Source: an uncultured Flavobacteriaceae bacterium
Lineage (GTDB): Bacteria; Bacteroidota; Bacteroidia; Flavobacteriales; Flavobacteriaceae
Assembly (NCBI GenBank): GCA_947493535.1
Contig: CANLRK010000001.1
Location: 124,001 to 188,000 of the forward strand
DNA: 64,000 nucleotides
Direction of reading: 5' to 3'
Shown: one piece after another, positions 1 through 64,000 of the stretch
How the letters are laid out: each line of letters begins with the position of its first letter
Position numbering within the stretch: position 1 is the stretch's first letter
Translations under genes and position numbers: made by a program
The notes under the pieces: generated by a model
Told to the model about the DNA's origin: nothing
The model's input: only the letters and a program-made list of their open reading frames with translations
Databases searched by the model: none

Positions 1-665
1 AACACAACTTCATGTTTATTGTACTTTATATGCCGTAAGGCCTCAAAAAGCTCTTCCTTATTAGCACTATATTGAAACATATCAGTAAAAAAGAAAACTA
101 CTGATCTTTTATGCAGCTTTTCTGCTATTTGATGAATAATTTTCACTGTATTAGTATCTTCTTGTTTTGGTTTAGAATATACTATTGATTCTAATTGATT
201 ATATATTAAATTAAAATGACGCTCACTTCCTTTTTCATTGGTATAAAAATCATACGTAGCACCATAAATACTTAAACCAACGGCATCGCGCTGCTTTTTA
301 AGTAATTGCATTAACACAGCACTGGCTAATACAGAAAACCCAATTTTATTCAAATTAGAAACATGAAAGTTTTTAACCATTGGATAATGCATTGACGCTG
401 AATTATCAAGAATTAAATGACATCGCATATTAGTTTCTTCTTCATAACGCTTCGTAAATAACTTGTCTGTTCGAGCAAATAATTTCCAGTCTATGTGCCT
501 GGTACTATCTCCAGGATTATAAACTTTATGCTCTGCAAACTCTGAAGAAAATCCATGGAATGGACTTTTATGAATTCCAGTAATTGTACCTTCTACAATT
601 TGTGAAGCTAACAGTTGTAAATTAAAATAAACTTTAGATTGGTACAATTCTCTTTTTATAGCCAT
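1..665 (-). CDS. DUF58 domain protein (vWA-like), 3' part cut off by the window
   Basis: The reading frame opens at the ATG on 663-665 and runs off the window start, giving about 221 residues without the C-terminus. The N-terminal half carries the DUF58 signature region 'PGDSTRHIDWKLFART', followed by a von Willebrand A-like stretch with 'LDNSASM', a DxSxS metal-site-like motif. DUF58 proteins are usually encoded with a MoxR-type AAA ATPase and vWA/BatA proteins in Bacteroidota stress or aerotolerance loci; those partners would lie outside this window to the left, so that context is an inference. No signal peptide is visible and a cytoplasmic location is likely. The family assignment is good, but the biological role is not known from the sequence. 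Confidence 0.85.
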   Translation of the reverse strand, partial: MAIKRELYQSKVYFNLQLLASQIVEGTITGIHKSPFHGFSSEFAEHKVYNPGDSTRHIDWKLFARTDKLFTKRYEEETNMRCHLILDNSASMHYPMVKNFHVSNLNKIGFSVLASAVLMQLLKKQRDAVGLSIYGATYDFYTNEKGSERHFNLIYNQLESIVYSKPKQEDTNTVKIIHQIAEKLHKRSVVFFFTDMFQYSANKEELFEALRHIKYNKHEVV

Positions 666-711
666 ACTATATCTTGCTTCATTTTTAAATAAACAGCATT
701 TGCTCTAAAAT

Positions 712-744
712 AAAAAAGGTTTGACGAGTAGCCAAACCTTTTTT
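712..744 (-). terminator. Intrinsic terminator of trxA
   Basis: A 12-bp perfect stem (712-723 with 733-744, core GGTTTG/CAAACC) has a 9-base loop and A/T flanks on both sides. It lies just past the trxA stop codon and in front of the DUF58 start, so it separates the two minus-strand units. Confidence 0.85.
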
Positions 745-764
745 ATTTTTATGTATGCATTTAA

Positions 765-1082
765 CTATAATGCTGCATCAATTGCATCTGTATAAACTTT
801 TTTAGGAGATACTCCAACTTGTCTACTAATCATTTCTCCTTTATGAAATAATAATACTGTTGGTATATTACGCACTCCGTATTTAGCAGCAAATTCTTGG
901 TTTGCATCTACATCTACTTTTCCTACTACTGCTTTCCCTTCATATTCATCACTTACTTCATCAATAACTGGTCCTACCATTCTACATGGTCCGCACCAAG
1001 CAGCCCAAAAGTCAACTAATACTGGTTTATCAGAGTTTAATACTACTTCTTCAAATGTCGCGTCTGTTATTTCTAATGCCAT
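765..1082 (-). CDS. trxA: Thioredoxin
   Basis: A single thioredoxin-fold protein of 105 residues, the standard length for TrxA. The redox motif WCGPC has its two cysteines at residues 30 and 33, and the cis-proline (RNIPT, Pro74) that faces the active site is present. It is a cytoplasmic general disulfide reductant that serves, among others, ribonucleotide reductase, whose genes are at the far end of this window. It is monocistronic: a TAnnTTTG-type -7 element lies upstream and a strong terminator follows. Nothing is unusual. A paralogous thioredoxin is possible in this genome, so the gene symbol reflects family and length. Confidence 0.95.
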   Translation of the reverse strand: MALEITDATFEEVVLNSDKPVLVDFWAAWCGPCRMVGPVIDEVSDEYEGKAVVGKVDVDANQEFAAKYGVRNIPTVLLFHKGEMISRQVGVSPKKVYTDAIDAAL

Positions 1083-1115
1083 TTTATTTTGTTTTTAATT
1101 GTTTAATCTATTTCA

Positions 1116-1123
1116 CAAATGTA
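1116..1123 (-). promoter_or_regulatory. -7 element of the trxA promoter
   Basis: TACATTTG on the minus strand matches the Bacteroidota TAnnTTTG consensus and lies 33 bases before the trxA ATG. The -33 element is uncertain: a TTG lies 23 bases further upstream, at the edge of the usual spacing. Confidence 0.55.
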
Positions 1124-1204
1124 GTCAAATAATTTACCAAACCTTACAATGTCATGTATCGTATTTATTTATAGTCAAATCAATTTTATTAATACTCGCA
1201 AGCT

Positions 1205-4200
1205 TTAATTTAATTTATAAGCTATTTGTTGCTTTTCTAAGCTATTTAAAAATTCATTCGTAATAGCTACTTTTTCTGTTCGACTTACCAGTTTAACTTT
1301 CAATTTATCCTTTAATTCATACACTACAAAGCTCAACTGCTTTTCTCCATAATGCGTTGCAACAATGTCTTTCAATCCAATAATTTTTTCTGGTGTAAGC
1401 TCGTTAATTTTTAATTGAATTGTAAGTTTTTTTGATTGTTTTTCCATCACATCCTGTAACAATTCAAAACTATTAAACTGAAGGCGCGGCTCACCTCTTT
1501 TACCTGTTTCTTTATTTATCCAACCTTGTTTCACAAATATTTTTACGTAAACAAAATTATTAACAATCAGGAAGTGCCTGTGCTTCAAATATTCTTCCCC
1601 AAAAATTCTAAACTCATAGGATTCATTATAATCTTCAATAGTAAAAGCCGCCCAGCCTTTACCGTTTTTTGAAGTTCTATGCTCTACTCCTGTAACAATT
1701 CCTGCAAAACAAACTTCTCTATTTATTAAAGGCTCAAGATCTTTAATTCCTGACAAGTCCGTATTACAAAAGTATTTTATTTCATGTTTAAAATCATCTA
1801 ATGGGTGACCAGAAATAAATACTCCTACGACATCTCGTTCTTGTGAAAGTTTTTGCATTGTACCCCAATCCTCACAAGGAGGTATTGTTGGCTCTGGTAT
1901 TTGAACTTCTGATGCTTCGCCAAACAAACTTACTTGAGATGAATTTTTACTTTCTTGATGTTTAGAGGCATACTTTAAAACCTTTTCAATAAACATTTGT
2001 CCATCTCCAGCATCATATAGATATTGTGCGCGATGTGTATCAGAAAACGTATCAAAACCACCCGCTAATGCTAAGTTTTCGAAAGCCTTTTTATTTGCTG
2101 CACGTAAATCGATACGTTTAGCTAAATCAAAAATAGATTTATATTTTCCATCCTTTTCTCTATTGGCAACAATTGTTGCTACAGCTCCGCTTCCTACTCC
2201 TTTTACAGCCCCCATCCCAAAACGAACTGCATTGGCATCATTTACTGTAAACTTATAATATGATTCATTTACACAAGGCCCTAATACTTCTAAGCCCATT
2301 CGTTTACATTCATCCATAAAAAATGTAACCTGCTTAATATCATTCATATTATTAGATAGTACAGCCGCCATATATTCTGCAGGATAATGAGCTTTTAAAT
2401 AAGCCGTTTGGTAAGCTATCCATGCATAACAAGTTGAATGCGATTTGTTAAAAGCATACGATGCAAACGCCTCCCAGTCGGTCCAAATTTTTTCTAAAAC
2501 TGTTTCATCATGTCCTTTCGCAGCTGCTTGTTTAATAAACTTTGGTTTCATTTTAGCCAATACCGCAATTTGCTTTTTCCCCATTGCCTTACGCAATACA
2601 TCGGCTTCACCTTTAGTAAAATCGGCTAATTTTTGCGACAACAACATAACCTGCTCTTGATATACGGTAATCCCATATGTTTCCTCAAGATACTCTTTGC
2701 TTGCGTCAAGGTCATATACTATTTCTTCAACCCCATGTTTCCTATTAATAAAACTCGGAATATATTCTATCGGTCCCGGACGATACAACGCATTCATAGC
2801 TATTAAATCTGCAAAAACAGTAGGTTTTAACTCCTTCATATATTTTTGCATACCAGGCGATTCATATTGAAATATACCTACGGTTTCTCCTCGCTGAAAG
2901 AGTTCATATGTTTTTTCATCTTCCAAATCAAAACTCTCTGGATCTAGTTCAATACCATGTTTTTGTTTAACAAGCTTGACAGTATCTTTAATTAAGGTAA
3001 GTGTTTTTAACCCTAAAAAATCCATTTTTAACAGACCTGCACTTTCAACAACTGAATTGTCAAATTGTGTACAGTACATTTCGGAATCTTTAGCTAAGGC
3101 AACAGGCACGAACTTGGTAATATCATCTGGTGTAATAATAACTCCACAAGCATGTATACCCGTGTTACGAACAGAACCCTCTAATATTCGTGCTTGGTTA
3201 ATAGTTTGCGCTTCTAAATCTTCTCCTTCTGAAATATTGAGTAATTGATTGATACTTTCCACTTCTTCTGAACGGAATTTATCACGCAGTTCTTTTTCTG
3301 ATTTCCCGAATATTTTAGCAAGCTTGGTGTTAGGTATTAGCTTGGCTATTTTATCCGCTTCAAACAATGGTAAATCAAGCACTCTAGCGGTATCTCGTAT
3401 AGAAGATTTAGCAGCCATAGTACCGTAAGTAATTATTTGAGCTACCTGGTTTGCTCCATATTTATCAATTACATACTGCATTACGCGCCCACGTCCCTCA
3501 TCATCAAAATCAATATCAATATCTGGCATACTTACACGTTCTGGATTTAAAAAACGCTCAAAAAGTAAATCGTATTTAATAGGATCTAAATTAGTAATCC
3601 ATAAACAGTAGGCTACTGCCGAACCCGCTGCCGAACCCCTTCCTGGCCCTACGGACACATCCATATTTCTAGCTTCTCTAATAAAGTCTTCTACAATTAA
3701 GAAATACCCTGGATATCCTGTTTTTTCAATAACTTCAAGTTCAAAATCGAGTCGTTCTTTTATTTCAGGGGTAATTTCTCCATATCGTTTTTTTGCTCCT
3801 TCGTAAGTTAAATGTTTTAAATAGGCGTTTTCACCACGCTTACCTCCATCAACCTCATCTTCTTCAAACTGAAATTGTTCCGGAATTCCAAAAGCTGGCA
3901 ATAATACATCTCTAGCTAGTGTAAAGCTTTCTATTTTAGCTACTATTTCTTGAACATTTGTAATTGCTTCAGGCACATCTTTAAAGAGCTCTTTCATTTC
4001 ATCTTGACTCTTAAAGTAGTACTCTTGATTAGGCAACCCATAACGATATCCTCTTCCTCTTCCTATTGGAGTGGCTTGCTTTTCACCATCTTTTACACAA
4101 AGTAGAATGTCGTGTGCATTCGCATCTTCTTGATTTGCGTAATATGTATTATTGGTAGCAACAACTTTTATGTTATGCGTATCAGCAAATTTTAATAATA

Positions 4201-5587
4201 CTTGATTTACCCTATTTTCATCTTCTTGATTGTGGCGCATTAATTCGATGTACAAATCATCTCCAAACTCTTCTTTCCACCACAATAATGCTTCTTCAGC
4301 TTGGTTTTCCCCTATATTTAATATTTTACTCGGAACTTCTCCATATAAGTTTCCGGTAAGTACTATTATGTCTTGTTTATATTTTTTTACAATTTCTTTG
4401 TCAATTCTAGGCACATAATATTTACCATGCGTATGCCCTATAGAAGACATTTTTGCAAGGTTATGATATCCGTTTTTATTCTTTGCTAAAAAAACCACTT
4501 GATACCCATTATCTTTTCTGGATTTATCTAAATGGTTTTCACACACAAATAACTCACACCCAACAATACCTTTTAATAGTTTTTCATTAAACTCTTCCCC
4601 TTTCGCTTCTGCTTCTTTTCTTCTAGTCTCAACTCCTTTGTTATGATTTTGAACCGCACTAACAAAATGGAATGCCCCCATCATATTAGCATGATCTGTC
4701 ATAGCCACAGCCTCCATTTTATTTTTCACAGCCACTTGCACTAACCCATTAACAGGAATGGTAGACTGCAATACAGAATACTGTGAATGATTATGAAGGT
4801 GAGAAAAAGGAGCATCTTTTAAAACACTTAAATTTTCTTTAATTTCTTCAGTTGAAACCTCAGTTTGCGTCTGTTTAGCAATACGCTTACTTATTTTTTC
4901 AGACTCTTTTTTAAGGTTGGTGTGTTGTAAGCCTACTACTTGTATTTGAGTTGGATTATGTGCGTCAAAACGCTCAAAATACCCAACATCTACAGCTAGT
5001 TCTTCTGTAGTGTAATTTCGTTTTCTTATTAGTTCAAAAAAGCAACGTGTAGTTGCCTCAACATCTGCTGTGGCGTTATGAGCTTCACTAAATGCTGCGC
5101 CAAATAAATACTCATGTAACTCAGTAAGTGTAGGTAATTTAAACTTACCCCCTCTACCTCCTGGAATAGCACATAATGTTGCTGTTTTTTCTGTACATGT
5201 ATCAAGTACTGGAAGTTCTTGTAAGTTATTTTGAATACCTAATCTATGAAATTCTGCACCTACTATATTAACATCAAACCCTACATTTTGACCTACAATA
5301 AACTTTGATTTTGATAATGCTATGTTAAACTTCGCTAACATCTCTTCCAAGTCAACACCTTGCTCATTGGCCAAATCAGTAGATATACCGTGAATTTTTT
5401 CAGCATCATAAGGTATTGTAAACCCATCGGCTTTCACCAAATAATCTTGATGTTCAATGCAATTTCCTAATTCGTCATGCAATTGCCATGCAATCTGGAT
5501 ACATCTTGGCCAGTTATCCGTATCGGTAATTGGGGCATCCCATCGTTTAGGAAGTCCTGTAGTTTCTGTGTCAAAAATTAAATACAT
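1205..5587 (-). CDS. dnaE: DNA polymerase III alpha subunit with fused N-terminal proofreading exonuclease
   Basis: Replicative polymerase of 1460 residues, about 300 longer than the E. coli alpha subunit. Residues 1-195 form a DnaQ-like exonuclease with a complete DEDDh set: Asp6 and Glu8 (FDTETTG), Asp105, His170 and Asp175. A PHP domain follows from about residue 260 (HLHNHSQYS, then TDHANMMG). The palm carries the metal-binding aspartates in PDIDIDFDD near residues 688-696. A sliding-clamp binding motif QVSLF is at 1218-1222, and an OB-fold segment lies near 1290-1380. Exonuclease-polymerase fusion in one chain is known in Bacteroidota DnaE and contrasts with the separate DnaQ subunit of Proteobacteria. 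The start is secure because the exonuclease motif begins at residue 2. The promoter is almost on top of the start codon (see 5592-5620). Confidence 0.96.
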   Translation of the reverse strand: MYLIFDTETTGLPKRWDAPITDTDNWPRCIQIAWQLHDELGNCIEHQDYLVKADGFTIPYDAEKIHGISTDLANEQGVDLEEMLAKFNIALSKSKFIVGQNVGFDVNIVGAEFHRLGIQNNLQELPVLDTCTEKTATLCAIPGGRGGKFKLPTLTELHEYLFGAAFSEAHNATADVEATTRCFFELIRKRNYTTEELAVDVGYFERFDAHNPTQIQVVGLQHTNLKKESEKISKRIAKQTQTEVSTEEIKENLSVLKDAPFSHLHNHSQYSVLQSTIPVNGLVQVAVKNKMEAVAMTDHANMMGAFHFVSAVQNHNKGVETRRKEAEAKGEEFNEKLLKGIVGCELFVCENHLDKSRKDNGYQVVFLAKNKNGYHNLAKMSSIGHTHGKYYVPRIDKEIVKKYKQDIIVLTGNLYGEVPSKILNIGENQAEEALLWWKEEFGDDLYIELMRHNQEDENRVNQVLLKFADTHNIKVVATNNTYYANQEDANAHDILLCVKDGEKQATPIGRGRGYRYGLPNQEYYFKSQDEMKELFKDVPEAITNVQEIVAKIESFTLARDVLLPAFGIPEQFQFEEDEVDGGKRGENAYLKHLTYEGAKKRYGEITPEIKERLDFELEVIEKTGYPGYFLIVEDFIREARNMDVSVGPGRGSAAGSAVAYCLWITNLDPIKYDLLFERFLNPERVSMPDIDIDFDDEGRGRVMQYVIDKYGANQVAQIITYGTMAAKSSIRDTARVLDLPLFEADKIAKLIPNTKLAKIFGKSEKELRDKFRSEEVESINQLLNISEGEDLEAQTINQARILEGSVRNTGIHACGVIITPDDITKFVPVALAKDSEMYCTQFDNSVVESAGLLKMDFLGLKTLTLIKDTVKLVKQKHGIELDPESFDLEDEKTYELFQRGETVGIFQYESPGMQKYMKELKPTVFADLIAMNALYRPGPIEYIPSFINRKHGVEEIVYDLDASKEYLEETYGITVYQEQVMLLSQKLADFTKGEADVLRKAMGKKQIAVLAKMKPKFIKQAAAKGHDETVLEKIWTDWEAFASYAFNKSHSTCYAWIAYQTAYLKAHYPAEYMAAVLSNNMNDIKQVTFFMDECKRMGLEVLGPCVNESYYKFTVNDANAVRFGMGAVKGVGSGAVATIVANREKDGKYKSIFDLAKRIDLRAANKKAFENLALAGGFDTFSDTHRAQYLYDAGDGQMFIEKVLKYASKHQESKNSSQVSLFGEASEVQIPEPTIPPCEDWGTMQKLSQERDVVGVFISGHPLDDFKHEIKYFCNTDLSGIKDLEPLINREVCFAGIVTGVEHRTSKNGKGWAAFTIEDYNESYEFRIFGEEYLKHRHFLIVNNFVYVKIFVKQGWINKETGKRGEPRLQFNSFELLQDVMEKQSKKLTIQLKINELTPEKIIGLKDIVATHYGEKQLSFVVYELKDKLKVKLVSRTEKVAITNEFLNSLEKQQIAYKLN

Positions 5588-5591
5588 GCTC

Positions 5592-5620
5592 CAAATTTAA
5601 GGATAAAAACAATGTTTCAA
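5592..5620 (-). promoter_or_regulatory. dnaE promoter, positioned for a leaderless mRNA
   Basis: On the minus strand, TTG (5618-5620) is followed by 18 bases and TAAATTTG (5592-5599), a full match to the Bacteroidota -33/-7 pattern. Only four bases (GAGC) separate the -7 element from the dnaE ATG, so transcription should begin at or next to the start codon. Confidence 0.7.
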
Positions 5621-5656
5621 CATATAGTTTCTATGAAGTTTTAAACACCTATAACT

Positions 5657-6265
5657 TTAAGGTATTATTGTCCTAAAAGTTAAGTTAATCCTTACTGATT
5701 TTTTATATTTTGTTGGCGGCAGCCTATGCAACCAATGCGTTTGAGTTGTCCCTTTCATCATCAATAAGCTTCCATGAGGTAACACCAATGACACTTTTGC
5801 TTTTGTGGTTTTATGTTTAAATGCAAACAGACGTTCTGCACCAAAACTTAATGATGCAATGGCTCCGTGTTTTTTAAGTTTTTTTTCCGCATCACTATGC
5901 CAAGCCATGCTTTCTTGTTCATTGTGATATAAATTCAATAAACAGGAATTATATTTTTCTCCTGTTAATTTTTCTACTATAGCTTTTAACTCTTGTAATT
6001 CTTGTGTCCAAAACAATGCTTTTTTAGTAGTATTCGAATAGGTGTATTCATACGGAGCCTGAGCATACCAAGCCACTTTTCGTTTAGTAACTATGTGCTT
6101 ACCAAAAATAATAGCCTCATCATTGCGCCACTCTATAGTATTTAGTAATTGCTTTAAGAAAAAGTCGGCTTGCTGATTTTTAATTACTTGACCATAATAA
6201 TACACCTCACCATCATACGGCAATAAATTGTTTCCTTCCCCTAGCTTATTAGAAAATAAGTCCAT
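5657..6265 (-). CDS. AlkB-like Fe(II)/2-oxoglutarate-dependent dioxygenase
   Basis: A 202-residue protein of the AlkB family, which repairs N-alkylated bases by oxidative demethylation in the cytoplasm. The iron ligands are visible: HxD at residues 123-125 (WHSD) and the distal His180 (HWLHRLP). The 2-oxoglutarate-binding RxNxTFR is at 192-198. Its length fits the short AlkBH2/3-like bacterial type. I start it at the ATG on 6263-6265; a frame two codons longer would begin with TTG and adds nothing conserved. It lies between dnaE and rpsP, and no damage-response operator is evident upstream. DNA versus RNA substrate cannot be told from the sequence. Confidence 0.9.
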   Translation of the reverse strand: MDLFSNKLGEGNNLLPYDGEVYYYGQVIKNQQADFFLKQLLNTIEWRNDEAIIFGKHIVTKRKVAWYAQAPYEYTYSNTTKKALFWTQELQELKAIVEKLTGEKYNSCLLNLYHNEQESMAWHSDAEKKLKKHGAIASLSFGAERLFAFKHKTTKAKVSLVLPHGSLLMMKGTTQTHWLHRLPPTKYKKSVRINLTFRTIIP

Positions 6266-6316
6266 ACACAATAATTATTTTTAACAACATTACTAAAATA
6301 AAAAACCAACTATCAG

Positions 6317-6347
6317 TTTGATAAATAATTTATCCGTTGTATATTTG
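6317..6347 (+). promoter_or_regulatory. rpsP-rimM promoter
   Basis: TTTG (6317-6320), 19 bases, then TATATTTG (6340-6347): a perfect Bacteroidota -33/-7 pair. The -7 element runs into GCAAAC, as in several other promoters of this window. Confidence 0.8.
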
Positions 6348-6368
6348 CAAACTTAAAAATTAATAACC

Positions 6369-6383
6369 GAGGTCGAGCACCTC
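6369..6383 (+). promoter_or_regulatory. Hairpin in the rpsP mRNA leader
   Basis: GAGGT and ACCTC form a 5-bp stem closing a CGAGC loop in the roughly 45-base leader between promoter and ATG. Bioinformatic surveys have proposed an S16 leader motif in Flavobacteria; whether this hairpin belongs to it is an inference. Confidence 0.5.
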
Positions 6384-6397
6384 AAAATTAACACATT

Positions 6398-6862
6398 ATG
6401 CCAGTTAAAATTAGATTACAAAGACATGGTAAAAAAGGGAAGCCTTTTTACTGGGTTGTTGCTGCTGACTCAAGAGCAAAAAGAGACGGTAAATTTTTAG
6501 AAAAATTAGGTACTTACAATCCTAATGTAAACCCTGCAGAAATCAACTTAAATGTTGACAGTTCTGTTAAGTGGTTAAACAATGGTGCACAACCTACTGA
6601 TACTGCAAGAGCTATCCTTTCTTATAAAGGAGTTATGCTTAAAAAACACTTATTAGGTGGTGTTGCAAAAGGAGCTTTAACAGAAGAACAAGCACAAGCT
6701 AAATTTGAAGCATGGGTTGCAGATAAAGAAGCTAAAGTACTAGGTAAAAAAGAAGGTTTAGCAAAAGCTAAGTCTGATGCTGCCGCTGCTACATTAGCTG
6801 CAGAAAAAGCTGTAAACGAAGCTAGAATTGCTGCTGCAGCTCCAGCTCAAGAAGAAGAGTAG
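6398..6862 (+). CDS. rpsP: 30S ribosomal protein S16
   Basis: The first about 90 residues are a standard S16 (start MPVKIRLQRHGKKGKPFYWV; FLEKLGTYNPN). The remaining about 60 residues are a Lys/Ala/Glu-rich tail ending in QEEE, which makes the protein 154 residues against 80-90 in most bacteria. Similar tails occur in Bacteroidota S16 and probably lie on the ribosome surface. It is the first gene of a two-gene unit; rimM begins four bases after its stop, which fits RimM's role in maturing the 30S head near S16-S19. Confidence 0.97.
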   Translation: MPVKIRLQRHGKKGKPFYWVVAADSRAKRDGKFLEKLGTYNPNVNPAEINLNVDSSVKWLNNGAQPTDTARAILSYKGVMLKKHLLGGVAKGALTEEQAQAKFEAWVADKEAKVLGKKEGLAKAKSDAAAATLAAEKAVNEARIAAAAPAQEEE

Positions 6863-6865
6863 TTT

Positions 6866-7393
6866 ATGCAACTTAAAGATTGTTTCTATTTAGGAAAAAT
6901 CATTAAGAAGTATAGCTTTAAAGGGGAAGTACTTGTTAAATTAGATACAGACGACCCCGAAATGTTTAAAAATTTGGAATCAGTTTTTATTTCATTACGA
7001 AATAATCTGATTCCTTTTTTTGTGGAAAGCTGTAAGCTTCATAAGTCACAATTACTGCGTATTAAATTTGAAGAAGTAGACACTGAAGAAGATGCCGATG
7101 CTCTACTAAAAGCAGAATTATATTTGCCTCTATCGATTTTACCTGAACTTAGCGGAAATAAATTCTATTTTCATGAAATAATAGGCTTTACCATTATTGA
7201 TGAAAATTTTGGTGAAGTTGGTATTATAGAAAGTGTTAACACGTCTGGGGCTCAAGAATTGTTTGTAATTGATCGTGAAGGTATTGAAATATTAATACCC
7301 GTTAACGATGAATTTATAAAAAACGTTGACAGAGCTCAACAACAAATAATAGTACATACCCCAGAAGGTTTAATCGACCTATATTTAGAATAA
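6866..7393 (+). CDS. rimM: 16S rRNA processing protein RimM
   Basis: A 175-residue 30S assembly factor. The N-terminal RimM barrel (GKIIKKYSFKGEVLVKLDTD) is followed by a PRC-barrel segment (FYFHEIIGFTIID, then IPVNDEFI). It acts in the cytoplasm on pre-30S particles and binds S19. It is co-transcribed with rpsP, three bases apart. In many bacteria trmD and rplS follow; here they are absent and a tRNA gene begins two bases after the stop codon, so the tRNA may be processed from the same transcript. Confidence 0.95.
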   Translation: MQLKDCFYLGKIIKKYSFKGEVLVKLDTDDPEMFKNLESVFISLRNNLIPFFVESCKLHKSQLLRIKFEEVDTEEDADALLKAELYLPLSILPELSGNKFYFHEIIGFTIIDENFGEVGIIESVNTSGAQELFVIDREGIEILIPVNDEFIKNVDRAQQQIIVHTPEGLIDLYLE

Positions 7394-7395
7394 CT

Positions 7396-7483
7396 AGAGA
7401 GGTGGCCGAGTGGTCGAAGGCGCACGCCTGGAAAGTGTGTATACGTCAAAAGCGTATCGAGGGTTCGAATCCCTTCCTCTCTG
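7396..7483 (+). tRNA. tRNA-Ser (anticodon GGA)
   Basis: An 88-base class II tRNA. The acceptor stem pairs 7396-7402 with 7476-7482 (7 bp), the discriminator base is G7483, and CCA is not encoded. The anticodon stem is 7423-7427 with 7435-7439, with loop CTGGAAA and anticodon GGA at 7430-7432. A long variable arm precedes the T arm GGGTTCGAATCCC. The gene reads UCC/UCU serine codons. It sits directly after rimM and before a strong terminator. Confidence 0.97.
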
Positions 7484-7488
7484 CTAAA

Positions 7489-7523
7489 AAACAAAACCTC
7501 ACTAGCTTATTGAGGTTTTGTTT
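7489..7523 (+). terminator. Terminator after tRNA-Ser
   Basis: A 13-bp perfect stem (7489-7501 with 7511-7523, core ACCTCA/TGAGGT) ends in GTTT. It closes the rpsP-rimM-tRNA unit. Confidence 0.85.
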
Positions 7524-7603
7524 CAATAAGCAATTTTACTTAAATAAGTTTTATTTTACTGCACCTATTCACTACTTTAGATAAAATTTTTTAAACTAAA
7601 AAA

Positions 7604-8605
7604 ATGAACATTTTAATTGTTGAAAAATGTGTTATCCCAATAAAATTATACGGAGGAACAGAAAGGGTTATATGGGCTTTAGGTAAAGAGCTTGCTAAAC
7701 TAGGACATAATGTAACTTATTTAGTAAATGAAGGGTCTTCTTCAAATTTTGCTTCAATAATTAACATTAACAACAACGAATCGATCATTAAACAAATCCC
7801 TAATGATATAGATGTAGTTCATTTTAATTTTTTTCCTAAAAATATTGATCAATTAAACATCCCGTATATAATTACAGTACATGGTAATGTGGAGGACCCT
7901 AACGCGCTACTTGATAAAAACTGTGTATTTGTGTCTAAAAATCATGCGGAAAGACACAGTTCAGATTCTTATGTATACAATGGACTTGACTGGAGTGAAT
8001 ATTCTACCCCTAATTTAAATACAAATAAAAATTACTTCCACTTTTTAGGAAAAGCTTCATGGGGTGTTAAAAATTTAAAAGGAGCTATTGATGTAATTAA
8101 AGCTACGAAATCTGAGCGTCTTGCTGTTTTAGGAGGAAAACGATTTAGTGAACGAGTAATTAAAATGGGGCCAAGTCATGCACTATCTACTAGAATTAAC
8201 TTTAAAGGAATGGTTGGTGGAAAAACCAAAGAGCAACTTTTAAATCATTCTAAAGGCTTGTTATTTCCTGTTGTTTGGCACGAGCCTTTTGGCTTAGCCA
8301 TTATCGAAAGTCTTTTCTATGGCTGTCCTATATTTGGAACGCCTTATGGATCGCTTAAAGAATTAGTAACTGATGATGTGGGTTTTTTAAGTACTAAGAA
8401 AAATGAGTTAGCTATGGCTCTTGAAAACTCAAGCAAATATTCTGTAATAAAATGCCATGAATACGCCCTAGATATATTTAACAGTAAAAATATGGCTTTA
8501 GCATATGTTAAAAAATATGAACAGGTTATAAACGGAACCCCACTAAACAACTCTTTGCCTAGATTAAAAAATATTCAGAAAGAAAAATATTTACCCTTTT
8601 CTTAA
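7604..8605 (+). CDS. Glycosyltransferase, GT4 family
   Basis: A 333-residue GT-B fold enzyme. The N-terminal domain has the glycine-rich acceptor-side loop IKLYGGTERVIWALGKEL (residues about 13-30). The C-terminal domain has the nucleotide-sugar signature HEPFGLAIIESLFYG, i.e. the E-x7-E motif of GT4 enzymes. It has no membrane segment and is cytoplasmic. The donor and acceptor sugars cannot be read from the sequence. It stands alone: no other surface-polysaccharide genes flank it, and its stop codon overlaps that of the convergent gene at 8602. No clear TAnnTTTG promoter was seen in the 120 bases upstream, so weak transcription past the tRNA terminator is possible. Confidence 0.85.
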   Translation: MNILIVEKCVIPIKLYGGTERVIWALGKELAKLGHNVTYLVNEGSSSNFASIININNNESIIKQIPNDIDVVHFNFFPKNIDQLNIPYIITVHGNVEDPNALLDKNCVFVSKNHAERHSSDSYVYNGLDWSEYSTPNLNTNKNYFHFLGKASWGVKNLKGAIDVIKATKSERLAVLGGKRFSERVIKMGPSHALSTRINFKGMVGGKTKEQLLNHSKGLLFPVVWHEPFGLAIIESLFYGCPIFGTPYGSLKELVTDDVGFLSTKKNELAMALENSSKYSVIKCHEYALDIFNSKNMALAYVKKYEQVINGTPLNNSLPRLKNIQKEKYLPFS

Positions 8606-9633
8606 AAAATTTCAACACCAAGTTTTAACGCCAGATGTAAGGTCAGTACATCTCCCATGTTTTTACATGCTTTAAATCCGTTGTGCTTATGATAATTTCC
8701 TAGTTCTTTTTTTAACCGTTCTGTATGTTCTCGTGTAGAAATGGTATCTTTTCGCATACGTCGTAATAAACTTCGTGTACGTTGCCTTGATGCTAAAAAC
8801 CGTTTTTTCATTGCAACACGTTCTTCTCTTGCATACTGGTTAGCCATATCATTAGACAACATTTCTTGAGCATGCTTTACCAATTCAATATTATCTTTAA
8901 AATATTGAGACAAGTACAACTTCATTCTTCCCTCGTAACACTGTTGATCAAAATCTATTGATCGCATTCGATACTGAACATTATCAAAATCTTGCGTAAT
9001 CTCAATAATAAAATTATACGCTCTCATATCCCCCAACAAACGAACAAAACATCTCTCATTAAATTTCACATATTCTTTCGCAAAACGAAGTCTATTTTCA
9101 ATTTTTACATTTTTATGATCTTCTATATATACATCACAAGGAATACCTACTATGTGCTCAATAACAATAGTGTCATTATTCACTAAAAAAGATACTTTAT
9201 CTGGCGAAAAAATCTCTTCCAGCTCTAAACCGTATACTCTAGAGGCATCAGCTTTTTTTATATAAAAATAATCGTGATTATCATTAATTTCATTACGTAC
9301 TTTTATTCTAAAAGGCTTAGAATTCCCAAAAGAACAAAACTCAATTCGTTCTACTTTTAAAAAAGGAATTTCATCACCATCTGCCACTAATAATTCATAA
9401 ATTTTAATAAGCTGATCATGAATTCTATCCATGTCGTAACTATGATACATTACTAAATACCATAGTGTGGCCTTAGCACCATCATCTGATGTTGGTATCA
9501 AATCACGGTATGAGGTTAAATCATCATATGAAAGAGGTAAGTCAGCATAACGCGAATAATGCTTAAGATGCTCTTTTAATGGCGCCTTTATCTTAAAAGC
9601 TGGTTTTTTAAGCTGTTGCTCTTCTAAACTCAT
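8602..9633 (-). CDS. Uncharacterised protein with protein-kinase-like motifs
   Basis: I do not recognise a named family for these 343 residues. The middle part reads like a kinase or aminoglycoside-phosphotransferase fold: a turn FGNSKPFRIKV (102-112), a beta3-type lysine in YFYIKK (Lys126/127), acidic helix ELEE (137-140), a hinge-like VIEHIVGIP (157-165), a catalytic-loop-like GDMRAYNFII (Asp202, Asn207) and a metal-loop-like SIDFDQ (Asp227, Asp229). The N-terminal 90 residues are helical. The C-terminal 90 residues are rich in Arg/Lys (RFLASRQRTRSLLRRMRK). No signal peptide or membrane segment is visible. It is monocistronic, convergent with the glycosyltransferase and divergent from the methyltransferase. 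The kinase idea is an inference from motif order, and the substrate is unknown. Confidence 0.6.
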   Translation of the reverse strand: MSLEEQQLKKPAFKIKAPLKEHLKHYSRYADLPLSYDDLTSYRDLIPTSDDGAKATLWYLVMYHSYDMDRIHDQLIKIYELLVADGDEIPFLKVERIEFCSFGNSKPFRIKVRNEINDNHDYFYIKKADASRVYGLELEEIFSPDKVSFLVNNDTIVIEHIVGIPCDVYIEDHKNVKIENRLRFAKEYVKFNERCFVRLLGDMRAYNFIIEITQDFDNVQYRMRSIDFDQQCYEGRMKLYLSQYFKDNIELVKHAQEMLSNDMANQYAREERVAMKKRFLASRQRTRSLLRRMRKDTISTREHTERLKKELGNYHKHNGFKACKNMGDVLTLHLALKLGVEIF

Positions 9634-9707
9634 GGTTAAAATATACTTTGCTCAAAGATAAGCATTATAATACGCTATTAAAAAGATGATGTCACTAGAG
9701 ATTTAGT

Positions 9708-9715
9708 TACTTTTG
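9708..9715 (+). promoter_or_regulatory. -7 element for the TrmN6-like gene
   Basis: TACTTTTG matches TAnnTTTG and lies 23 bases before the ATG at 9739. No clear TTG is present at the expected -33 distance. Confidence 0.5.
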
Positions 9716-9738
9716 TGAGTTAATATATATGTTCGTTT

Positions 9739-10452
9739 ATGAGTTCATCTTTTCAATTCAAACAATTTACTGTTCAACAAGATAAATGTGCTATGAAAAT
9801 TGGCACAGACGGTGTGCTGTTAGGAGCATGGGCAACTTTACAGCATCAGCCTGAAACCATACTTGACATTGGTGCTGGGACTGGAGTTGTTGCTTTAATG
9901 TTAGCTCAAAGAAGTACTGCGCATACCATTGAAGCCTTGGAAATAGATAGCGACGCTTATGAACAAGCAGCTGAAAATTTTGAAAATTCTCCCTGGCCTG
10001 ATCGTTTATTCTGCTATCATGCAGGTTTTATTGAATTTATTGAAGAAATTGACGATCAATATGACTTAATTGTTTCCAACCCTCCTTTTTATATAGAAAA
10101 TTACAAAACTGACAACCCCAAACGTGATTTAGCTCGTTTTGCAGACGCTTTACCTTTTGAGCACTTATTGCATGGTACAGCTAAATTACTAGCAAAAAAA
10201 GGAAAAGCTGTATTTATAATACCATATACCGAGGAAGAAACTTTCATACACCTTGCTTCTAAAGTAAATTTATTTCCAAATTCTATTTTACGAATAAAAG
10301 GAAACACCAACACAAACATAAAAAGAAGCTTAATAGAATTTTCATTTCAAAAAACCAGTATAAAAAATAACGAACTTATAATAGAAACAAGCAGACACCA
10401 GTATACTAACGAGTATATAAATTTAACACAAGATTTTTATTTAAAGTTATAA
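9739..10452 (+). CDS. tRNA1(Val) adenine-37 N6-methyltransferase, TrmN6-type
   Basis: A 237-residue class I SAM-dependent methyltransferase. Motif I is ILDIGAGTGVVALML, an acidic residue follows strand 2 (ALEIDSDA), and the adenine-N6 motif is NPPF (SNPPFYIEN). The opening FQFKQFTVQQDKCAMKIGTDGVLLGAW is the family hallmark of YfiC/TrmN6. The enzyme methylates A37 of tRNA-Val in E. coli; the same target here is an inference. It is monocistronic and cytoplasmic. Confidence 0.87.
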   Translation: MSSSFQFKQFTVQQDKCAMKIGTDGVLLGAWATLQHQPETILDIGAGTGVVALMLAQRSTAHTIEALEIDSDAYEQAAENFENSPWPDRLFCYHAGFIEFIEEIDDQYDLIVSNPPFYIENYKTDNPKRDLARFADALPFEHLLHGTAKLLAKKGKAVFIIPYTEEETFIHLASKVNLFPNSILRIKGNTNTNIKRSLIEFSFQKTSIKNNELIIETSRHQYTNEYINLTQDFYLKL

Positions 10453-10483
10453 ATATTAGTCACTTAAAAAACAACTCTTCAAG

Positions 10484-10514
10484 TTGCTTTCTTACCATGC
10501 ATTAATTACATTTG
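10484..10514 (+). promoter_or_regulatory. Promoter of the glutaryl-CoA dehydrogenase gene
   Basis: TTG (10484-10486), 20 bases, then TACATTTG (10507-10514). The transcript would carry a leader of about 75 bases. Confidence 0.7.
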
Positions 10515-10595
10515 TTTTCTTAATACAAAAATCAAATAGACACAACAATTAGTTTTACTCGAAAAACTAATGTTAAAAATATAAAAACCCAACAC

Positions 10596-11774
10596 ATGAA
10601 ACCAGATTTATTTCAAGCCCCAGATTATTACCAATTAGATGATTTATTAACTGATGAACACAAACTTGTTCGTGATGCAGCTCGTGATTGGGTGAAGCGT
10701 GATGTTTCGCCAATTATTGAAGAATACGCTCAAAAAGCTGAATTCCCTAAACAAATTGTAAACGGATTAGCAGGTATTGGAGCTTTTGGCCCTTACATTC
10801 CCGAAGAATATGGTGGTGCAGGTTTAGATCAAATTTCTTACGGATTAATCATGCAAGAAATTGAACGTGGTGACTCTGGTGTTCGTTCTACTGCATCAGT
10901 TCAATCTTCATTAGTAATGTATCCAATTTGGAAATACGGAAACGAAGCACAACGTAAAAAATACTTGCCAAAATTAGCCTCTGGTGAATGGTTAGGATGT
11001 TTCGGACTAACAGAACCTGACCACGGATCTAACCCTGGAGGCATGGTTACAAACTTTAAAGACATGGGTGATCATTACCTATTAAACGGTGCTAAAATGT
11101 GGATATCCAATGCTCCTTTTGCACAGGTTGCAGTAGTTTGGGCTAAAAATGAAGAAGGACGTATACACGGTTTAATTGTAGAGCGTGGTATGGAAGGTTT
11201 TACTACCCCTGAAACTCACAACAAATGGTCTTTAAGAGCTTCAGCTACTGGCGAATTAATTTTTGATAACGTAAAAGTTCCTAAAGAAAACCTATTACCT
11301 AACAAGTCTGGTTTAGGAGCTCCATTAGGCTGTTTAGATTCTGCTCGTTACGGTATTGCGTGGGGAGTTATTGGTGCAGCTATGGATTGCTATGATACTG
11401 CATTGCGTTACTCAAAAGAACGTATGCAATTTGGAAAACCAATCGGTTCATTCCAATTACAACAAAAAAAGTTAGCTGAAATGATTACTGAAATTACTAA
11501 AGCTCAATTATTAACCTGGCGTTTAGGAGCACTACGAAATGAAGGAAAAGCTACCTCAGCCCAAATTTCTATGGCTAAACGTAATAATGTAGACATGGCC
11601 ATTAAAATAGCTCGTGAAGCACGCCAAATGCTTGGTGGTATGGGTATTAGTGGTGAATATAGTATCATGCGTCACTCTATGAACTTAGAGAGTGTAATCA
11701 CTTACGAAGGTACTCATGATATTCACTTATTAATTACTGGTTTAGACATTACTGGTTTTAATGCTTTTAAATAA
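10596..11774 (+). CDS. gcdH: Glutaryl-CoA dehydrogenase (acyl-CoA dehydrogenase family)
   Basis: A 392-residue FAD enzyme that oxidises and decarboxylates glutaryl-CoA to crotonyl-CoA in lysine/tryptophan breakdown. The subfamily call rests on VRSTASVQSSLVMYPIWKYG (near residues 97-116), which matches the glutaryl-CoA dehydrogenase active-site region, and on YEGTHDIHLLI near the C-terminus, whose Glu is the catalytic base. The FAD-domain signature GCFGLTEPDHGSNPGG is intact. The length matches the bacterial enzymes. It is monocistronic with its own promoter and a strong terminator; no other lysine-degradation gene is adjacent. Confidence 0.9.
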   Translation: MKPDLFQAPDYYQLDDLLTDEHKLVRDAARDWVKRDVSPIIEEYAQKAEFPKQIVNGLAGIGAFGPYIPEEYGGAGLDQISYGLIMQEIERGDSGVRSTASVQSSLVMYPIWKYGNEAQRKKYLPKLASGEWLGCFGLTEPDHGSNPGGMVTNFKDMGDHYLLNGAKMWISNAPFAQVAVVWAKNEEGRIHGLIVERGMEGFTTPETHNKWSLRASATGELIFDNVKVPKENLLPNKSGLGAPLGCLDSARYGIAWGVIGAAMDCYDTALRYSKERMQFGKPIGSFQLQQKKLAEMITEITKAQLLTWRLGALRNEGKATSAQISMAKRNNVDMAIKIAREARQMLGGMGISGEYSIMRHSMNLESVITYEGTHDIHLLITGLDITGFNAFK

Positions 11775-11794
11775 GAAAGCACTTATCATAAAGT

Positions 11795-11822
11795 AAAAGC
11801 CCCTTAATTAAGGGGCTTTTTT
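11795..11822 (+). terminator. Terminator after gcdH
   Basis: A 26-base perfect palindrome (11795-11820, AAAAGCCCCTTAA and its complement) runs into further T residues. Confidence 0.9.
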
Positions 11823-11855
11823 ATATCTTTAATCTTCTTAATTGGATTTATACTT

Positions 11856-12746
11856 ATGTCATCAAAATCAAGATTAACAAGAGCCTACCAACACGCTAAA
11901 GTAATTGAGTTTACCCATGAAGATAAATTTATATTGTTTAGTGATTGCCATAGAGGCGATAATAGTTTTGCGGATGATTTTGCCAACAATAGAAATATCT
12001 ATTTCCATGCTTTAACTCATTACTATAACCATGGATATCAATATTGTGAATTAGGTGATGGCGACGAATTATGGGAAAACATCTCATTTCAAGCGATTTT
12101 TGAAGCACATAAAAATATTTTTTTATTACTAAAAAAGTTTCACTCAGAAAACAAAATGCACCTGATTTGGGGAAACCATGACATGGTTTATAAAAATTCA
12201 AAATACGTTACGAAAAATTTATCTAGTTACTTTGATCATAAAACGGAAAAAGAAGTGCCTTTATTTCCTAACCTAAAATATGAAGAAGGTATTATTTTAA
12301 GAAATAGCGATACATGCCAAGAATTATTTTTAACTCACGGACATCAAGCCGATTGGTGGAATTATACATTTTGGAAATGGAGTAGGTTTTTTGTGCGAAT
12401 ACTATGGAAACCTTTGCAAGTAATGGGAATTTCTGACCCAACAAGTCCAGCAAAAAACCATAAAGAACTTATCAAAGTTGAGCGAAGAATTAAAAAATGG
12501 ATTTATGATAAGAGCAATTTAATTACCATTGTAGGACACACACACAGACCTCGTTTTCCAAAACCAGGAGAAATACCTTTTTTTAACGATGGTAGCTGTG
12601 TACACCCGAGAAGCATCACAGGTATTGAACTTGAAAATTGTAAACTAAGTCTTATTAAATGGTATATAGACACGAAAGAAGACGGAACCCTTCAAATTAA
12701 ACGAGAAGTATTAGAAGGACCGCAAGAAATAAACAATTACCAATAA
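11856..12746 (+). CDS. Calcineurin-like metallophosphoesterase
   Basis: A 296-residue dinuclear metal phosphoesterase. The ligand motifs appear in order: SDCHRGD (Asp30, His32), LGDGDELWE (Asp68), WGNHD (Asn107, His108), LTHGHQAD and VGHTHRP. There is no signal peptide, so it should be cytoplasmic. The spacing resembles LpxH or UDP-sugar/nucleotide phosphoesterases, but GNHD rather than GNRD and a Trp-rich insert (WWNYTFWKWSRFFVRILW) after the fourth motif argue against a plain LpxH call. The insert could touch membrane lipids, which is an inference. The substrate is not known. Confidence 0.82.
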   Translation: MSSKSRLTRAYQHAKVIEFTHEDKFILFSDCHRGDNSFADDFANNRNIYFHALTHYYNHGYQYCELGDGDELWENISFQAIFEAHKNIFLLLKKFHSENKMHLIWGNHDMVYKNSKYVTKNLSSYFDHKTEKEVPLFPNLKYEEGIILRNSDTCQELFLTHGHQADWWNYTFWKWSRFFVRILWKPLQVMGISDPTSPAKNHKELIKVERRIKKWIYDKSNLITIVGHTHRPRFPKPGEIPFFNDGSCVHPRSITGIELENCKLSLIKWYIDTKEDGTLQIKREVLEGPQEINNYQ

Positions 12747-12748
12747 AA

Positions 12749-12776
12749 AAGCCGAAACTAAAATTAGTTTCGGCTT
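12749..12776. terminator. Bidirectional terminator between the phosphoesterase and sucB
   Basis: A 13-bp perfect stem (12749-12761 with 12764-12776, core AGCCGAAACTA) has A-rich and T-rich flanks on either side and sits between converging genes. Confidence 0.85.
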
Positions 12777-12797
12777 AACTTTTATACTGAGAATTAC

Positions 12798-14012
12798 TTA
12801 CAATTCCAATGCTTTTTTAATATCACCTCCCATTAATAATTCTACTGGGTTTTCTAAAGCTTCTTTTACTGCTACTAAAAATCCAACAGATTCTCTACCA
12901 TCAATAATTCTATGATCATACGATAATGCCAAATACATCATTGGTCTAATTACTACCTGACCATCAATTGCCACTGGACGCTCAATAATATTGTGCATTC
13001 CTAAGATACCTGATTGAGGTGGATTGATAATTGGTGTTGATAACATTGACCCAAATACACCTCCATTAGAAATTGTAAATGTACCTCCTGTCATTTCATC
13101 TACAGTAATTTTACCATCACGTGCACGTAAAGCTAAACGCTTAATTTCTGACTCTACCCCTCTAAATGTTAATGCTTCGGCGTTACGCATTACTGGCACC
13201 ATTAATCCTTTTGGACCTGATACTGCAATAGAAATATCACAGAAATCATAGGTAATCATGTCTTTACCGTCAATCATAGAGTTTACATCTGGATATAGTT
13301 CTAATGCTCTTGTAACAGCTTTTGTAAAAAATGACATGAACCCTAATCCTACACCATGTTTAGCTTTAAAAGCCTCTTTATATTCTTTTCTGATATCAAA
13401 AATAGGCTTCATATCAGCTTCGTTAAACGTAGTTAACATTGCTGTAGTATTTTTAGCTTCTACTAAACGCTCGGCTACTTTACGACGCAACATAGACATT
13501 TTTTTACGTCCTGTACTACGCACCCCTCCTGTAGGAGTACCCATAGAAGGAACCGCTTTTACGGCATCTTCTTTAGTAATACGTCCATCACGACCAGTTC
13601 CAGAAACTTCACTAGCTGCTATCCCTTTTTCATCTAAAATCTTTTTAGCTGCTGGAGCAGCAGTACCTGTTGCATATGTTTTATTATCTGCAGGAACTGC
13701 TTTGGGAGTTTCAGTTTTCTTTTCCTCAACTTTTGGCGTTTCTGCTTTTGGTGTAGCGCTTCCTTCTGGTGCACTAGCACTTGTATCTATTAAACACACT
13801 ACTTCACCTACTGCAACTGCATCACCTTCTTCAGCTTTTAAGGTTATTACACCGCTTACTTCTGCTGGTAGCTCTAAGGTTGCCTTATCTGAATCTACTT
13901 CAGCAATAGCTTGATCTTTTTCAACATAATCACCATCTTGAACTAACCATTCTGCAATTTCTACTTCTGTAATTGATTCCCCCGGTGAAGGAACTTTCAT
14001 TTCTAAAATCAT
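12798..14012 (-). CDS. sucB: 2-oxoglutarate dehydrogenase E2, dihydrolipoyl succinyltransferase
   Basis: A 404-residue core subunit of the 2-oxoglutarate dehydrogenase complex (TCA cycle). It has a lipoyl domain with lipoylated Lys43 ([11 protein letters not shown]) and an Ala/Pro/Glu-rich linker (about 80-115). A peripheral-subunit binding domain follows (about 120-155, [11 protein letters not shown]...[11 protein letters not shown]), then the catalytic domain ending in [15 protein letters not shown] with the active His and Asp. There is a single lipoyl domain, as in SucB. It is transcribed after sucA, 32 bases downstream, so the two form an operon. Confidence 0.95.
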
Positions 14013-14044
14013 AATATATAATTTATAGTCTGTGTTGTATTTTA

Positions 14045-16792
14045 TTATTTTTCAGGTGTTTCAAACACACTTTCTATTACTCTTTTGTGCCTAGCTTTTG
14101 AACGCGTTGCACTTCCTGCTGCTGGAGCACTATATTTTTTTCTGGAAACTAAACGAAGTTTCACCGCATCAAAATTCATTAACATATACCCCCATGCACC
14201 CATATTTTTAGGTTCTTCTTGTGCCCAAACATAATCATTTACATTAGGATAACTTGCTATTATTGTTTCTAACTGTTTTTCAGGCAATGGAAATAATTGT
14301 TCCACTCTAACAATAGCTACATCATCTCTTTCCAGTTCTGTACGCTTCTCTACTAATTCATAGTAAATTTTTCCTGTACAAAACACTAATGATTTTGCTT
14401 TTTCCTTATTTACAGTAACATCATCAATTACTTCTTGAAACCTTCCGTTTACCAGCTCTTCTTTAGTAGAAACTGCTTCAGGCAAACGCAATAGTCTTTT
14501 TGGTGTAAACACAATTAGTGGTTTTCTGAAATTCCATTTCATTTGTCTACGCAACAAGTGAAAGAAATTTGCAGGTGTAGTACAATCAGCTACCACCATA
14601 TTATGGTTTGAGCATAATTGTAGGTAACGTTCCATTCTAGCCGATGAGTGTTCTGAACCTTGAAACTCATAACCATGTGGCAATAACATTACTAAACCAT
14701 TTTGAGTTTTCCACTTATCTTCTGCAGCAGAAATGTATTGGTCTAACATTATTTGTGCACCGTTACTAAAGTCACCAAATTGAGCTTCCCATATAGTTAA
14801 CGTTTTTGGACTTGCCATTGCATACCCATAATCAAAACCTACTACTCCATACTCAGAAAGTAACGAGTTGTATATATCAAAATGACCACTTAAGCCAAGA
14901 GTGTTATGCAAATTAATCTCTTCGCTATCATTTTCTGTTTTTACAATAGCATGACGATGAGAGAATGTTCCTCTTTCTACATCTTGACCAGAAATACGAA
15001 CATTGTATCCTTCTTCCATCAAACTACCATAAGCCAGCAACTCTCCCATACCCCAGTCTAGCTGATTATATAACTTGTACTCTTCATCAAAGTAACGCTT
15101 GTTTCTATCAGCTATAATACGTTGTATCTTTTTAATAAACTTTTTATCTGAAGGTAATTTTGTAATTCCCTCTGCTATTTTATTAAGCTTATCAATTGCA
15201 TAAGTAGTATCTATTGGCTTAAGGATATCGTCTAGTTTCCCTATTTCATATCCTTTCCAATCGTCGGCCATAATTTTAGTTACAATAGTTTTTTCATGCT
15301 TACGCGAAGCTTCTAAACCTACTTCTAATTCTGCCTTATATTCATTTTCTAATTGCTTAACATAGCCATTTTCAATTACTCCTTCTGCTAATAAACGTTC
15401 GGCATATATATCTCTTTGGTTGGCATGTTTTGCAATGGCTTTATATAACTTAGGTTGTGTAAAACGTGGTTCATCACCTTCATTGTGTCCATATTTACGG
15501 AACCCTAATAAATCAATAAACACATCTCTACCAAAATTCATTCTAAACTCTAACGCAAATTGAAAAGCATGACAAACTGCTTCTGCATCGTCTGCATTTA
15601 CATGCATTACTGGCGATAAAGTTACTTTTCCAATATCTGTACAATAGGTACTAGAACGAGCATCAAGATAATTAGTAGTAAACCCTACCTGATTGTTTAC
15701 AACAACATGAATAGTACCCCCAACTTTATAGCCATCAAGCTGAGCCATTTGAATAGTTTCGTATACTACTCCTTGACCTGCTATTGCTGCATCACCATGA
15801 ATTAATATTGGCAGAATTTGCTTTTCATCACCATTTAACTCATTATCTAACTTTGCTCTGCATATTCCTTCAACAACAGTATTTACTGTTTCAAGGTGCG
15901 ATGGATTGGGTGCCAAATCCATTCTTACCCTTTTACCTGAGTCAGCATCACGATATGATGTCCAACCCATATGATATTTTACATCTCCATCAAACAATTC
16001 ATCTTCGTCATATTCCTTACTATCAAACTCTGAAAAGATATTTTCCGAAGACTTACCAAATATATTAGCTAACACATTTAAACGTCCACGATGCGCCATA
16101 CCCACAACAAATTGTTTTACTCCTTTGTCCGTGGCATTTTCCATCAAGCAATTTAAACCTGGGATTAAAGTTTCATTTCCTTCAACTGAGAAACGCTTTT
16201 GCCCAACATATTTTGAATGCATGAATGTTTCAAAAGAAACCGCTTCGTTTAGTTTCTTTAAAATATTTTTTTTCTTTTCTGCTGAGTATTTTGGCTTATT
16301 GTCATTTACATTTAACCAGTTTTGAATCCATTGTATTTCTTCTGGCTCTCTAATGTACATATACTCAACACCTATAGATTCACAATAAATCGCTTCTAGG
16401 TGTCTGATAATTTCTGACAATTTAGACGCTCCCAAACCGATAACAGATCCTGCCTCAAACATTTCATCTAGGTCAGCCTTAGTTAACCCAAAATTTTCTA
16501 TCGCTAAAGTTGGTGCGTATTGTCTACGCTCACGCACTGGATTGGTATCTGTAAACAAATGACCTCTAGTTCGATAACCATCTATTAATCTTACTACCTT
16601 AAATTCTTTTAATAAATTTTCAGGAATTTCTTTTACTGTCTCGTCATCGTTATAAGATTCAGCCCCAAAATCATACCCTTGAAAAAAGGCTCTCCAACTT
16701 GGCTCTATACTGTCTGGGTTCACCAAATATTGGTCATACAATTCAGCAAAATATGCGGTGTGTGCTGCGTTTAAAAAGGAATATTTATCCAT
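14045..16792 (-). CDS. sucA: 2-oxoglutarate dehydrogenase E1
   Basis: A 915-residue thiamine-diphosphate decarboxylase that feeds succinyl groups to SucB. The N-terminus has the E1o-specific start ([21 protein letters not shown]...PSWRAFF). [10 protein letters not shown] and [19 protein letters not shown] are the E1o active-site and ThDP-binding segments. The C-terminal transketolase-like half carries [20 protein letters not shown]. The length fits the family. It is the first gene of the sucA-sucB unit on the minus strand; a TAnnTTTG-like element lies about 130 bases upstream. Confidence 0.96.
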
Positions 16793-16919
16793 TATGTCGC
16801 TTGTCTCTTTTTTATTTTTTTAAAGAAAATGGTGTTCATTAAAGTTTATACACTTCATTCAAACACCTTGCTTTATAATAATTAATGCAACTTTTACTTA
16901 ACTTGCTTTAAATTGGAAC

Positions 16920-16927
16920 CAAAAATA
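16920..16927 (-). promoter_or_regulatory. Possible -7 element for sucAB
   Basis: TATTTTTG on the minus strand fits TAnnTTTG; the nearest TTG upstream is 16 bases away, slightly close. The leader would be about 120 bases. Confidence 0.4.
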
Positions 16928-17008
16928 CAATAATTCATAAAAACAACAGCTTCATTTTTATATAAATTAGTTGTACCTTGAGTTTTTAATCAAAATTTCA
17001 GTTTACAA

Positions 17009-17548
17009 ATGATTTTGCTCCGTAAATATTTAATTTTCACATTTTTCAGCTTGTTTTTTTCAATTATTCTAAACGCACAAGAAAATACTGAATTAAATAA
17101 TAAGAAAACTAAAAATAAGTTTTGGGAAAAAGTACGTTTTGGTGGTGGTATAGGGCTAAGTTTTGGTAATGACTACACAAATATTGCCATTGCCCCTAGT
17201 GGAATTTATCAATTTAACCAACAATTTGCTGGAGGAATAGGTTTAAACGCCAACTACTCTAGTAGAAAAAAATATTTTGACGCTACCGTTATTGGTGCTA
17301 GTTTAATTGGGCTTTTCAAGCCTATTAATGAAATTCAACTTTCAGCAGAGTTAGAGCAAAATAATGTAAATTTTAGCGATAAAATTGTAAGTGAGTCTAC
17401 CAATTATTGGTATCCTTCATTGTTTTTAGGCGCTGGATATGCTATTGGTAATTTTGGGGCTATTGGTGCGCGTTATGATGTTCTTTATAACAACAGAAAA
17501 AGTGTTTATGGCTCTGCATTTTCACCTTTTGTAAGAGTTTTCTTTTAA
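17009..17548 (+). CDS. Small outer-membrane beta-barrel-like protein
   Basis: A 179-residue protein with a clear signal peptide (hydrophobic residues 7-22, cleavage after LNAQ). It is followed by alternating aromatic/hydrophobic strands (VRFGGGIGLSFG, FAGGIGLNANYSS, WYPSLFLGAGYAIG) and a C-terminal Phe (RVFF), typical of a small 8-strand barrel. It is divergent from sucA. Relatives next to sucA in Flavobacteriaceae are often labelled 'alpha-ketoglutarate decarboxylase'; nothing in the sequence supports an enzyme, and the label probably leaked from the neighbour. The function is unknown. Confidence 0.7.
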   Translation: MILLRKYLIFTFFSLFFSIILNAQENTELNNKKTKNKFWEKVRFGGGIGLSFGNDYTNIAIAPSGIYQFNQQFAGGIGLNANYSSRKKYFDATVIGASLIGLFKPINEIQLSAELEQNNVNFSDKIVSESTNYWYPSLFLGAGYAIGNFGAIGARYDVLYNNRKSVYGSAFSPFVRVFF

Positions 17549-17563
17549 TAAATGAAGTGCTTT

Positions 17564-17917
17564 TTAAGAATATTGGTTCCTGAACCACACCTTTTGCCAT
17601 TCTCTTTTTACAACTAAAAACGTTATTTCTTTAACATATTTATCTGGGTATTCAGCAATTATAACCTTTACTTTTTTCTCTGACAAATCTACCCTATAAA
17701 GAAAGTTTAAAAACAAATCAAAATCTTTTAAAACAAGCTGTTCGATGCTTTTTTCTAATTGCACTATTAAAAATTCAGGAGCAATAGTTTCCAAAAATAC
17801 TGTTGCTATATTTGACAGCTCAAAATCTTTATTTAATTGCTTAACTAATACAACATACAACTGCTCTTTAATAGCTGCTTGTACTACTAATTTAGTAGAT
17901 GTTATTTCGGGTTTCAT
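17564..17917 (-). CDS. Conserved hypothetical protein coupled to polyprenyl synthase
   Basis: A 117-residue cytoplasmic protein with no signal peptide, membrane span or recognisable motif. The predicted pattern is helices (VQAAIKEQLYVVLVKQL) followed by strands (FLNFLYRVDLSEKKVKVIIAEYP). Its ATG shares a base with the stop codon of the upstream polyprenyl synthase (TAATG), which implies translational coupling and co-expression. A link to isoprenoid synthesis is only suggested by this arrangement. Confidence 0.7.
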   Translation of the reverse strand: MKPEITSTKLVVQAAIKEQLYVVLVKQLNKDFELSNIATVFLETIAPEFLIVQLEKSIEQLVLKDFDLFLNFLYRVDLSEKKVKVIIAEYPDKYVKEITFLVVKREWQKVWFRNQYS

Positions 17918-18894
17918 TATACAGTTCTACCCATTAAGCTTTCACTAAAATCAATCAATACTTTTTTCTTAGATGAATCGATAGATAGTTCATTTAAAAT
18001 ATCTAAAGCTTTTTGAGTATAATTTTTTATAGCTTCTTTAGTGAGTTGAGCAGCGTTGCTAGTTTCAAAAACTTGCTTTACATAAGCTACTTTTTCAGCA
18101 ACAGTAACTTCTACTTCATTATTAAATAATTGTACTAGTTGCTGCTGTTCTTCTTTAGTAGCATGCTTCATTGCTTTTAAATAGAGATAGGTTTTTTTAT
18201 TCTCTATAATATCTCCTCCTACTTGTTTTCCAAAAGTCTCTGGATTTCCGAAAGCATCCAAATAATCATCTTGTAGTTGAAAAGCAATCCCTAACAATCT
18301 TCCAAATTCATAAATTTTTTCAGAATCTTCTTTAGATGCATTTGCTACCAGAGCTCCCATTTTCATAGCAGCTCCAACTAAAACAGCAGTTTTATATTCA
18401 ATCATTTTTAAATACTCTGCCTCGGTAACATCATTACGCAACTCAAAATCTACATCGTACTGCTGTCCTTCGCAAACCTCTAAAGCTGTTTTACTAAAAA
18501 TTTGGGCTAACCCTCTAAAAATATTATCATCATAACTTTCAAATAATTGATACGCTTGAATCAACATTGCATCACCAGATAATATTCCCGTATTTAAATC
18601 CCATTTTTCATGCACAGTTTGTTTTCCTCTTCGTAACGGAGCATCATCCATAATATCATCATGCACCAATGAAAAATTATGAAAAACCTCAACCGCTAAT
18701 GCTGCATTAAGAGCTTCATTGTAATCTGTCTCAAATATTTCTGCTGTAAGTAAAGTTAACACAGGTCGCAAACGTTTGCCTCCTAATTTTAAAATATATG
18801 TTATTGGCTCATATAAACTTTGAGGTTCTTTAGTAACCACCCTCTGTTCTAAATATTTTATAAAAGCCGCCCTATAAGCATCAATTGTTAGCAT
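17917..18894 (-). CDS. Trans-polyprenyl diphosphate synthase
   Basis: A 325-residue all-helical prenyltransferase that condenses isopentenyl diphosphate with allylic diphosphates. The first Asp-rich motif is VHDDIMDDAPLRRG and the second is FQLQDDYLD; GGKRLRP binds IPP. Five residues before the first DDxxD is a Phe (NFSLVHDD). In this family an aromatic residue there usually limits the product to a short chain, so FPP or GGPP is more likely than the long menaquinone side chain. That is an inference. It is the first gene of a two-gene unit with the 117-residue hypothetical. Confidence 0.88.
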   Translation of the reverse strand: MLTIDAYRAAFIKYLEQRVVTKEPQSLYEPITYILKLGGKRLRPVLTLLTAEIFETDYNEALNAALAVEVFHNFSLVHDDIMDDAPLRRGKQTVHEKWDLNTGILSGDAMLIQAYQLFESYDDNIFRGLAQIFSKTALEVCEGQQYDVDFELRNDVTEAEYLKMIEYKTAVLVGAAMKMGALVANASKEDSEKIYEFGRLLGIAFQLQDDYLDAFGNPETFGKQVGGDIIENKKTYLYLKAMKHATKEEQQQLVQLFNNEVEVTVAEKVAYVKQVFETSNAAQLTKEAIKNYTQKALDILNELSIDSSKKKVLIDFSESLMGRTV

Positions 18895-18910
18895 TACTGT
18901 TGTTTTTGAG

Positions 18911-18918
18911 CAAAAATA
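18911..18918 (-). promoter_or_regulatory. -7 element for the polyprenyl synthase gene
   Basis: TATTTTTG on the minus strand matches TAnnTTTG and lies 16 bases before the ATG; no clear -33 partner. Confidence 0.4.
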
Positions 18919-18964
18919 AACTATTCATCAAGATTTAAATATGTTAAATTTTATTAAAACTTAG

Positions 18965-18990
18965 GAAACTTTTATTGTTTTTAAAGTTTC
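18965..18990. promoter_or_regulatory. Candidate TetR operator
   Basis: A perfect inverted repeat, GAAACTTT (18965-18972) and AAAGTTTC (18983-18990), with a 10-base spacer. It covers the -33 element of the tetR-efflux promoter, which is where an autorepressor would bind. Confidence 0.65.
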
Positions 18991-19004
18991 TTGTTGTAAT
19001 TTTG
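18975..19004 (+). promoter_or_regulatory. Promoter of the tetR-tolC-hlyD-RND operon
   Basis: TTG (18975-18977), 19 bases, then TAATTTTG (18997-19004). Only ten bases separate the -7 element from the tetR ATG, so the leader should be about five bases or less. Confidence 0.75.
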
Positions 19005-19014
19005 CCTGTGAATT

Positions 19015-19620
19015 ATGAAAGAGAATATACTACAAAAAGCAACTGATTTATTTATCACCTATGGTTTTAAAAGTGTAACCATGGATGATTTGGCTACTGA
19101 AATGGGTATTTCAAAAAAAACTATCTATAAACATTACAGTAATAAAACAGAACTTGTGTCGGCTGCCGCTATTGGGATGTTTGATGCTATTGCCTCAGGA
19201 ATTAACTTAATACGAGCAGAAAAAAATAATCCCATTGAGGAAATATTTGAAATTAAAAAATTGGTTTTACAACATTTAAAAGATGAAAAATCATCGCCAC
19301 AATATCAGCTTCAAAAATATTACCCAAAAACATACAAAACATTACAAAAAAAGAAATTTAATACCATGCAAGAATGTGTGACAGAAAACCTACATCGCGG
19401 AATTAATGAGCACTTATACAGATCTGAGATTGATGTTCAATTTATTTCAAGACTTTATTTTTCTGGAATGAACAGCATAAAAGATATTGACCTGTTCCCT
19501 CAAGAATTATTTCCAGCACACATAGCTATGGAAAACTATATTGAATATCATTTAAGAGGTATTTGCACCGAAAAAGGACTAGAATTATTAACAAAACTTA
19601 TCACTAACAACTCACAATGA
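19015..19620 (+). CDS. TetR/AcrR-family repressor
   Basis: 201 residues with an N-terminal TetR helix-turn-helix (MDDLATEMGISKKTIYKHYSNKTELV, about residues 23-48) and a divergent ligand-binding domain. It heads a four-gene efflux operon; its stop codon overlaps the ATG of the next gene (ATGA at 19617-19620). With the inverted repeat over its own promoter, it most likely represses the operon until a pump substrate binds. The ligand is unknown. Confidence 0.92.
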   Translation: MKENILQKATDLFITYGFKSVTMDDLATEMGISKKTIYKHYSNKTELVSAAAIGMFDAIASGINLIRAEKNNPIEEIFEIKKLVLQHLKDEKSSPQYQLQKYYPKTYKTLQKKKFNTMQECVTENLHRGINEHLYRSEIDVQFISRLYFSGMNSIKDIDLFPQELFPAHIAMENYIEYHLRGICTEKGLELLTKLITNNSQ

Positions 19621-20942
19621 GGTTATACATTTTTTTATTCACCCTACTGTTCAGCGTAATAAATTATGCACAAGAGCAACCTATGCAACTATCGCTACAA
19701 GAAGCTATAGATTTTGCTTTAAAAAATAACACTAATGCTAAAAATGCTACCTTAGATATCGCTGTAGCAAAAAAACAAAAATGGGAAACAACCGCTATAG
19801 GTTTACCACAAATTAACGCTAAAGTTGATTATAACAACTGGCTTAAACAACAAGTTAGTTTAATTGACATTAATGGTGATGGTATTGAGGACGAGCTTGT
19901 TTTTGGTACTAGCCAAAGTGTAAATGCAACCGCAACTTTAAGCCAACTCTTATTTGACGGCTCTTATTTAGTTGGTTTACAATCTGCAAAAGTATTTTTA
20001 GAAATTTCAAAAAACGCCAAAGAAAAAACAGACTTACAGGTACGGGAAAACACCATAAATGCCTATGGAAATGTATTGCTATCTGAAGAGAGTATGTTAA
20101 TTTATGAGCGTAATATATCTGTGTTAGAAAAAAATCTACAAGAAACTCAATCAATTTTTGAAAATGGACTAACAGAAGAAGAAAATGTTGAGCAATTACA
20201 AATTACGTTAAAGCAACTTACTAACGGCTATAACAATGCAAAACGACTAAACAAAATAGCGCAGCAAATGCTAAACATTACTCTTGGAGTTGAAGTTGAT
20301 ACCACAATAACCCTAACTGAAAGTTTAGAAACATTAGCCGAAAATAACATTGCGTTAAAAGTACTTGAAACTTCTGATGATGTAAAAAATACCATTGACT
20401 ACAAAATTGCAGCTAATGATAAACGCTCTAAAGAGCTTCTTCTAAAGCTAGAAAAAACAAAATCACTACCTAGTCTTAGCGCTTTTATCAATGGTGGTTA
20501 TGCAGCATATAGTAATGAATTTACTTTTTTAGAAAAAGACCAAAGATGGTTTGGATCTTCTTTATTAGGTGTAAGTTTAAACATCCCAATATTTAGCTCA
20601 TTACAACGTAGTGCCAAAACACAGCGAGCAAAAATCAACTTAGAAAAAGCTGATAATAATTTAACCGAAATAGAAAAGCAACTACAGTTTCAATTAGCCG
20701 CTGCAAAAAGTAATTACCGGTTTGCCGTTGATCAATGGCAAATTTCCAAAGAAAATTTGGCTTTAGCTGAACGTATTGAACAAAAAAATCAAACAAAATT
20801 TTTCGAAGGCATTAACACTAGTTTTGACTTGCGTACTGCGCAACAACAACTATATACTACTCAACAAGAATATTTACAAGCTATGCTAAATGTAATAACC
20901 AAAAAAGCTGCTTTAGAAACTTTAATAAATACAACTAAATAA
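19617..20942 (+). CDS. TolC-family outer-membrane efflux protein
   Basis: 441 residues with a signal peptide (RLYIFLFTLLFSVINYAQ) and two TolC-type coiled-coil repeats. LSLQEAIDFALKNNTNAKNA opens the first and a second coiled-coil half is near LEKADNNLTEIEKQLQFQL. It forms the trimeric outer-membrane duct for the downstream adaptor and RND pump. It is translationally coupled to tetR by a 4-base overlap and followed 12 bases later by the adaptor gene. Confidence 0.93.
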   Translation: MRLYIFLFTLLFSVINYAQEQPMQLSLQEAIDFALKNNTNAKNATLDIAVAKKQKWETTAIGLPQINAKVDYNNWLKQQVSLIDINGDGIEDELVFGTSQSVNATATLSQLLFDGSYLVGLQSAKVFLEISKNAKEKTDLQVRENTINAYGNVLLSEESMLIYERNISVLEKNLQETQSIFENGLTEEENVEQLQITLKQLTNGYNNAKRLNKIAQQMLNITLGVEVDTTITLTESLETLAENNIALKVLETSDDVKNTIDYKIAANDKRSKELLLKLEKTKSLPSLSAFINGGYAAYSNEFTFLEKDQRWFGSSLLGVSLNIPIFSSLQRSAKTQRAKINLEKADNNLTEIEKQLQFQLAAAKSNYRFAVDQWQISKENLALAERIEQKNQTKFFEGINTSFDLRTAQQQLYTTQQEYLQAMLNVITKKAALETLINTTK

Positions 20943-20954
20943 ACTAATTCACTC

Positions 20955-22124
20955 ATGAAAAATATATACTTAATATTAATCGGATCTTTTCTTATACTAT
21001 CCTGTGGAGGGAATAAAGAAAAAACAGTTGATGAAATTATTGCCACAAACAATCTTGAACAAATACGAGCAAAACGTGCTGAAGTTGTTGCTAAACAACA
21101 AGAACTAAACACGGCAATAAAAAATATCGATATGAAAATTGCTGAATTAGATACAACTAAAAAACTACCTTTAATAACAACTGTAAAAACTGCTCATATA
21201 GAGTTTGTTCACTTTTTAGAATTACAAGGTAGTGTTAGTACGAAAAACATGTTAACACTTCGCCCTGAATTCTCAGGAGTACTTACCAATGTTTATGTTA
21301 AAGAAGGGCAAAAAGTAAGCAAAGGACAAATACTAGCTAAAATAGACGATGGTGGAATGAGTCAGCAATTGGCTCAATTACAAATTCAAGCAAACCTAGC
21401 TAAAACTACTTTTGAGCGTCAGCAGCGTTTATGGGAGCAAAAAATTGGCTCAGAAATACAATACTTACAAGCAAAATCATCTTATGAAGCACAAACAAAA
21501 GCGGTTAACCAATTAAAAAGTCAATTAGCAAAAACTATAGTTCGCGCCCCTTTTTCTGGTACAATTGACGATGTAATCACCGAACAAGGAAGTGTTGTTG
21601 CTGCAGGACAATCACAACTTATGCTTATCGTAAACTTAGACGATATGTATATTGAAACTGATGTTCCTGAAAGTTATATTTCTCATATCACAAAAGATAA
21701 AAAAGTTAGTGTTGAGTTTCCTGTTTTAGGAAAAACTATTGAAACTAAAGTAAGGCAAGCAGGTAATTTTATTAACCCAGCAAACAGAACTTTTAAAGTT
21801 GAAGTAGCAGTACCAAATAAAGAAAAAACCATTAAACCTAACTTAACTGCTAAACTTAAAATTAACGATTATACCAACCCTGCAGCTATTTTACTACCAC
21901 AGAGTATTATTTCTGAAAATGCAGAAGGACAACAATACGTTTATATTATTACTAATAAAGCCAAAAACAATGAGGCAACTGCAAAAAAAGTAATCATAGA
22001 AACTGGCAAAACACAAGGTGATGTTATTGAAGTTCTTAAAGGACTTAATAATGGAGACGAAGTAATTAATGAAGGTGCTCGAAATGTAAAAGATGGTCAA
22101 TCTGTTAAAATTATAACCTTATAA
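20955..22124 (+). CDS. RND efflux periplasmic adaptor (membrane-fusion) lipoprotein
   Basis: 389 residues. The N-terminal lipobox LILSC puts a lipidated Cys at residue 17, so the protein is anchored in a membrane facing the periplasm. A short coiled coil (LEQIRAKRAEVVAKQQELNT) precedes the barrel-sandwich hybrid domain (LRPEFSGVLTNVYVKEGQKV and, after the alpha-hairpin, IVRAPFSGTIDDVITEQGS). Beta-barrel and membrane-proximal domains follow. It bridges the TolC and RND partners encoded on either side; only two bases separate it from the pump gene. Confidence 0.94.
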   Translation: MKNIYLILIGSFLILSCGGNKEKTVDEIIATNNLEQIRAKRAEVVAKQQELNTAIKNIDMKIAELDTTKKLPLITTVKTAHIEFVHFLELQGSVSTKNMLTLRPEFSGVLTNVYVKEGQKVSKGQILAKIDDGGMSQQLAQLQIQANLAKTTFERQQRLWEQKIGSEIQYLQAKSSYEAQTKAVNQLKSQLAKTIVRAPFSGTIDDVITEQGSVVAAGQSQLMLIVNLDDMYIETDVPESYISHITKDKKVSVEFPVLGKTIETKVRQAGNFINPANRTFKVEVAVPNKEKTIKPNLTAKLKINDYTNPAAILLPQSIISENAEGQQYVYIITNKAKNNEATAKKVIIETGKTQGDVIEVLKGLNNGDEVINEGARNVKDGQSVKIITL

Positions 22125-22126
22125 TT

Positions 22127-25100
22127 ATGGCACAACAAAAAAATAAAACCGATAAAGAGTTCGGCTTATCGTCTTGGGCTATCAATAATAAAACTACCAT
22201 TTATGTAATGATAGGCTTGATTCTTATTTTAGGAATTTCTGCCTATTTAACCATGCCTCGCGAAAATTTCCCTGAAATAAAAGAAACAAAAATATATGTA
22301 AGTTCTATTTATCCAGGGAATACTGCTGAAGATATTGAAAAACTAATTACCGATCCCTTAGAAGAGAAACTAAAAACGGTAAGCAACGTTGTTGAAATTA
22401 CCTCTACATCACAAGAAGATGTTTCTATGGTAATTATTGAATTTGACGAAAACATTACTGTTGATGCTGCAAAGCAAAAAGTAAAAGACCAAATAGACAC
22501 CGAAACCTCAAGTGAAGATTGGCCCACCTTTAACGGTGCTAAAGTTGAGCCTAACGTATTCGACTTAAGCATGTCTGAAGAGATGCCTATTTTAAATATT
22601 AATATTTCAGGCGATTATCCTGTTGAAAAACTTAAAGAGTATGGTGAATATCTTGAAACAGCTATAGAAAGTCTACAAGAAATTAAACAAGTAGATATTC
22701 GTGGAGCCCAAGAAAAAGAAGTTGAAGTTGCCGTAGATATTTACAAAATGATGGCTGCACAAGTAAGCTTTAACGATGTCCAAAATGCTATAGCTAATGG
22801 AAATGTAACCATGTCGGCCGGTAATTTAAAAACAAGTGGGCAACGTCGTACAATACGCATTATAGGAGAAATTGAAAACCCTAAAGAACTCGAAAACTTT
22901 GTAGTTAAGTCGGAACACAATAATCCTATTTACCTAAAAGATATTGCAAAAGTATCTTTTAAAGAAAAAGAAAAAACTACCTACGCTCGTGAATTTGGAG
23001 AGCCTGTAGTTATGCTTGATGTTAAAAAACGGGCGGGAAAAAACATGGTAGCCGCAGCTGAACAAATTGTAGAAATTGTTGAGACCGCAAAAACCGACGT
23101 ATTTCCTAGCAACCTAAAAGTTACCATTACCAACGATCAATCGTCAAAAACAATTGGTCAGGTTGACGACTTAGTAAACAACATCATTTTTGGTATTATA
23201 CTAGTTGTTGGGGTATTAATGTTCTTTTTAGGATTCAAGAATGCTTTATTTGTAGGTTTTGCAATTCCTATGTCTATGTTTATGTCCTTAATGATATTAG
23301 GCGCTATAGGATACACCCTCAACACCATGATTCTTTTCGGTTTAATTATGGGGCTTGGTATGCTAGTAGACAACGGTATTGTAGTTGTTGAAAATGTATA
23401 TCGATTAATGGATGAAGAAGGAATGACTCGAATTGAGGCTGCAAAAAAAGGAATTGGTGAAATCGCCTTTCCTATTATTATTTCAACAGCCACTACTGTT
23501 GCGGCATTTATACCATTAGGAATGTGGCCAGGTGTAATGGGACAATTCATGATTTATTTCCCGATAACATTATCAGTTGTGTTAGGATCATCGTTATTTG
23601 TAGCCATCTTCTTTAACTCAGTAATGGTATCACAATTTATGAGTACAGAAGATAAAGAAATGCCACTTAAAAAAATCATTACCCTTTCAAGTATTGTTGG
23701 AGCAATCGGAATTCTTATTCTTATTTTCGGTGGCACCTACAGAGCTCTTGGTAGTGTTATGGTGTTTACTGCTATTATGCTTTGGGTATATCGTTTTATC
23801 TTACGAAAAATGGCTTACTATTTCCAAACAAAAATTTTAACTCGTTGGGAACGTATTTATGAAAAAACTTTACGCAAAGCCTTAAAAGGAAAAAGACCAT
23901 ATTTTATAGTGGCTGGAACATTTTCTTTGTTATTCATTGCTTTCATGGGGTTTGGAGCCTCTGTAAGTAGTCAGCGTACTAAAATTGAGTTTTTCCCGGA
24001 CAATAAACCTAATCAGATCATTGTTTACATTGAATACCCACAAGGTACCGCAATTGAAAAAACAAATGCTATCACTAAAGAAATCGAGCAACGTGTATAC
24101 GCTGTTTTAAATGATGAACAATATCTTGATGGTAAGCATAACTTCTTGGTAGAATCTGCTGTAGCGCAAGTTGGTGATGGTGCTGGAAACCCGCAAACAG
24201 ATGGTGGATCAACTGCAGAAATACCACATAAAGGAAAAATTACTGCCTCTATGCGCGAGTACAAATACCGAAAAGGAGAAGACAGTGAAGAACTCAGGCA
24301 AAAAGTTCAAAATGCTTTAACAGGTATCTATCCTGGGGTTTTAATCTCTGTAGAGAAAGATCAAAATGGCCCTCCAGCTGGAGCTCCAATTAACATTGAA
24401 CTTGAAGGAGAAGATTACTCAGAATTAATAGCCACTGCAGAACGTATGCGTGATTTTATTAACTCAAAAAACATTGCTGGAATTGATGAGTTGAAAATTG
24501 ATGTAAACAAATCAAAACCTTCTATGCGAGTTGAAATAGACCGTAAAAAAGCAGGTGAACTAGGTATTAGTGCTGGACAAGTGGGGCAACAATTGCGTAA
24601 TTCTATTTTTGGTGCAAAAGCCGGTGTATACAAAGAAGACGGTGACGATTATGATATTTATGTACGCTTTAATGAAGAGAATAAGTATAACAAGAGTGCT
24701 TTGTTTAATCAAAAAATCACTTTTAGAGATATGGCTTCTGGGCAAATAAAAGAAGTGCCTGTAGCTGTATTAGCTAAACAAAAAAACAACTCTGGTTTTA
24801 GCGCTATAAAACACAAAGATATTAAACGTGTGGTAACAGTATATTCCGCTTTAGCTCCAGGTTACACCGATGCGGCCGCAGTTGTAGCTCATGTACAAGA
24901 GGAAATGAAAAATTTTAACGATATGCCAGATAACGTTAAACTGGATTATACCGGGCAAATTGAAGAGCAAAATAAACAAATGGCCTTTTTAATGGGAGCA
25001 TTTTTTACAGGTTTAGGATTAATTTTCTTTATCCTTATCTTCCAATTCAATTCAGTATCTAAACCAGCTATAATCATGCTTGCTATCTTTTTAAGTTTAA

Positions 25101-25591
25101 TTGGTGTTTTTGGAGGAATTGTTATTACTGGTAGTGCCTTTGTAATTATGATGACAATGATGGGAATCATCTCTTTAGCTGGTATTGTTGTTAACAACGG
25201 AGTAGTATTGTTGGATTACACACAACTACTTATTGATCGTAAACGTGAAAAACTACTCTTAGCAGATGATGTGTACTTAGACAATGATAATTTATACGAA
25301 AGTATTGTTCTAGCAGGAAAAGCGCGTTTACGCCCTGTGTTACTTACTGCAATAACAACAATTTTAGGACTTATACCATTGGCTATTGGATTAAACATCA
25401 ACTTCTACACCTTATTTAGTGACTTTGATGCTAATATTTACTTTGGGGGTGACAATGTTATCTTCTGGGGACCTTTAGCATGGACAGTAATATACGGGCT
25501 ATTTATTGCAACTTTTTTAACCTTAATTGTAGTACCTATATTATTTTATCTAGTACAAAAGCTAAAAGCACGCTTATTTAGCAAAAAATAA
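22127..25591 (+). CDS. RND-type efflux pump, HAE1/AcrB family
   Basis: A 1154-residue inner-membrane proton-driven exporter, about 100 residues longer than AcrB. It has the 12-helix topology with two large periplasmic loops (VSSIYPGNTAEDIEKLITDP after TM1). The proton-relay helix TM4 reads GMLVDNGIVVVENVYR: the first Asp of the AcrB pair is kept and the second is Asn, a common variant in this family. The extra length comes from a cytoplasmic segment between TM6 and TM7 and a longer C-terminal half. It is the last gene of the tetR operon. Substrates cannot be inferred. Confidence 0.94.
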   Translation: MAQQKNKTDKEFGLSSWAINNKTTIYVMIGLILILGISAYLTMPRENFPEIKETKIYVSSIYPGNTAEDIEKLITDPLEEKLKTVSNVVEITSTSQEDVSMVIIEFDENITVDAAKQKVKDQIDTETSSEDWPTFNGAKVEPNVFDLSMSEEMPILNINISGDYPVEKLKEYGEYLETAIESLQEIKQVDIRGAQEKEVEVAVDIYKMMAAQVSFNDVQNAIANGNVTMSAGNLKTSGQRRTIRIIGEIENPKELENFVVKSEHNNPIYLKDIAKVSFKEKEKTTYAREFGEPVVMLDVKKRAGKNMVAAAEQIVEIVETAKTDVFPSNLKVTITNDQSSKTIGQVDDLVNNIIFGIILVVGVLMFFLGFKNALFVGFAIPMSMFMSLMILGAIGYTLNTMILFGLIMGLGMLVDNGIVVVENVYRLMDEEGMTRIEAAKKGIGEIAFPIIISTATTVAAFIPLGMWPGVMGQFMIYFPITLSVVLGSSLFVAIFFNSVMVSQFMSTEDKEMPLKKIITLSSIVGAIGILILIFGGTYRALGSVMVFTAIMLWVYRFILRKMAYYFQTKILTRWERIYEKTLRKALKGKRPYFIVAGTFSLLFIAFMGFGASVSSQRTKIEFFPDNKPNQIIVYIEYPQGTAIEKTNAITKEIEQRVYAVLNDEQYLDGKHNFLVESAVAQVGDGAGNPQTDGGSTAEIPHKGKITASMREYKYRKGEDSEELRQKVQNALTGIYPGVLISVEKDQNGPPAGAPINIELEGEDYSELIATAERMRDFINSKNIAGIDELKIDVNKSKPSMRVEIDRKKAGELGISAGQVGQQLRNSIFGAKAGVYKEDGDDYDIYVRFNEENKYNKSALFNQKITFRDMASGQIKEVPVAVLAKQKNNSGFSAIKHKDIKRVVTVYSALAPGYTDAAAVVAHVQEEMKNFNDMPDNVKLDYTGQIEEQNKQMAFLMGAFFTGLGLIFFILIFQFNSVSKPAIIMLAIFLSLIGVFGGIVITGSAFVIMMTMMGIISLAGIVVNNGVVLLDYTQLLIDRKREKLLLADDVYLDNDNLYESIVLAGKARLRPVLLTAITTILGLIPLAIGLNINFYTLFSDFDANIYFGGDNVIFWGPLAWTVIYGLFIATFLTLIVVPILFYLVQKLKARLFSKK

Positions 25592-25617
25592 ATTGCTGTT
25601 TTAAGTATAATAATTTT

Positions 25618-25647
25618 AAAAGCATCGAGAATTTCGATGCTTTTTTT
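25618..25647 (+). terminator. Terminator of the efflux operon
   Basis: A stem AAAGCATCGA/TCGATGCTTT (25619-25628 with 25634-25643) is followed by a run of T. Confidence 0.88.
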
Positions 25648-25659
25648 AGTTTATCTTCT

Positions 25660-25667
25660 TAAATTTG
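25660..25667 (+). promoter_or_regulatory. -7 element of the aspS promoter
   Basis: TAAATTTG followed by GC, 40 bases before the aspS ATG and directly after the efflux-operon terminator. No clear -33 TTG. Confidence 0.5.
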
Positions 25668-25707
25668 CGGCTTTTAGTATTTCAACTTTTATTTAAAAAC
25701 AAATACC

Positions 25708-27459
25708 ATGTACAGAAGTCATAACAATGGTGAGTTAAGAGCTACACATATCAATAAAGAAGTTACCCTAGCTGGGTGGGTTCAAAAATCTAGAGATAAA
25801 GGATTTATGATTTGGGTAGATTTACGTGATCGCTACGGAATTACCCAACTTATTTTTGATGAGGAACGCACACCAGCAGAAATGATGGAAAAAGCAAAAT
25901 CTCTAGGTAGAGAGTTTGTTATTCAAATAACGGGTACTGTTATTGAGCGTGAATCAAAGAACAACAAAATCCCAACTGGAGCAATTGAAGTACTGGTAAA
26001 CAAGTTAGAAATACTTAATACGGCTATTTTACCTCCTTTTACTATTGAAGATGAAACCGATGGAGGGGAAGAGCTACGTATGAAATATCGTTATTTAGAT
26101 ATCCGTCGTAACCCTGTAAAAAACAGCTTAATGTTTCGACATAAAGTAGCCATGGAGGTTCGTAAGTACTTATCTGACCAAGAATTTATTGAAGTTGAAA
26201 CACCTTATTTAATAAAATCTACTCCAGAAGGAGCACGTGATTTCGTGGTACCTTCACGCATGAATGAAGGGCAATTTTATGCACTTCCTCAAAGTCCACA
26301 AACCTTCAAACAATTGTTAATGGTTGGTGGCATGGATAAATACTTTCAGATTGTAAAGTGTTTTAGAGACGAAGATTTACGTGCGGATCGTCAACCAGAA
26401 TTCACACAAATAGACTGTGAAATGGCTTTCGTAGAACAAGAAGACATTCTAAACATTTTTGAAGGCTTAACACGCCATTTATTAAAAGAAATTAACGGTG
26501 TTGAGATAGAAAAATTTCCAAGAATGTTGTTTGATGACGCAATGCGTTTATATGGTAACGACAAACCTGATATCCGTTTCGGAATGGAGTTTGGTGAACT
26601 AAACGATGTAGCACAACACAAAGATTTTAAAGTATTTAACGAGGCTGAATTAGTAGTAGGTATTGCTGTTCCTGGAGGAGCTTCATACACCCGTAAAGAA
26701 ATTGATAAGTTAATAGACTGGGTAAAGCGTCCACAAGTAGGTGCTCTTGGTATGGTTTACGTAAAATGTAATGATGACGGTTCATTTAAATCATCTGTTG
26801 ATAAATTTTACAACCAAGAAGACCTAGCTAAATGGGCGGAAAAAACAGGTGCAAAACCTGGCGACTTAATCTGTGTGCTTTCTGGAAAAACTACAAAAGT
26901 TCGTCCGCAATTAAGTGCATTACGTATGGAAATGGCTGAACGTTTAGGCTTACGCGACCCTAAAGTTTTTGCTCCTTTATGGGTAATTGATTTCCCATTA
27001 TTAGAACTTGATGAGGAAACAGGAAATTACCACGCCATGCACCATCCATTTACTTCACCTAAACCAGGACAATTGGAATTATTAGACACTAATCCGGGAG
27101 ACGTAAAAGCTAACGCTTATGACTTGGTGTTAAATGGAAATGAAATTGGTGGAGGTTCTATCAGAATACACGACAAAGCTGTACAGGCAACTATGTTTAA
27201 ACATCTTGGCTTTACAGAAGAAGAAGCAAAAGCACAATTTGGTTTCTTAATGGATGCCTTTGAATACGGCGCACCACCACATGGAGGATTAGCCTTTGGC
27301 TTAGACAGATTAGTAGCTATTTTAGGAGGTCAAGAAACTATTCGTGACTTTATTGCTTTTCCAAAAAACAATTCAGGTCGAGACGTAATGATTGATGCTC
27401 CAGCTCCAATAGATGATGAACAACTAAACGAGCTAAGCTTGAAACTAAACATACAATAA
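25708..27459 (+). CDS. aspS: Aspartyl-tRNA synthetase
   Basis: 583 residues, a bacterial-type class II synthetase. The N-terminal OB anticodon-binding domain is followed by the catalytic core with motif 2 ([18 protein letters not shown]), the GAD insertion domain and motif 3 ([15 protein letters not shown]). It charges tRNA-Asp; whether it is discriminating or also charges tRNA-Asn is not evident, but asnS is present at 49147, so the discriminating type is expected. It is monocistronic between two terminators. Confidence 0.97.
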
Positions 27460-27462
27460 CTT

Positions 27463-27495
27463 AAAAGCCTCGTTTTTTTTAAACGAGGCTTTTTT
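27463..27495 (+). terminator. Terminator after aspS
   Basis: A 13-bp perfect stem (27463-27475 with 27481-27493, core AAGCCTCGTTT) runs into T residues. It leaves only a dozen bases before the next start codon at 27508. Confidence 0.9.
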
Positions 27496-27507
27496 ATATA
27501 TTAAACC

Positions 27508-29370
27508 ATGAAAAAAATCACATTAATATTAAGTTTACTTATTGTAGTATTGGCTAGCTGCAAGCAATCTAAAAAAACTCATGCTGAAGCTATACCTTCA
27601 CAATATGTTAAAGAAATACATTCTTATGCACAGCCTAACAATGCAGTTATTAAGCATTTAAATTTAGCTATCTCTGTAAACTTCAATGAAGAAATTATTA
27701 GCGGTACTGCTAGTTATGATATTACAAACAATAATGCTACAATCTTAATTTTAGACACCAAGTTTTTAACCATTGAAAAAGTTGAAGCTGATGGCATTGC
27801 TACAACCTTTGAACTGGGAACATTTGACGAGCAATTAGGACAACCTCTAAAAATTTCCATTACTAAAAACACAAAAAAAGTTACTGTTCATTATAAAACC
27901 ACGCATAAAACTGAAGCTTTACAATGGTTATCGCCACAACAAACAGCAGATAAAAAACATCCTTTTTTATTTACTCAAGGTCAAGCCATTTTAACACGCA
28001 CATGGATTCCTATACAAGATAGCCCTCAAATAAGAATTACTTATAATGCTACAGTTACAGTTCCTAAAGAACTCATGGCGGTTATGAGCGCCGAAAACCC
28101 AAAAGAAAAAACAGCTAATGGTATTTATCATTTTACCATGAAGCAACCTATTTCTCCTTACTTAATTGCTTTGGCTGTTGGAGATATTAACTATAAACCT
28201 ATTAGTAACAGAACTGGTGTTTATGCCGAAAACTCAATGCTTGACAAAGTGCATACAGAATTTTCTGACATGGAAAAAATGGTAACCGCTGCCGAAAACC
28301 TATATGGTACTTATGCATGGGAACAATTTGATGTAATTGTTTTACCACCAAGTTTTCCTTTTGGCGGGATGGAAAACCCTCGTTTAACCTTTGCTACACC
28401 AACAGTAATTGCAGGTGACAAAAGTTTAACATCGTTAATAGCACATGAACTGGCTCACTCTTGGTCTGGTAATTTAGTAACCAATGCCACTTGGGAAGAT
28501 TTTTGGCTTAATGAAGGGTTTACTGTCTATTTTGAAATGCGAATTATGGAAGCAATTTACGGTAAAGAAAGAGCTGAAATGTTAGCATTAATAGGACGTC
28601 AAGATCTTGAAGATGAATTAGAAAACTTTAAAGACCAACCTAACGATACCAAATTAAAACTTGACTTAACAAATAGAAATCCAGATGATGGCATGAATAG
28701 TATTGCTTATGATAAGGGGTATTTATTTTTAAGAACACTAGAAGAAAATGTTGGCCGTGAAAAGTTTGATGCTTTTTTAAAAAGTTACTTTTCAGCACAC
28801 GCTTTTTCTACAATGAACACCGAAAAATTCATTCAGTATTTAAACACTCACTTACTTGAAAAAAATAACATTAATTTCAACACAAACGAATGGGTTTACG
28901 AACCCGGTATACCAAACAACCAAGTTACTATTCATTCTGATAAATTTAAAAATATACTTCAAACGTTGCATACATTTATAGAAAATAAAGAAATAACTAA
29001 CGTAACTACTTCAGATTGGACACCTCAAGAATGGGTGCATTTTATAAGAAATTTTCCAGACGAAATGGACCTAACTCATTTTAAAATACTTGATAACACT
29101 TTCAATTTAACAAACTCAAGCAATTCTTACATTGCAATGGTATGGTATGAGCAGGCTATTAAACATAATTATCGTGAAAATAACATTGATGCTAACATCG
29201 AAGGTTTTTTAACACATGTGGGGCGTAGATGGTATGTTACCACTATTTTTAATGCCTATAAAAAAAGTAATAAATTAGATGAAGCCTTAACAATTTACAA
29301 AAAGACCAGAGCTAATTATCACTCAGTAACTGTAAATACTATTGATAATTTATTAGGATACACCAAATAA
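27508..29370 (+). CDS. M1-family zinc aminopeptidase, lipoprotein
   Basis: 620 residues with a lipoprotein signal (LASC, Cys18), so it is membrane-anchored. The M1 exopeptidase motif GGMEN is at 286-290 and the zinc site HELAH at 313-317, with Glu336 (NEG) 19 residues later. The architecture (N-terminal beta domain, thermolysin-like domain, helical C-terminal domain) resembles leukotriene-A4 hydrolase. It probably trims peptides in the periplasm or at the cell surface. The start lies a few bases after the aspS terminator and no TAnnTTTG promoter is visible in between, so it may rely on read-through or a diverged promoter. Confidence 0.93.
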   Translation: MKKITLILSLLIVVLASCKQSKKTHAEAIPSQYVKEIHSYAQPNNAVIKHLNLAISVNFNEEIISGTASYDITNNNATILILDTKFLTIEKVEADGIATTFELGTFDEQLGQPLKISITKNTKKVTVHYKTTHKTEALQWLSPQQTADKKHPFLFTQGQAILTRTWIPIQDSPQIRITYNATVTVPKELMAVMSAENPKEKTANGIYHFTMKQPISPYLIALAVGDINYKPISNRTGVYAENSMLDKVHTEFSDMEKMVTAAENLYGTYAWEQFDVIVLPPSFPFGGMENPRLTFATPTVIAGDKSLTSLIAHELAHSWSGNLVTNATWEDFWLNEGFTVYFEMRIMEAIYGKERAEMLALIGRQDLEDELENFKDQPNDTKLKLDLTNRNPDDGMNSIAYDKGYLFLRTLEENVGREKFDAFLKSYFSAHAFSTMNTEKFIQYLNTHLLEKNNINFNTNEWVYEPGIPNNQVTIHSDKFKNILQTLHTFIENKEITNVTTSDWTPQEWVHFIRNFPDEMDLTHFKILDNTFNLTNSSNSYIAMVWYEQAIKHNYRENNIDANIEGFLTHVGRRWYVTTIFNAYKKSNKLDEALTIYKKTRANYHSVTVNTIDNLLGYTK

Positions 29371-29380
29371 TTACTATACC

Positions 29381-29626
29381 ATGAAATACTTTTTATACCT
29401 ACTTTTTATTGTTGTAATTACAGCTGCTTGCTATGGTTTTTATATAAAACCTGATAATGAACCACTTAGCAATAAATTTATAGGAAGCGCGGTGTTAAGT
29501 TTCTTTTTTGTTTGGATGCCTTTATTTATCTACCATCGTTATAAAAACAAAGATTTAAAGAAGTACATGATTACTGATGAAACAGTACAAAAAATTAAAG
29601 ACGAGGCAGAAACTTTTTTAGATTAA
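29381..29626 (+). CDS. Small two-span membrane protein, unknown
   Basis: 81 residues: a first membrane span at about 3-20, a short outside loop with KPDNEPLSNK, a second span at about 35-52, and a charged cytoplasmic tail (YHRYKNKDLKKYM...DEAETFLD). I do not recognise a family. It starts ten bases after the aminopeptidase stop and should be co-transcribed with it. Confidence 0.7.
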   Translation: MKYFLYLLFIVVITAACYGFYIKPDNEPLSNKFIGSAVLSFFFVWMPLFIYHRYKNKDLKKYMITDETVQKIKDEAETFLD

Positions 29627-29640
29627 AATATACCATAGAG

Positions 29641-29670
29641 TTGCTTAGTTAAAAATAAAGTCTACATTTG
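29641..29670 (+). promoter_or_regulatory. Promoter of the cold-shock protein gene
   Basis: TTG (29641-29643), 19 bases, then TACATTTG (29663-29670), followed by GCA. The leader is about 20 bases, short for a cold-shock gene. Confidence 0.75.
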
Positions 29671-29695
29671 CAGTAATAATTATATTACAATTAAA

Positions 29696-29890
29696 ATGAC
29701 AGGTAAAGTAAAATTTTTTAATGACTCTAAAGGATTTGGGTTCATTACAAACGAAGAAACAGGACAAGACATCTTTGTTCACGTAACTGCAATCGAAGGA
29801 GAATCTCTTAACGAAGGTGATAGAGTTGAGTATGTAGAGGGAGAAGGTAAAAAAGGGAAGATTGCTACTCAAGTAGAAGTTATCGGATAA
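29696..29890 (+). CDS. Cold-shock-domain protein
   Basis: 64 residues, a single five-strand OB-fold CspA-type domain. RNP1 is KGFGFI (residues 12-17) and RNP2 is DIFVHV (25-30). It binds single-stranded RNA/DNA and acts as an RNA chaperone in the cytoplasm. The mRNA leader looks too short for the long thermosensor found in E. coli cspA, so this may be a constitutive paralogue. It is monocistronic. Confidence 0.95.
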   Translation: MTGKVKFFNDSKGFGFITNEETGQDIFVHVTAIEGESLNEGDRVEYVEGEGKKGKIATQVEVIG

Positions 29891-29912
29891 TTAAATCCAC
29901 TCTTTTAAAAAT

Positions 29913-29938
29913 AAAAGCTCAACAAATGTTGAGCTTTT
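29913..29938. terminator. Bidirectional terminator between csp and dgt
   Basis: An 11-bp stem AAAAGCTCAAC/GTTGAGCTTTT with an AAAT loop lies between converging genes. Confidence 0.88.
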
Positions 29939-29945
29939 ATTATGC

Positions 29946-31292
29946 TTAATAAGTAAACCCCATCTGTTTTTTATACAACAATAAAGCTTTACTATCAGAA
30001 AGCGATGCAATATAACCTGCTACACTTAACAAACGTTCGTACAATGTTCCGTTACTAGAAGTAATGGTTTCGGGTAGAGTTTGTAAAACCAATTTATCAT
30101 AATTAGAAAGTTGATTAGCTGCTTTGTTGTTTACCGCTGTAGTATACACCTCTAATAATTTAGCAAGCACTTGGTAACCTACTATTTCTTTTTCAATAAC
30201 TTCATTACTTTGATATATTTTGTCTACACTTATTTTTATGATATCACTTATTTGTGATTCATAAGCACATTTATCTATAAGGCTATGAGAAAACTCACCT
30301 TTCAAAATAGCTTCTTCATTTGCTAAAAACACCGATACTGCCTCATTAATTAACGTGCTAACAGACAATGATCTCAAATAAGCAACTCGAGCTTGCTTTG
30401 TGCTTAACTGTTTATACTTATCAATATTAATTGAATCCTTAACTAAGTTAATTAAGTATTCTAAGGCAAAATCTTCTTCTATTAGCCCTAAATTAATTCC
30501 ATCTTCAAAATCAATAATGGTGTAGCAAATATCATCTGCTGCCTCTACTAAAAAAGTTAATGGGTGTCTTGAAAAACTTAAATCATCAGTTGAACTAGTA
30601 TGCTGTAAACCAAGTTCATCTGCCACTTCATTAAAAAAGTTTTTATCGGTTTGAAAAAAACCATACTTTTTATCAGCTATATGTTTTGTTGGCTTAATTG
30701 GTAAGGATTCTTTTGGATATTTCATGAAGGCTCCAAGGGTAGCATAAGACAATCGCAAACCACCAGAAACTCCATCTTTTGTTTCGTTTAAAATACGAAA
30801 CCCATTAGCATTTCCTTCAAAACTTATCAAGTCTTGATACTCTTTGGCAGTTAAAGCTTCTTTGTATTTTGCCCCCACTCCATTTTTAAAAAACTCACCA
30901 ATTGCTTTTTCTCCAGAATGTCCATAAGGAGGGTTCCCAATATCATGAGCCAATGCAGCAGCGGCAACAATAGCACCAAAATCATTTGGTTTATATCCTA
31001 TATTATGCTCTAAATGCGGATGCTTTTTTAAAATAGCAGCACCTACCACTCTACCTAAAGTTCTTGCTACTACAGAAACCTCTAAACTATGCGTTAAACG
31101 TGTGTGTACAAAATCAGTATTTGATAAAGGAATAACCTGAGTCTTATCTTGCAAGCTTCTAAAAGCTGATGAAAAAATAATGCGATCATAATCTACTTCA
31201 AAACCTAATCGGCTTTCATCCTGTTCTTTTCGTAATCTTTTATTTACATCTCCAAACCGCTTTAAAGACAGTAGTTTATCCCAATTCATCAT
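29946..31292 (-). CDS. dgt: dGTP triphosphohydrolase
   Basis: A 448-residue HD-domain dNTPase that releases tripolyphosphate from dGTP and helps control dNTP pools. The HD metal ligands are seen in RLTHSLEVSVVARTLGR and LAHDIGNPPYGHSGE; the N-terminal SRLGFEVDYDRIIFSSAFRS is the family start. The protein begins with two Met codons and either could be used. It is monocistronic and ends at a shared bidirectional terminator. Confidence 0.93.
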   Translation of the reverse strand: MMNWDKLLSLKRFGDVNKRLRKEQDESRLGFEVDYDRIIFSSAFRSLQDKTQVIPLSNTDFVHTRLTHSLEVSVVARTLGRVVGAAILKKHPHLEHNIGYKPNDFGAIVAAAALAHDIGNPPYGHSGEKAIGEFFKNGVGAKYKEALTAKEYQDLISFEGNANGFRILNETKDGVSGGLRLSYATLGAFMKYPKESLPIKPTKHIADKKYGFFQTDKNFFNEVADELGLQHTSSTDDLSFSRHPLTFLVEAADDICYTIIDFEDGINLGLIEEDFALEYLINLVKDSINIDKYKQLSTKQARVAYLRSLSVSTLINEAVSVFLANEEAILKGEFSHSLIDKCAYESQISDIIKISVDKIYQSNEVIEKEIVGYQVLAKLLEVYTTAVNNKAANQLSNYDKLVLQTLPETITSSNGTLYERLLSVAGYIASLSDSKALLLYKKQMGFTY

Positions 31293-31312
31293 AATTTCGT
31301 GTTTTAATCAAT

Positions 31313-31330
31313 TAACATTCCCTTAATATT
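31313..31330 (+). promoter_or_regulatory. Direct repeat TAACATT/TAATATT at 11-bp spacing (Pho-box-like)
   Basis: TAACATT at 31313 and TAATATT at 31324, 11 bases apart, upstream of the TonB receptor gene. It also lies just upstream of the divergent dgt start. Spacing of one helical turn resembles PhoB-type boxes. Confidence 0.4.
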
Positions 31331-31354
31331 CAGGCAAATTCTTTTACATAACTA

Positions 31355-31383
31355 TAACATAAACGTCACAAAGCATTAACTAC
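31355..31383 (+). promoter_or_regulatory. Three 11-bp-phased TAACA-type repeats before the TonB receptor gene
   Basis: TAACATA (31355), TCACAAA (31366) and TAACTAC (31377) follow each other at exactly 11 bases. A near-consensus -7 element TAACTTTT is at 31396-31403, 19 bases after the last unit. Confidence 0.45.
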
Positions 31384-31433
31384 TATGTTTTGCTATAACT
31401 TTTCCTTTGCAAAAAAAATAACTCTGACAAAAA

Positions 31434-34211
31434 ATGAAAAAAATCTTATTATTAATCTGCTTATTTTCAAGTGTTGTATTTGCGCAAGATAAAGCCCAAA
31501 TATCGGGAAAAGTTTTGGATGGCGAAATGAACAACGAACCTTTATTAGGAGCTACTGTTGTTATTAAAGGAACTACTACCGGAGCACAAACAGATTTTGA
31601 TGGAAACTACACTTTAGAAGTTACTCCAGGAAACTACACTTTAGAGTTTAGTTTTGTAGGATACAATACCACTCAAGAAGAAGTTACGCTTGTTGTTGGC
31701 GAAAACAAGCAACTTGACATAATACTTAAAGCAAATTCTTTAGACCAAATTATTATTGTTGCAGAAACCAACAAAGAAAAAGAAAGCGCTTTATTATTAG
31801 AGCAAAAAAAAGCTGTAGAAATAAAACAGCAAATTGGAGCGCAAGAAATGGCTAAAAAAGGAGTTTCTGATGTTGCCGCTGCAGTTACAAAAGCTTCAGG
31901 TATTTCTAAACAAGAAGGTTCTAGTGATGTTTTTGTAAGAGGTTTGGGCGACCGTTACAACTCTACAACTTTAAATGGACTACCAGTACCTTCAAACAAA
32001 CCATCACAAAAAAATATTGCTTTAGATATTTTTTCAACCGATATCGTTGAATTTTTAGATATCAACAAAATATACAACAATAGTATTTATGGTGACTTTG
32101 GTGGAGCTAATGTAAATATTGTATCAAAAGACCATAAAGGCAAAGGGTTTTTACAAGTAGGTTATGGTACTGGTTATAATGCTAACGCTATTACAGTAAA
32201 TAATTTTTACTTACAGGATGGACCAAACTACTCTGGATTCTACTCAAGTGAGTATCCTAGCAATCCTTTAAACTCATATAACTTTACTACCAGTTTCGAT
32301 GCAGAAACAAAATCGCCTTTTAATCAAGGATTTTCAATTACTGGAGGAACAAAATTTGATTTAGCCAATGATAAAAGGCTGAGCATTTTCGCTACAGCCT
32401 CTTTCTCTAACGGATTTAAATTCCAAGAAGGTTTTACAAGAGGAAACATTAGTGCTGATGGTGTTGCATTTTCAGATTACGATTACGAAGCGTTTGCTTA
32501 TGAAACCAATGCTACAGCAATGGCTAACTTGGCTTACAAAGCAAATAATAACAATACTATAAAGTTTAACTCATTATTTGTTAATTCAACCTCACAAGAA
32601 TTAAAAAACTATTCTGGTGTAATTAATATTTTTGACAACGCTGAAAATGGTGGAGGTTTTATTCGTCGATCTACATTTAACAGAACCAAGTTATTTGTAA
32701 ATCAATTATTGGGTGAACACAAATTTAATGATAGAATTAACTTAGACTGGGGCTTAGGTTATAACGTAGTAAATAACAGTACTCCAGATAGAAGACAAGC
32801 TATGTTAGTACCAACCGATAATAACAACCCACTTACATCACCTAAACAAGTTTCTGACCTTTCTGATTCAAACAGCCATAGATATTTTGAAGAACTTAAC
32901 GAAGAAGAGTTTGCAATAAACGCAATAAGTAGCTATAACTTTGCTAAAACAGCAGATGAGGATTTTAAAGGTAAAATTACTTTAGGGTACAGCGGACGCT
33001 TTAAAAAAGTAGGTCTAGAAGCAACTCAATTTAACTTTAAAGTTAACAGACTTGTATTACAACCACATGTTGACCCTAATAATTTAGACGCATATTTTAA
33101 TCAACAAAATTTAGACGCAGGTTATTTTAGCATTAAAACATTTAGAGGTGGACTTGATTTTGCTGATGCATTAAAACCTCAAACCTATGATGGTATACAA
33201 GTAATTAATGCCTTTCATGGAAACGTACAATATAACTTTACCGATAAATTTACAGCAATAGTAGGTTTACGTACCGAACATATCCAGCAAGATATAAAAT
33301 GGGATACTTCTTATGCGTCTCCAGACATAAACTACTTCAATACATTTGAAATAATGCCTAATTTATCTTTAAAATACCAGGTTAATGACAAACAAAACTT
33401 AAAGTTTGCTACAAGTAAATCATACACCTTACCACAATTTAAAGAACGTGCGCCATTTTTATTTGAAGAAGTTGAAGGCTCAAAATTTGGTAACCCACAT
33501 TTATATGCTTCAACTAACTATAACGCTGACCTACGTTGGGAATTGTTTCCTAAATCAGGAGAAGTTATCTCTGCTACTGGTTTTGGTAAGTTAATCCAGA
33601 ATCCAATTAACGAAACTATTGTAGCTTCTGCTACTAACGATATTTCTTGGGTTAACTCTGGTAAACAAGCCGTAGTTTACGGAATTGAATTAGAAGTACG
33701 TAAAAATATTTTTGATTATAAAAAATCTAATGATGATGTAAGCCTAGACAATAAATTATCAGCTGGTTTTAACGGTGCATTTATGACCTCAAACCAAGAT
33801 TTTGATGAAGATAAAGTGCGTAGAGAAACTGATTTAAATGTACTATTCACTAACGAAGAAGGAAAACTAACTGGAGCGTCTGATATAATATTAAACGCTG
33901 ATGTTAGTTACTTTAAAGAATTTAGCAAAAAAGGAAACTTATTAGCTACTGTAGCTGCCAACTATTTTTCTGAGCGTATTTACGCTATTGGAGCCAATAC
34001 AAAAGGTAATATTATGGACGAAGGTTTCTTTACACTTGATTTTATTGCTAAAGCAAAGTTAAGTAAACGTTTAAATGCAGGTCTTTCTATTAAAAACATT
34101 CTTAATCCTGAAGTAAAAAGATATCAAGATAACGAAAAAGGAAAAGTTGCCATGAAAGGCTTCAAAAAAGGAATGTCTGCAGGAATATCATTAAAATATG
34201 ATTTATTTTAA
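31434..34211 (+). CDS. TonB-dependent outer-membrane receptor
   Basis: 925 residues with a signal peptide (LLLICLFSSVVFAQ). A CarboxypepD-regulatory-like beta-sandwich is at about 22-105 (GTTTGAQTDFDGNYTLE), a plug domain with VFVRGLGDRYNSTTLNG is at about 165-235, and a 22-strand barrel ends in YDLF with the usual C-terminal Phe. The plug resembles receptors of the phosphate-starvation type rather than SusC. It is followed by a surface-lipoprotein-like gene. The 11-bp repeats upstream and the nearby porin and PiT genes suggest a role in uptake of phosphate or organic phosphate; that is an inference. Iron or another ligand cannot be excluded. Confidence 0.88.
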   Translation: MKKILLLICLFSSVVFAQDKAQISGKVLDGEMNNEPLLGATVVIKGTTTGAQTDFDGNYTLEVTPGNYTLEFSFVGYNTTQEEVTLVVGENKQLDIILKANSLDQIIIVAETNKEKESALLLEQKKAVEIKQQIGAQEMAKKGVSDVAAAVTKASGISKQEGSSDVFVRGLGDRYNSTTLNGLPVPSNKPSQKNIALDIFSTDIVEFLDINKIYNNSIYGDFGGANVNIVSKDHKGKGFLQVGYGTGYNANAITVNNFYLQDGPNYSGFYSSEYPSNPLNSYNFTTSFDAETKSPFNQGFSITGGTKFDLANDKRLSIFATASFSNGFKFQEGFTRGNISADGVAFSDYDYEAFAYETNATAMANLAYKANNNNTIKFNSLFVNSTSQELKNYSGVINIFDNAENGGGFIRRSTFNRTKLFVNQLLGEHKFNDRINLDWGLGYNVVNNSTPDRRQAMLVPTDNNNPLTSPKQVSDLSDSNSHRYFEELNEEEFAINAISSYNFAKTADEDFKGKITLGYSGRFKKVGLEATQFNFKVNRLVLQPHVDPNNLDAYFNQQNLDAGYFSIKTFRGGLDFADALKPQTYDGIQVINAFHGNVQYNFTDKFTAIVGLRTEHIQQDIKWDTSYASPDINYFNTFEIMPNLSLKYQVNDKQNLKFATSKSYTLPQFKERAPFLFEEVEGSKFGNPHLYASTNYNADLRWELFPKSGEVISATGFGKLIQNPINETIVASATNDISWVNSGKQAVVYGIELEVRKNIFDYKKSNDDVSLDNKLSAGFNGAFMTSNQDFDEDKVRRETDLNVLFTNEEGKLTGASDIILNADVSYFKEFSKKGNLLATVAANYFSERIYAIGANTKGNIMDEGFFTLDFIAKAKLSKRLNAGLSIKNILNPEVKRYQDNEKGKVAMKGFKKGMSAGISLKYDLF

Positions 34212-34239
34212 TTCTGAAAATAAATTCTATTCATAGTAT

Positions 34240-34266
34240 AAAGGCTAACAGTGTATGTTAGCCTTT
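34240..34266 (+). terminator. Stem-loop after the TonB receptor gene
   Basis: An 11-bp perfect stem AAAGGCTAACA/TGTTAGCCTTT with a 5-base loop, followed by GTTACG rather than a T run. Possibly a weak terminator or mRNA-stabilising hairpin. Confidence 0.6.
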
Positions 34267-34422
34267 GTTACGTAATATAGATCATAAAAAAACATGTTTA
34301 CTTTTAATTAACATTACCTACTAATACTTAACAAATGATTCATATTTAGGTAATGCAAACAACAAGCATTGTTTATTTATTTGCAGTGTAATTAATAACC
34401 AAAACAACTAAAAAGAAAAACA

Positions 34423-35571
34423 ATGAAAAAATCATTTTTATTATTAGCAATTGCAGCCACAGCTATTTTTTCTAGCTGTTCACTTGATGACCCAAATACT
34501 GAGTCACAAAACAACAATGGTTTTGTTGCTAATCCTGACAATTTAAAAGGTGATATCAATAACGGAACCGTTACTTTAAACCCTGCTTTAACATATAACT
34601 TAACAGGTAAATTACAAGTAAACGATGGTGCTACCTTAGTGATTCCTGCAGGAACAAGAATTGAAGCTTCAGGAGGAACACAATCATACATAGCTGTAGC
34701 ACAAGGAGCAACAATTAATGTACTAGGTACTTCAACAGACCCTGTTGTAATGACATCAGCAAACGCTAACCCAGCACCAGGTGATTGGGGTGGTTTGGTA
34801 ATTTGTGGACAAGCTCCAACAAACAAAGGAGGTTCTAATGGTGAAACTGCAACTGCAGAGGTTTCTGATTTAACTTATGGAGGTGCTATTACAAACGATA
34901 GTTCAGGATCTATCAGATATTTAAGAGTTGAATATACAGGGGCGAACTTTAGTGCTACTAAAGAGTTCAATGGTGTGTCACTATTTGGTGTAGGTTCAGG
35001 AACTACTTTTGAATATGTACAATCTTACCAAGGAAGTGATGATGGTATTGAATTTTTTGGAGGAACTGTAGATGGGAAATACTTAGTTTCTACCGCTAGT
35101 GGCGATGACTCAATTGACTTTGCAGACGGATGGTCTGGTACTGGACAATACTGGTACATAAACCAAGGGACTAAAGCTGGTATTGAAGGTTCAAACAACG
35201 GTGATAACGGATATGCTACACCTACAACAACTGCTACTTTAAAAGATATTTCTATTGTAGACACAGGTTCTGAAGGGGCATTATATATTAAAGAAGGTGG
35301 TGGACACTGGACCGCTTCTAACATCTTTATCTCTGGTTTTGAGTTAGGAATTAAAATTAAAGATGCAGCTACTGATCCTGCAGCTAATGCTAATATTGAC
35401 AACGGAGACATTACTTTTAACAATATTCAGTTTAGTGCAAGTGTTACAACTAAAAGTCAGTATGCAGGAGCTAATAACACTTATTTAGTGGAAGGCACCA
35501 ACCAAGGTGCTGGTAACGGTGCGTCTGCTCCAGCATGGACAAACGGATGGACTGTAGGTTTAGCGCAATAA
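34423..35571 (+). CDS. Lipoprotein with repetitive beta (possible beta-helix) structure, unknown
   Basis: 382 residues with a lipoprotein signal (FSSC, Cys19), followed by an Asp/Asn-rich stretch (SLDDPNTESQNNNG) that could serve as a surface-export signal. The rest is rich in Gly, Thr, Asn and Asp with short strands (GDWGGLVICGQAP, GTTFEYVQSYQGSDDGIEFFGG, GEGALYIKEGGGH-like runs), as in right-handed parallel beta-helices. I do not recognise an enzyme motif. It sits 211 bases after the TonB receptor in the same direction and may be its surface partner, like SusD with SusC, though it has no SusD-type helical repeats. A weaker TAACATT motif lies upstream at 34309. Confidence 0.7.
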   Translation: MKKSFLLLAIAATAIFSSCSLDDPNTESQNNNGFVANPDNLKGDINNGTVTLNPALTYNLTGKLQVNDGATLVIPAGTRIEASGGTQSYIAVAQGATINVLGTSTDPVVMTSANANPAPGDWGGLVICGQAPTNKGGSNGETATAEVSDLTYGGAITNDSSGSIRYLRVEYTGANFSATKEFNGVSLFGVGSGTTFEYVQSYQGSDDGIEFFGGTVDGKYLVSTASGDDSIDFADGWSGTGQYWYINQGTKAGIEGSNNGDNGYATPTTTATLKDISIVDTGSEGALYIKEGGGHWTASNIFISGFELGIKIKDAATDPAANANIDNGDITFNNIQFSASVTTKSQYAGANNTYLVEGTNQGAGNGASAPAWTNGWTVGLAQ

Positions 35572-35591
35572 CTTAAACATTTAAAGCATGT

Positions 35592-35622
35592 AAAAAGGGA
35601 ACTTAATGTTCCCTTTTTTAAA
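35592..35622 (+). terminator. Terminator after the lipoprotein gene
   Basis: AAAAAGGGAAC (35592-35602) and GTTCCCTTTTT (35608-35618) form an 11-bp stem followed by T. Confidence 0.88.
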
Positions 35623-35755
35623 CAACTAAGACAGTTTGCAATAAGACGTTTATTTTAATTAAAACACAACTTAACACTATTAATTAGAGTTGTTTGTGTT
35701 TAAGCTAAAAGCAGTCTTATTATTTTTTGCAGAGTTCTTTGTTTTGCTTTTGGCG

Positions 35756-35787
35756 GGAAGAGTATAATTTTACTCTTCCTTTTTTTA
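35756..35787 (+). terminator. Second plus-strand terminator before the SulP gene end
   Basis: GGAAGAGTA (35756-35764) pairs with TACTCTTCC (35771-35779), followed by eight T residues in the plus direction. It would end a transcript coming from 35620-35755, where no gene is seen, or act as a second stop for the lipoprotein transcript. Confidence 0.65.
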
Positions 35788-37623
35788 TTCTACATTATTC
35801 TTCACCCATTTTAAGCAATCTTTAAAATCTTTAAACAAATGCTCTTTGGGAATAATATCTGGAATAATATCTATACGCTCTAACATGTATTTAGGTTGTT
35901 TTAATAAACCAACTAACAACACTTTTTTACCATTACCATTTCTTACTAAATCAATCAATACATCTTCCATAGCATACAGTCCTGATTGATCTATATACTG
36001 CATCCTTCCCAATCTTATAATTACTGTTGTAGCAGTTTCAGGAATTTGTTTAGCAAGTTCTTGAAATTCACTTGTTGATCCGAAAAACAATGGTCCTTTA
36101 ATATGTTTTATAAACACTTTATCTTCCAAGTTTTCAGGAAAATCTAATTCATCTGACCAACGTTTTTCTTTTTTCAATGGTTTTACATCGGAGCGTTCTG
36201 CGGTTAAATCACCAATTTTTTTCATAAACATCAACGAGGCTATAACCAACCCTATACCTACTGCATAAACTAAATTCCATATTGAAGATAGTATTAACAC
36301 CATTAGCATAATAGCAACTTCTGTACGTGGCATATGCGGTATTGCTTTTAATCCTTTATAATCCATAACACCAATACCTACAGTAATTAAAATTCCTGCT
36401 AATACTGCTGCTGGTATTTGTGATGCTATTGGACCAAGCGCTAGGAGTATTAATAACAATAAGATTCCTGCTATCATTCCTGATAATCTTGTTTTTCCTC
36501 CAGCATTAATATTTACAACTGTTCTAATAGTAGCACCTGCCCCAGGAATACCACCAAAAATTGCACCTATACTATTACCTATACCTTGACCTAACAATTC
36601 TTTATTAGGGTTATGTTTCGTTTTTGTCATATTATCAGCAACAACTGAGGTTAACAATGAATCTATTGCCCCTAAAAGAGCTAGCGTCAATGCCGTAAAA
36701 ACATACGGGGTAATTGTTTTAAGTTTGAAATTAGAGAATATTTCAAAGTTAGGTAATGGTAAACCACTAGGGATTTCTTCTATTGGTCTATAATTTAACC
36801 CTAAACCAACTGCTATACCAGACATAACTAATAGCGCTACTAAAGTACTAGGTATTTTAGTTGTAATTCTTTTAAAACCGTATATAATAATTATAGTTCC
36901 TAAAGCAAGTAATAACTCTAACCAATTAATATTTTTTAAAGCTCTTGGCAATACTTTTACAGCCCCTATAACTCCAGAGGCTTCTGAACCGGCTAGGGTT
37001 TTCGACTCTTTTAATATTTGCTCTTCTGTTATACGTTCTGCTCGTTTTATTGTTTCCTTAAAATCTTCTAAAACTAAAATTCCTTCGCCTGCTTCTTCTT
37101 TTAAAATATTATCTAAAATAATCTCTTCAGCAAATGGTTTAAACTGCTCAACATAAGTTGCATCTTCTTTTGGATAATACCCCAAAGAAGGTAGAATTTG
37201 CGTGATTAAAATGATAACTCCTATTGCCGTCATAAATCCTGAAACCACAGGATAAGGTATATATTTTATATATTTTCCTAAGCCTAAAAACCCTAATCCT
37301 ACTTGCATTAAACCTGCCAATAGAAAAACCGATAAAATGGATGGTAATGCTTTAGTAACATCGCCATCAAACGCAGCAACCATCCCTGCAATTACCACCA
37401 TACTTACGGCTGTCATTGGCGCCGTTGGCCCAGATATTTGCGTGTTAGTCCCCCCAAAAAGAGCTGCAAAAAAACTGATAAATATTGCCCCGTACAATCC
37501 AGCACTAGGCCCTAGCCCTGAGCTTACACCAAATGCTAATGCTAATGGTAATGCAACAATCCCAGCAGTTATTCCTCCAAATAAGTCACCTTTAAAATGT
37601 TTAAAATTGAATAAATTTTTCAT
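35785..37623 (-). CDS. SulP-family anion transporter with STAS domain
   Basis: 612 residues. The SulP membrane domain has about 14 spans; AGIVALPLALAFGVSSGLGP is the N-terminal signature and GGIPGAGATIRTVVNINAGGKTRLSG the second. A cytoplasmic STAS domain follows at about 485-605 (IRLGRMQYIDQSGLYAMEDV). A hydrophilic insert of about 75 residues rich in Glu and Lys (YYPKEDATYVEQ to ALKNINW) interrupts the membrane part. The substrate could be sulfate, bicarbonate or another anion. It lies in reverse orientation between phosphate-type genes, so a link with phosphate is not shown. Confidence 0.92.
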   Translation of the reverse strand: MKNLFNFKHFKGDLFGGITAGIVALPLALAFGVSSGLGPSAGLYGAIFISFFAALFGGTNTQISGPTAPMTAVSMVVIAGMVAAFDGDVTKALPSILSVFLLAGLMQVGLGFLGLGKYIKYIPYPVVSGFMTAIGVIILITQILPSLGYYPKEDATYVEQFKPFAEEIILDNILKEEAGEGILVLEDFKETIKRAERITEEQILKESKTLAGSEASGVIGAVKVLPRALKNINWLELLLALGTIIIIYGFKRITTKIPSTLVALLVMSGIAVGLGLNYRPIEEIPSGLPLPNFEIFSNFKLKTITPYVFTALTLALLGAIDSLLTSVVADNMTKTKHNPNKELLGQGIGNSIGAIFGGIPGAGATIRTVVNINAGGKTRLSGMIAGILLLLILLALGPIASQIPAAVLAGILITVGIGVMDYKGLKAIPHMPRTEVAIMLMVLILSSIWNLVYAVGIGLVIASLMFMKKIGDLTAERSDVKPLKKEKRWSDELDFPENLEDKVFIKHIKGPLFFGSTSEFQELAKQIPETATTVIIRLGRMQYIDQSGLYAMEDVLIDLVRNGNGKKVLLVGLLKQPKYMLERIDIIPDIIPKEHLFKDFKDCLKWVKNNVE

Positions 37624-37694
37624 TTCTATTTTATAGTTAGTTTTATTACACTTTTTTTCATTTAAAACAGAAAAAATTAGTGTATATGAATATA

Positions 37695-37702
37695 CAAATT
37701 TA
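37695..37702 (-). promoter_or_regulatory. -7 element for the SulP gene
   Basis: TAAATTTG on the minus strand, 71 bases before the ATG. No -33 TTG is seen at the expected distance. Confidence 0.45.
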
Positions 37703-37746
37703 ACAGGACACTTACTCCATAATTAATATTAAGTTGAGCACCTTAT

Positions 37747-37786
37747 AAAAAAAGCCGAATTACTATATAGTAATCCGGCTTTTTTT
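37747..37786 (-). terminator. Terminator of the MORN-like gene
   Basis: A 17-bp stem with one mismatch (AAAGCCGAATTACT region with its complement) and an AT-only loop; A and T runs on the flanks would let it work in either direction. It lies after the stop of the 117-residue gene. Confidence 0.8.
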
Positions 37787-37804
37787 ATAAGCGTAAAATC
37801 TTAC

Positions 37805-38158
37805 TTACTTGGTAACTGCTAACTGAGTTTTATTATTCCACTCATTAACTTTATCCAATCTAAAGTCTCTATAATCAACTTCTGTTAATTTATCAGCCGA
37901 CCAAAATAACCACTTTCCTGTTTTTTTTCCGTTTTCATAATTTCCTATGGATACTTTATTACCATTGTAATCATAACTTTTCCATGTTCCATGTAATTTC
38001 CCTTCAGCGTTAAAAAAACCTACTTGAGCTACCTCTCCATTGTCATGGAAATAAGTAACTTCATACATATCCCCTTTCTGAACTACTTCTGCATTTTTCT
38101 CTTGTGCAAACCCAAAAAAACCTATTACAAAAACCAATATAACTACTAAATTTTTCAT
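37805..38158 (-). CDS. Exported MORN-repeat-like protein
   Basis: 117 residues with a signal peptide (VVILVFVIGFFGFAQ), then short repeats of MORN/YwqK type: YFHDNGEVAQVGFFNAEGKLHG, and SYDYNGNKVSIGNYENGKKTG is the next, each ending in a turn with Gly. Such proteins are common in Flavobacteriaceae; the role is unknown. It is divergent from the porin gene. A -7-like element TATATTTG lies 45 bases upstream. Confidence 0.75.
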   Translation of the reverse strand: MKNLVVILVFVIGFFGFAQEKNAEVVQKGDMYEVTYFHDNGEVAQVGFFNAEGKLHGTWKSYDYNGNKVSIGNYENGKKTGKWLFWSADKLTEVDYRDFRLDKVNEWNNKTQLAVTK

Positions 38159-38202
38159 ACTTTCTATCTTTTAAATATATTCTTCTACATTATTGTATAT
38201 AA

Positions 38203-38210
38203 CAAATATA
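38203..38210 (-). promoter_or_regulatory. -7 element for the MORN-like gene
   Basis: TATATTTG on the minus strand, 45 bases before the ATG; no clear -33 element. Confidence 0.45.
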
Positions 38211-38241
38211 CACTTTTGTTTACATTTAAAAAATGTTTTGG

Positions 38242-38259
38242 TAACAATTTCTTAACATT
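38242..38259 (+). promoter_or_regulatory. Pho-box-like direct repeat before the OprO/P-type porin gene
   Basis: TAACAAT (38242) and TAACATT (38253), 11 bases apart. They occupy the place of a -33 element, ending ten bases before the -7 element TACTTTTG (38269-38276). No TTG -33 is present, as expected for an activator-dependent promoter. Confidence 0.5.
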
Positions 38260-38268
38260 AGAAATATT

Positions 38269-38276
38269 TACTTTTG
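38269..38276 (+). promoter_or_regulatory. -7 element of the porin promoter
   Basis: TACTTTTG, a full TAnnTTTG match, 24 bases before the ATG at 38301. Confidence 0.6.
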
Positions 38277-38300
38277 TGATGAAAAAACAAGAACATTATA

Positions 38301-39503
38301 ATGGGCTTAAAAAACTATTTAATTATAACCATTCTATTGACAGGAAACCCTTTATTAGCTCAAGAAATTATCAGTCCTAAGTTTGGAAAGGGATTATTTA
38401 ACTTAGTAGGAAAAGATAGTACTTGGACCATGAAAGTTGGCGCTAGAATGCAATTTTTAACAACAAACTCATGGGATATTAACGGAAATGGTGATTTTGA
38501 AAAGGCCGAAAGTAGTTTTCTGGTAAGACGAGCACGTTTAAAGTTTGGAGGATATGCGCTAAGCCCAAAACTGACTTATAAAATCGAGCTAGGCTTATCT
38601 AACCGTGATATGAGTGGTACTTCGCAATACACAAGTAATGCTCCTAGATACATTTTAGATGCCGTAGTGAAATGGAATTTTTATAAAAACTTTACCTTAT
38701 GGGCTGGACAAGCAAAATTACCTGGCAACCGTGAGCGTGTAATCTCATCGGGAAACATACAATTTGTTGATCGTTCAATATTGGACAAACATTTTAATAT
38801 TAACCGTGACATAGGCTTACAGTTAAGACATCATTTTAACTTATCGGAAAAATTTCTGATTAGAGATATGTTTTCAATTTCACAAGGAGAAGGTAGAAAT
38901 ATTACTATAGGAAACCTAGGCGGTCACCAATACACCGCTAGGGTAGAACTGCTTCCTTTTGGGAAATTTACAGAAAAAGGTGATTATATAGGAAGTGATA
39001 TTAAACGAGAACAAACCCCAAAACTTTCTTTTGCAGCTACTTACAATTTTAACGACAAAGCCGTAAAAACAAAAGGAAGCCAAGGAACCTATATGGAAAA
39101 CGACAGTAAAGAAGGTTTTTTTGAAACCAATATAAATACTATTTTTATAGATACCATGTTTAAATACAAAGGGGTTTCTTTTATGGGAGAATACGCTAAC
39201 AGAGATACTAATAGAGCCACAGCAATTAATACTGACGGAACTCCAACCGGAGATAGTGTACAAGAAGGAAGCTCCGTCAATTTACAAGCAGGATACCTAT
39301 GCAAATCAAACTGGGAAGTTGCCGGACGCTATACAACAGTTACTTTTAGCGGCAATGGCTATACAACAAATCAATACACCCTAGGTGTTTCAAAATACAT
39401 AGTTGGCCACAAATTAAAAGTACAATCTGATTTTAGCTACGAAACAATTGACAACAATACTAGCGGTTTACTATATAGATTACAGTTTGACATTCATTTT
39501 TAA
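38301..39503 (+). CDS. Phosphate-selective porin O/P-like outer-membrane protein
   Basis: 400 residues with a signal peptide (about 1-21, cleaved near LLAQE). The OprO/OprP-family start is present (KVGARMQFLTTNSWDINGNG, then SFLVRRARLKFGGYALSPKL) with a barrel ending in QFDIHF. OprP-type porins let inorganic phosphate or polyphosphate cross the outer membrane, but many Bacteroidota members are uncharacterised. The phosphate reading is strengthened by the PiT gene that follows in the same direction after 126 bases and by the shared 11-bp repeats in both promoters. Confidence 0.85.
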   Translation: MGLKNYLIITILLTGNPLLAQEIISPKFGKGLFNLVGKDSTWTMKVGARMQFLTTNSWDINGNGDFEKAESSFLVRRARLKFGGYALSPKLTYKIELGLSNRDMSGTSQYTSNAPRYILDAVVKWNFYKNFTLWAGQAKLPGNRERVISSGNIQFVDRSILDKHFNINRDIGLQLRHHFNLSEKFLIRDMFSISQGEGRNITIGNLGGHQYTARVELLPFGKFTEKGDYIGSDIKREQTPKLSFAATYNFNDKAVKTKGSQGTYMENDSKEGFFETNINTIFIDTMFKYKGVSFMGEYANRDTNRATAINTDGTPTGDSVQEGSSVNLQAGYLCKSNWEVAGRYTTVTFSGNGYTTNQYTLGVSKYIVGHKLKVQSDFSYETIDNNTSGLLYRLQFDIHF

Positions 39504-39549
39504 AAACAGTTTCCAATACCTTTTTATTAAAGCCTTTAAGAGTAATTGA

Positions 39550-39567
39550 TAACATTAGCTTAACATT
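39550..39567 (+). promoter_or_regulatory. Pho-box-like direct repeat before the PiT gene
   Basis: Two identical TAACATT units at 39550 and 39561, exactly 11 bases apart. A TAnnTTTG element (TAGTTTTG) follows at 39586-39593. Confidence 0.55.
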
Positions 39568-39585
39568 GAAATTTTTAAATTGAGG

Positions 39586-39593
39586 TAGTTTTG
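39586..39593 (+). promoter_or_regulatory. -7 element of the PiT promoter
   Basis: TAGTTTTG followed by GC, 36 bases before the ATG; the -33 place holds no TTG, and the repeat lies a little further upstream. Confidence 0.55.
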
Positions 39594-39629
39594 CCGTGGT
39601 TCATTTATATGAGAAATAAACTTTAACAT

Positions 39630-41903
39630 ATGGATAATATTTATCTTTTAATGGTTATAGCGCTAGGTATATTAGCCATAATCGATTTAGTGGTAGGAGT
39701 TAGCAATGATGCTGTTAACTTTTTAAATTCCGCAATAGGCTCTAAAGCTGTTTCGTTTAAAACCATTATGATAGTTGCCAGTATAGGTATTGCCTGTGGC
39801 GCCTTGTTTTCCAGCGGTATGATGGAAGTTGCTCGTAAAGGTATTTTTGTACCAGGAAACTTTATGTTTAGTGAAATCATGATTATTTTCATGGCGGTAA
39901 TGATTACCGATATCTTGCTTCTTGATGTGTTTAACACCTTAGGAATGCCAACATCTACTACAGTTTCTATTGTATTTAACTTACTAGGGGCGGCTGTATG
40001 TATTGCTTTACTAAAAATTAGTACTGATAACACTCAAAGCTATGCAGATATTTATCAATATATTAATACCGAAAAAGCCCAGCAAATTATAGGTGGTATT
40101 CTGCTTTCTGTTGTTGTTGCCTTTTCAGTAGGAGCCTTTGTTCAATATATCTCAAGAGTTCTATTATCATTCAACTTTGAAAAAAAACCTATATGGGTAG
40201 GTGCTTTATTTGGGGGTATTGCTTTAACAGCTTTAGTATACTTTATATTAATGAAAGGAATTAAAGGCGCTGATATTGCTAAGAAAAGTTTTGAAACAAT
40301 AGGCGGAATGACAATCAAAGAGTTCCTCGAAGCTTATGTATTTCAATTAGTTGCTGCTTTTTTTGCATTTTGGACAATATTCTCTTACATCTTTATAGGC
40401 TATTTTAAACAAAACATTTACAAACTTATCATTATAGTAGGTACCTTTTCATTAGCCTTAGCTTTTGCTGGTAATGATTTGGTTAACTTTATTGGTGTTC
40501 CTATTGCAGGCTGGCAAGCTTTTCAAGCTTTTGTTGATCCAATGATAAACGTTAATAACTTAGCTGCTTCAGAATTCCCAATGGGTATTTTAGGACAAAA
40601 AGTACCTACACCTACACTTTGGTTATTTTTAGCCAGTATTATTATGGTTACCACCTTATGGCTATCTTCAAAATCTAAAGAAGTATTAAAAACATCATTA
40701 GACTTATCGAGTCAGAGCGACACTAAAGAACGTTTCAGTCCTAACTTTTTATCTAGAGGTATTGTACGAGGATCTATATTATTATCACGCTATTTCTCTG
40801 CTATTACCCCTGAACCTTTAGCAAAAAAAATAGAGCAGCAATTTGAAAAACCTGTTATAACCTTAGCTAAAGACAAAACATACGAGCTCCCAGCTTTTGA
40901 TATGGTGAGAGCTTCTGTAAACTTAATGGTAGCAGGTATCTTAATATCTATAGCTACCTCATATAAATTACCGCTTTCAACTACTTATGTAACCTTTATG
41001 GTTGCCATGGGTACCTCTTTAGCCGATAGAGCTTGGGGAGCAGAAAGCGCTGTTTATAGAGTAGCTGGAGTATTAAATGTAATTGGAGGATGGTTCTTGA
41101 CAGCCATTAGCGCATTTATTGCCGCTGGAGTTGTAGCCTTTTTAATTTCATGGAATGTAAAGGTAATGGTTCCTGTACTATTATTGCTTACCGCTATTTT
41201 ATTAACTAAAAATATGATGGCGCATCGTAAAAAAGCAAAAGCCGTTAAAGAAGAAGATTCTATTAATAAAGCAGAAAGTAGCTCTATACAAGGAGTTATA
41301 GAAGAAAGCGCAGACAACATTAGAGCAGTAGTAAGTAGAACTTCAAAAATTTATGCTTCTACTATTGACAGTTTAGCAAAACAAAACTTAGATGGGTTAA
41401 AGAAAAGTAAAAAAGGAGTTGTCAAACTAAATACTGAGGTTGAAGACTTAAAAGACAACATTTTCTACTTTATAAAAAACTTAGATGAGTCAAGTGTTGG
41501 TGCAAGTGATTTTTATATTAATGTTATTGGATACTTACAAGACATCACACAATCTTTAGAGTATATCACCAAAGCAAGTCATAAGCACGTAAACAATAAC
41601 CATCTTAAATTACGTTTTAATCAAATTAAAGATCTTAAAGAAACCGAACAACAACTATATACCTTGTTCGGAAAAATAAAAAGTACTTTTTCTGAAAGAG
41701 ACTTTGACCATATAAGTGTTATCCTTGACGAAAAACAAGCATTATTACTTCAAGTAAACGAAAAGATTAAAAAGCAAGTTTCCAGAACACGTACTGAGGA
41801 GAAGAGTCCTAAAAACACAACGCTTTACTTTAGCTTGTTATTAGAAACTAAAGATTTGATAAAAGCAACAATGAGTTTATTAGAAGCTTATAAAGAGCAA
41901 TAG
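39630..41903 (+). CDS. PiT-family phosphate permease fused to a PhoU-like domain
   Basis: 757 residues, against about 420-530 for most PiT carriers. The membrane part carries the duplicated PiT signature: GVSNDAVNFLNSAIGSKAV near the N-terminus and AFAGNDLVNFIGVPIAGWQA in the middle. PLSTTYVTFMVAMGTSLADR comes before the last spans. Residues from about 545 to 757 are a cytoplasmic helical domain (EESADNIRAVVSRTSKIYAS, EVEDLKDNIFYFIKNLDES) that resembles PhoU/DUF47 proteins, normally separate partners of PiT. The fusion probably gates the carrier, which is an inference. It is transcribed alone, with a candidate Pho box upstream and a strong terminator downstream. Confidence 0.9.
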   Translation: MDNIYLLMVIALGILAIIDLVVGVSNDAVNFLNSAIGSKAVSFKTIMIVASIGIACGALFSSGMMEVARKGIFVPGNFMFSEIMIIFMAVMITDILLLDVFNTLGMPTSTTVSIVFNLLGAAVCIALLKISTDNTQSYADIYQYINTEKAQQIIGGILLSVVVAFSVGAFVQYISRVLLSFNFEKKPIWVGALFGGIALTALVYFILMKGIKGADIAKKSFETIGGMTIKEFLEAYVFQLVAAFFAFWTIFSYIFIGYFKQNIYKLIIIVGTFSLALAFAGNDLVNFIGVPIAGWQAFQAFVDPMINVNNLAASEFPMGILGQKVPTPTLWLFLASIIMVTTLWLSSKSKEVLKTSLDLSSQSDTKERFSPNFLSRGIVRGSILLSRYFSAITPEPLAKKIEQQFEKPVITLAKDKTYELPAFDMVRASVNLMVAGILISIATSYKLPLSTTYVTFMVAMGTSLADRAWGAESAVYRVAGVLNVIGGWFLTAISAFIAAGVVAFLISWNVKVMVPVLLLLTAILLTKNMMAHRKKAKAVKEEDSINKAESSSIQGVIEESADNIRAVVSRTSKIYASTIDSLAKQNLDGLKKSKKGVVKLNTEVEDLKDNIFYFIKNLDESSVGASDFYINVIGYLQDITQSLEYITKASHKHVNNNHLKLRFNQIKDLKETEQQLYTLFGKIKSTFSERDFDHISVILDEKQALLLQVNEKIKKQVSRTRTEEKSPKNTTLYFSLLLETKDLIKATMSLLEAYKEQ

Positions 41904-41920
41904 TTTGCCTAAGAATTATA

Positions 41921-41955
41921 AAAGGAGTGTTTGATAAACACTCCTTTTTTTTTTT
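41921..41955 (+). terminator. Terminator of the PiT gene
   Basis: AAAGGAGTGTTT (41921-41932) and AAACACTCCTTT (41936-41947) with a 3-base loop and a long T run. Confidence 0.92.
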
Positions 41956-42040
41956 ACTATAAATTACTTTATTCTTTTAGCAAAAAACAACAAACTGATT
42001 ATTACCTATTTAAGTTTTAAAAAATTCATTTTCAAAGAGT

Positions 42041-42071
42041 TTTGTTTACTAAATTATTTAGCGTACTTTTG
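42041..42071 (+). promoter_or_regulatory. rplM-rpsI promoter
   Basis: TTTG (42041-42044), 19 bases, then TACTTTTG (42064-42071), running into GCAAAC exactly as at rpsP. Confidence 0.8.
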
Positions 42072-42074
42072 CAA

Positions 42075-42088
42075 ACTCTTTCGAGAGT
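42075..42088 (+). promoter_or_regulatory. UUCG-capped hairpin at the 5' end of the rplM-rpsI leader
   Basis: ACTCT-TTCG-AGAGT forms a 5-bp stem with a stable UUCG tetraloop near the expected transcription start. It may be part of an L13 autoregulatory leader; surveys have proposed such a leader in Bacteroidia. Confidence 0.5.
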
Positions 42089-42119
42089 AAGGAATGTTTA
42101 ATAATTAAAAAGAATTAGT

Positions 42120-42575
42120 GTGGACACATTAAGCTACAAAACTATTTCAGCAAACAAAAACACCGTTAATAAAGAATGGGTTTTAGTTGATGCTGAAGGT
42201 CAGACGTTAGGTAGATTATCTTCTATAGTTGCAAAACTAATTAGAGGAAAGTACAAACCTAACTACACGCCTCACGTTGATTGTGGAGATAACGTTGTTG
42301 TTATTAACGCAGAAAAAATCAACTTAACAGGTAAAAAATGGACGGACAAAAGTTACATCCGTCACACAGGTTACCCAGGTGGGCAAAAATCTTTAACTGC
42401 TACTGAGTTGTTTGAAAAAGACCCAACTCGTTTAGTAGAGAAATCTGTGAAAGGAATGTTACCTAAAAACAAATTAGGTAGTGCATTATTCCGTAATTTA
42501 AAAGTATATGCTGGGGCAGAGCACAATCAAGAAGCTCAAAAGCCAAAAGCAATTAACCTAAACGATTATTTATAA
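42120..42575 (+). CDS. rplM: 50S ribosomal protein L13
   Basis: 151 residues, of normal length for the family. The core signature [19 protein letters not shown] and [20 protein letters not shown] are intact. The start is GTG, chosen because MDTLSYKT is the usual N-terminus in Flavobacteriaceae and no ATG lies nearby. It binds 23S rRNA early in 50S assembly. It is translationally coupled to rpsI: the stop and the next ATG share a base (TAATG at 42573-42577). Confidence 0.97.
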
Positions 42576-42961
42576 TGGAAGTTATACACAAAATCGGACG
42601 TAGAAAAACTGCTGTAGCTAGAGTTTACCTTTCAGAAGGAAATGGTAAAATTACAGTAAACAAAAAAGAAATGAATACGTACTTCCCTACAGGAACGTTA
42701 CAATACAAAGTTATGCAACCTTTAGTGTTAACTGAAAACGCAGAAAACTTTGATGTAAAAGTAAATGTATACGGAGGAGGAATCACTGGTCAAGCCGAAG
42801 CTATTCGTTTAGCTATTTCGCGTGCAATGTGCGAATTAAACGACGAAAACAGAGGAATATTAAAACCTGAAGGTTTATTGACTAGAGACCCAAGAATGGT
42901 AGAGCGTAAAAAATTCGGACAGAAGAAAGCGCGTAAGAAATTCCAATTCTCTAAACGTTAA
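42575..42961 (+). CDS. rpsI: 30S ribosomal protein S9
   Basis: 128 residues with the canonical S9 tail of basic residues ending KKFQFSKR, which reaches the tRNA in the P site; the N-terminal IGRRKTAVARVYL is also standard. It is the second gene of the conserved rplM-rpsI pair. Confidence 0.97.
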   Translation: MEVIHKIGRRKTAVARVYLSEGNGKITVNKKEMNTYFPTGTLQYKVMQPLVLTENAENFDVKVNVYGGGITGQAEAIRLAISRAMCELNDENRGILKPEGLLTRDPRMVERKKFGQKKARKKFQFSKR

Positions 42962-43017
42962 TATTTCATACTGGATTTATTCAGTACAATCAAAAATTAA
43001 AAAAATTGTTGTCGTTG

Positions 43018-43034
43018 CTTTGGTACAACCAAAG
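43018..43034 (+). promoter_or_regulatory. Hairpin in the rpsI-rpsB intergenic region (rpsB leader)
   Basis: CTTTGGT and ACCAAAG pair perfectly around an ACA loop, 70 bases before the rpsB start; a smaller stem ATTAC/GTAAT lies at about 43055-43066. No TAnnTTTG promoter is obvious here, so rpsB may be read from rplM-rpsI. A role in S2 autoregulation is a guess. Confidence 0.45.
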
Positions 43035-43104
43035 GTTAGTTTAGCATCTAAATGATTACGTGTAATTATTGCTACTACAACGAAGAACGTAAACTATTAC
43101 AAAA

Positions 43105-43887
43105 ATGGCAAATAATATAGAAGTAAAAGAATTACTTGAGGCAGGTGTACATTTCGGACACATGACTCGTAAGTGGGATCCTAACATGGCTCCATATATT
43201 TATATGGAACGTAACGGAATTCACATCATCAACTTATACAAAACAGCTGCTAAAATTGACGAAGCAAACAATGCTTTAAAGAAAATTGCAGCTTCTGGTA
43301 GAAAAATTTTATTCGTAGCTACCAAAAAACAAGCGAAAGATATCGTAGCAGAAAAAGCAGGTGCTGTAAATATGCCTTATATTACAGAAAGATGGCCTGG
43401 AGGTATGCTAACTAACTTCGTAACTATCCGTAAAGCAATTAAAAAAATGGCTACTATTGATAGAATGAAGAAAGACGGTACTTTCAATACTTTATCTAAA
43501 AAAGAGCGTTTACAAGTAGATCGTTTAAGAGCTAAATTAGAAAAGAACTTAGGTTCTATTGCTGATATGACTCGTTTACCTGGAGCACTTTTTGTTGTTG
43601 ATATTAAAAGAGAGCACATCGCTATTAAAGAAGCACAAAAATTAAACATTCCTATTTTTGCTATGGTTGATACAAACTCTGACCCAAGACAGGTTGATTT
43701 TGTTATACCAGCAAACGATGATGCATCTAAATCTATCAACAAGGTATTAAGCCACGTTACAGAAGCTGTTGCAGAAGGATTATCTGAAAGAAAAGCAGAT
43801 AAAGAAGCTAAAAAAGAAGAAGCAAAAGAAGCTCCAAAAGCCGAAGCTGCTGAAAAAAAAGTTGAAACTCCAACAGAAGAAAAATAA
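43105..43887 (+). CDS. rpsB: 30S ribosomal protein S2
   Basis: 260 residues with the S2 signatures ([65 protein letters not shown]). The last about 25 residues are a Lys/Glu/Ala-rich tail beyond the conserved fold. It is followed by tsf after 64 bases, the classical rpsB-tsf pair. Confidence 0.97.
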
Positions 43888-43900
43888 AATAGTATAAAAG

Positions 43901-43930
43901 TAGCCTGATTTTATACCAAAAATCAGGCTA
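43901..43930 (+). terminator. Stem-loop between rpsB and tsf
   Basis: A 12-bp perfect stem (43901-43912 with 43919-43930, core TAGCCTGATTTT) is followed by TTTAATTT. It could partly terminate the rpsB transcript and set the rpsB:tsf ratio. Confidence 0.65.
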
Positions 43931-43951
43931 TTTAATTTAAAAACACACATA

Positions 43952-44917
43952 ATGAAAATTACTGCTGCTGAAGTAAATAAATTAAGAAAAGCTACTGGTG
44001 CCGGAATGATGGACTGTAAAAAAGCACTAGTTGAAGCTGAAGGTGATTTTGATAAAGCAATTGAAGTATTGCGTAAAAAAGGACAGAAAGTTGCTGCAAA
44101 AAGAGCTGATAGAGACTCTTCTGAAGGAGCTGCTATAGCTGTTGTAAATAATGATGCTACTTCTGGTGTTGTTATATCTTTAAACTGCGAAACTGACTTT
44201 GTTGCTAAAAACGAATCTTTCGTAAACTTAGCTAAAGAATTAGCTAACACTGCTTTAAACTACAACACAAAAGAAGATTTCTTAGCTGCTGACTTTAACG
44301 GTATTACAGTTGCTGAAAAATTAACTGAGCAAACTGGAGTTATAGGTGAGAAAATTGAAATAGGTGGATTTAAAAAATTAAACGCACCTTTCGTAGGTTC
44401 ATATATTCATGCTGGTAACAAAATTGCTTCTATCGTTGGGTTATCTACTAAAGTGGATAACGCAGAAACCTTAGGTAAAGATCTTGCTATGCAAGCTGCT
44501 GCAATGGGAGCAACTACATTATCTTACAAAGATTTTGACCCTGCTTTTGTTGCCTCAGAAACTGAAGCAAGAATTGCTGTTATCGAAAAAGAAAATATTG
44601 AATTAGGACGTTTAGGAAAAACACTTAAAAATGTTCCTCAATATATTTCAATGGCTCAAATTAATGATTCTGTTCTTGCTAAAGCTGAAGAAGAAGCAAA
44701 AACACAATTAGCTGCCGAAGGTAAACCAGAAAAAATCTGGGATAAAATTTTACCAGGTAAAATTGAGCGTTTTATTTCTGATAACACAACACTTGACAAA
44801 GAGTTATGTTTATTAGACCAAGAATTTATTAAAGACAGCAAACAAAATGTTGCCGAGTATGTAAAAACATATGGTGATGTTGATGTTACTGGTTTTGAAA
44901 GAGTATCTTTAGCTTAA
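43952..44917 (+). CDS. tsf: Elongation factor Ts
   Basis: 321 residues, longer than the 283 of E. coli. The N-terminal UBA-like domain and TDF motif are seen (VNKLRKATGAGMMDCKKALVEA; NCETDFVAKNESF), and the C-terminal part includes the EF-Tu contact region. The extra length is a roughly 40-residue insertion after ATTLSYKDFDPAFV (ASETEARIAVIEKENIELGR), usual in Bacteroidota. It exchanges GDP for GTP on EF-Tu. Confidence 0.97.
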   Translation: MKITAAEVNKLRKATGAGMMDCKKALVEAEGDFDKAIEVLRKKGQKVAAKRADRDSSEGAAIAVVNNDATSGVVISLNCETDFVAKNESFVNLAKELANTALNYNTKEDFLAADFNGITVAEKLTEQTGVIGEKIEIGGFKKLNAPFVGSYIHAGNKIASIVGLSTKVDNAETLGKDLAMQAAAMGATTLSYKDFDPAFVASETEARIAVIEKENIELGRLGKTLKNVPQYISMAQINDSVLAKAEEEAKTQLAAEGKPEKIWDKILPGKIERFISDNTTLDKELCLLDQEFIKDSKQNVAEYVKTYGDVDVTGFERVSLA

Positions 44918-44940
44918 GTACTTGCTCAAATAATATACAT

Positions 44941-44972
44941 AAAAAGCTTCTCATACCTGAGAAGCTTTTTTT
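44941..44972 (+). terminator. Terminator after tsf
   Basis: A 13-bp stem AAAAAGCTTCTCA/TGAGAAGCTTTTT with a 4-base loop, followed by T. Confidence 0.92.
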
Positions 44973-45025
44973 ATTCATTCAACCAGAAATCTAGTACGTA
45001 AAACTTTATTTATCGTATTTAAATA

Positions 45026-45055
45026 TTGAAAAAAAGGAATTCAAATGTATATTTG
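45026..45055 (+). promoter_or_regulatory. pyrH promoter (decides the pyrH start)
   Basis: TTG (45026-45028), 19 bases, then TATATTTG (45048-45055) followed by GCA. It overlaps an in-frame TTG-initiated extension, which therefore cannot be translated from this transcript. Confidence 0.75.
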
Positions 45056-45073
45056 CACAAATCATTCACAACT

Positions 45074-45781
45074 ATGCACTACAAAAGAGTCCTTTTAAAA
45101 CTTTCTGGAGAAGCCTTAATGGGCGATCGTCAATATGGTATTGACCCGAAAAGATTAGCCGAATATGCTGAAGATATTAAAGAATTGGTAGACAGAAATG
45201 TTGAAGTTGCCATAGTTATTGGTGGTGGAAATATTTTTAGAGGTGTTGCTGGAGCTAGTAACGGAATGGATCGTGTACAAGGAGATTATATGGGAATGTT
45301 AGCTACTGTTATCAACGGTTTAGCCTTACAAAGTGCTTTAGAAGATGCCGATGTACAAACAAGACTACAAACGGCCATTAAAATTGAAGCTATTGCTGAA
45401 CCTTATATCAAAAGAAGAGCAACTAGGCATTTAGAAAAAGGGCGTGTAGTTATTTTTGGATCAGGGACAGGTAACCCATATTTTACAACCGATTCAGCAG
45501 CTGTTTTACGCGCTATTGAAATAAACGCAGATGTTATTCTAAAAGGAACACGAGTTGACGGAATATATACCGAAGACCCTGAAAAAAATCCAGAAGCAAC
45601 AAAATACAATAATATTTCCTTTGATGATGCTATTCAAAAAGGTTTAAAAGTAATGGATATGACCGCTTTTACTTTAAGTCAAGAAAACAATTTACCTATT
45701 ATAGTTTTTGATATGAATACAAAAGGAAACCTACTTAAAGTTGTTTTAGGAGAACAAATAGGAACTAAAGTTGATAACTAA
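45074..45781 (+). CDS. pyrH: UMP kinase
   Basis: 235 residues of the amino-acid-kinase fold; phosphorylates UMP to UDP in pyrimidine synthesis. The phosphate-binding start [24 protein letters not shown] and the C-terminal [16 protein letters not shown] are standard. The frame is open 16 codons further upstream to a TTG at 45026, but that TTG is the -33 element of the promoter and the added residues are not conserved, so I start at the ATG on 45074. It is followed by frr, the usual pairing. Confidence 0.96.
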
Positions 45782-45787
45782 TTTGAT

Positions 45788-45795
45788 TATATTTG
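45788..45795 (+). promoter_or_regulatory. Possible internal -7 element before frr
   Basis: TATATTTG, 37 bases before the frr ATG. The nearest TTG is only 14 bases upstream, so it is either weak or incidental. Confidence 0.35.
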
Positions 45796-45831
45796 GCTTA
45801 ATTATTGAGCTAAACAATAAAAATTTAATTT

Positions 45832-46383
45832 ATGGAAGATATTAATTTCATTATAGACAGCGCTAAAGAAGGTATGAACAATGCCATTACTCACCTTGAA
45901 AAACAACTACTTACTATTAGAGCAGGTAAAGCTTCTCCTGCAATGTTAAGTAGCGTTATGGTTGATTATTATGGTGCTGCTACTCCCCTTTCTCAAGTAG
46001 CCAATGTTAACACTCCAGACGCTAGAACTATTACTGTACAGCCTTGGGAAAAAAATTTAATGCAAGAGATTGAAAAAGCAATCTTAAACGCTAACTTAGG
46101 CTTAAACCCTATGAACAATGGAGAAAGCATAATTATAAATGTTCCTACTCCTACTGAAGAAAGAAGACGAGAGTTAGCAAAACAAGCAAAAGCTGAAGCT
46201 GAAGATGCTAAAGTTGTTATCAGAAATAATCGTAAAGAAGCAAATAATGAAATAAAAAAACTTGATGCTTCTGACGACATGAAAAAAAATGCTGAAGCAT
46301 CCGTTCAAGAATTAACAGATAGTTTTGTTAAGAAAATTGACGAAATCTATGTTGTAAAAGAAAAAGATATAATGACAGTGTAA
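45832..46383 (+). CDS. frr: Ribosome recycling factor
   Basis: 183 residues, of normal length for the family. It has the conserved N-terminal helix (THLEKQLLTIRAGKASPAML), the beta domain (ARTITVQPWEKNLMQEIEKA) and the C-terminal helix with long charged runs. It splits post-termination ribosomes together with EF-G. It lies 50 bases behind pyrH in the usual order. Confidence 0.97.
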   Translation: MEDINFIIDSAKEGMNNAITHLEKQLLTIRAGKASPAMLSSVMVDYYGAATPLSQVANVNTPDARTITVQPWEKNLMQEIEKAILNANLGLNPMNNGESIIINVPTPTEERRRELAKQAKAEAEDAKVVIRNNRKEANNEIKKLDASDDMKKNAEASVQELTDSFVKKIDEIYVVKEKDIMTV

Positions 46384-46406
46384 TTTTCATTACTTAAATT
46401 CATCTG

Positions 46407-46430
46407 AAACGGCTTTATAGCCGTTTTTTT
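46407..46430 (+). terminator. Terminator after frr
   Basis: AAACGGC (46407-46413) and GCCGTTT (46420-46426) with a 6-base loop and T run. Confidence 0.85.
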
Positions 46431-46457
46431 TATACCTAAACTTAATTGCAAATTGCA

Positions 46458-46465
46458 TACCTTTG
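46458..46465 (+). promoter_or_regulatory. -7 element before the MMPL gene
   Basis: TACCTTTG followed by GCA, 17 bases before the ATG at 46483; no -33 TTG at the right distance. Confidence 0.5.
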
Positions 46466-46482
46466 CATCCTAATTTACTGTA

Positions 46483-48873
46483 ATGACAAAATTATTTAGC
46501 GTAGGTTTTTGGGCTGCAGTTGCCCGCATGATTTTAAAAAACAGAATCACAATTTTAATTGTGCTGACTCTCATTACTGTTGCTTTAGCCTATCAGTTTA
46601 AAAACATGCGCTTCACTTATACTGAAGCCAACTTACTGCCTGATGATCATAAAGTAAATGAAGCCTATTTTGACTTTTTAGATAAATTTGGAGAAGAAGG
46701 AAACTTAATAATTTTAGGTGTGCAAGACAATGATTTTTTTACACCAGAAAAATTTAATGCATGGAACACCCTTTCCGACGAATTAAATAAACACGAAGAC
46801 GTTTCCTTAGTTATTGGAGTTGGAAACCTTCAAACCTTACATAGAAACGACAGCTTAAAAGCTTTTGATTTAGAGCCACTACTAACTAACCCTGTAAAAA
46901 CTCAAAACGAATTAGACAACCTAAAAACTAAATTATATTACAACCTCCCTTTTTACGATAAATTTTTATTTAATGCAGAAACAAATACTTTCAGGACCGC
47001 AGTTTATATAAATAAAGCTATTGTAAATAAACCTGAACGAAAAAGATTAATTGAAAACTTTATCATTCCTAAAATAGATGCTTTTAAAAAGAGTACCAAT
47101 CTAAAAGTTTATGTTTCAGGAATGCCTTATATCAGAACACTAAATTCAAGTACAATTATTAGTGAAATTTCTTCGTTTATTTTTGCCGCGCTTGCCGTTA
47201 CTGGATTTATTTTCTTTTTATTTTTTCGTTCGTTTCGAGCTACATTTATATCCTTATTTACAGTAATTATTGGAGTAATGTGGACCTTTGGTTTCCTCGG
47301 GCTACTGCAATATGAAATAACGGTTCTAACAGCAATAATTCCTCCATTAATTATTGTTATTGGTATACCGAACTGTATATTTTTAATAAACAAATACCAA
47401 TCGGAAGTTAAAAAACACGGTAATCAGGCCAAATCATTACAACGTGTAATCACAAAAATAGGTAACGCTACTTTAATGACCAATGTAACTACCGCTGCAG
47501 GTTTTGCTACTTTTATACTTACAAAAAGTGATTTGCTAAAAGAATTTGGAGTCGTGGCCTCATTAAGTATTCTCTCAATTTTTGCTATTTCACTTCTTGT
47601 AATTCCTATCATTTATAGCTTTATGCCATTACCCAAAGCAAAACATTTAAAACACCTAAACAAAAGGTGGATTGATGGGTTTGTAAATTGGATGGAGCAT
47701 ATGGTAAAAAACAAACGTATTACTATATACACAAGTTCAGTGCTTTTACTAATAGTAAGTATGATTGGTATTTTTCAAATACAAGTAACTGGAAGTTTGA
47801 TTGAAGACATGCCTAAAGACACCGAATTCTTTAGAGATATTCGTTTTTTTGAAAAAGAGTTTGATGGAATTATGCCTGTTGAATTTATGATTGACACCAA
47901 ACGAAAAAAAGGAGTCATGAAATTAGCCACTTTAAAGCGTATGGAAAAACTTGAAGAGGCTATCATAGAAATTCCAGAACTTTCTAAACCAATGTCTGTA
48001 GTAGAAGTAGTTAAATACGCCAAACAAGCTTACTATAATGGTAATCCTAAATACTACCAATTGCCTACATCTCAAGAAAAAAACTTTATCTTCTCTTATG
48101 CCAAAAACGCAAAAGGGGATAGCAATTTAATGAAAAGTTATGCCGACAGTACCGGACAGTACGCTAGAATAACAACCTTTATGAAAGACATTAGCACCGA
48201 CCGTATGGAAGCTATTGAAACTCAATTAAAGCAAAAAATTTCTAAAATTTTTCCTGAAGACCGCTATACTGTTAGTATGACAGGGAAAGCACTTGTTTTT
48301 CAAAAAGGAACTAAATATTTACGCAACAACTTATTTTTATCACTCGGGTTAGCCATTGTTATTATATCATTATTTATGGCATATATGTTTCGTTCAGCCA
48401 GAATGATTGTTGTATCATTAATCCCAAACCTGTTACCTTTAGTAATTACAGCAGGTTTAATGGGTTATTTAGGCGTACCCATAAAACCATCAACCATTTT
48501 AGTGTTTAGTATTGCTTTTGGTATTTCTGTGGATGATACAATACATTTTCTTGCTAAATACCGTCAAGAGTTACAAGCTCACAATTGGCAAATAAGAAAG
48601 TCTGTATATGCAGCCTTGCGCGAAACTGGAGTCAGTATGTTTTACACCTCTATCGTTTTATTTTTTGGTTTTTCTGTGTTTACTATTTCAAGCTTTGGAG
48701 GTACCGTTGCCCTAGGAGGCTTGGTTTCTGCAACCTTACTTTTTGCCATGCTAGCTAACCTATTGCTGCTACCATCTTTATTACTATCACTAGAAAGAAG
48801 TATTGCAAATAAAAAAGTATTTAAAAAGCCAAGTATTGATATTCTCCCTGAAGAAGGAGAAGATGAAATATAA
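46483..48873 (+). CDS. RND-superfamily (MMPL-like) membrane exporter
   Basis: 796 residues with the RND duplication: TM1 (TILIVLTLITVALAY), a periplasmic domain, five clustered spans, then the same arrangement again. The second half has the proton-relay-like GISVDDTIHFLAKYRQEL, while the matching place in the first half reads GIPNCIFLINKYQ without acidic residues, so only one half seems competent for proton coupling. It has no adaptor or outer-membrane gene nearby. MMPL/HpnN-type relatives move lipids or hydrophobic molecules, which is a possible role. It is monocistronic, ending in a perfect terminator. Confidence 0.88.
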   Translation: MTKLFSVGFWAAVARMILKNRITILIVLTLITVALAYQFKNMRFTYTEANLLPDDHKVNEAYFDFLDKFGEEGNLIILGVQDNDFFTPEKFNAWNTLSDELNKHEDVSLVIGVGNLQTLHRNDSLKAFDLEPLLTNPVKTQNELDNLKTKLYYNLPFYDKFLFNAETNTFRTAVYINKAIVNKPERKRLIENFIIPKIDAFKKSTNLKVYVSGMPYIRTLNSSTIISEISSFIFAALAVTGFIFFLFFRSFRATFISLFTVIIGVMWTFGFLGLLQYEITVLTAIIPPLIIVIGIPNCIFLINKYQSEVKKHGNQAKSLQRVITKIGNATLMTNVTTAAGFATFILTKSDLLKEFGVVASLSILSIFAISLLVIPIIYSFMPLPKAKHLKHLNKRWIDGFVNWMEHMVKNKRITIYTSSVLLLIVSMIGIFQIQVTGSLIEDMPKDTEFFRDIRFFEKEFDGIMPVEFMIDTKRKKGVMKLATLKRMEKLEEAIIEIPELSKPMSVVEVVKYAKQAYYNGNPKYYQLPTSQEKNFIFSYAKNAKGDSNLMKSYADSTGQYARITTFMKDISTDRMEAIETQLKQKISKIFPEDRYTVSMTGKALVFQKGTKYLRNNLFLSLGLAIVIISLFMAYMFRSARMIVVSLIPNLLPLVITAGLMGYLGVPIKPSTILVFSIAFGISVDDTIHFLAKYRQELQAHNWQIRKSVYAALRETGVSMFYTSIVLFFGFSVFTISSFGGTVALGGLVSATLLFAMLANLLLLPSLLLSLERSIANKKVFKKPSIDILPEEGEDEI

Positions 48874-48903
48874 AAAAAACGCTAGCAATTGCTAGCGTTT
48901 TTT
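48874..48903 (+). terminator. Terminator after the MMPL gene
   Basis: A 30-base perfect palindrome (AAAAAACGCTAGCAA and its complement). Confidence 0.92.
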
Positions 48904-48985
48904 ACCCCAAAAAACTTACCTAATAAACTTGTATGTTTATCAACATAAGTTAAGTGCAATTTATACATTATCTACAAACTACAAC

Positions 48986-49007
48986 ATACCAAAAATCTGG
49001 TATTTTT
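48986..49007 (+). terminator. Small stem-loop with T run in the asnS upstream region
   Basis: ATACCA (48986-48991) pairs with TGGTAT (48998-49003), followed by TTTT. It has no gene upstream within 80 bases, so it may end a short unannotated transcript or be fortuitous. Confidence 0.35.
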
Positions 49008-49008
49008 A

Positions 49009-49028
49009 TATCACTAAATATAGTGATA
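49009..49028. promoter_or_regulatory. Inverted repeat upstream of the asnS promoter
   Basis: TATCACTA and TAGTGATA form a perfect 8+8 bp palindrome with a 4-base spacer, 22 bases before the -33 element. A binding site for an unknown regulator is possible. The rest of the 273-base gap before asnS holds the two terminators and the promoter and no gene. Confidence 0.45.
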
Positions 49029-49050
49029 CATTACTTTTAGCATAAAGTTA

Positions 49051-49079
49051 TTGTAGTGCTTATAAATGATTTATATTTG
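49051..49079 (+). promoter_or_regulatory. asnS promoter
   Basis: TTG (49051-49053), 18 bases, then TATATTTG (49072-49079) running into GCAAAC. Confidence 0.78.
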
Positions 49080-49146
49080 CAAACGGAAAAAACATAAAAA
49101 ACGCGATTAATTAAAAATTGCATTATCATAATAAAAAAATTAACAG

Positions 49147-50580
49147 ATGAACTCAACATCAGTTTCTGAACTATTAAAAGGAGAACTCCTATTACAAGAA
49201 ATAACCATAAAAGGATGGGTAAGAACATTTAGAGCAAACCGTTTTATTGCACTAAATGATGGTTCTACAATTAATAACATACAATGTGTTGTTGATTTTG
49301 AAAATACCGACCCTGAAGTGTTAAAAAGGATTACCACTGGGGCAGCTATAGAAATAAAGGGTACCTTAATTGAAAGTCAAGGTAAAGGTCAGTCTGTTGA
49401 AATAGAGGTTGCATCAATTATTATTTTAGGCGATTCTGACCCTGAATCTTACCCTATCCAACCTAAAAAACACAGTTTTGAGTTTTTACGTGAAAATGCC
49501 CACTTAAGAACACGAACCAATACATTTAGCGCTGTGATGCGGTTACGCTCTGCATTATCATTTGCTGTGCATCAATATTTCAACACCAACGGTTTTTACT
49601 ATATGCACACTCCTATTATAACTGGAAGTGATGCAGAAGGTGCTGGAGAAATGTTTCAGGTAACTAATTTAGATATTAAAAACCCTCCTGTTACCGAAGA
49701 AGGAGCTATTGACTACAGCAAAGATTTTTTCGGAAAAGAAACCAATTTAACTGTTTCTGGCCAGCTAGAAGCTGAAACCTATGCTATGTCACTTGGTAAA
49801 GTGTATACTTTTGGCCCAACGTTCAGAGCTGAAAACTCTAATACTTCTCGTCATCTTTCTGAATTCTGGATGATAGAACCTGAAGTTGCCTTTATGGACT
49901 TAGCAGGAAATATGGATTTAGCCGAAGATTTCTTAAAATATGTTATCAATTATATTCTTGAAAACAACCAGGAAGACTTAACATTTTTAGAGAAAAGGTT
50001 ACTAGACGAAGAAAAGAGCAAACCTCAAAAAGATCGTAGCGAATTAAGTTTAATTGAAAAACTGAAATTTGTTACCGAAAACAACTTTAAACGTGTGAGC
50101 TACACTGAGGCAATTGAAATCTTAAAGAATTGCAAACCTAATAAAAAGAAAAAATTCAACTATTTAATTGAAGATTGGGGTGCTGATTTACAAAGTGAAC
50201 ACGAACGTTATTTAGTTGAGAAACACTTTAAATGCCCCGTAATTCTTTTTGATTACCCAGCAAACATTAAGGCTTTTTATATGCGCTTAAATGACGATGA
50301 GAAAACCGTGCGAGCTATGGATATTTTATTCCCTGGTATTGGTGAAATGGTAGGAGGATCTCAACGTGAGGAACGCTTAGACGTTTTACTTGACAAAATG
50401 AAAGCCATTGATATTGACGAAAAAGAATTGTGGTGGTATACCGATTTACGCAAATACGGTTCAGCAGTACACTCGGGTTTCGGACTTGGTTTTGAACGAT
50501 TAGTAATGTTTGCTACAGGAATGAGTAATATTAGAGATGTTATTCCTTTTCCAAGAACCCCGCAAAATGCCGAGTTTTAA
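49147..50580 (+). CDS. asnS: Asparaginyl-tRNA synthetase
   Basis: 477 residues, a class IIb synthetase. The OB anticodon-binding domain (ITIKGWVRTFRANRFIALND) is followed by the catalytic core with motif 2 (FGPTFRAENSNTSRHLSEFW) and motif 3 (HSGFGLGFERLVMFATGM). An insertion of about 100 residues (LEKRLLDEEKSKPQKDRSEL) is found in Bacteroidota-type AsnRS. It charges tRNA-Asn directly. It is monocistronic. Confidence 0.97.
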   Translation: MNSTSVSELLKGELLLQEITIKGWVRTFRANRFIALNDGSTINNIQCVVDFENTDPEVLKRITTGAAIEIKGTLIESQGKGQSVEIEVASIIILGDSDPESYPIQPKKHSFEFLRENAHLRTRTNTFSAVMRLRSALSFAVHQYFNTNGFYYMHTPIITGSDAEGAGEMFQVTNLDIKNPPVTEEGAIDYSKDFFGKETNLTVSGQLEAETYAMSLGKVYTFGPTFRAENSNTSRHLSEFWMIEPEVAFMDLAGNMDLAEDFLKYVINYILENNQEDLTFLEKRLLDEEKSKPQKDRSELSLIEKLKFVTENNFKRVSYTEAIEILKNCKPNKKKKFNYLIEDWGADLQSEHERYLVEKHFKCPVILFDYPANIKAFYMRLNDDEKTVRAMDILFPGIGEMVGGSQREERLDVLLDKMKAIDIDEKELWWYTDLRKYGSAVHSGFGLGFERLVMFATGMSNIRDVIPFPRTPQNAEF

Positions 50581-50604
50581 AAATCAAAATAAACTTATAA
50601 AACT

Positions 50605-50641
50605 AACCTACAAGATTTCAAAAACCTTGTAGGTTTTTTTA
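50605..50641 (+). terminator. Terminator after asnS
   Basis: AACCTACAAG (50605-50614) and CTTGTAGGTT (50626-50635) followed by a T run. It lies immediately before rpoN. Confidence 0.88.
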
Positions 50642-50651
50642 TCTTTACAAT

Positions 50652-52106
50652 ATGCTTAAACAATATTTACATTTTAAATTATCACAAAAATTATCACCTC
50701 AACAAATACAGTTGATGAAGTTAATTCAATTGCCTACACAAGCTTTTGAGCAGCGTGTAAAGCAAGAACTTGAAGAAAACCCTGCTTTAGATGATAATAA
50801 AGAAGAGTATAATGATGATGTTTTTCAAGATAATGAGTATGATGATTCTTATGATAGCGAATCTATAAACACAGACGATATAAATATTGATGAGTATTTA
50901 AGTGATGATGATACCCCTAGTTATCGCTTACAGGCAAACAATTACAGTTCTGACGATGAAGAAAAAAGTGTTCCATACGCTTCAGGAATGACCTTTACAC
51001 AATATCTTATCAACCAATTAAACACCTTTAGTTTAAACGAACAAGAGTATTTAATTGCTGAGTTTTTGGTTGGTAGCATTGGCGAAAGCGGTTATATTAG
51101 AAGAAACTTAACAGATATTGTAGATGATTTAGCCTTTACTCAAGGCGTATACACTGATGAAACTGAGGTAGAAAAAGTATTAAAAATAGTACACAAACTA
51201 GAACCCACAGGAGTTGGCGCAAGAAACCTACAGGAATGTTTATTGCTACAATTAAAGCAAAAACCCAAAACAAAAACTATCGAGCTTGCTACAAGCATTA
51301 TTGATGAAAGTTTTGAACAGTTTGCAAAAAAGCATTATAAAAAGTTAATTCATAAATTTTCTGTTTCAGAAGATGATTTAAAAGACGCTATTAGTGAAAT
51401 AGAAAAGTTAAACCCAAAACCTGGAGGGAGTTATTCAGGTAATAACAAAATTACAGAACACGTTGTACCTGACTTCAGCATCAAAATTGTTGACGGTGAA
51501 TTAGAACTTACTTTAAACGGTAGAAATGCCCCTGAGTTACATATTTCCCGAGAGTACAGTAACATGCTTAAAGGATATAAAGAAAGTAAAAACAAAAGTA
51601 AATCACAAAAGGATGCTGTACAGTTTATTAAACAAAAACTAGATGCAGCAAAATGGTTTATTGATGCAATAAAGCAACGTCAGCAAACCCTATACGTCAC
51701 TATGTCAGCCATTATGAACTATCAAAAAGAATACCTGCTTAGTGGTGATGAGATGGATTTAAAACCTATGATTTTAAAAGACATTGCTGATGAAATTGAC
51801 ATGGATATTTCTACTGTATCACGAGTAGCTAACAGCAAATACGTAAATACTCCTTATGGAACAAAACTGATAAAAGAGTTTTTCTCCGAAGCCATGAAAA
51901 ATGACAAAGGTGAAGACGTTTCTACAAGAGAAATAAAAAAAATATTAGAAACTGTTGTTGCTAATGAAGATAAGAAGAAACCCCTTACAGATGAAAAGTT
52001 GGCTCAACACCTAAAAGAAAAAGGATATCCTATTGCCCGAAGAACCATAGCTAAATATCGTGAGCAATTAGACATTCCTGTAGCTAGATTGCGTAAAAAA
52101 ATATAG
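50652..52106 (+). CDS. rpoN: RNA polymerase sigma-54 factor
   Basis: 484 residues. Region I is Gln/Leu-rich (LHFKLSQKLSPQQIQLMKLI) and reads MKLIQLPTQAFEQRVKQELE with the ENPAL motif. Region II is a very acidic linker (about residues 45-110, mostly D, E, S, N). The core-binding domain follows, then an HTH, and the RpoN box ARRTIAKYRE is near the C-terminus. It recognises -24/-12 promoters and needs AAA+ activators, none of which are in this window. It starts only ten bases after the asnS terminator; no TAnnTTTG element is visible in between. The next gene starts three bases after its stop. Confidence 0.96.
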   Translation: MLKQYLHFKLSQKLSPQQIQLMKLIQLPTQAFEQRVKQELEENPALDDNKEEYNDDVFQDNEYDDSYDSESINTDDINIDEYLSDDDTPSYRLQANNYSSDDEEKSVPYASGMTFTQYLINQLNTFSLNEQEYLIAEFLVGSIGESGYIRRNLTDIVDDLAFTQGVYTDETEVEKVLKIVHKLEPTGVGARNLQECLLLQLKQKPKTKTIELATSIIDESFEQFAKKHYKKLIHKFSVSEDDLKDAISEIEKLNPKPGGSYSGNNKITEHVVPDFSIKIVDGELELTLNGRNAPELHISREYSNMLKGYKESKNKSKSQKDAVQFIKQKLDAAKWFIDAIKQRQQTLYVTMSAIMNYQKEYLLSGDEMDLKPMILKDIADEIDMDISTVSRVANSKYVNTPYGTKLIKEFFSEAMKNDKGEDVSTREIKKILETVVANEDKKKPLTDEKLAQHLKEKGYPIARRTIAKYREQLDIPVARLRKKI

Positions 52107-52109
52107 TTT

Positions 52110-52715
52110 TTGAATAAATTTTTAACATACGCATCATACCTACTTCACCCCTTATTCATGCCGTTTTTAGGAGTCGTATTATTTTTTTCTAAAACATCAA
52201 AATACTATGCTCCCGAATATATAGAAGGACGCCTTATTCAATTATTTATACTTACCATTATTATCCCTATTTTGGTTTTTAGAGTATTGAAAAAGCTGCG
52301 CCTTACCTCATCAATAATGATGGAGTCTGTATCCGAGAGGAAAATACCATACCTTATTGCTGTTTTACTAAATCTATACATAACACAATATACACTCAAT
52401 AATTCTCAAGATGTTGAATTGTATTATTTTTTTGCTGGAATAAGTTTTACAGCTATCGCTTTTTTAATACTCAGCTATTTAAACTTTAAAGCTAGTTTAC
52501 ACTCGGCAGCTATAGGAGGGTTAACCATGTTTTGTACTGCAGTAAGTATACATTACCAATTAAATATGATTCTCTTAATAGGACTATTGCTTTTCTGTAA
52601 TGGTGTAGTAGCTAGTTCAAGACTACACCTAAAAGCACACACAAGTCTTGAACTTATAATTGGTGGTTTAATGGGCGTATCTCCACAGTTTATGATGATG
52701 ATTTATTGGGTTTAA
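52110..52715 (+). CDS. Integral membrane protein with PAP2-like motifs
   Basis: 201 residues, about six membrane spans. The C-terminal half retains two of the three phosphatidic-acid-phosphatase motifs: FKASLHSAA (near 126-134, like PSGH) and SSRLHLKAHTSLE (Ser170, Arg171, His177, Glu181; SRx5Hx3D with Glu for Asp). Motif 1 (KxxxxxxRP) is not evident, so activity is uncertain. The start is TTG three bases after the rpoN stop; SYLLHPLFMP just after it is typical for the N-terminus of this family. It is probably translated with rpoN. Confidence 0.75.
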   Translation: MNKFLTYASYLLHPLFMPFLGVVLFFSKTSKYYAPEYIEGRLIQLFILTIIIPILVFRVLKKLRLTSSIMMESVSERKIPYLIAVLLNLYITQYTLNNSQDVELYYFFAGISFTAIAFLILSYLNFKASLHSAAIGGLTMFCTAVSIHYQLNMILLIGLLLFCNGVVASSRLHLKAHTSLELIIGGLMGVSPQFMMMIYWV

Positions 52716-53410
52716 AACATATAAAACATCAACCCGAATTTTATTTCATTTACATCAATAACAGCACCATCGAGTTTCGCATCACTAGAAAGTAATTTAT
52801 TGATACCATAAGCAATATGAAAATTCCAAGTATTCCAACCAAAACTGATATCTAATGTTGTCTTAATTCTATTTATATGAGGAGGATTATTTTGTTTAAA
52901 ATCACCGTAAACCCCTTTATATTTAACAATACTATTAACCACATAACCTAATTTAACTCCAGTATACACACGCCAAAATTTATATGTTTCAGCTGTTGAT
53001 GTACGCCATCTAAACTGTATGGGAATCTCTACAACATGGATATTTAACTTGTTTTTACTATACGCAGCGTTATTATTATCTAAAATCTGATATGTAACAT
53101 TAGCATTCTCTTCTTTTATATATAAATTTTGGTTGTAAGAATTACTTGAATAACCTAACCCAACCCCAAAAGCAATATTTCTTTTTTTATTAACCGGAAA
53201 ATCTCTAATAAAACCTAAATGCAACCCTCCTGATAGTCCTTGCTGCGACATGCCAGCTGGTTTATTTTCTAAAAAATTATATGTTACACCTATGTAAAAC
53301 TGATCTTCTCTATACTTTTCATCAATAGCTTCTGATTCATTCAACACTTCTTCTTGAGAAAACCCTAGAGTAAATGATAATACAACAATAAAAAAAAATA
53401 GTTTTTGCAT
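52712..53410 (-). CDS. PorT-family-like outer-membrane beta-barrel protein
   Basis: 232 residues with a signal peptide (KLFFFIVVLSFTLGFSQ) and about eight to ten beta strands (FYIGVTYNF, IAFGVGLGYSS, IQFRWRTS, VKLGYVV, FHIAYGINKL), ending in FGLMFYMF. I start at the ATG on 53408-53410, since the frame 12 codons longer begins with TTG and would spoil the signal peptide. PorT/SprT belongs to the type IX secretion system, but this family is large and no other secretion gene is adjacent, so the name means only the fold. It is convergent with the PAP2-like gene, overlapping it by four bases. Confidence 0.75.
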   Translation of the reverse strand: MQKLFFFIVVLSFTLGFSQEEVLNESEAIDEKYREDQFYIGVTYNFLENKPAGMSQQGLSGGLHLGFIRDFPVNKKRNIAFGVGLGYSSNSYNQNLYIKEENANVTYQILDNNNAAYSKNKLNIHVVEIPIQFRWRTSTAETYKFWRVYTGVKLGYVVNSIVKYKGVYGDFKQNNPPHINRIKTTLDISFGWNTWNFHIAYGINKLLSSDAKLDGAVIDVNEIKFGLMFYMF

Positions 53411-53473
53411 GTAAACGAAGATACATATTAGTGCATTTACTAGCAACTATTTTTATGATGCATTAAGCTTTCT

Positions 53474-53481
53474 TATATTTG
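53474..53481 (+). promoter_or_regulatory. -7 element of the M16 peptidase operon
   Basis: TATATTTG, 73 bases before the ATG; no TTG at the expected -33 distance. Confidence 0.5.
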
Positions 53482-53554
53482 TTAGCGTTTATTTGTAACA
53501 AATACGCGGTTTGAGCGTCAAACCATAAACTTTTTTAATTAATCAATAACACTA

Positions 53555-54883
53555 ATGAAGAAACACGTAATTTATCTAGCTTCATTACTTTTACCTGCAA
53601 CTATTATGGCGCAAAAAGTAACTTTTGAAGAGTATGATTTAAACAATGGACTACATGTCGTTTTACACCAAGATAATTCGGCTCCTGTAGTAACTACATC
53701 GGTAATGTATCATGTAGGAGCAAAAGATGAAAACCCAGAACGCACTGGATTTGCTCACTTTTTTGAGCACCTTCTATTTGAAGGAACAAAAAATATTGGA
53801 AAAGGAAAGTGGTTTGAAATTGTAACTTCTAACGGAGGCTCAAATAATGCCAATACCACTGATGACAGAACTTACTATTATGAAGTATTTCCTTCCAACA
53901 ACCTAGAAGTTGGTTTATGGATGGAATCAGAAAGAATGATGCACCCAGTTATTGATCAAAAGGGGGTTGACACACAAAATGAAGTTGTAAAAGAAGAGAA
54001 AAGATTACGAGTTGACAACCAACCATATGGTAGTTTCTTAGCAGAAATTAAAAAACTATTATTCACTAAGCATCCATACCGTTGGGCTACAATTGGATCA
54101 ATGGATCATTTAGATGCCGCTACATTAGAAGAGTTTCAAGCTTTTAATAAAAAATATTACGTACCTAACAATGCTGTGTTAGTTGTAGCAGGTGATATTG
54201 ATGTAGTTAAAACTAAAAAAATGATTCAAGATTACTTCGGCCCTATTCCAAAACAAGCAGAGGTAACTAGAGTTGCTATAAAAGAAGCACCAATTACCAA
54301 AGAAATTAAAGGGAAATACAACGATCCTAACATTCAAATTCCAGCTATCGTTTCAGCTTACAGAACACCATCTATGAAAACAAGAGAAGCATATGTGTTA
54401 AATATGATTTCAACTGTTTTAAGTGATGGTAAAAGTTCTCGTTTATATAAAAAATTAGTTGACGATAAAAAAATGGCATTACAAGTAGGAGCCTTTAACG
54501 TAAGTCAAGAAGATTACGGCATGTACCTAACCTACGGTTTACCTTTGGGAGACACAAAACTAGAAGACCTTGTTAAAGAAATTGATGAGGAAATTGTAAA
54601 AATTCAAACAGAATTAATTTCTGAAAGAGAATATGAAAAATTACAAAACAAGTACGAAAACCAATTTGTAAACTCAAATGCAAGTATTGAAGGAATTGCA
54701 AACTCATTAGCACGTTACTACATGTTATTTGGCGACACTAATTTAATTAACACAGAAATTGACATCTATAAATCAATTACACGTGAAGAAATTAGAGATA
54801 TTGCTAAAAAGTATTTAAATCCTAACCAACGAGTTTTATTAGAATACCTTCCTAAAGAAGAAAAGAATAAAGAAAAATCATAA
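53555..54883 (+). CDS. M16-family zinc peptidase, catalytic subunit
   Basis: 442 residues with a signal peptide (VIYLASLLLPATIMAQ). The inverted zinc motif HFFEH is at residues 68-72, with the third ligand in a NEVVKEEKR segment about 75 residues later. A second, inactive M16 domain follows (ITKEIKGKYNDPNIQIPAIVSAYRTPS). The length fits a two-domain subunit such as PqqL/mitochondrial-processing-peptidase beta. It is periplasmic or outer-membrane attached. Its stop overlaps the next start by one base, and the next gene lacks the zinc motif, so the two probably form a heterodimer. Confidence 0.93.
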   Translation: MKKHVIYLASLLLPATIMAQKVTFEEYDLNNGLHVVLHQDNSAPVVTTSVMYHVGAKDENPERTGFAHFFEHLLFEGTKNIGKGKWFEIVTSNGGSNNANTTDDRTYYYEVFPSNNLEVGLWMESERMMHPVIDQKGVDTQNEVVKEEKRLRVDNQPYGSFLAEIKKLLFTKHPYRWATIGSMDHLDAATLEEFQAFNKKYYVPNNAVLVVAGDIDVVKTKKMIQDYFGPIPKQAEVTRVAIKEAPITKEIKGKYNDPNIQIPAIVSAYRTPSMKTREAYVLNMISTVLSDGKSSRLYKKLVDDKKMALQVGAFNVSQEDYGMYLTYGLPLGDTKLEDLVKEIDEEIVKIQTELISEREYEKLQNKYENQFVNSNASIEGIANSLARYYMLFGDTNLINTEIDIYKSITREEIRDIAKKYLNPNQRVLLEYLPKEEKNKEKS

Positions 54884-56970
54884 TGAAAACAAAGATTTTA
54901 TCACTTATAGCATTAGTTTTTATGAGTATATCAACAATGCAAGCACAAATTGACCGTTCAAAACAACCAGTATCTGGACCTGCACCAAAAATAAATATTG
55001 AAAAACCACAAACCTTTAACCTATCTAATGGCTTAAAAGTTTTAGTGGTTGAAAATCATAAGTTACCGCGTGTATCTTTAAGTTTACGATTAGACAACCC
55101 ACCTGTTGTTGATGGTGACAAAGCTGGAGTTTCTACCCTAACAGGAGCTATGCTAGGAAAAGGATCTAAGTCAATTACTAAAGATGATTTTAACGAAGAA
55201 ATTGACTATATGGGAGCTAACCTTAACCTAAGTGCTTCTGGAGGTTTTACAAGTGGCTTATCTAAGTATTTCGATCGTTTAGTAGCATTAATGGCTGACG
55301 CAGCTATTAACCCTAACTTTACACAGGAAGAATTTGATAAGGAAAAAGAAAAAACTTTAGAGAACATCAAATCTGAAGAAAAAAATGTAAAAGCCGCAGC
55401 CAATAGAGTTAAGTACTTTTTAGCTTATGGTAAAAACCACCCATATGGTGAGTTTCAAACTAAAGAAACTATTAACAATGTAACCTTACAAGATATAACT
55501 AAATTTTATCAAAACTATTTTGTACCTGATAATGCCTATTTAGTTGTTGTGGGTGACGTTGAATTTAAACAAGTTAAAAAAGCAATTACTAAAAACTTTA
55601 GTAAATGGAGAAAAGGTTTAGCACCATCTATTAGCATTCCTGATGCTAAAAACGTACAATACACGCAAATTAACTTTGTTGATATGCCAGATGCGGTACA
55701 ATCAGAAATTGCATTGGTAAATACTGCAGAATTTAAAATGAATGATGCTGACTATCATGCAGCTTTAATAGCTAATAAAATTTTCGGTGGCGGATTTAAC
55801 AGTATGTTAAACCTTAACCTAAGAGAAGCTCATGGATGGACCTATGGAGCACGTTCATCTTTCTCTGCAGACAGAAACTCTCAAGCATTATTTACAGCAT
55901 CTACAAGTGTTAGAAATTCAGTTACAGATAGCGCCGTAGTAGAAACTTTAAAAGAGCTAAATAATATTCGCACTAAAAACGTTACTGCGGAGCAATTACA
56001 AAATGTAAAAGCAAAATATTTAGGTGATTTTGTTTTAGCTATGGAAAAACCGCAAACTATTGCGCGTTATGCATTAAACACTGAGTTAAATAAATTACCT
56101 GCTGATTTCTACGGAACTTTCTTAGAAAAAATAAACGCCGTTACTATTGCTGACGTAAAAAGAGTAGCTAACAAATACTTTTTAGCAAACAATGCCAGAA
56201 TTGTTATCGCTGGGAAAGGAAGTGATGTAGTTGAAAGTTTAGAAAAAATTACCTACAACGGTAAAAAACTACCAGTAAAGTATTTTGATAAATATGGTAA
56301 CCCAACAGAAAAGCCGGTATTTTCAAAACCAATCCCTAAAGGAGTAACAGCACAATCTGTTATTGATAATTACTTTAAAGCTATTGGTGGTAAAGAAGCC
56401 TTAGCTAAAGTAAAAACCGTTACTTTTTCTGGTGACATGAATGCTATGGGGCAAGTAATGGGAATTCAGATTAAGAAAATGGCACCTAACAAAAATATGA
56501 TGGAAGTTTCACATCCTCAAATGGGTGTTATCATGAAGCAGGTTTTTGATGGGCAAAAAGGATATGCAGCGCAAATGGGACAACAAAAAGAAATGTCTGC
56601 TGAAGAAATAGCCGAAGCTCAAACTAAAAATGTATTGTTTGAAGAATTATCATTAGATATGTCAAAAGTTACTTTAGAAAGCATGACAGCTATTGAAGGT
56701 GAGGATGCATATAAATTAAAAGTTACTGGAGATGCTGAACCAGAGTATAGATATTACAATGCTAAAAATGGTTATTTAGTAAAAACAGAAACTACTAAAG
56801 AAGCTCAAAGTCAAAAAATTACTATTAGCACCGAGTATAGTAACTATACGCCTTCAAAAGGTATTCAGTTCCCTTTTAGCATAACAACTAAACAAGGGCC
56901 TCAAACTTTTGGAATGATTATTAAAGAAGCTAAAGTTAACGAAGGTGTAACGGAAGCTGATTTCAAATAA
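54883..56970 (+). CDS. M16-family peptidase, non-catalytic subunit with C-terminal extension
   Basis: 695 residues with a signal peptide (KILSLIALVFMSISTMQA). The place of the zinc motif reads AGVSTLTGAM, without His or Glu, so it cannot bind zinc. The substrate-binding R/Y pair in LREAHGWTYGARSSF is kept, as in alpha subunits of M16 heterodimers. From about residue 490 there is an extra about 200-residue domain of beta strands (KTVTFSGDMNAMGQVMGIQI; YRYYNAKNGYLVKTETTKE) resembling LolA-like or outer-membrane lipoprotein-sorting folds. It is translationally coupled to the catalytic subunit. Confidence 0.9.
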   Translation: MKTKILSLIALVFMSISTMQAQIDRSKQPVSGPAPKINIEKPQTFNLSNGLKVLVVENHKLPRVSLSLRLDNPPVVDGDKAGVSTLTGAMLGKGSKSITKDDFNEEIDYMGANLNLSASGGFTSGLSKYFDRLVALMADAAINPNFTQEEFDKEKEKTLENIKSEEKNVKAAANRVKYFLAYGKNHPYGEFQTKETINNVTLQDITKFYQNYFVPDNAYLVVVGDVEFKQVKKAITKNFSKWRKGLAPSISIPDAKNVQYTQINFVDMPDAVQSEIALVNTAEFKMNDADYHAALIANKIFGGGFNSMLNLNLREAHGWTYGARSSFSADRNSQALFTASTSVRNSVTDSAVVETLKELNNIRTKNVTAEQLQNVKAKYLGDFVLAMEKPQTIARYALNTELNKLPADFYGTFLEKINAVTIADVKRVANKYFLANNARIVIAGKGSDVVESLEKITYNGKKLPVKYFDKYGNPTEKPVFSKPIPKGVTAQSVIDNYFKAIGGKEALAKVKTVTFSGDMNAMGQVMGIQIKKMAPNKNMMEVSHPQMGVIMKQVFDGQKGYAAQMGQQKEMSAEEIAEAQTKNVLFEELSLDMSKVTLESMTAIEGEDAYKLKVTGDAEPEYRYYNAKNGYLVKTETTKEAQSQKITISTEYSNYTPSKGIQFPFSITTKQGPQTFGMIIKEAKVNEGVTEADFK

Positions 56971-56993
56971 TTAATCTAAGTTCAAAAAAACCT

Positions 56994-57026
56994 AAAAGCC
57001 GAAACAAAAGTGTTTCGGCTTTTTTT
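56994..57026. terminator. Bidirectional terminator between the M16 operon and the EamA gene
   Basis: A 13-bp stem AAAAGCCGAAACA/TGTTTCGGCTTTT with a 4-base loop and a T run; it just overlaps the stop codon of the convergent gene. Confidence 0.9.
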
Positions 57027-57900
57027 ATGCTTTTCTATTAGCTAAAAAGACACCCAATAAAATTATTCCTGAAGCAATTAATTGCATTACCCCTAATTGT
57101 TCTCCATCTAACACCCCCCAAATTAAAGCAACAACAGGTATTAAATATGTTACAGAAGATGAAAAAATAGGTGTGGAAACTTGCACTAACCTATTAAAAA
57201 TAACCTTAGCTATACCTGTACCAAAAATCGACAAAACAATAATGTATCCCATCGATTCTTGTACTAATGAATTATATAAAACTTCTTTAGAAAAAAAATC
57301 AGACCCCATAAGCACAACTAATGCGGGTACTATTAAGAAAACAAAACTAGCTGTAACAATACTCATAGCACTTAAATTTTGCAAATACACTTTAATAATA
57401 TTCACATTAAATGCATAGCATATAGAGGCCATAACAACAAACGCACTAAACAAATAATTTTGATTAGGATTCAATGCTGCACCACTAATAATCAACAATA
57501 ATGTTCCTAAAAAACCTAACGTAATTCCAAATAATTGACGTTTATTAAATAGCATTTTAAAAAAGAAATACCCAAAAATTAGCGTGTTAATTGGTGTAAA
57601 AGAATTTAATATTGAAGCAATTGCACTATCAATTTCTGTTTCAGCAAAAGCAAAAAAGTACACCGGAAAAAAAGTTCCTAAAAAAGCTGATGCAAGTATT
57701 GGTTTAACATGTTCGCGTTTTATCTTTTTTAAACTTTTAAAACCTATTAACAACAAAAAAACCGCAGTAAATAATATACGTAACGAACCCAGTTGATACG
57801 CCGTTAAACCTCCCAGACCTTTTTTTATAAGTATAAAAGAACTGCCCCAAATAATTGCAAGCAACACTAAAAAAACCCATTTTAAACGATTAGCATCCAT
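57025..57900 (-). CDS. EamA/DMT-family membrane transporter
   Basis: 291 residues and ten predicted spans made of two EamA repeats (VFLVLLAIIWGSSFILIKKGL in the first; FSAFVVMASICYAFNVNIIK in the second). Such carriers export amino acids or metabolites; the substrate is unknown. I start at the ATG on 57898-57900; the frame is open 21 codons upstream to a TTG but those residues are polar and not typical of the family. It is divergent from acs. Confidence 0.88.
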   Translation of the reverse strand: MDANRLKWVFLVLLAIIWGSSFILIKKGLGGLTAYQLGSLRILFTAVFLLLIGFKSLKKIKREHVKPILASAFLGTFFPVYFFAFAETEIDSAIASILNSFTPINTLIFGYFFFKMLFNKRQLFGITLGFLGTLLLIISGAALNPNQNYLFSAFVVMASICYAFNVNIIKVYLQNLSAMSIVTASFVFLIVPALVVLMGSDFFSKEVLYNSLVQESMGYIIVLSIFGTGIAKVIFNRLVQVSTPIFSSSVTYLIPVVALIWGVLDGEQLGVMQLIASGIILLGVFLANRKA

Positions 57901-57966
57901 TTTGTAAAAATCCGAATAATTAATCAATAAATCATTACAATCAAAGCTTAAAACAAGCTGCAAAAC

Positions 57967-57996
57967 TTTGTATCTGTTTTAAAATTATTATCTTTT
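57967..57996 (+). promoter_or_regulatory. Candidate acs promoter
   Basis: TTTG (57967-57970), 18 bases, then TATCTTTT (57989-57996), one base off the consensus, 25 bases before the acs ATG. Confidence 0.5.
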
Positions 57997-58021
57997 AAAA
58001 ATTATTAAAACACCTTGTTGA

Positions 58022-59932
58022 ATGAGCAATTATCATATCGAAAACTTAGAAGAATATTTTCAAGTATATAGACAATCAATACAAAACCCTGAACTCTTCT
58101 GGGAAGAAATTGCCAAAGAAAACTTTCTATGGCGAAAAAAATGGGATAACGTATTAACATGGAACTTTTCAAAGCCAGAGGTAAAATGGTTTGAAGGTGC
58201 TAAACTCAATATAACCGAAAACTGTATTGACAGGCATTTAGATACTAGAGCTGATAAAACTGCTATTATTTTTGAACCTAACAATCCTGATGAAAAAGCA
58301 GAGCATATATCTTACAAACAATTACATGAAAAAGTAAATAAGTTCGCAAATGTTTTAAAGAGTAAAGGTGTTAAAAAAGGAGATCGTGTTTGTATTTATC
58401 TTCCTATGATTCCTGAATTAGCCATAAGTACACTAGCTTGTGCAAGAATTGGTGCTATACACTCAGTTGTATTTGCGGGTTTTTCTGCTACTGCATTAGC
58501 CACTCGAATTAACGACTCCGATTGCAAACTACTTGTTACTAGCGATGGTTCTTACAGAGGCGCAAAAAAAATTGACCTAAAAGGAATTGTTGATGAAGCG
58601 TTAGAATCCTGCCCTGGAATTAATAATGTATTAGTTGCTAAGCGAATTCATACTGACGTATTCATGAAACCAAAAAGAGATTATTGGCTAGAACCGTTAT
58701 TAAAAGAGGCAGCTATTGATTGTTCTGCAGAAATTATGGATGCGGAAGACCCTCTGTTTATTTTATATACATCAGGATCTACAGGCACACCCAAAGGTAT
58801 GGTTCATACTACAGGAGGTTACATGGTATATACAGCCTACACCTTTAAAAACATTTTTCAGTACCGTGAAAATGATGTGTACTGGTGTACAGCTGATATT
58901 GGCTGGATAACAGGTCATAGTTATATACTATATGGCCCTTTATGTAACGGAGCTACAACTATCCTATATGAAGGTGTACCTAGTTACCCTGACTATGGAC
59001 GGTTTTGGGAAATTGTAGAAAAACACAAAGTAAATCAGTTTTATACAGCTCCTACTGCGATTAGAGCTCTAGCCAAAGAAGGAGTTTCTCACTTAGAAAA
59101 GTACAACTTATCTTCCCTAAAAGTATTAGGAAGCGTAGGTGAGCCTATTAACGAAGAAGCTTGGCACTGGTATAATGACAATGTTGGAAAGAAAAAAGCT
59201 CCAATTGCTGACACTTGGTGGCAAACTGAAACAGGAGGAATCATGATTAGCCCTATCCCTTATGTAACCCCAACAAAACCAACCTATGCTACATTACCCT
59301 TTATTGGCATTCAACCCACTCTAATTAACGAAAATGGAAAAGAAATTAATGGTAATCAAGTAAGTGGAAACTTATGCATCAAGTACCCATGGCCAAGTAT
59401 GGCACGTACTATTTGGGGCAATCATCAGCGATACAAGGAAACCTATTTTTCTGCGTATGAAAATATGTATTTTACAGGTGATGGCGCCCTTCGTGATGAA
59501 GTAGGGTACTATAGAATTACTGGTCGTGTAGATGATGTTATTATAGTATCTGGTCATAACCTTGGCACAGCCCCAATTGAAGATGCCATTAATGAACATC
59601 CTGCCATTGCAGAAAGTGCTATTGTTGGTTTTCCGCACAGCATTAAAGGTAATGCGCTTTATGGTTATGTAACATTAAAAGAAGCTGGAAAAAATAAAGA
59701 GTTGAGCGCCCTAAAAAAAGAAATTAACCAATTAATTACTGAGCAAATTGGACCTATTGCGAAGCTAGATAAAATTCAATTCACTAATGGGCTTCCTAAA
59801 ACCCGTAGTGGAAAAATAATGCGTCGTATCTTGCGCAAAATAGCAGAAAAAGACACTAGTAACTTAGGAGATATTAGCACCTTATTAAACCCAGAATGCG
59901 TACAAGAAATCATAGATAATGCTCATAATTAA
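58022..59932 (+). CDS. acs: Acetyl-CoA synthetase (AMP-forming)
   Basis: 636 residues, close to the usual 650. The adenylation motif is YTSGSTGTPKGMVHT, the hinge region is near YYRITGRVDDVI, and the catalytic Lys598 in PKTRSGKIMRR is the site normally controlled by acetylation. It turns acetate, ATP and CoA into acetyl-CoA in the cytoplasm. It is monocistronic; no acetyltransferase or deacetylase gene is adjacent. Confidence 0.95.
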   Translation: MSNYHIENLEEYFQVYRQSIQNPELFWEEIAKENFLWRKKWDNVLTWNFSKPEVKWFEGAKLNITENCIDRHLDTRADKTAIIFEPNNPDEKAEHISYKQLHEKVNKFANVLKSKGVKKGDRVCIYLPMIPELAISTLACARIGAIHSVVFAGFSATALATRINDSDCKLLVTSDGSYRGAKKIDLKGIVDEALESCPGINNVLVAKRIHTDVFMKPKRDYWLEPLLKEAAIDCSAEIMDAEDPLFILYTSGSTGTPKGMVHTTGGYMVYTAYTFKNIFQYRENDVYWCTADIGWITGHSYILYGPLCNGATTILYEGVPSYPDYGRFWEIVEKHKVNQFYTAPTAIRALAKEGVSHLEKYNLSSLKVLGSVGEPINEEAWHWYNDNVGKKKAPIADTWWQTETGGIMISPIPYVTPTKPTYATLPFIGIQPTLINENGKEINGNQVSGNLCIKYPWPSMARTIWGNHQRYKETYFSAYENMYFTGDGALRDEVGYYRITGRVDDVIIVSGHNLGTAPIEDAINEHPAIAESAIVGFPHSIKGNALYGYVTLKEAGKNKELSALKKEINQLITEQIGPIAKLDKIQFTNGLPKTRSGKIMRRILRKIAEKDTSNLGDISTLLNPECVQEIIDNAHN

Positions 59933-59969
59933 AATTGAATTATACCACTAAATAAATTTCTAGTTTTAT

Positions 59970-59977
59970 TAATTTTG
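59970..59977 (+). promoter_or_regulatory. -7 element of the HMA lipoprotein gene
   Basis: TAATTTTG followed by GCA, 22 bases before the ATG at 60000. No -33 TTG at the expected distance, so an activator or metal regulator may be involved. Confidence 0.5.
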
Positions 59978-59999
59978 CATTAATCATAAATTACTTAAA

Positions 60000-60482
60000 A
60001 TGAAAAACATATTAAAAATAGGAACCGTTTGTTTTTTTATACTAGCTACTATTTCTTGTAAAAAAGAACAAAACGAAACTGAAGTTATAACTGTAGACAC
60101 AACTGAAAATGTTGAAAAAAAACAACTAGCTGATAATGCTACAATAACAACCGTAAAATTTACCATTGATGGTATGACATGTGCTGTAGGATGTGCTGCA
60201 AAAATTGAAAAAAGTTTAAACAATATGGAAGGTGTAGCAACTGCAAAAGTAGACTTTGAAAGCAAAACAGCTACCGTTAACTATGATATTGATAAGGTTA
60301 ACTCAGATCTTTTAACTAAAAGAGTTACTACTACTGGTGATTATAAAGTTTCAAACATTCAAACAATTGCTAGCAGTAAAACATGTACAGCAAATTGTAA
60401 AAAAGAGTGTTGCGCTAAAAAAACCGAAAATAAAACCTGTAGTGCTAATTGTGAAAAAGCATGTTGTAAAACAAAAGTTTAA
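60000..60482 (+). CDS. Lipoprotein with heavy-metal-associated domain and cysteine-rich tail
   Basis: 160 residues. A signal peptide ends at a lipobox-like TISC (Cys20). An HMA ferredoxin-like domain spans about 50-120 with GMTCAVGC (Cys61, Cys65), a CxxxC in place of the usual CxxC. The tail holds two copies of C-x3-C-x3-C-C (Cys129/133/137/138 and Cys147/151/155/156), 18 residues apart, like a small metallothionein. It should sit in the periplasm or outer membrane and bind Cu(I), Zn or a similar ion; which one cannot be told. It is monocistronic, and no P-type ATPase or metal regulator is nearby. Confidence 0.8.
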   Translation: MKNILKIGTVCFFILATISCKKEQNETEVITVDTTENVEKKQLADNATITTVKFTIDGMTCAVGCAAKIEKSLNNMEGVATAKVDFESKTATVNYDIDKVNSDLLTKRVTTTGDYKVSNIQTIASSKTCTANCKKECCAKKTENKTCSANCEKACCKTKV

Positions 60483-60494
60483 TACAAAGACTAC

Positions 60495-60527
60495 AAAAAA
60501 AGCATCGTTATTAGCGATGCTTTTTTT
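60495..60527. terminator. Terminator between the HMA lipoprotein and the membrane-protein gene
   Basis: An A-run, AGCATCG/CGATGCT stem and T-run that could serve both converging genes. Confidence 0.88.
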
Positions 60528-60546
60528 GTACATACTCAATCCTTAA

Positions 60547-61005
60547 TTAGGCATGAGCATGCTTTTTTGTAATATTTCTTGATACTTTAAACTTTTGCAT
60601 AAAAGTTAATGACAGTATTACTGACGAGCTAATACCTTCTATTGTCAAAATCAATAGCAGTATTTCTGGTCCGCCTATTGAGCCTGCTATATGTTTTAAT
60701 AATCGTTCTGCAAAAGCTGGTTCAATATGAAATAAATATACTGCCATAAAAGCTACGAAAGTTACCGTTGCTACCGCACCAGTTAAAATTCCTAACCAAA
60801 ACCCAGAAAAGTACTCAAAAGCTTCTTTTTCTTGATCTTTCTTCTTTTTAATAACTGCATAAATTCCATAGGCAACTATCACTCCGTTCAGTATCCTCAA
60901 CCAATGATTATCATGCATTCCTAAAACTCTAATAATTAAAAAATAGGCAATCAAAGCTGCGGCAATTGATAACCCGTACTTCAGGTAAAGAATATTTAAC
61001 TTCAT
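60547..61005 (-). CDS. Small integral membrane protein (DUF4199-like)
   Basis: 152 residues with four predicted spans: about 8-27, 36-51, 66-92 and 112-133, with a cytoplasmic charged loop (KKKKDQEKEAFEYFSG) between spans 2 and 3 and a His-containing tail (KKHAHA). The layout resembles the DUF4199 proteins of Bacteroidota, whose function is unknown. It is monocistronic, convergent with the HMA lipoprotein gene. Confidence 0.65.
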   Translation of the reverse strand: MKLNILYLKYGLSIAAALIAYFLIIRVLGMHDNHWLRILNGVIVAYGIYAVIKKKKDQEKEAFEYFSGFWLGILTGAVATVTFVAFMAVYLFHIEPAFAERLLKHIAGSIGGPEILLLILTIEGISSSVILSLTFMQKFKVSRNITKKHAHA

Positions 61006-61110
61006 AACTATAACATATTGATTATCAAGTTAATTTACGAAATATTACTGACATTTTAATTGCTTCTTCTAAATTTAACACGTATTAACACGTTTCCAAA
61101 CACCCATAAA

Positions 61111-61143
61111 AAAAGCGTTAGAGAAAATTACTCTAACGCTTTT
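61111..61143 (-). terminator. Terminator of nrdA
   Basis: A 13-bp stem AAAAGCGTTAGAG/CTCTAACGCTTTT lies 25 bases past the nrdA stop, with A-rich flank giving a U tract on the minus strand. Confidence 0.88.
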
Positions 61144-61167
61144 ACATAACTTAAAATATTAAATAGT

Positions 61168-63615
61168 TTACGATCCGCACATCAAACAATCGTCTCCTTG
61201 ACCTTCTTTTGCTTGTGCTATCATCTGTTTAAATTCTTCTGGCGAAATAGCTTCTGCTTCAATAGAATTAGCATTAGCTACTACTTCTTTTCTCTTTTGA
61301 ACTAAACGTTCATTTTGCGTAGTTGTTTCAACTGGCGCTTCTTTTTTCTCAACACTTAAGGAGAATTTTTTTGCATCTACAGCTGATTTGGTTCTTAGGT
61401 AGTACATTCCAGTTTTTAAACCAGACTTCCAAGCATAAAAATGCATTGAAGTTAACTTAGCCATAGTTGCCCCTTCCATAAATAAGTTTAAAGATTGAGA
61501 CTGATCAATAAAATAACCTCTATGACGCGACATATCAATAATATCTTTCATGCTCATTTCCCATACAGTTTTATAAAGGTCTTTTATATGCTGCGGAATA
61601 GTATCGATATTTTGAACAGATCCGTTCGCACGCATGATAGCAATTTTAACCTCATCATTCCACAAACCTAACTCTACTAAATCTTCTAAAAGATGCTTAT
61701 TTACTACAATAAACTCACCAGATAATACACGACGAGTGTATATATTAGAAGTATACGGCTCAAAACATTCATTGTTTCCTAATATCTGTGAGGTAGATGC
61801 TGTTGGCATAGGTGCCATTAATAATGAGTTTCTTACACCGTGTTCCATTACCTCTTTTCGTAATGCTGCCCAATCCCAACGTCCGCTTAACTCTTCATCT
61901 TTAATCCCCCACATGTTGTATTGGAACTCTCCTTTTGAAATTGGCGAACCTTCAAAAGTTGAATATGCTCCTTTTTCTTTGGCTATTTCCATTGAAGCAG
62001 TTACTGCTGCAAAATAAATAGTTTCAAAAATATCTTTATTTAACTTTTTAGCTTCATCAGAAGTAAAAGGTAAACGTAATTTAATAAAGGTATCTGCCAA
62101 TCCTTGCACTCCTAAACCTACTGGACGGTGGCGGAAGTTTGAGTTTTCAGCTTCTTTAACAGGATAATAGTTTCTATCAATTACCTTGTCTAAGTTTTTA
62201 GTTACACGCTTTGTTACATTAAATAGTTCTTCATGATCATACGCACCATCTTTTACAAACATTGGTAATGCTATTGAAGCTAAATTACAAACCGCTACTT
62301 CATCTGGTGATGTATATTCCATGATTTCTGTACACAAGTTTGAAGAACGTATTGTACCTAAATTTTTCTGGTTTGATTTTTTATTGGCTGCGTCTTTATA
62401 CAACATGTACGGAGTACCTGTTTCAATTTGCGACTCTAAAATCTTTTCCCAAAGCTCACGTGCTTTAATGGTTTTTCTCCCTCTTCCTTCTGCTTCATAC
62501 TTAGTATACATTGCTTCAAACTCATCACCGTAAACATCACACAAACCTGGGCATTCATGTGGACACATTAATGTCCATTCAGCATCATCTTGTACTCGTT
62601 TCATAAACAAGTCTGACATCCACATTGCGTAAAATAAATCTCTTGCACGCATTTCTTCTTTACCATGATTCTTTTTTAAATCAAGGAAATCAAAAATATC
62701 TGCATGCCAAGGTTCTATGTAAATAGCAAAAGATCCTTTACGTTTTCCTCCACCTTGATCTACATAACGAGCAGTATCATTAAACACACGTAACATCGGT
62801 ACAATACCATTAGAAGTTCCGTTAGTTCCTGCAATGTATGATCCTGTAGCTCTAATGTCATGTATAGATAACCCTATTCCTCCTGCCGACTGCGATATTT
62901 TTGCTGTTTGCTTAAGGGTGTCATAAATACCATCAATACTATCATCTTTCATGGTTAACAAGAAGCATGATGACATTTGAGGTTTTGGCGTACCTGAATT
63001 AAATAAGGTTGGGGTAGCATGCGTGAAATACTTTTTAGACATTAGGTTATAGGTTTCTATAGCCGCATCTAAATCGTCTATATGAATACCTACGGAAACA
63101 CGCATTAACATATGTTGCGGACGCTCTACAATATTCCCATTTAACTTCATTAAATAAGAACGTTCTAAAGTCTTAAACCCAAAGTAATCGTAATTAAAAT
63201 CTCTACTGTAAATAATAGCGGCATCTAATTTAGCGGCATTATCTGTTATTACTTTATACACTTCGTCTGATAGCAACGGAGACTCTTTACCTGTTCTTGG
63301 ATTTACGTAAGTGTATAAATCAGCCATAGTATCAGAAAATGACTTTTTAGTATTCTTATGTAAGTTAGAAATTGAAATACGTGCTGCTAATTTTGCATAA
63401 TCTGGATGCGTGGTTGTCATTGTTGCAGCTTGTTCAGCAGCCAGGTTATCTAATTCTGATGTAGTAACTCCGTCATACAATCCTTCAATTACTTTCATGG
63501 CCACCTTTACAGGGTCAACCAATTCATTTAATTCATAACAAAGTTTTTTAATTCTCGCCGTTATTTTATCAAACATAATCGGCTGCTTAGTGCCGTTTCT
63601 TTTTACTACATACAT
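61168..63615 (-). CDS. nrdA: Ribonucleoside-diphosphate reductase, alpha subunit (class I)
   Basis: 815 residues. An N-terminal ATP-cone (residues about 1-90) gives allosteric control of overall activity. The 10-strand barrel carries the substrate cysteines (MSSCFLLT and [11 protein letters not shown]), and the C-terminal redox pair CLMC is at 810-813. It reduces NDPs to dNDPs with the NrdB radical subunit. It is preceded by nrdB on the same strand after 149 bases, and the order nrdB-nrdA is common in Bacteroidota. Confidence 0.96.
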
Positions 63616-63632
63616 AGGTCCCGTTGTTATTA

Positions 63633-63648
63633 AATATTAGTTAATATT
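63633..63648. promoter_or_regulatory. Inverted repeat in the nrdB-nrdA gap (near nrdA)
   Basis: AATATTA and TAATATT with a GT spacer, a perfect 7+7 bp palindrome 18 bases before the nrdA ATG. AT-only, so chance is a real alternative. Confidence 0.35.
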
Positions 63649-63670
63649 ATTGCTTACAGAATAGCTAGGC

Positions 63671-63684
63671 CATTCTATAGAATG
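63671..63684. promoter_or_regulatory. 14-bp perfect palindrome in the nrdB-nrdA gap
   Basis: CATTCTATAGAATG, 56 bases before nrdA. It does not match the NrdR box consensus. It may be an operator for an internal promoter or a short RNA hairpin. Confidence 0.4.
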
Positions 63685-63764
63685 ATGTTTTTATTTTAAA
63701 ATTTTGTTTTTACTTATGTGTTTTTGGGGAAAACACGTGTAAATTTTGCTGGAGCAAGTTTTTA

Positions 63765-64000
63765 TTAAAAATCTTCGTCAAAGCTAATTTTATCGCTTCC
63801 TTCTTCTTTGTTTAACACTCCTGCCTTTTGATATTCCGAAACTCTTTTTTCAAAGAAGTTTGTTTTACCTTGTAATGAAATCATGTCCATAAAATCAAAC
63901 GGATTGGTAGCATTGTACACTTTATCACAGTTCAACTCTAACAGCAATCTATCAGCTACATATTCTAAATACTGAATCATTAATTTCGCGTTCATCCCAA
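63765..64000 (-). CDS. nrdB: Ribonucleoside-diphosphate reductase, beta subunit, C-terminal part
   Basis: Only the last 78 codons are in the window; the frame stays open to the edge, so the ATG at 63995 is internal. The fragment [19 protein letters not shown] and [20 protein letters not shown] is the last helix bundle and tail of class I NrdB. The C-terminal KISFDEDF is the peptide that docks on NrdA. The radical and iron ligands lie outside. It is the upstream gene of the nrdB-nrdA pair. Confidence 0.92.

Follow-up and report, generated by a model that had tools for sequence, protein, structure and literature searches.

The PhoP box of Bacillus subtilis consists of TTAACA repeats at steps of about 11 bp, the cyanobacterial box is CTTAACCT, and in Escherichia coli the upstream promoter element is replaced by the Pho box. 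The E. coli box has the motif CTGTCAT and its units are bound by PhoB head-to-tail (PMC4415409). Within the phylum Bacteroidota, two accounts deal with PhoB. In Bacteroides fragilis, pst and a phosphate permease are under PhoB control: the pstC promoter is bound by PhoB, and pstSCAB depends on PhoB, as do BF0375, a porin O gene, and BF3715, which encodes the permease. BF3715 has a value of -52 in the phoB mutant at low Pi and shows no Pi response in the wild type (PMC3547664). In Flavobacterium johnsoniae, Pi depletion induces a TonB-dependent receptor (TBDT) and an F-type lipoprotein that are encoded next to phoBR, Fjoh_0545 and Fjoh_0546 being up by log2 8.0 and 9.9 and PhoB itself by log2 3.06 (PMC8115612, Table 1), and the OprP gene Fjoh_0542 shows no induction. 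The accessible parts of both accounts gave no box sequence, and the main text of PMC8115612 uses none of the terms Pho box, promoter and motif. Nor was a sequence for a Bacteroidota Pho box found in the literature searched, which was seen in part and consisted largely of papers outside subscription.

Here, we analyzed a stretch of 64,000 nucleotides (the window) from an uncultured Flavobacteriaceae bacterium together with related genomes of the family. In relatives, units of the TAACAT type, spaced by 11 bp, are kept upstream of the genes of a PiT-type phosphate transporter, a porin, a TBDT and phoB, and their distances to the -7 promoter element follow a fixed lattice. On the strength of this sequence comparison, we are confident that the repeats are Pho boxes, the operators of a PhoB-type response regulator whose gene is 43 kb away from that of the TBDT.

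In the window, a check of the sequences upstream of the TBDT, porin and PiT genes found each group of units spaced at 11-bp steps. All units listed by the first-pass annotation were present where it had placed them, and the TonB receptor, OprO/P-type porin and PiT transporter that it had proposed downstream were borne out by Pfam domains. The TBDT gene (31434-34211, + strand; PF13715, PF07715, PF00593) is preceded by two groups on the + strand. The distal pair (31313-31330), TAACATT at 31313 and TAATATT at 31324, lies 93 and 82 nt before a TTTG at 31406. The proximal array (31344-31383) has four slots, TTACATA at 31344, TAACATA at 31355, TCACAAA at 31366 and TAACTAC at 31377, which are 62, 51, 40 and 29 nt before the same TTTG; the unit at 31344 is additional to those listed before, and those at 31366 and 31377 are poor matches. 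This TTTG (31406-31409, + strand) is the probable -7 element, being a weak match to TAnnTTTG, and the choice is uncertain as a second candidate TTTG occurs at 31389. The porin box TAACAAT-N4-TAACATT (38242-38259, + strand; units at 38242 and 38253) is found 31 and 20 nt before TTTG 38273, which belongs to the -7 element TACTTTTG (38269-38276, + strand), and is followed by the Porin_O_P outer-membrane porin gene (38301-39503, + strand; E 3e-14). Finally, the PiT box TAACATT-N4-TAACATT (39550-39567, + strand; units at 39550 and 39561) stands 40 and 29 nt before TTTG 39590 of the -7 element TAGTTTTG (39586-39593, + strand), upstream of the PiT gene (39630-41903, + strand; PHO4/PiT, E 2e-26).

Between the TBDT and porin genes lie a SulP transporter gene at 35785 (- strand) and a gene for a small MORN protein (37805-38158, - strand), which diverges from the porin gene, so that the porin box is also located about 83 bp upstream, in inverted orientation, of the MORN gene starting at 38158. 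Downstream of the TBDT, a lipoprotein-like protein without Pfam match is encoded (34423-35571, + strand), whose relatives adjoin TBDT and phoB in other genomes; its place in the gene order resembles that of the F. johnsoniae lipoprotein FII. Upstream of it, a weak repeat (34297-34314, + strand) matches the pattern with two mismatches and is absent among the window matches scoring at least 8 with the matrix described below. Counterparts of this repeat and of the 31313/31324 pair exist in genome G053 of the same genus (L124, positions 3863 and 903; scores 9.2 and 9.7).

Counting repeats within the window does not reveal the motif. Loose repeat patterns were not enriched in the window (34 matches vs. 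38.6 in shuffled sequence, and 22 vs. 22.1) nor in the bacterium's own genome (95 vs. 125 with the pattern reversed, and 68 vs. 111); consequently, counts alone are uninformative in such an AT-rich window. We scored sites with a matrix built on 28 of 30 orthologous PiT sites; since these had been selected by their TAAC words, the invariance of TAAC in the matrix is partly given by construction. One locus, L059, whose shorter flank led to gene-internal sequence being read, was counted as a miss in this set and left out of the matrix, which likewise contains no TBDT, porin or phoB sites and none of 76 further PiT promoters. When every 11-bp site of the window is scored on either strand, the PiT box comes first with 20.0 and the porin box second with 16.1, and the 31313/31324 pair (site 31312) ranks fifth with a score of 10.8. 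Periods of 8, 13 and 14 bp each yield one window score of at least 16 as well. Thus the window alone is no proof, and the case rests on conservation in relatives. The chance frequency of the loose patterns and the single high scores at other periods are what might be expected if the boxes were merely accidental TAAC pairs in AT-rich DNA. However, position, period and phase of the repeats are conserved across many genomes, which makes such an accident extremely improbable. For PiT, conservation already argues against it; the sites 31313/31324 and 38242/38253, taken alone, could still be weak. With a strict pattern, 60 whole genomes gave 43 matches, hardly above the 39 of the reversed control, and 15 of the 43 stood no more than 60 bp in front of PiT and three no more than about 85 bp in front of phoB. 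The strict motif is thus concentrated at PiT and phoB and uncommon elsewhere.

PiT orthologs were detected in 117 of 120 genomes of the family, and 91 of these 117 carry an 11-bp repeat with the consensus ATAACMWTWASRTAACATW before the gene. This figure combines three sets with slightly different scores (28/30, 52/76, and 11/11 from other loci). In the first set, a period-11 repeat occurred within 200 bp upstream of PiT in 28 of 30 loci; controls gave 4-17 at other periods, 9/30 in reversed sequence at period 11, and 0 in the gene interior. The 28 sites have the consensus A-TAAC-M-W-T-W-A-S-R-TAAC-A-T-W. In the second set, 52 of 76 genomes reached at least 12 bits at period 11, compared to 1-7 at other periods, and in 49 of these 52 a TTTG starts exactly 22 nt after the box. 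The box is missing in the remaining 24 promoters of this set, and 22 of these genomes have PhoB. Genomes G020 and G100 show neither a PhoB match nor a PiT box. With only two of the 24 box-less genomes lacking a PhoB match, the link between the box and the presence of PhoB is weak. For 11 box-less genomes the porin upstream region was retrieved, and a repeat of at least 9 bits was present there in nine of them, in G028 far upstream; G027 and G050 have none. Since PiT closely follows the porin or pst genes in several box-less genomes, it may share their promoter there.

The same box was found before other genes of the phosphate cluster. Across 20 clusters that combine TBDT, lipoprotein, porin and PiT genes, a box of at least 12 bits stood near the gene start of 22/30 TBDT or TBDT-like ORFs, 5/19 lipoproteins and 10/20 porins, but of none of the 117 other genes in these clusters; other periods gave 0-4. 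All PiT genes of these clusters were boxed (20/20), a figure that is partly circular, as their sites feed the matrix. If only matches below E 1e-30 are counted, PF12849 (pstS) directly follows the porin in 8 of the 12 genomes with a match, including the same-genus G053. No clear pstS was detected in the bacterium's own genome, where the best PF12849 match has an E value of 2e-4; given the gene order of G053, the pst genes may have been lost.

The genome of the bacterium encodes three Trans_reg_C proteins, two of which carry a receiver, judged from their translations. One of them is the PhoB-type regulator mentioned above (G000:C1:111432-112115), encoded beside a PhoR-like kinase, and 118 of the 120 family genomes have an ortholog of this PhoB, with E 1e-60 or better. 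Within 300 bp upstream of phoB, 27 of 30 loci (L204-L233) contain a box of at least 12 bits, compared to 0-3 at other periods. All 27 are inverted, 23 of them located 91-109 bp and four 149-185 bp before the phoB match; a sense-oriented box is present as well in 8 of the 30 loci. The motif TAT[CA]TTTAC (TATCTTTAC) follows the end of the box in 21 of 30 loci, mostly after 37-38 nt. The inverted orientation of the phoB boxes is not accounted for by a model of activation through PhoB; they may act on phoB or on the gene that diverges from it. In one locus (L457, genus g111), the genes are arranged in the order glycosyltransferase (PF04101), Porin_O_P, PhoR, PhoB, TBDT and lipoprotein, which equals the order Fjoh_0541-0546 of F. 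johnsoniae. Its TBDT box is weak (10.1); L458, L459 and L460 score 19.9, 23.4 and 19.7.

Eleven-bp direct repeats are common to several members of the OmpR/PhoB family such as WalR and CpxR. The boxes might hence be the operator of another family member, e.g., of the RprY-like regulator at L063. The DNA-binding domain of the regulator indeed resembles many members, with an OmpR-family regulator matching best (9e-22), followed by VicR (4e-18), YycF (1e-16) and E. coli PhoB (4.5e-16), and another kinase-like ORF, in Flavobacterium sp. SLB02, has beside it a triple repeat of TAAC type that differs from the box. However, only two Trans_reg_C proteins of the genome have a receiver, and the second, that of L063, lacks a box scoring at least 10 in the one locus concerned. 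Moreover, 27 of 30 phoB genes do have the box, and the targets are phosphate genes. We thus consider control by another regulator improbable and favor PhoB. The PhoB-type regulon that the first-pass annotation had proposed gains support from the orthologous promoters (PiT 91/117, TBDT 22/30, porin 10/20, phoB 27/30), and the motif is far more common in relatives before these four kinds of genes than before other genes (0/117).

The placement of the units relative to the -7 element follows a simple rule. Upstream of TBDT genes, pairs of TAAC words are separated by 11 bp (38 pairs), 33 bp (36), 44 bp (29) and 22 bp (10), and at most six pairs were found at any other separation from 5 to 60 bp; upstream of 153 other genes, only 1-3 pairs occur at separations of 11, 33, 44 or 22 bp. 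Distances from TAAC to TTTG[CT] are mainly 40 (79) and 29 (76) for PiT, 29 (29), 62 (25), 73 (25) and 40 (9) for TBDT, and 18 (27), 40 (12) and 29 (8) for porins. Hence the distances are mostly 18, 29, 40, 62 or 73 nt before the -7 TTTG, all of which equal 7 modulo 11. This holds for 157/219 distances at PiT, 92/116 at TBDT and 49/68 at porin genes, compared to 7/49 at other genes; these counts include related sequences and are therefore not independent. The 76 PiT promoters outside the matrix gave 106 of 153 distances of this kind. In the window, the PiT box (40/29) falls on the lattice, as does the proximal TBDT array if TTTG 31406 is taken as -7 element; with TTTG 31389 it does not. The porin pair (31/20) and the distal TBDT pair (93/82) deviate by 2 bp. 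The variable distance to the -7 element had initially been noted as a weakness of the Pho box proposal. As the distances differ by whole 11-bp steps in orthologs, this variability now counts as support.

A fixed phase to the -7 element in AT-rich sequence would also fit a mere component of promoter architecture, such as an extended -33 region or a site for a nucleoid protein, which requires no phosphate-specific regulator. However, none of the 117 neighboring genes carries the box, the arrays extend to 73 nt upstream, and inverted units recur at phoB. Such an architectural role is accordingly very unlikely, if slightly less so than chance. Under the favored Pho box reading, the repeats before phosphate-uptake genes are very probably docking sites at which PhoB activates these genes under phosphate starvation. 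PhoR would phosphorylate PhoB under phosphate limitation, PhoB would then bind the units head-to-tail over the place of the -33 element, and the bound protein would recruit RNA polymerase to the Bacteroidota -7 promoter. PiT would be served by the slots at 29 and 40, TBDT by the slot at 29 plus a second pair at 62/73, and the porin mainly by the slot at 18.

Not all phosphate genes seem to be part of this scheme. An enrichment had been predicted before phosphatase genes; this was not found for genes of the PhoX type (PF05787), of which 0/30 loci have a box within 1500 nt upstream, the operon starts not being known. This counts against the Pho box reading, since PhoX of F. johnsoniae (Fjoh_2478) is up by log2 12.5 on Pi depletion (PMC8115612), and so do the missing induction of Fjoh_0542 and the missing Pi response of BF3715. 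PhoX would then be induced indirectly or by a different route. Beyond the family, a sample of the phylum yielded PiT matches in 35 of 247 genomes. Family loci of this sample have a period-11 repeat of at least 9 bits in 11/12 cases, four being genomes already counted, and outside the family 5/16 PiT loci have one, compared to 0-3/16 at other periods, which is weak. Flavobacterium sp. SLB02, used as the Flavobacterium genome for the pattern scan, gave nine strict matches, as many as the reversed control (nine). Three outer-membrane receptor-type genes have four of these matches upstream and a PhoU_div-PitA pair has one; another is near a MORN gene, and the last three fall in or beside unrelated ORFs. 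In both matches with a clear -7 element the distance is 28 rather than 29. Two further observations were made in SLB02. Its MORN gene, comparable to the MORN gene at 37805-38158 of the window, also has inverted boxes upstream (L348). In addition, a triple 11-bp TAACCC-type repeat is located at 2465555-2465583 (L344/L345) before an outer-membrane receptor-type gene, with a divergent sensor-kinase-like ORF alongside, and is perhaps the operator of another two-component system.

The porin upstream regions of relatives hold a further feature. In L128 and L138, for instance, the stretch between about 330 and 60 bp before the porin holds a unit that is non-coding, has box units of its own and ends in a terminator. 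We consider it fairly likely that in much of the family a small RNA, located between the MORN gene and porin/PiT, is likewise driven by the PhoB lattice. Its segment UAUUAGUUUUUGUCG would pair with the start of the porin mRNA (CGACAAAAACUAAUA), so that PhoB would switch on both the porin and the RNA. In 40 of 50 porin upstream regions, GTTTTTGT occurs together with the leader motif G[AG]CAAA[AG]A, 90-260 nt further on; neither the RNA nor the leader motif was found in the 10 remaining regions, among them those of the window and of G053. The segment TATTAGTTTTTGTCG of the candidate RNA is complementary to CGACAAAAACTAATA of the porin leader. Since the search that defines the 40/50 required the 8-letter cores, pairing within the cores is given by construction and only flanking positions can test it. 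The position next to the core pairs in 35 of 40 cases. Extension positions 1-5 pair in 38, 38, 37, 33 and 31 of 40, compared to 36.1, 36.2, 37.1, 22.8 and 31.4 expected if both sides were independent. Only position 4 clearly exceeds independence and thus carries the covariation (A-T 25, T-A 6, C-G 2). Duplexes with the own leader have an energy of -21.3 kcal/mol vs. -19.1 kcal/mol with swapped leaders (0/5000 permutations, genome relatedness left in), and -8.8 with shuffled leaders. With longer stretches, the means were -20.6 for porin, -15.7 for TBDT, -11.5 for PiT and -13.0 for other genes, the best of which reached -26.6; given this overlap, the energy alone does not prove the porin to be the target. 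A site for protein binding may also be present at both the small RNA and the porin leader.

In the 19 of 40 small RNAs that have a TTTG[CT] in the stretch searched, half-site scores peak at 29, 40, 51 and 18 nt, which is the same lattice. A structure alignment supports the terminator stem by compensatory pairs and resolved no upper stem, and Rfam returned no match over the small RNA at E values up to 1 in the three loci searched. G105 and G092 retain the RNA with no porin next to it, and in G062 it precedes a different Porin_O_P gene with the same leader; the leader motif is missing at distal porins of six genomes. No Flavobacteria small RNA combining porin, phosphate and PhoB was among the literature matches listed, sources being seen in part. 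Some observations stand apart. Further matches to the small RNA occur in L480 and L488, and in the porin locus of G106 (L090) the complementarity between small RNA and leader extends into the -7 region, as if copied. A Flavo-1 RNA (RF01705; 46.9 bits vs. a gathering score of 42) is located at L138:13951-14098 (- strand) in the PiT-cluster stretch of G054.

Taken together, the repeats would supply a phylum with a known PhoB with a Pho box that is defined by a matrix and can be tested. They would also give a geometric rule for activator placement on Bacteroidota promoters, with units at 7 modulo 11 from the TTTG of the -7 element. With this lattice rule, predicting regulons in Flavobacteriaceae would become practical, and the box lattice points to a candidate phosphate-starvation small RNA. 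Like the Pho box of E. coli, the proposed box comprises two 11-nt direct repeats, each with seven well conserved and four less conserved bases. However, its unit is TAACAT instead of TGTCAT, it is anchored to the Bacteroidota -7 TTTG, and the TBDT arrays contain pairs 33 bp apart. With the PhoP box of B. subtilis and the cyanobacterial box it shares nearly the same core, TTAACA, and the same period, while it differs from both in phylum, in promoter type and in its lattice, mostly 18, 29, 40, 62 or 73 nt from the TTTG.
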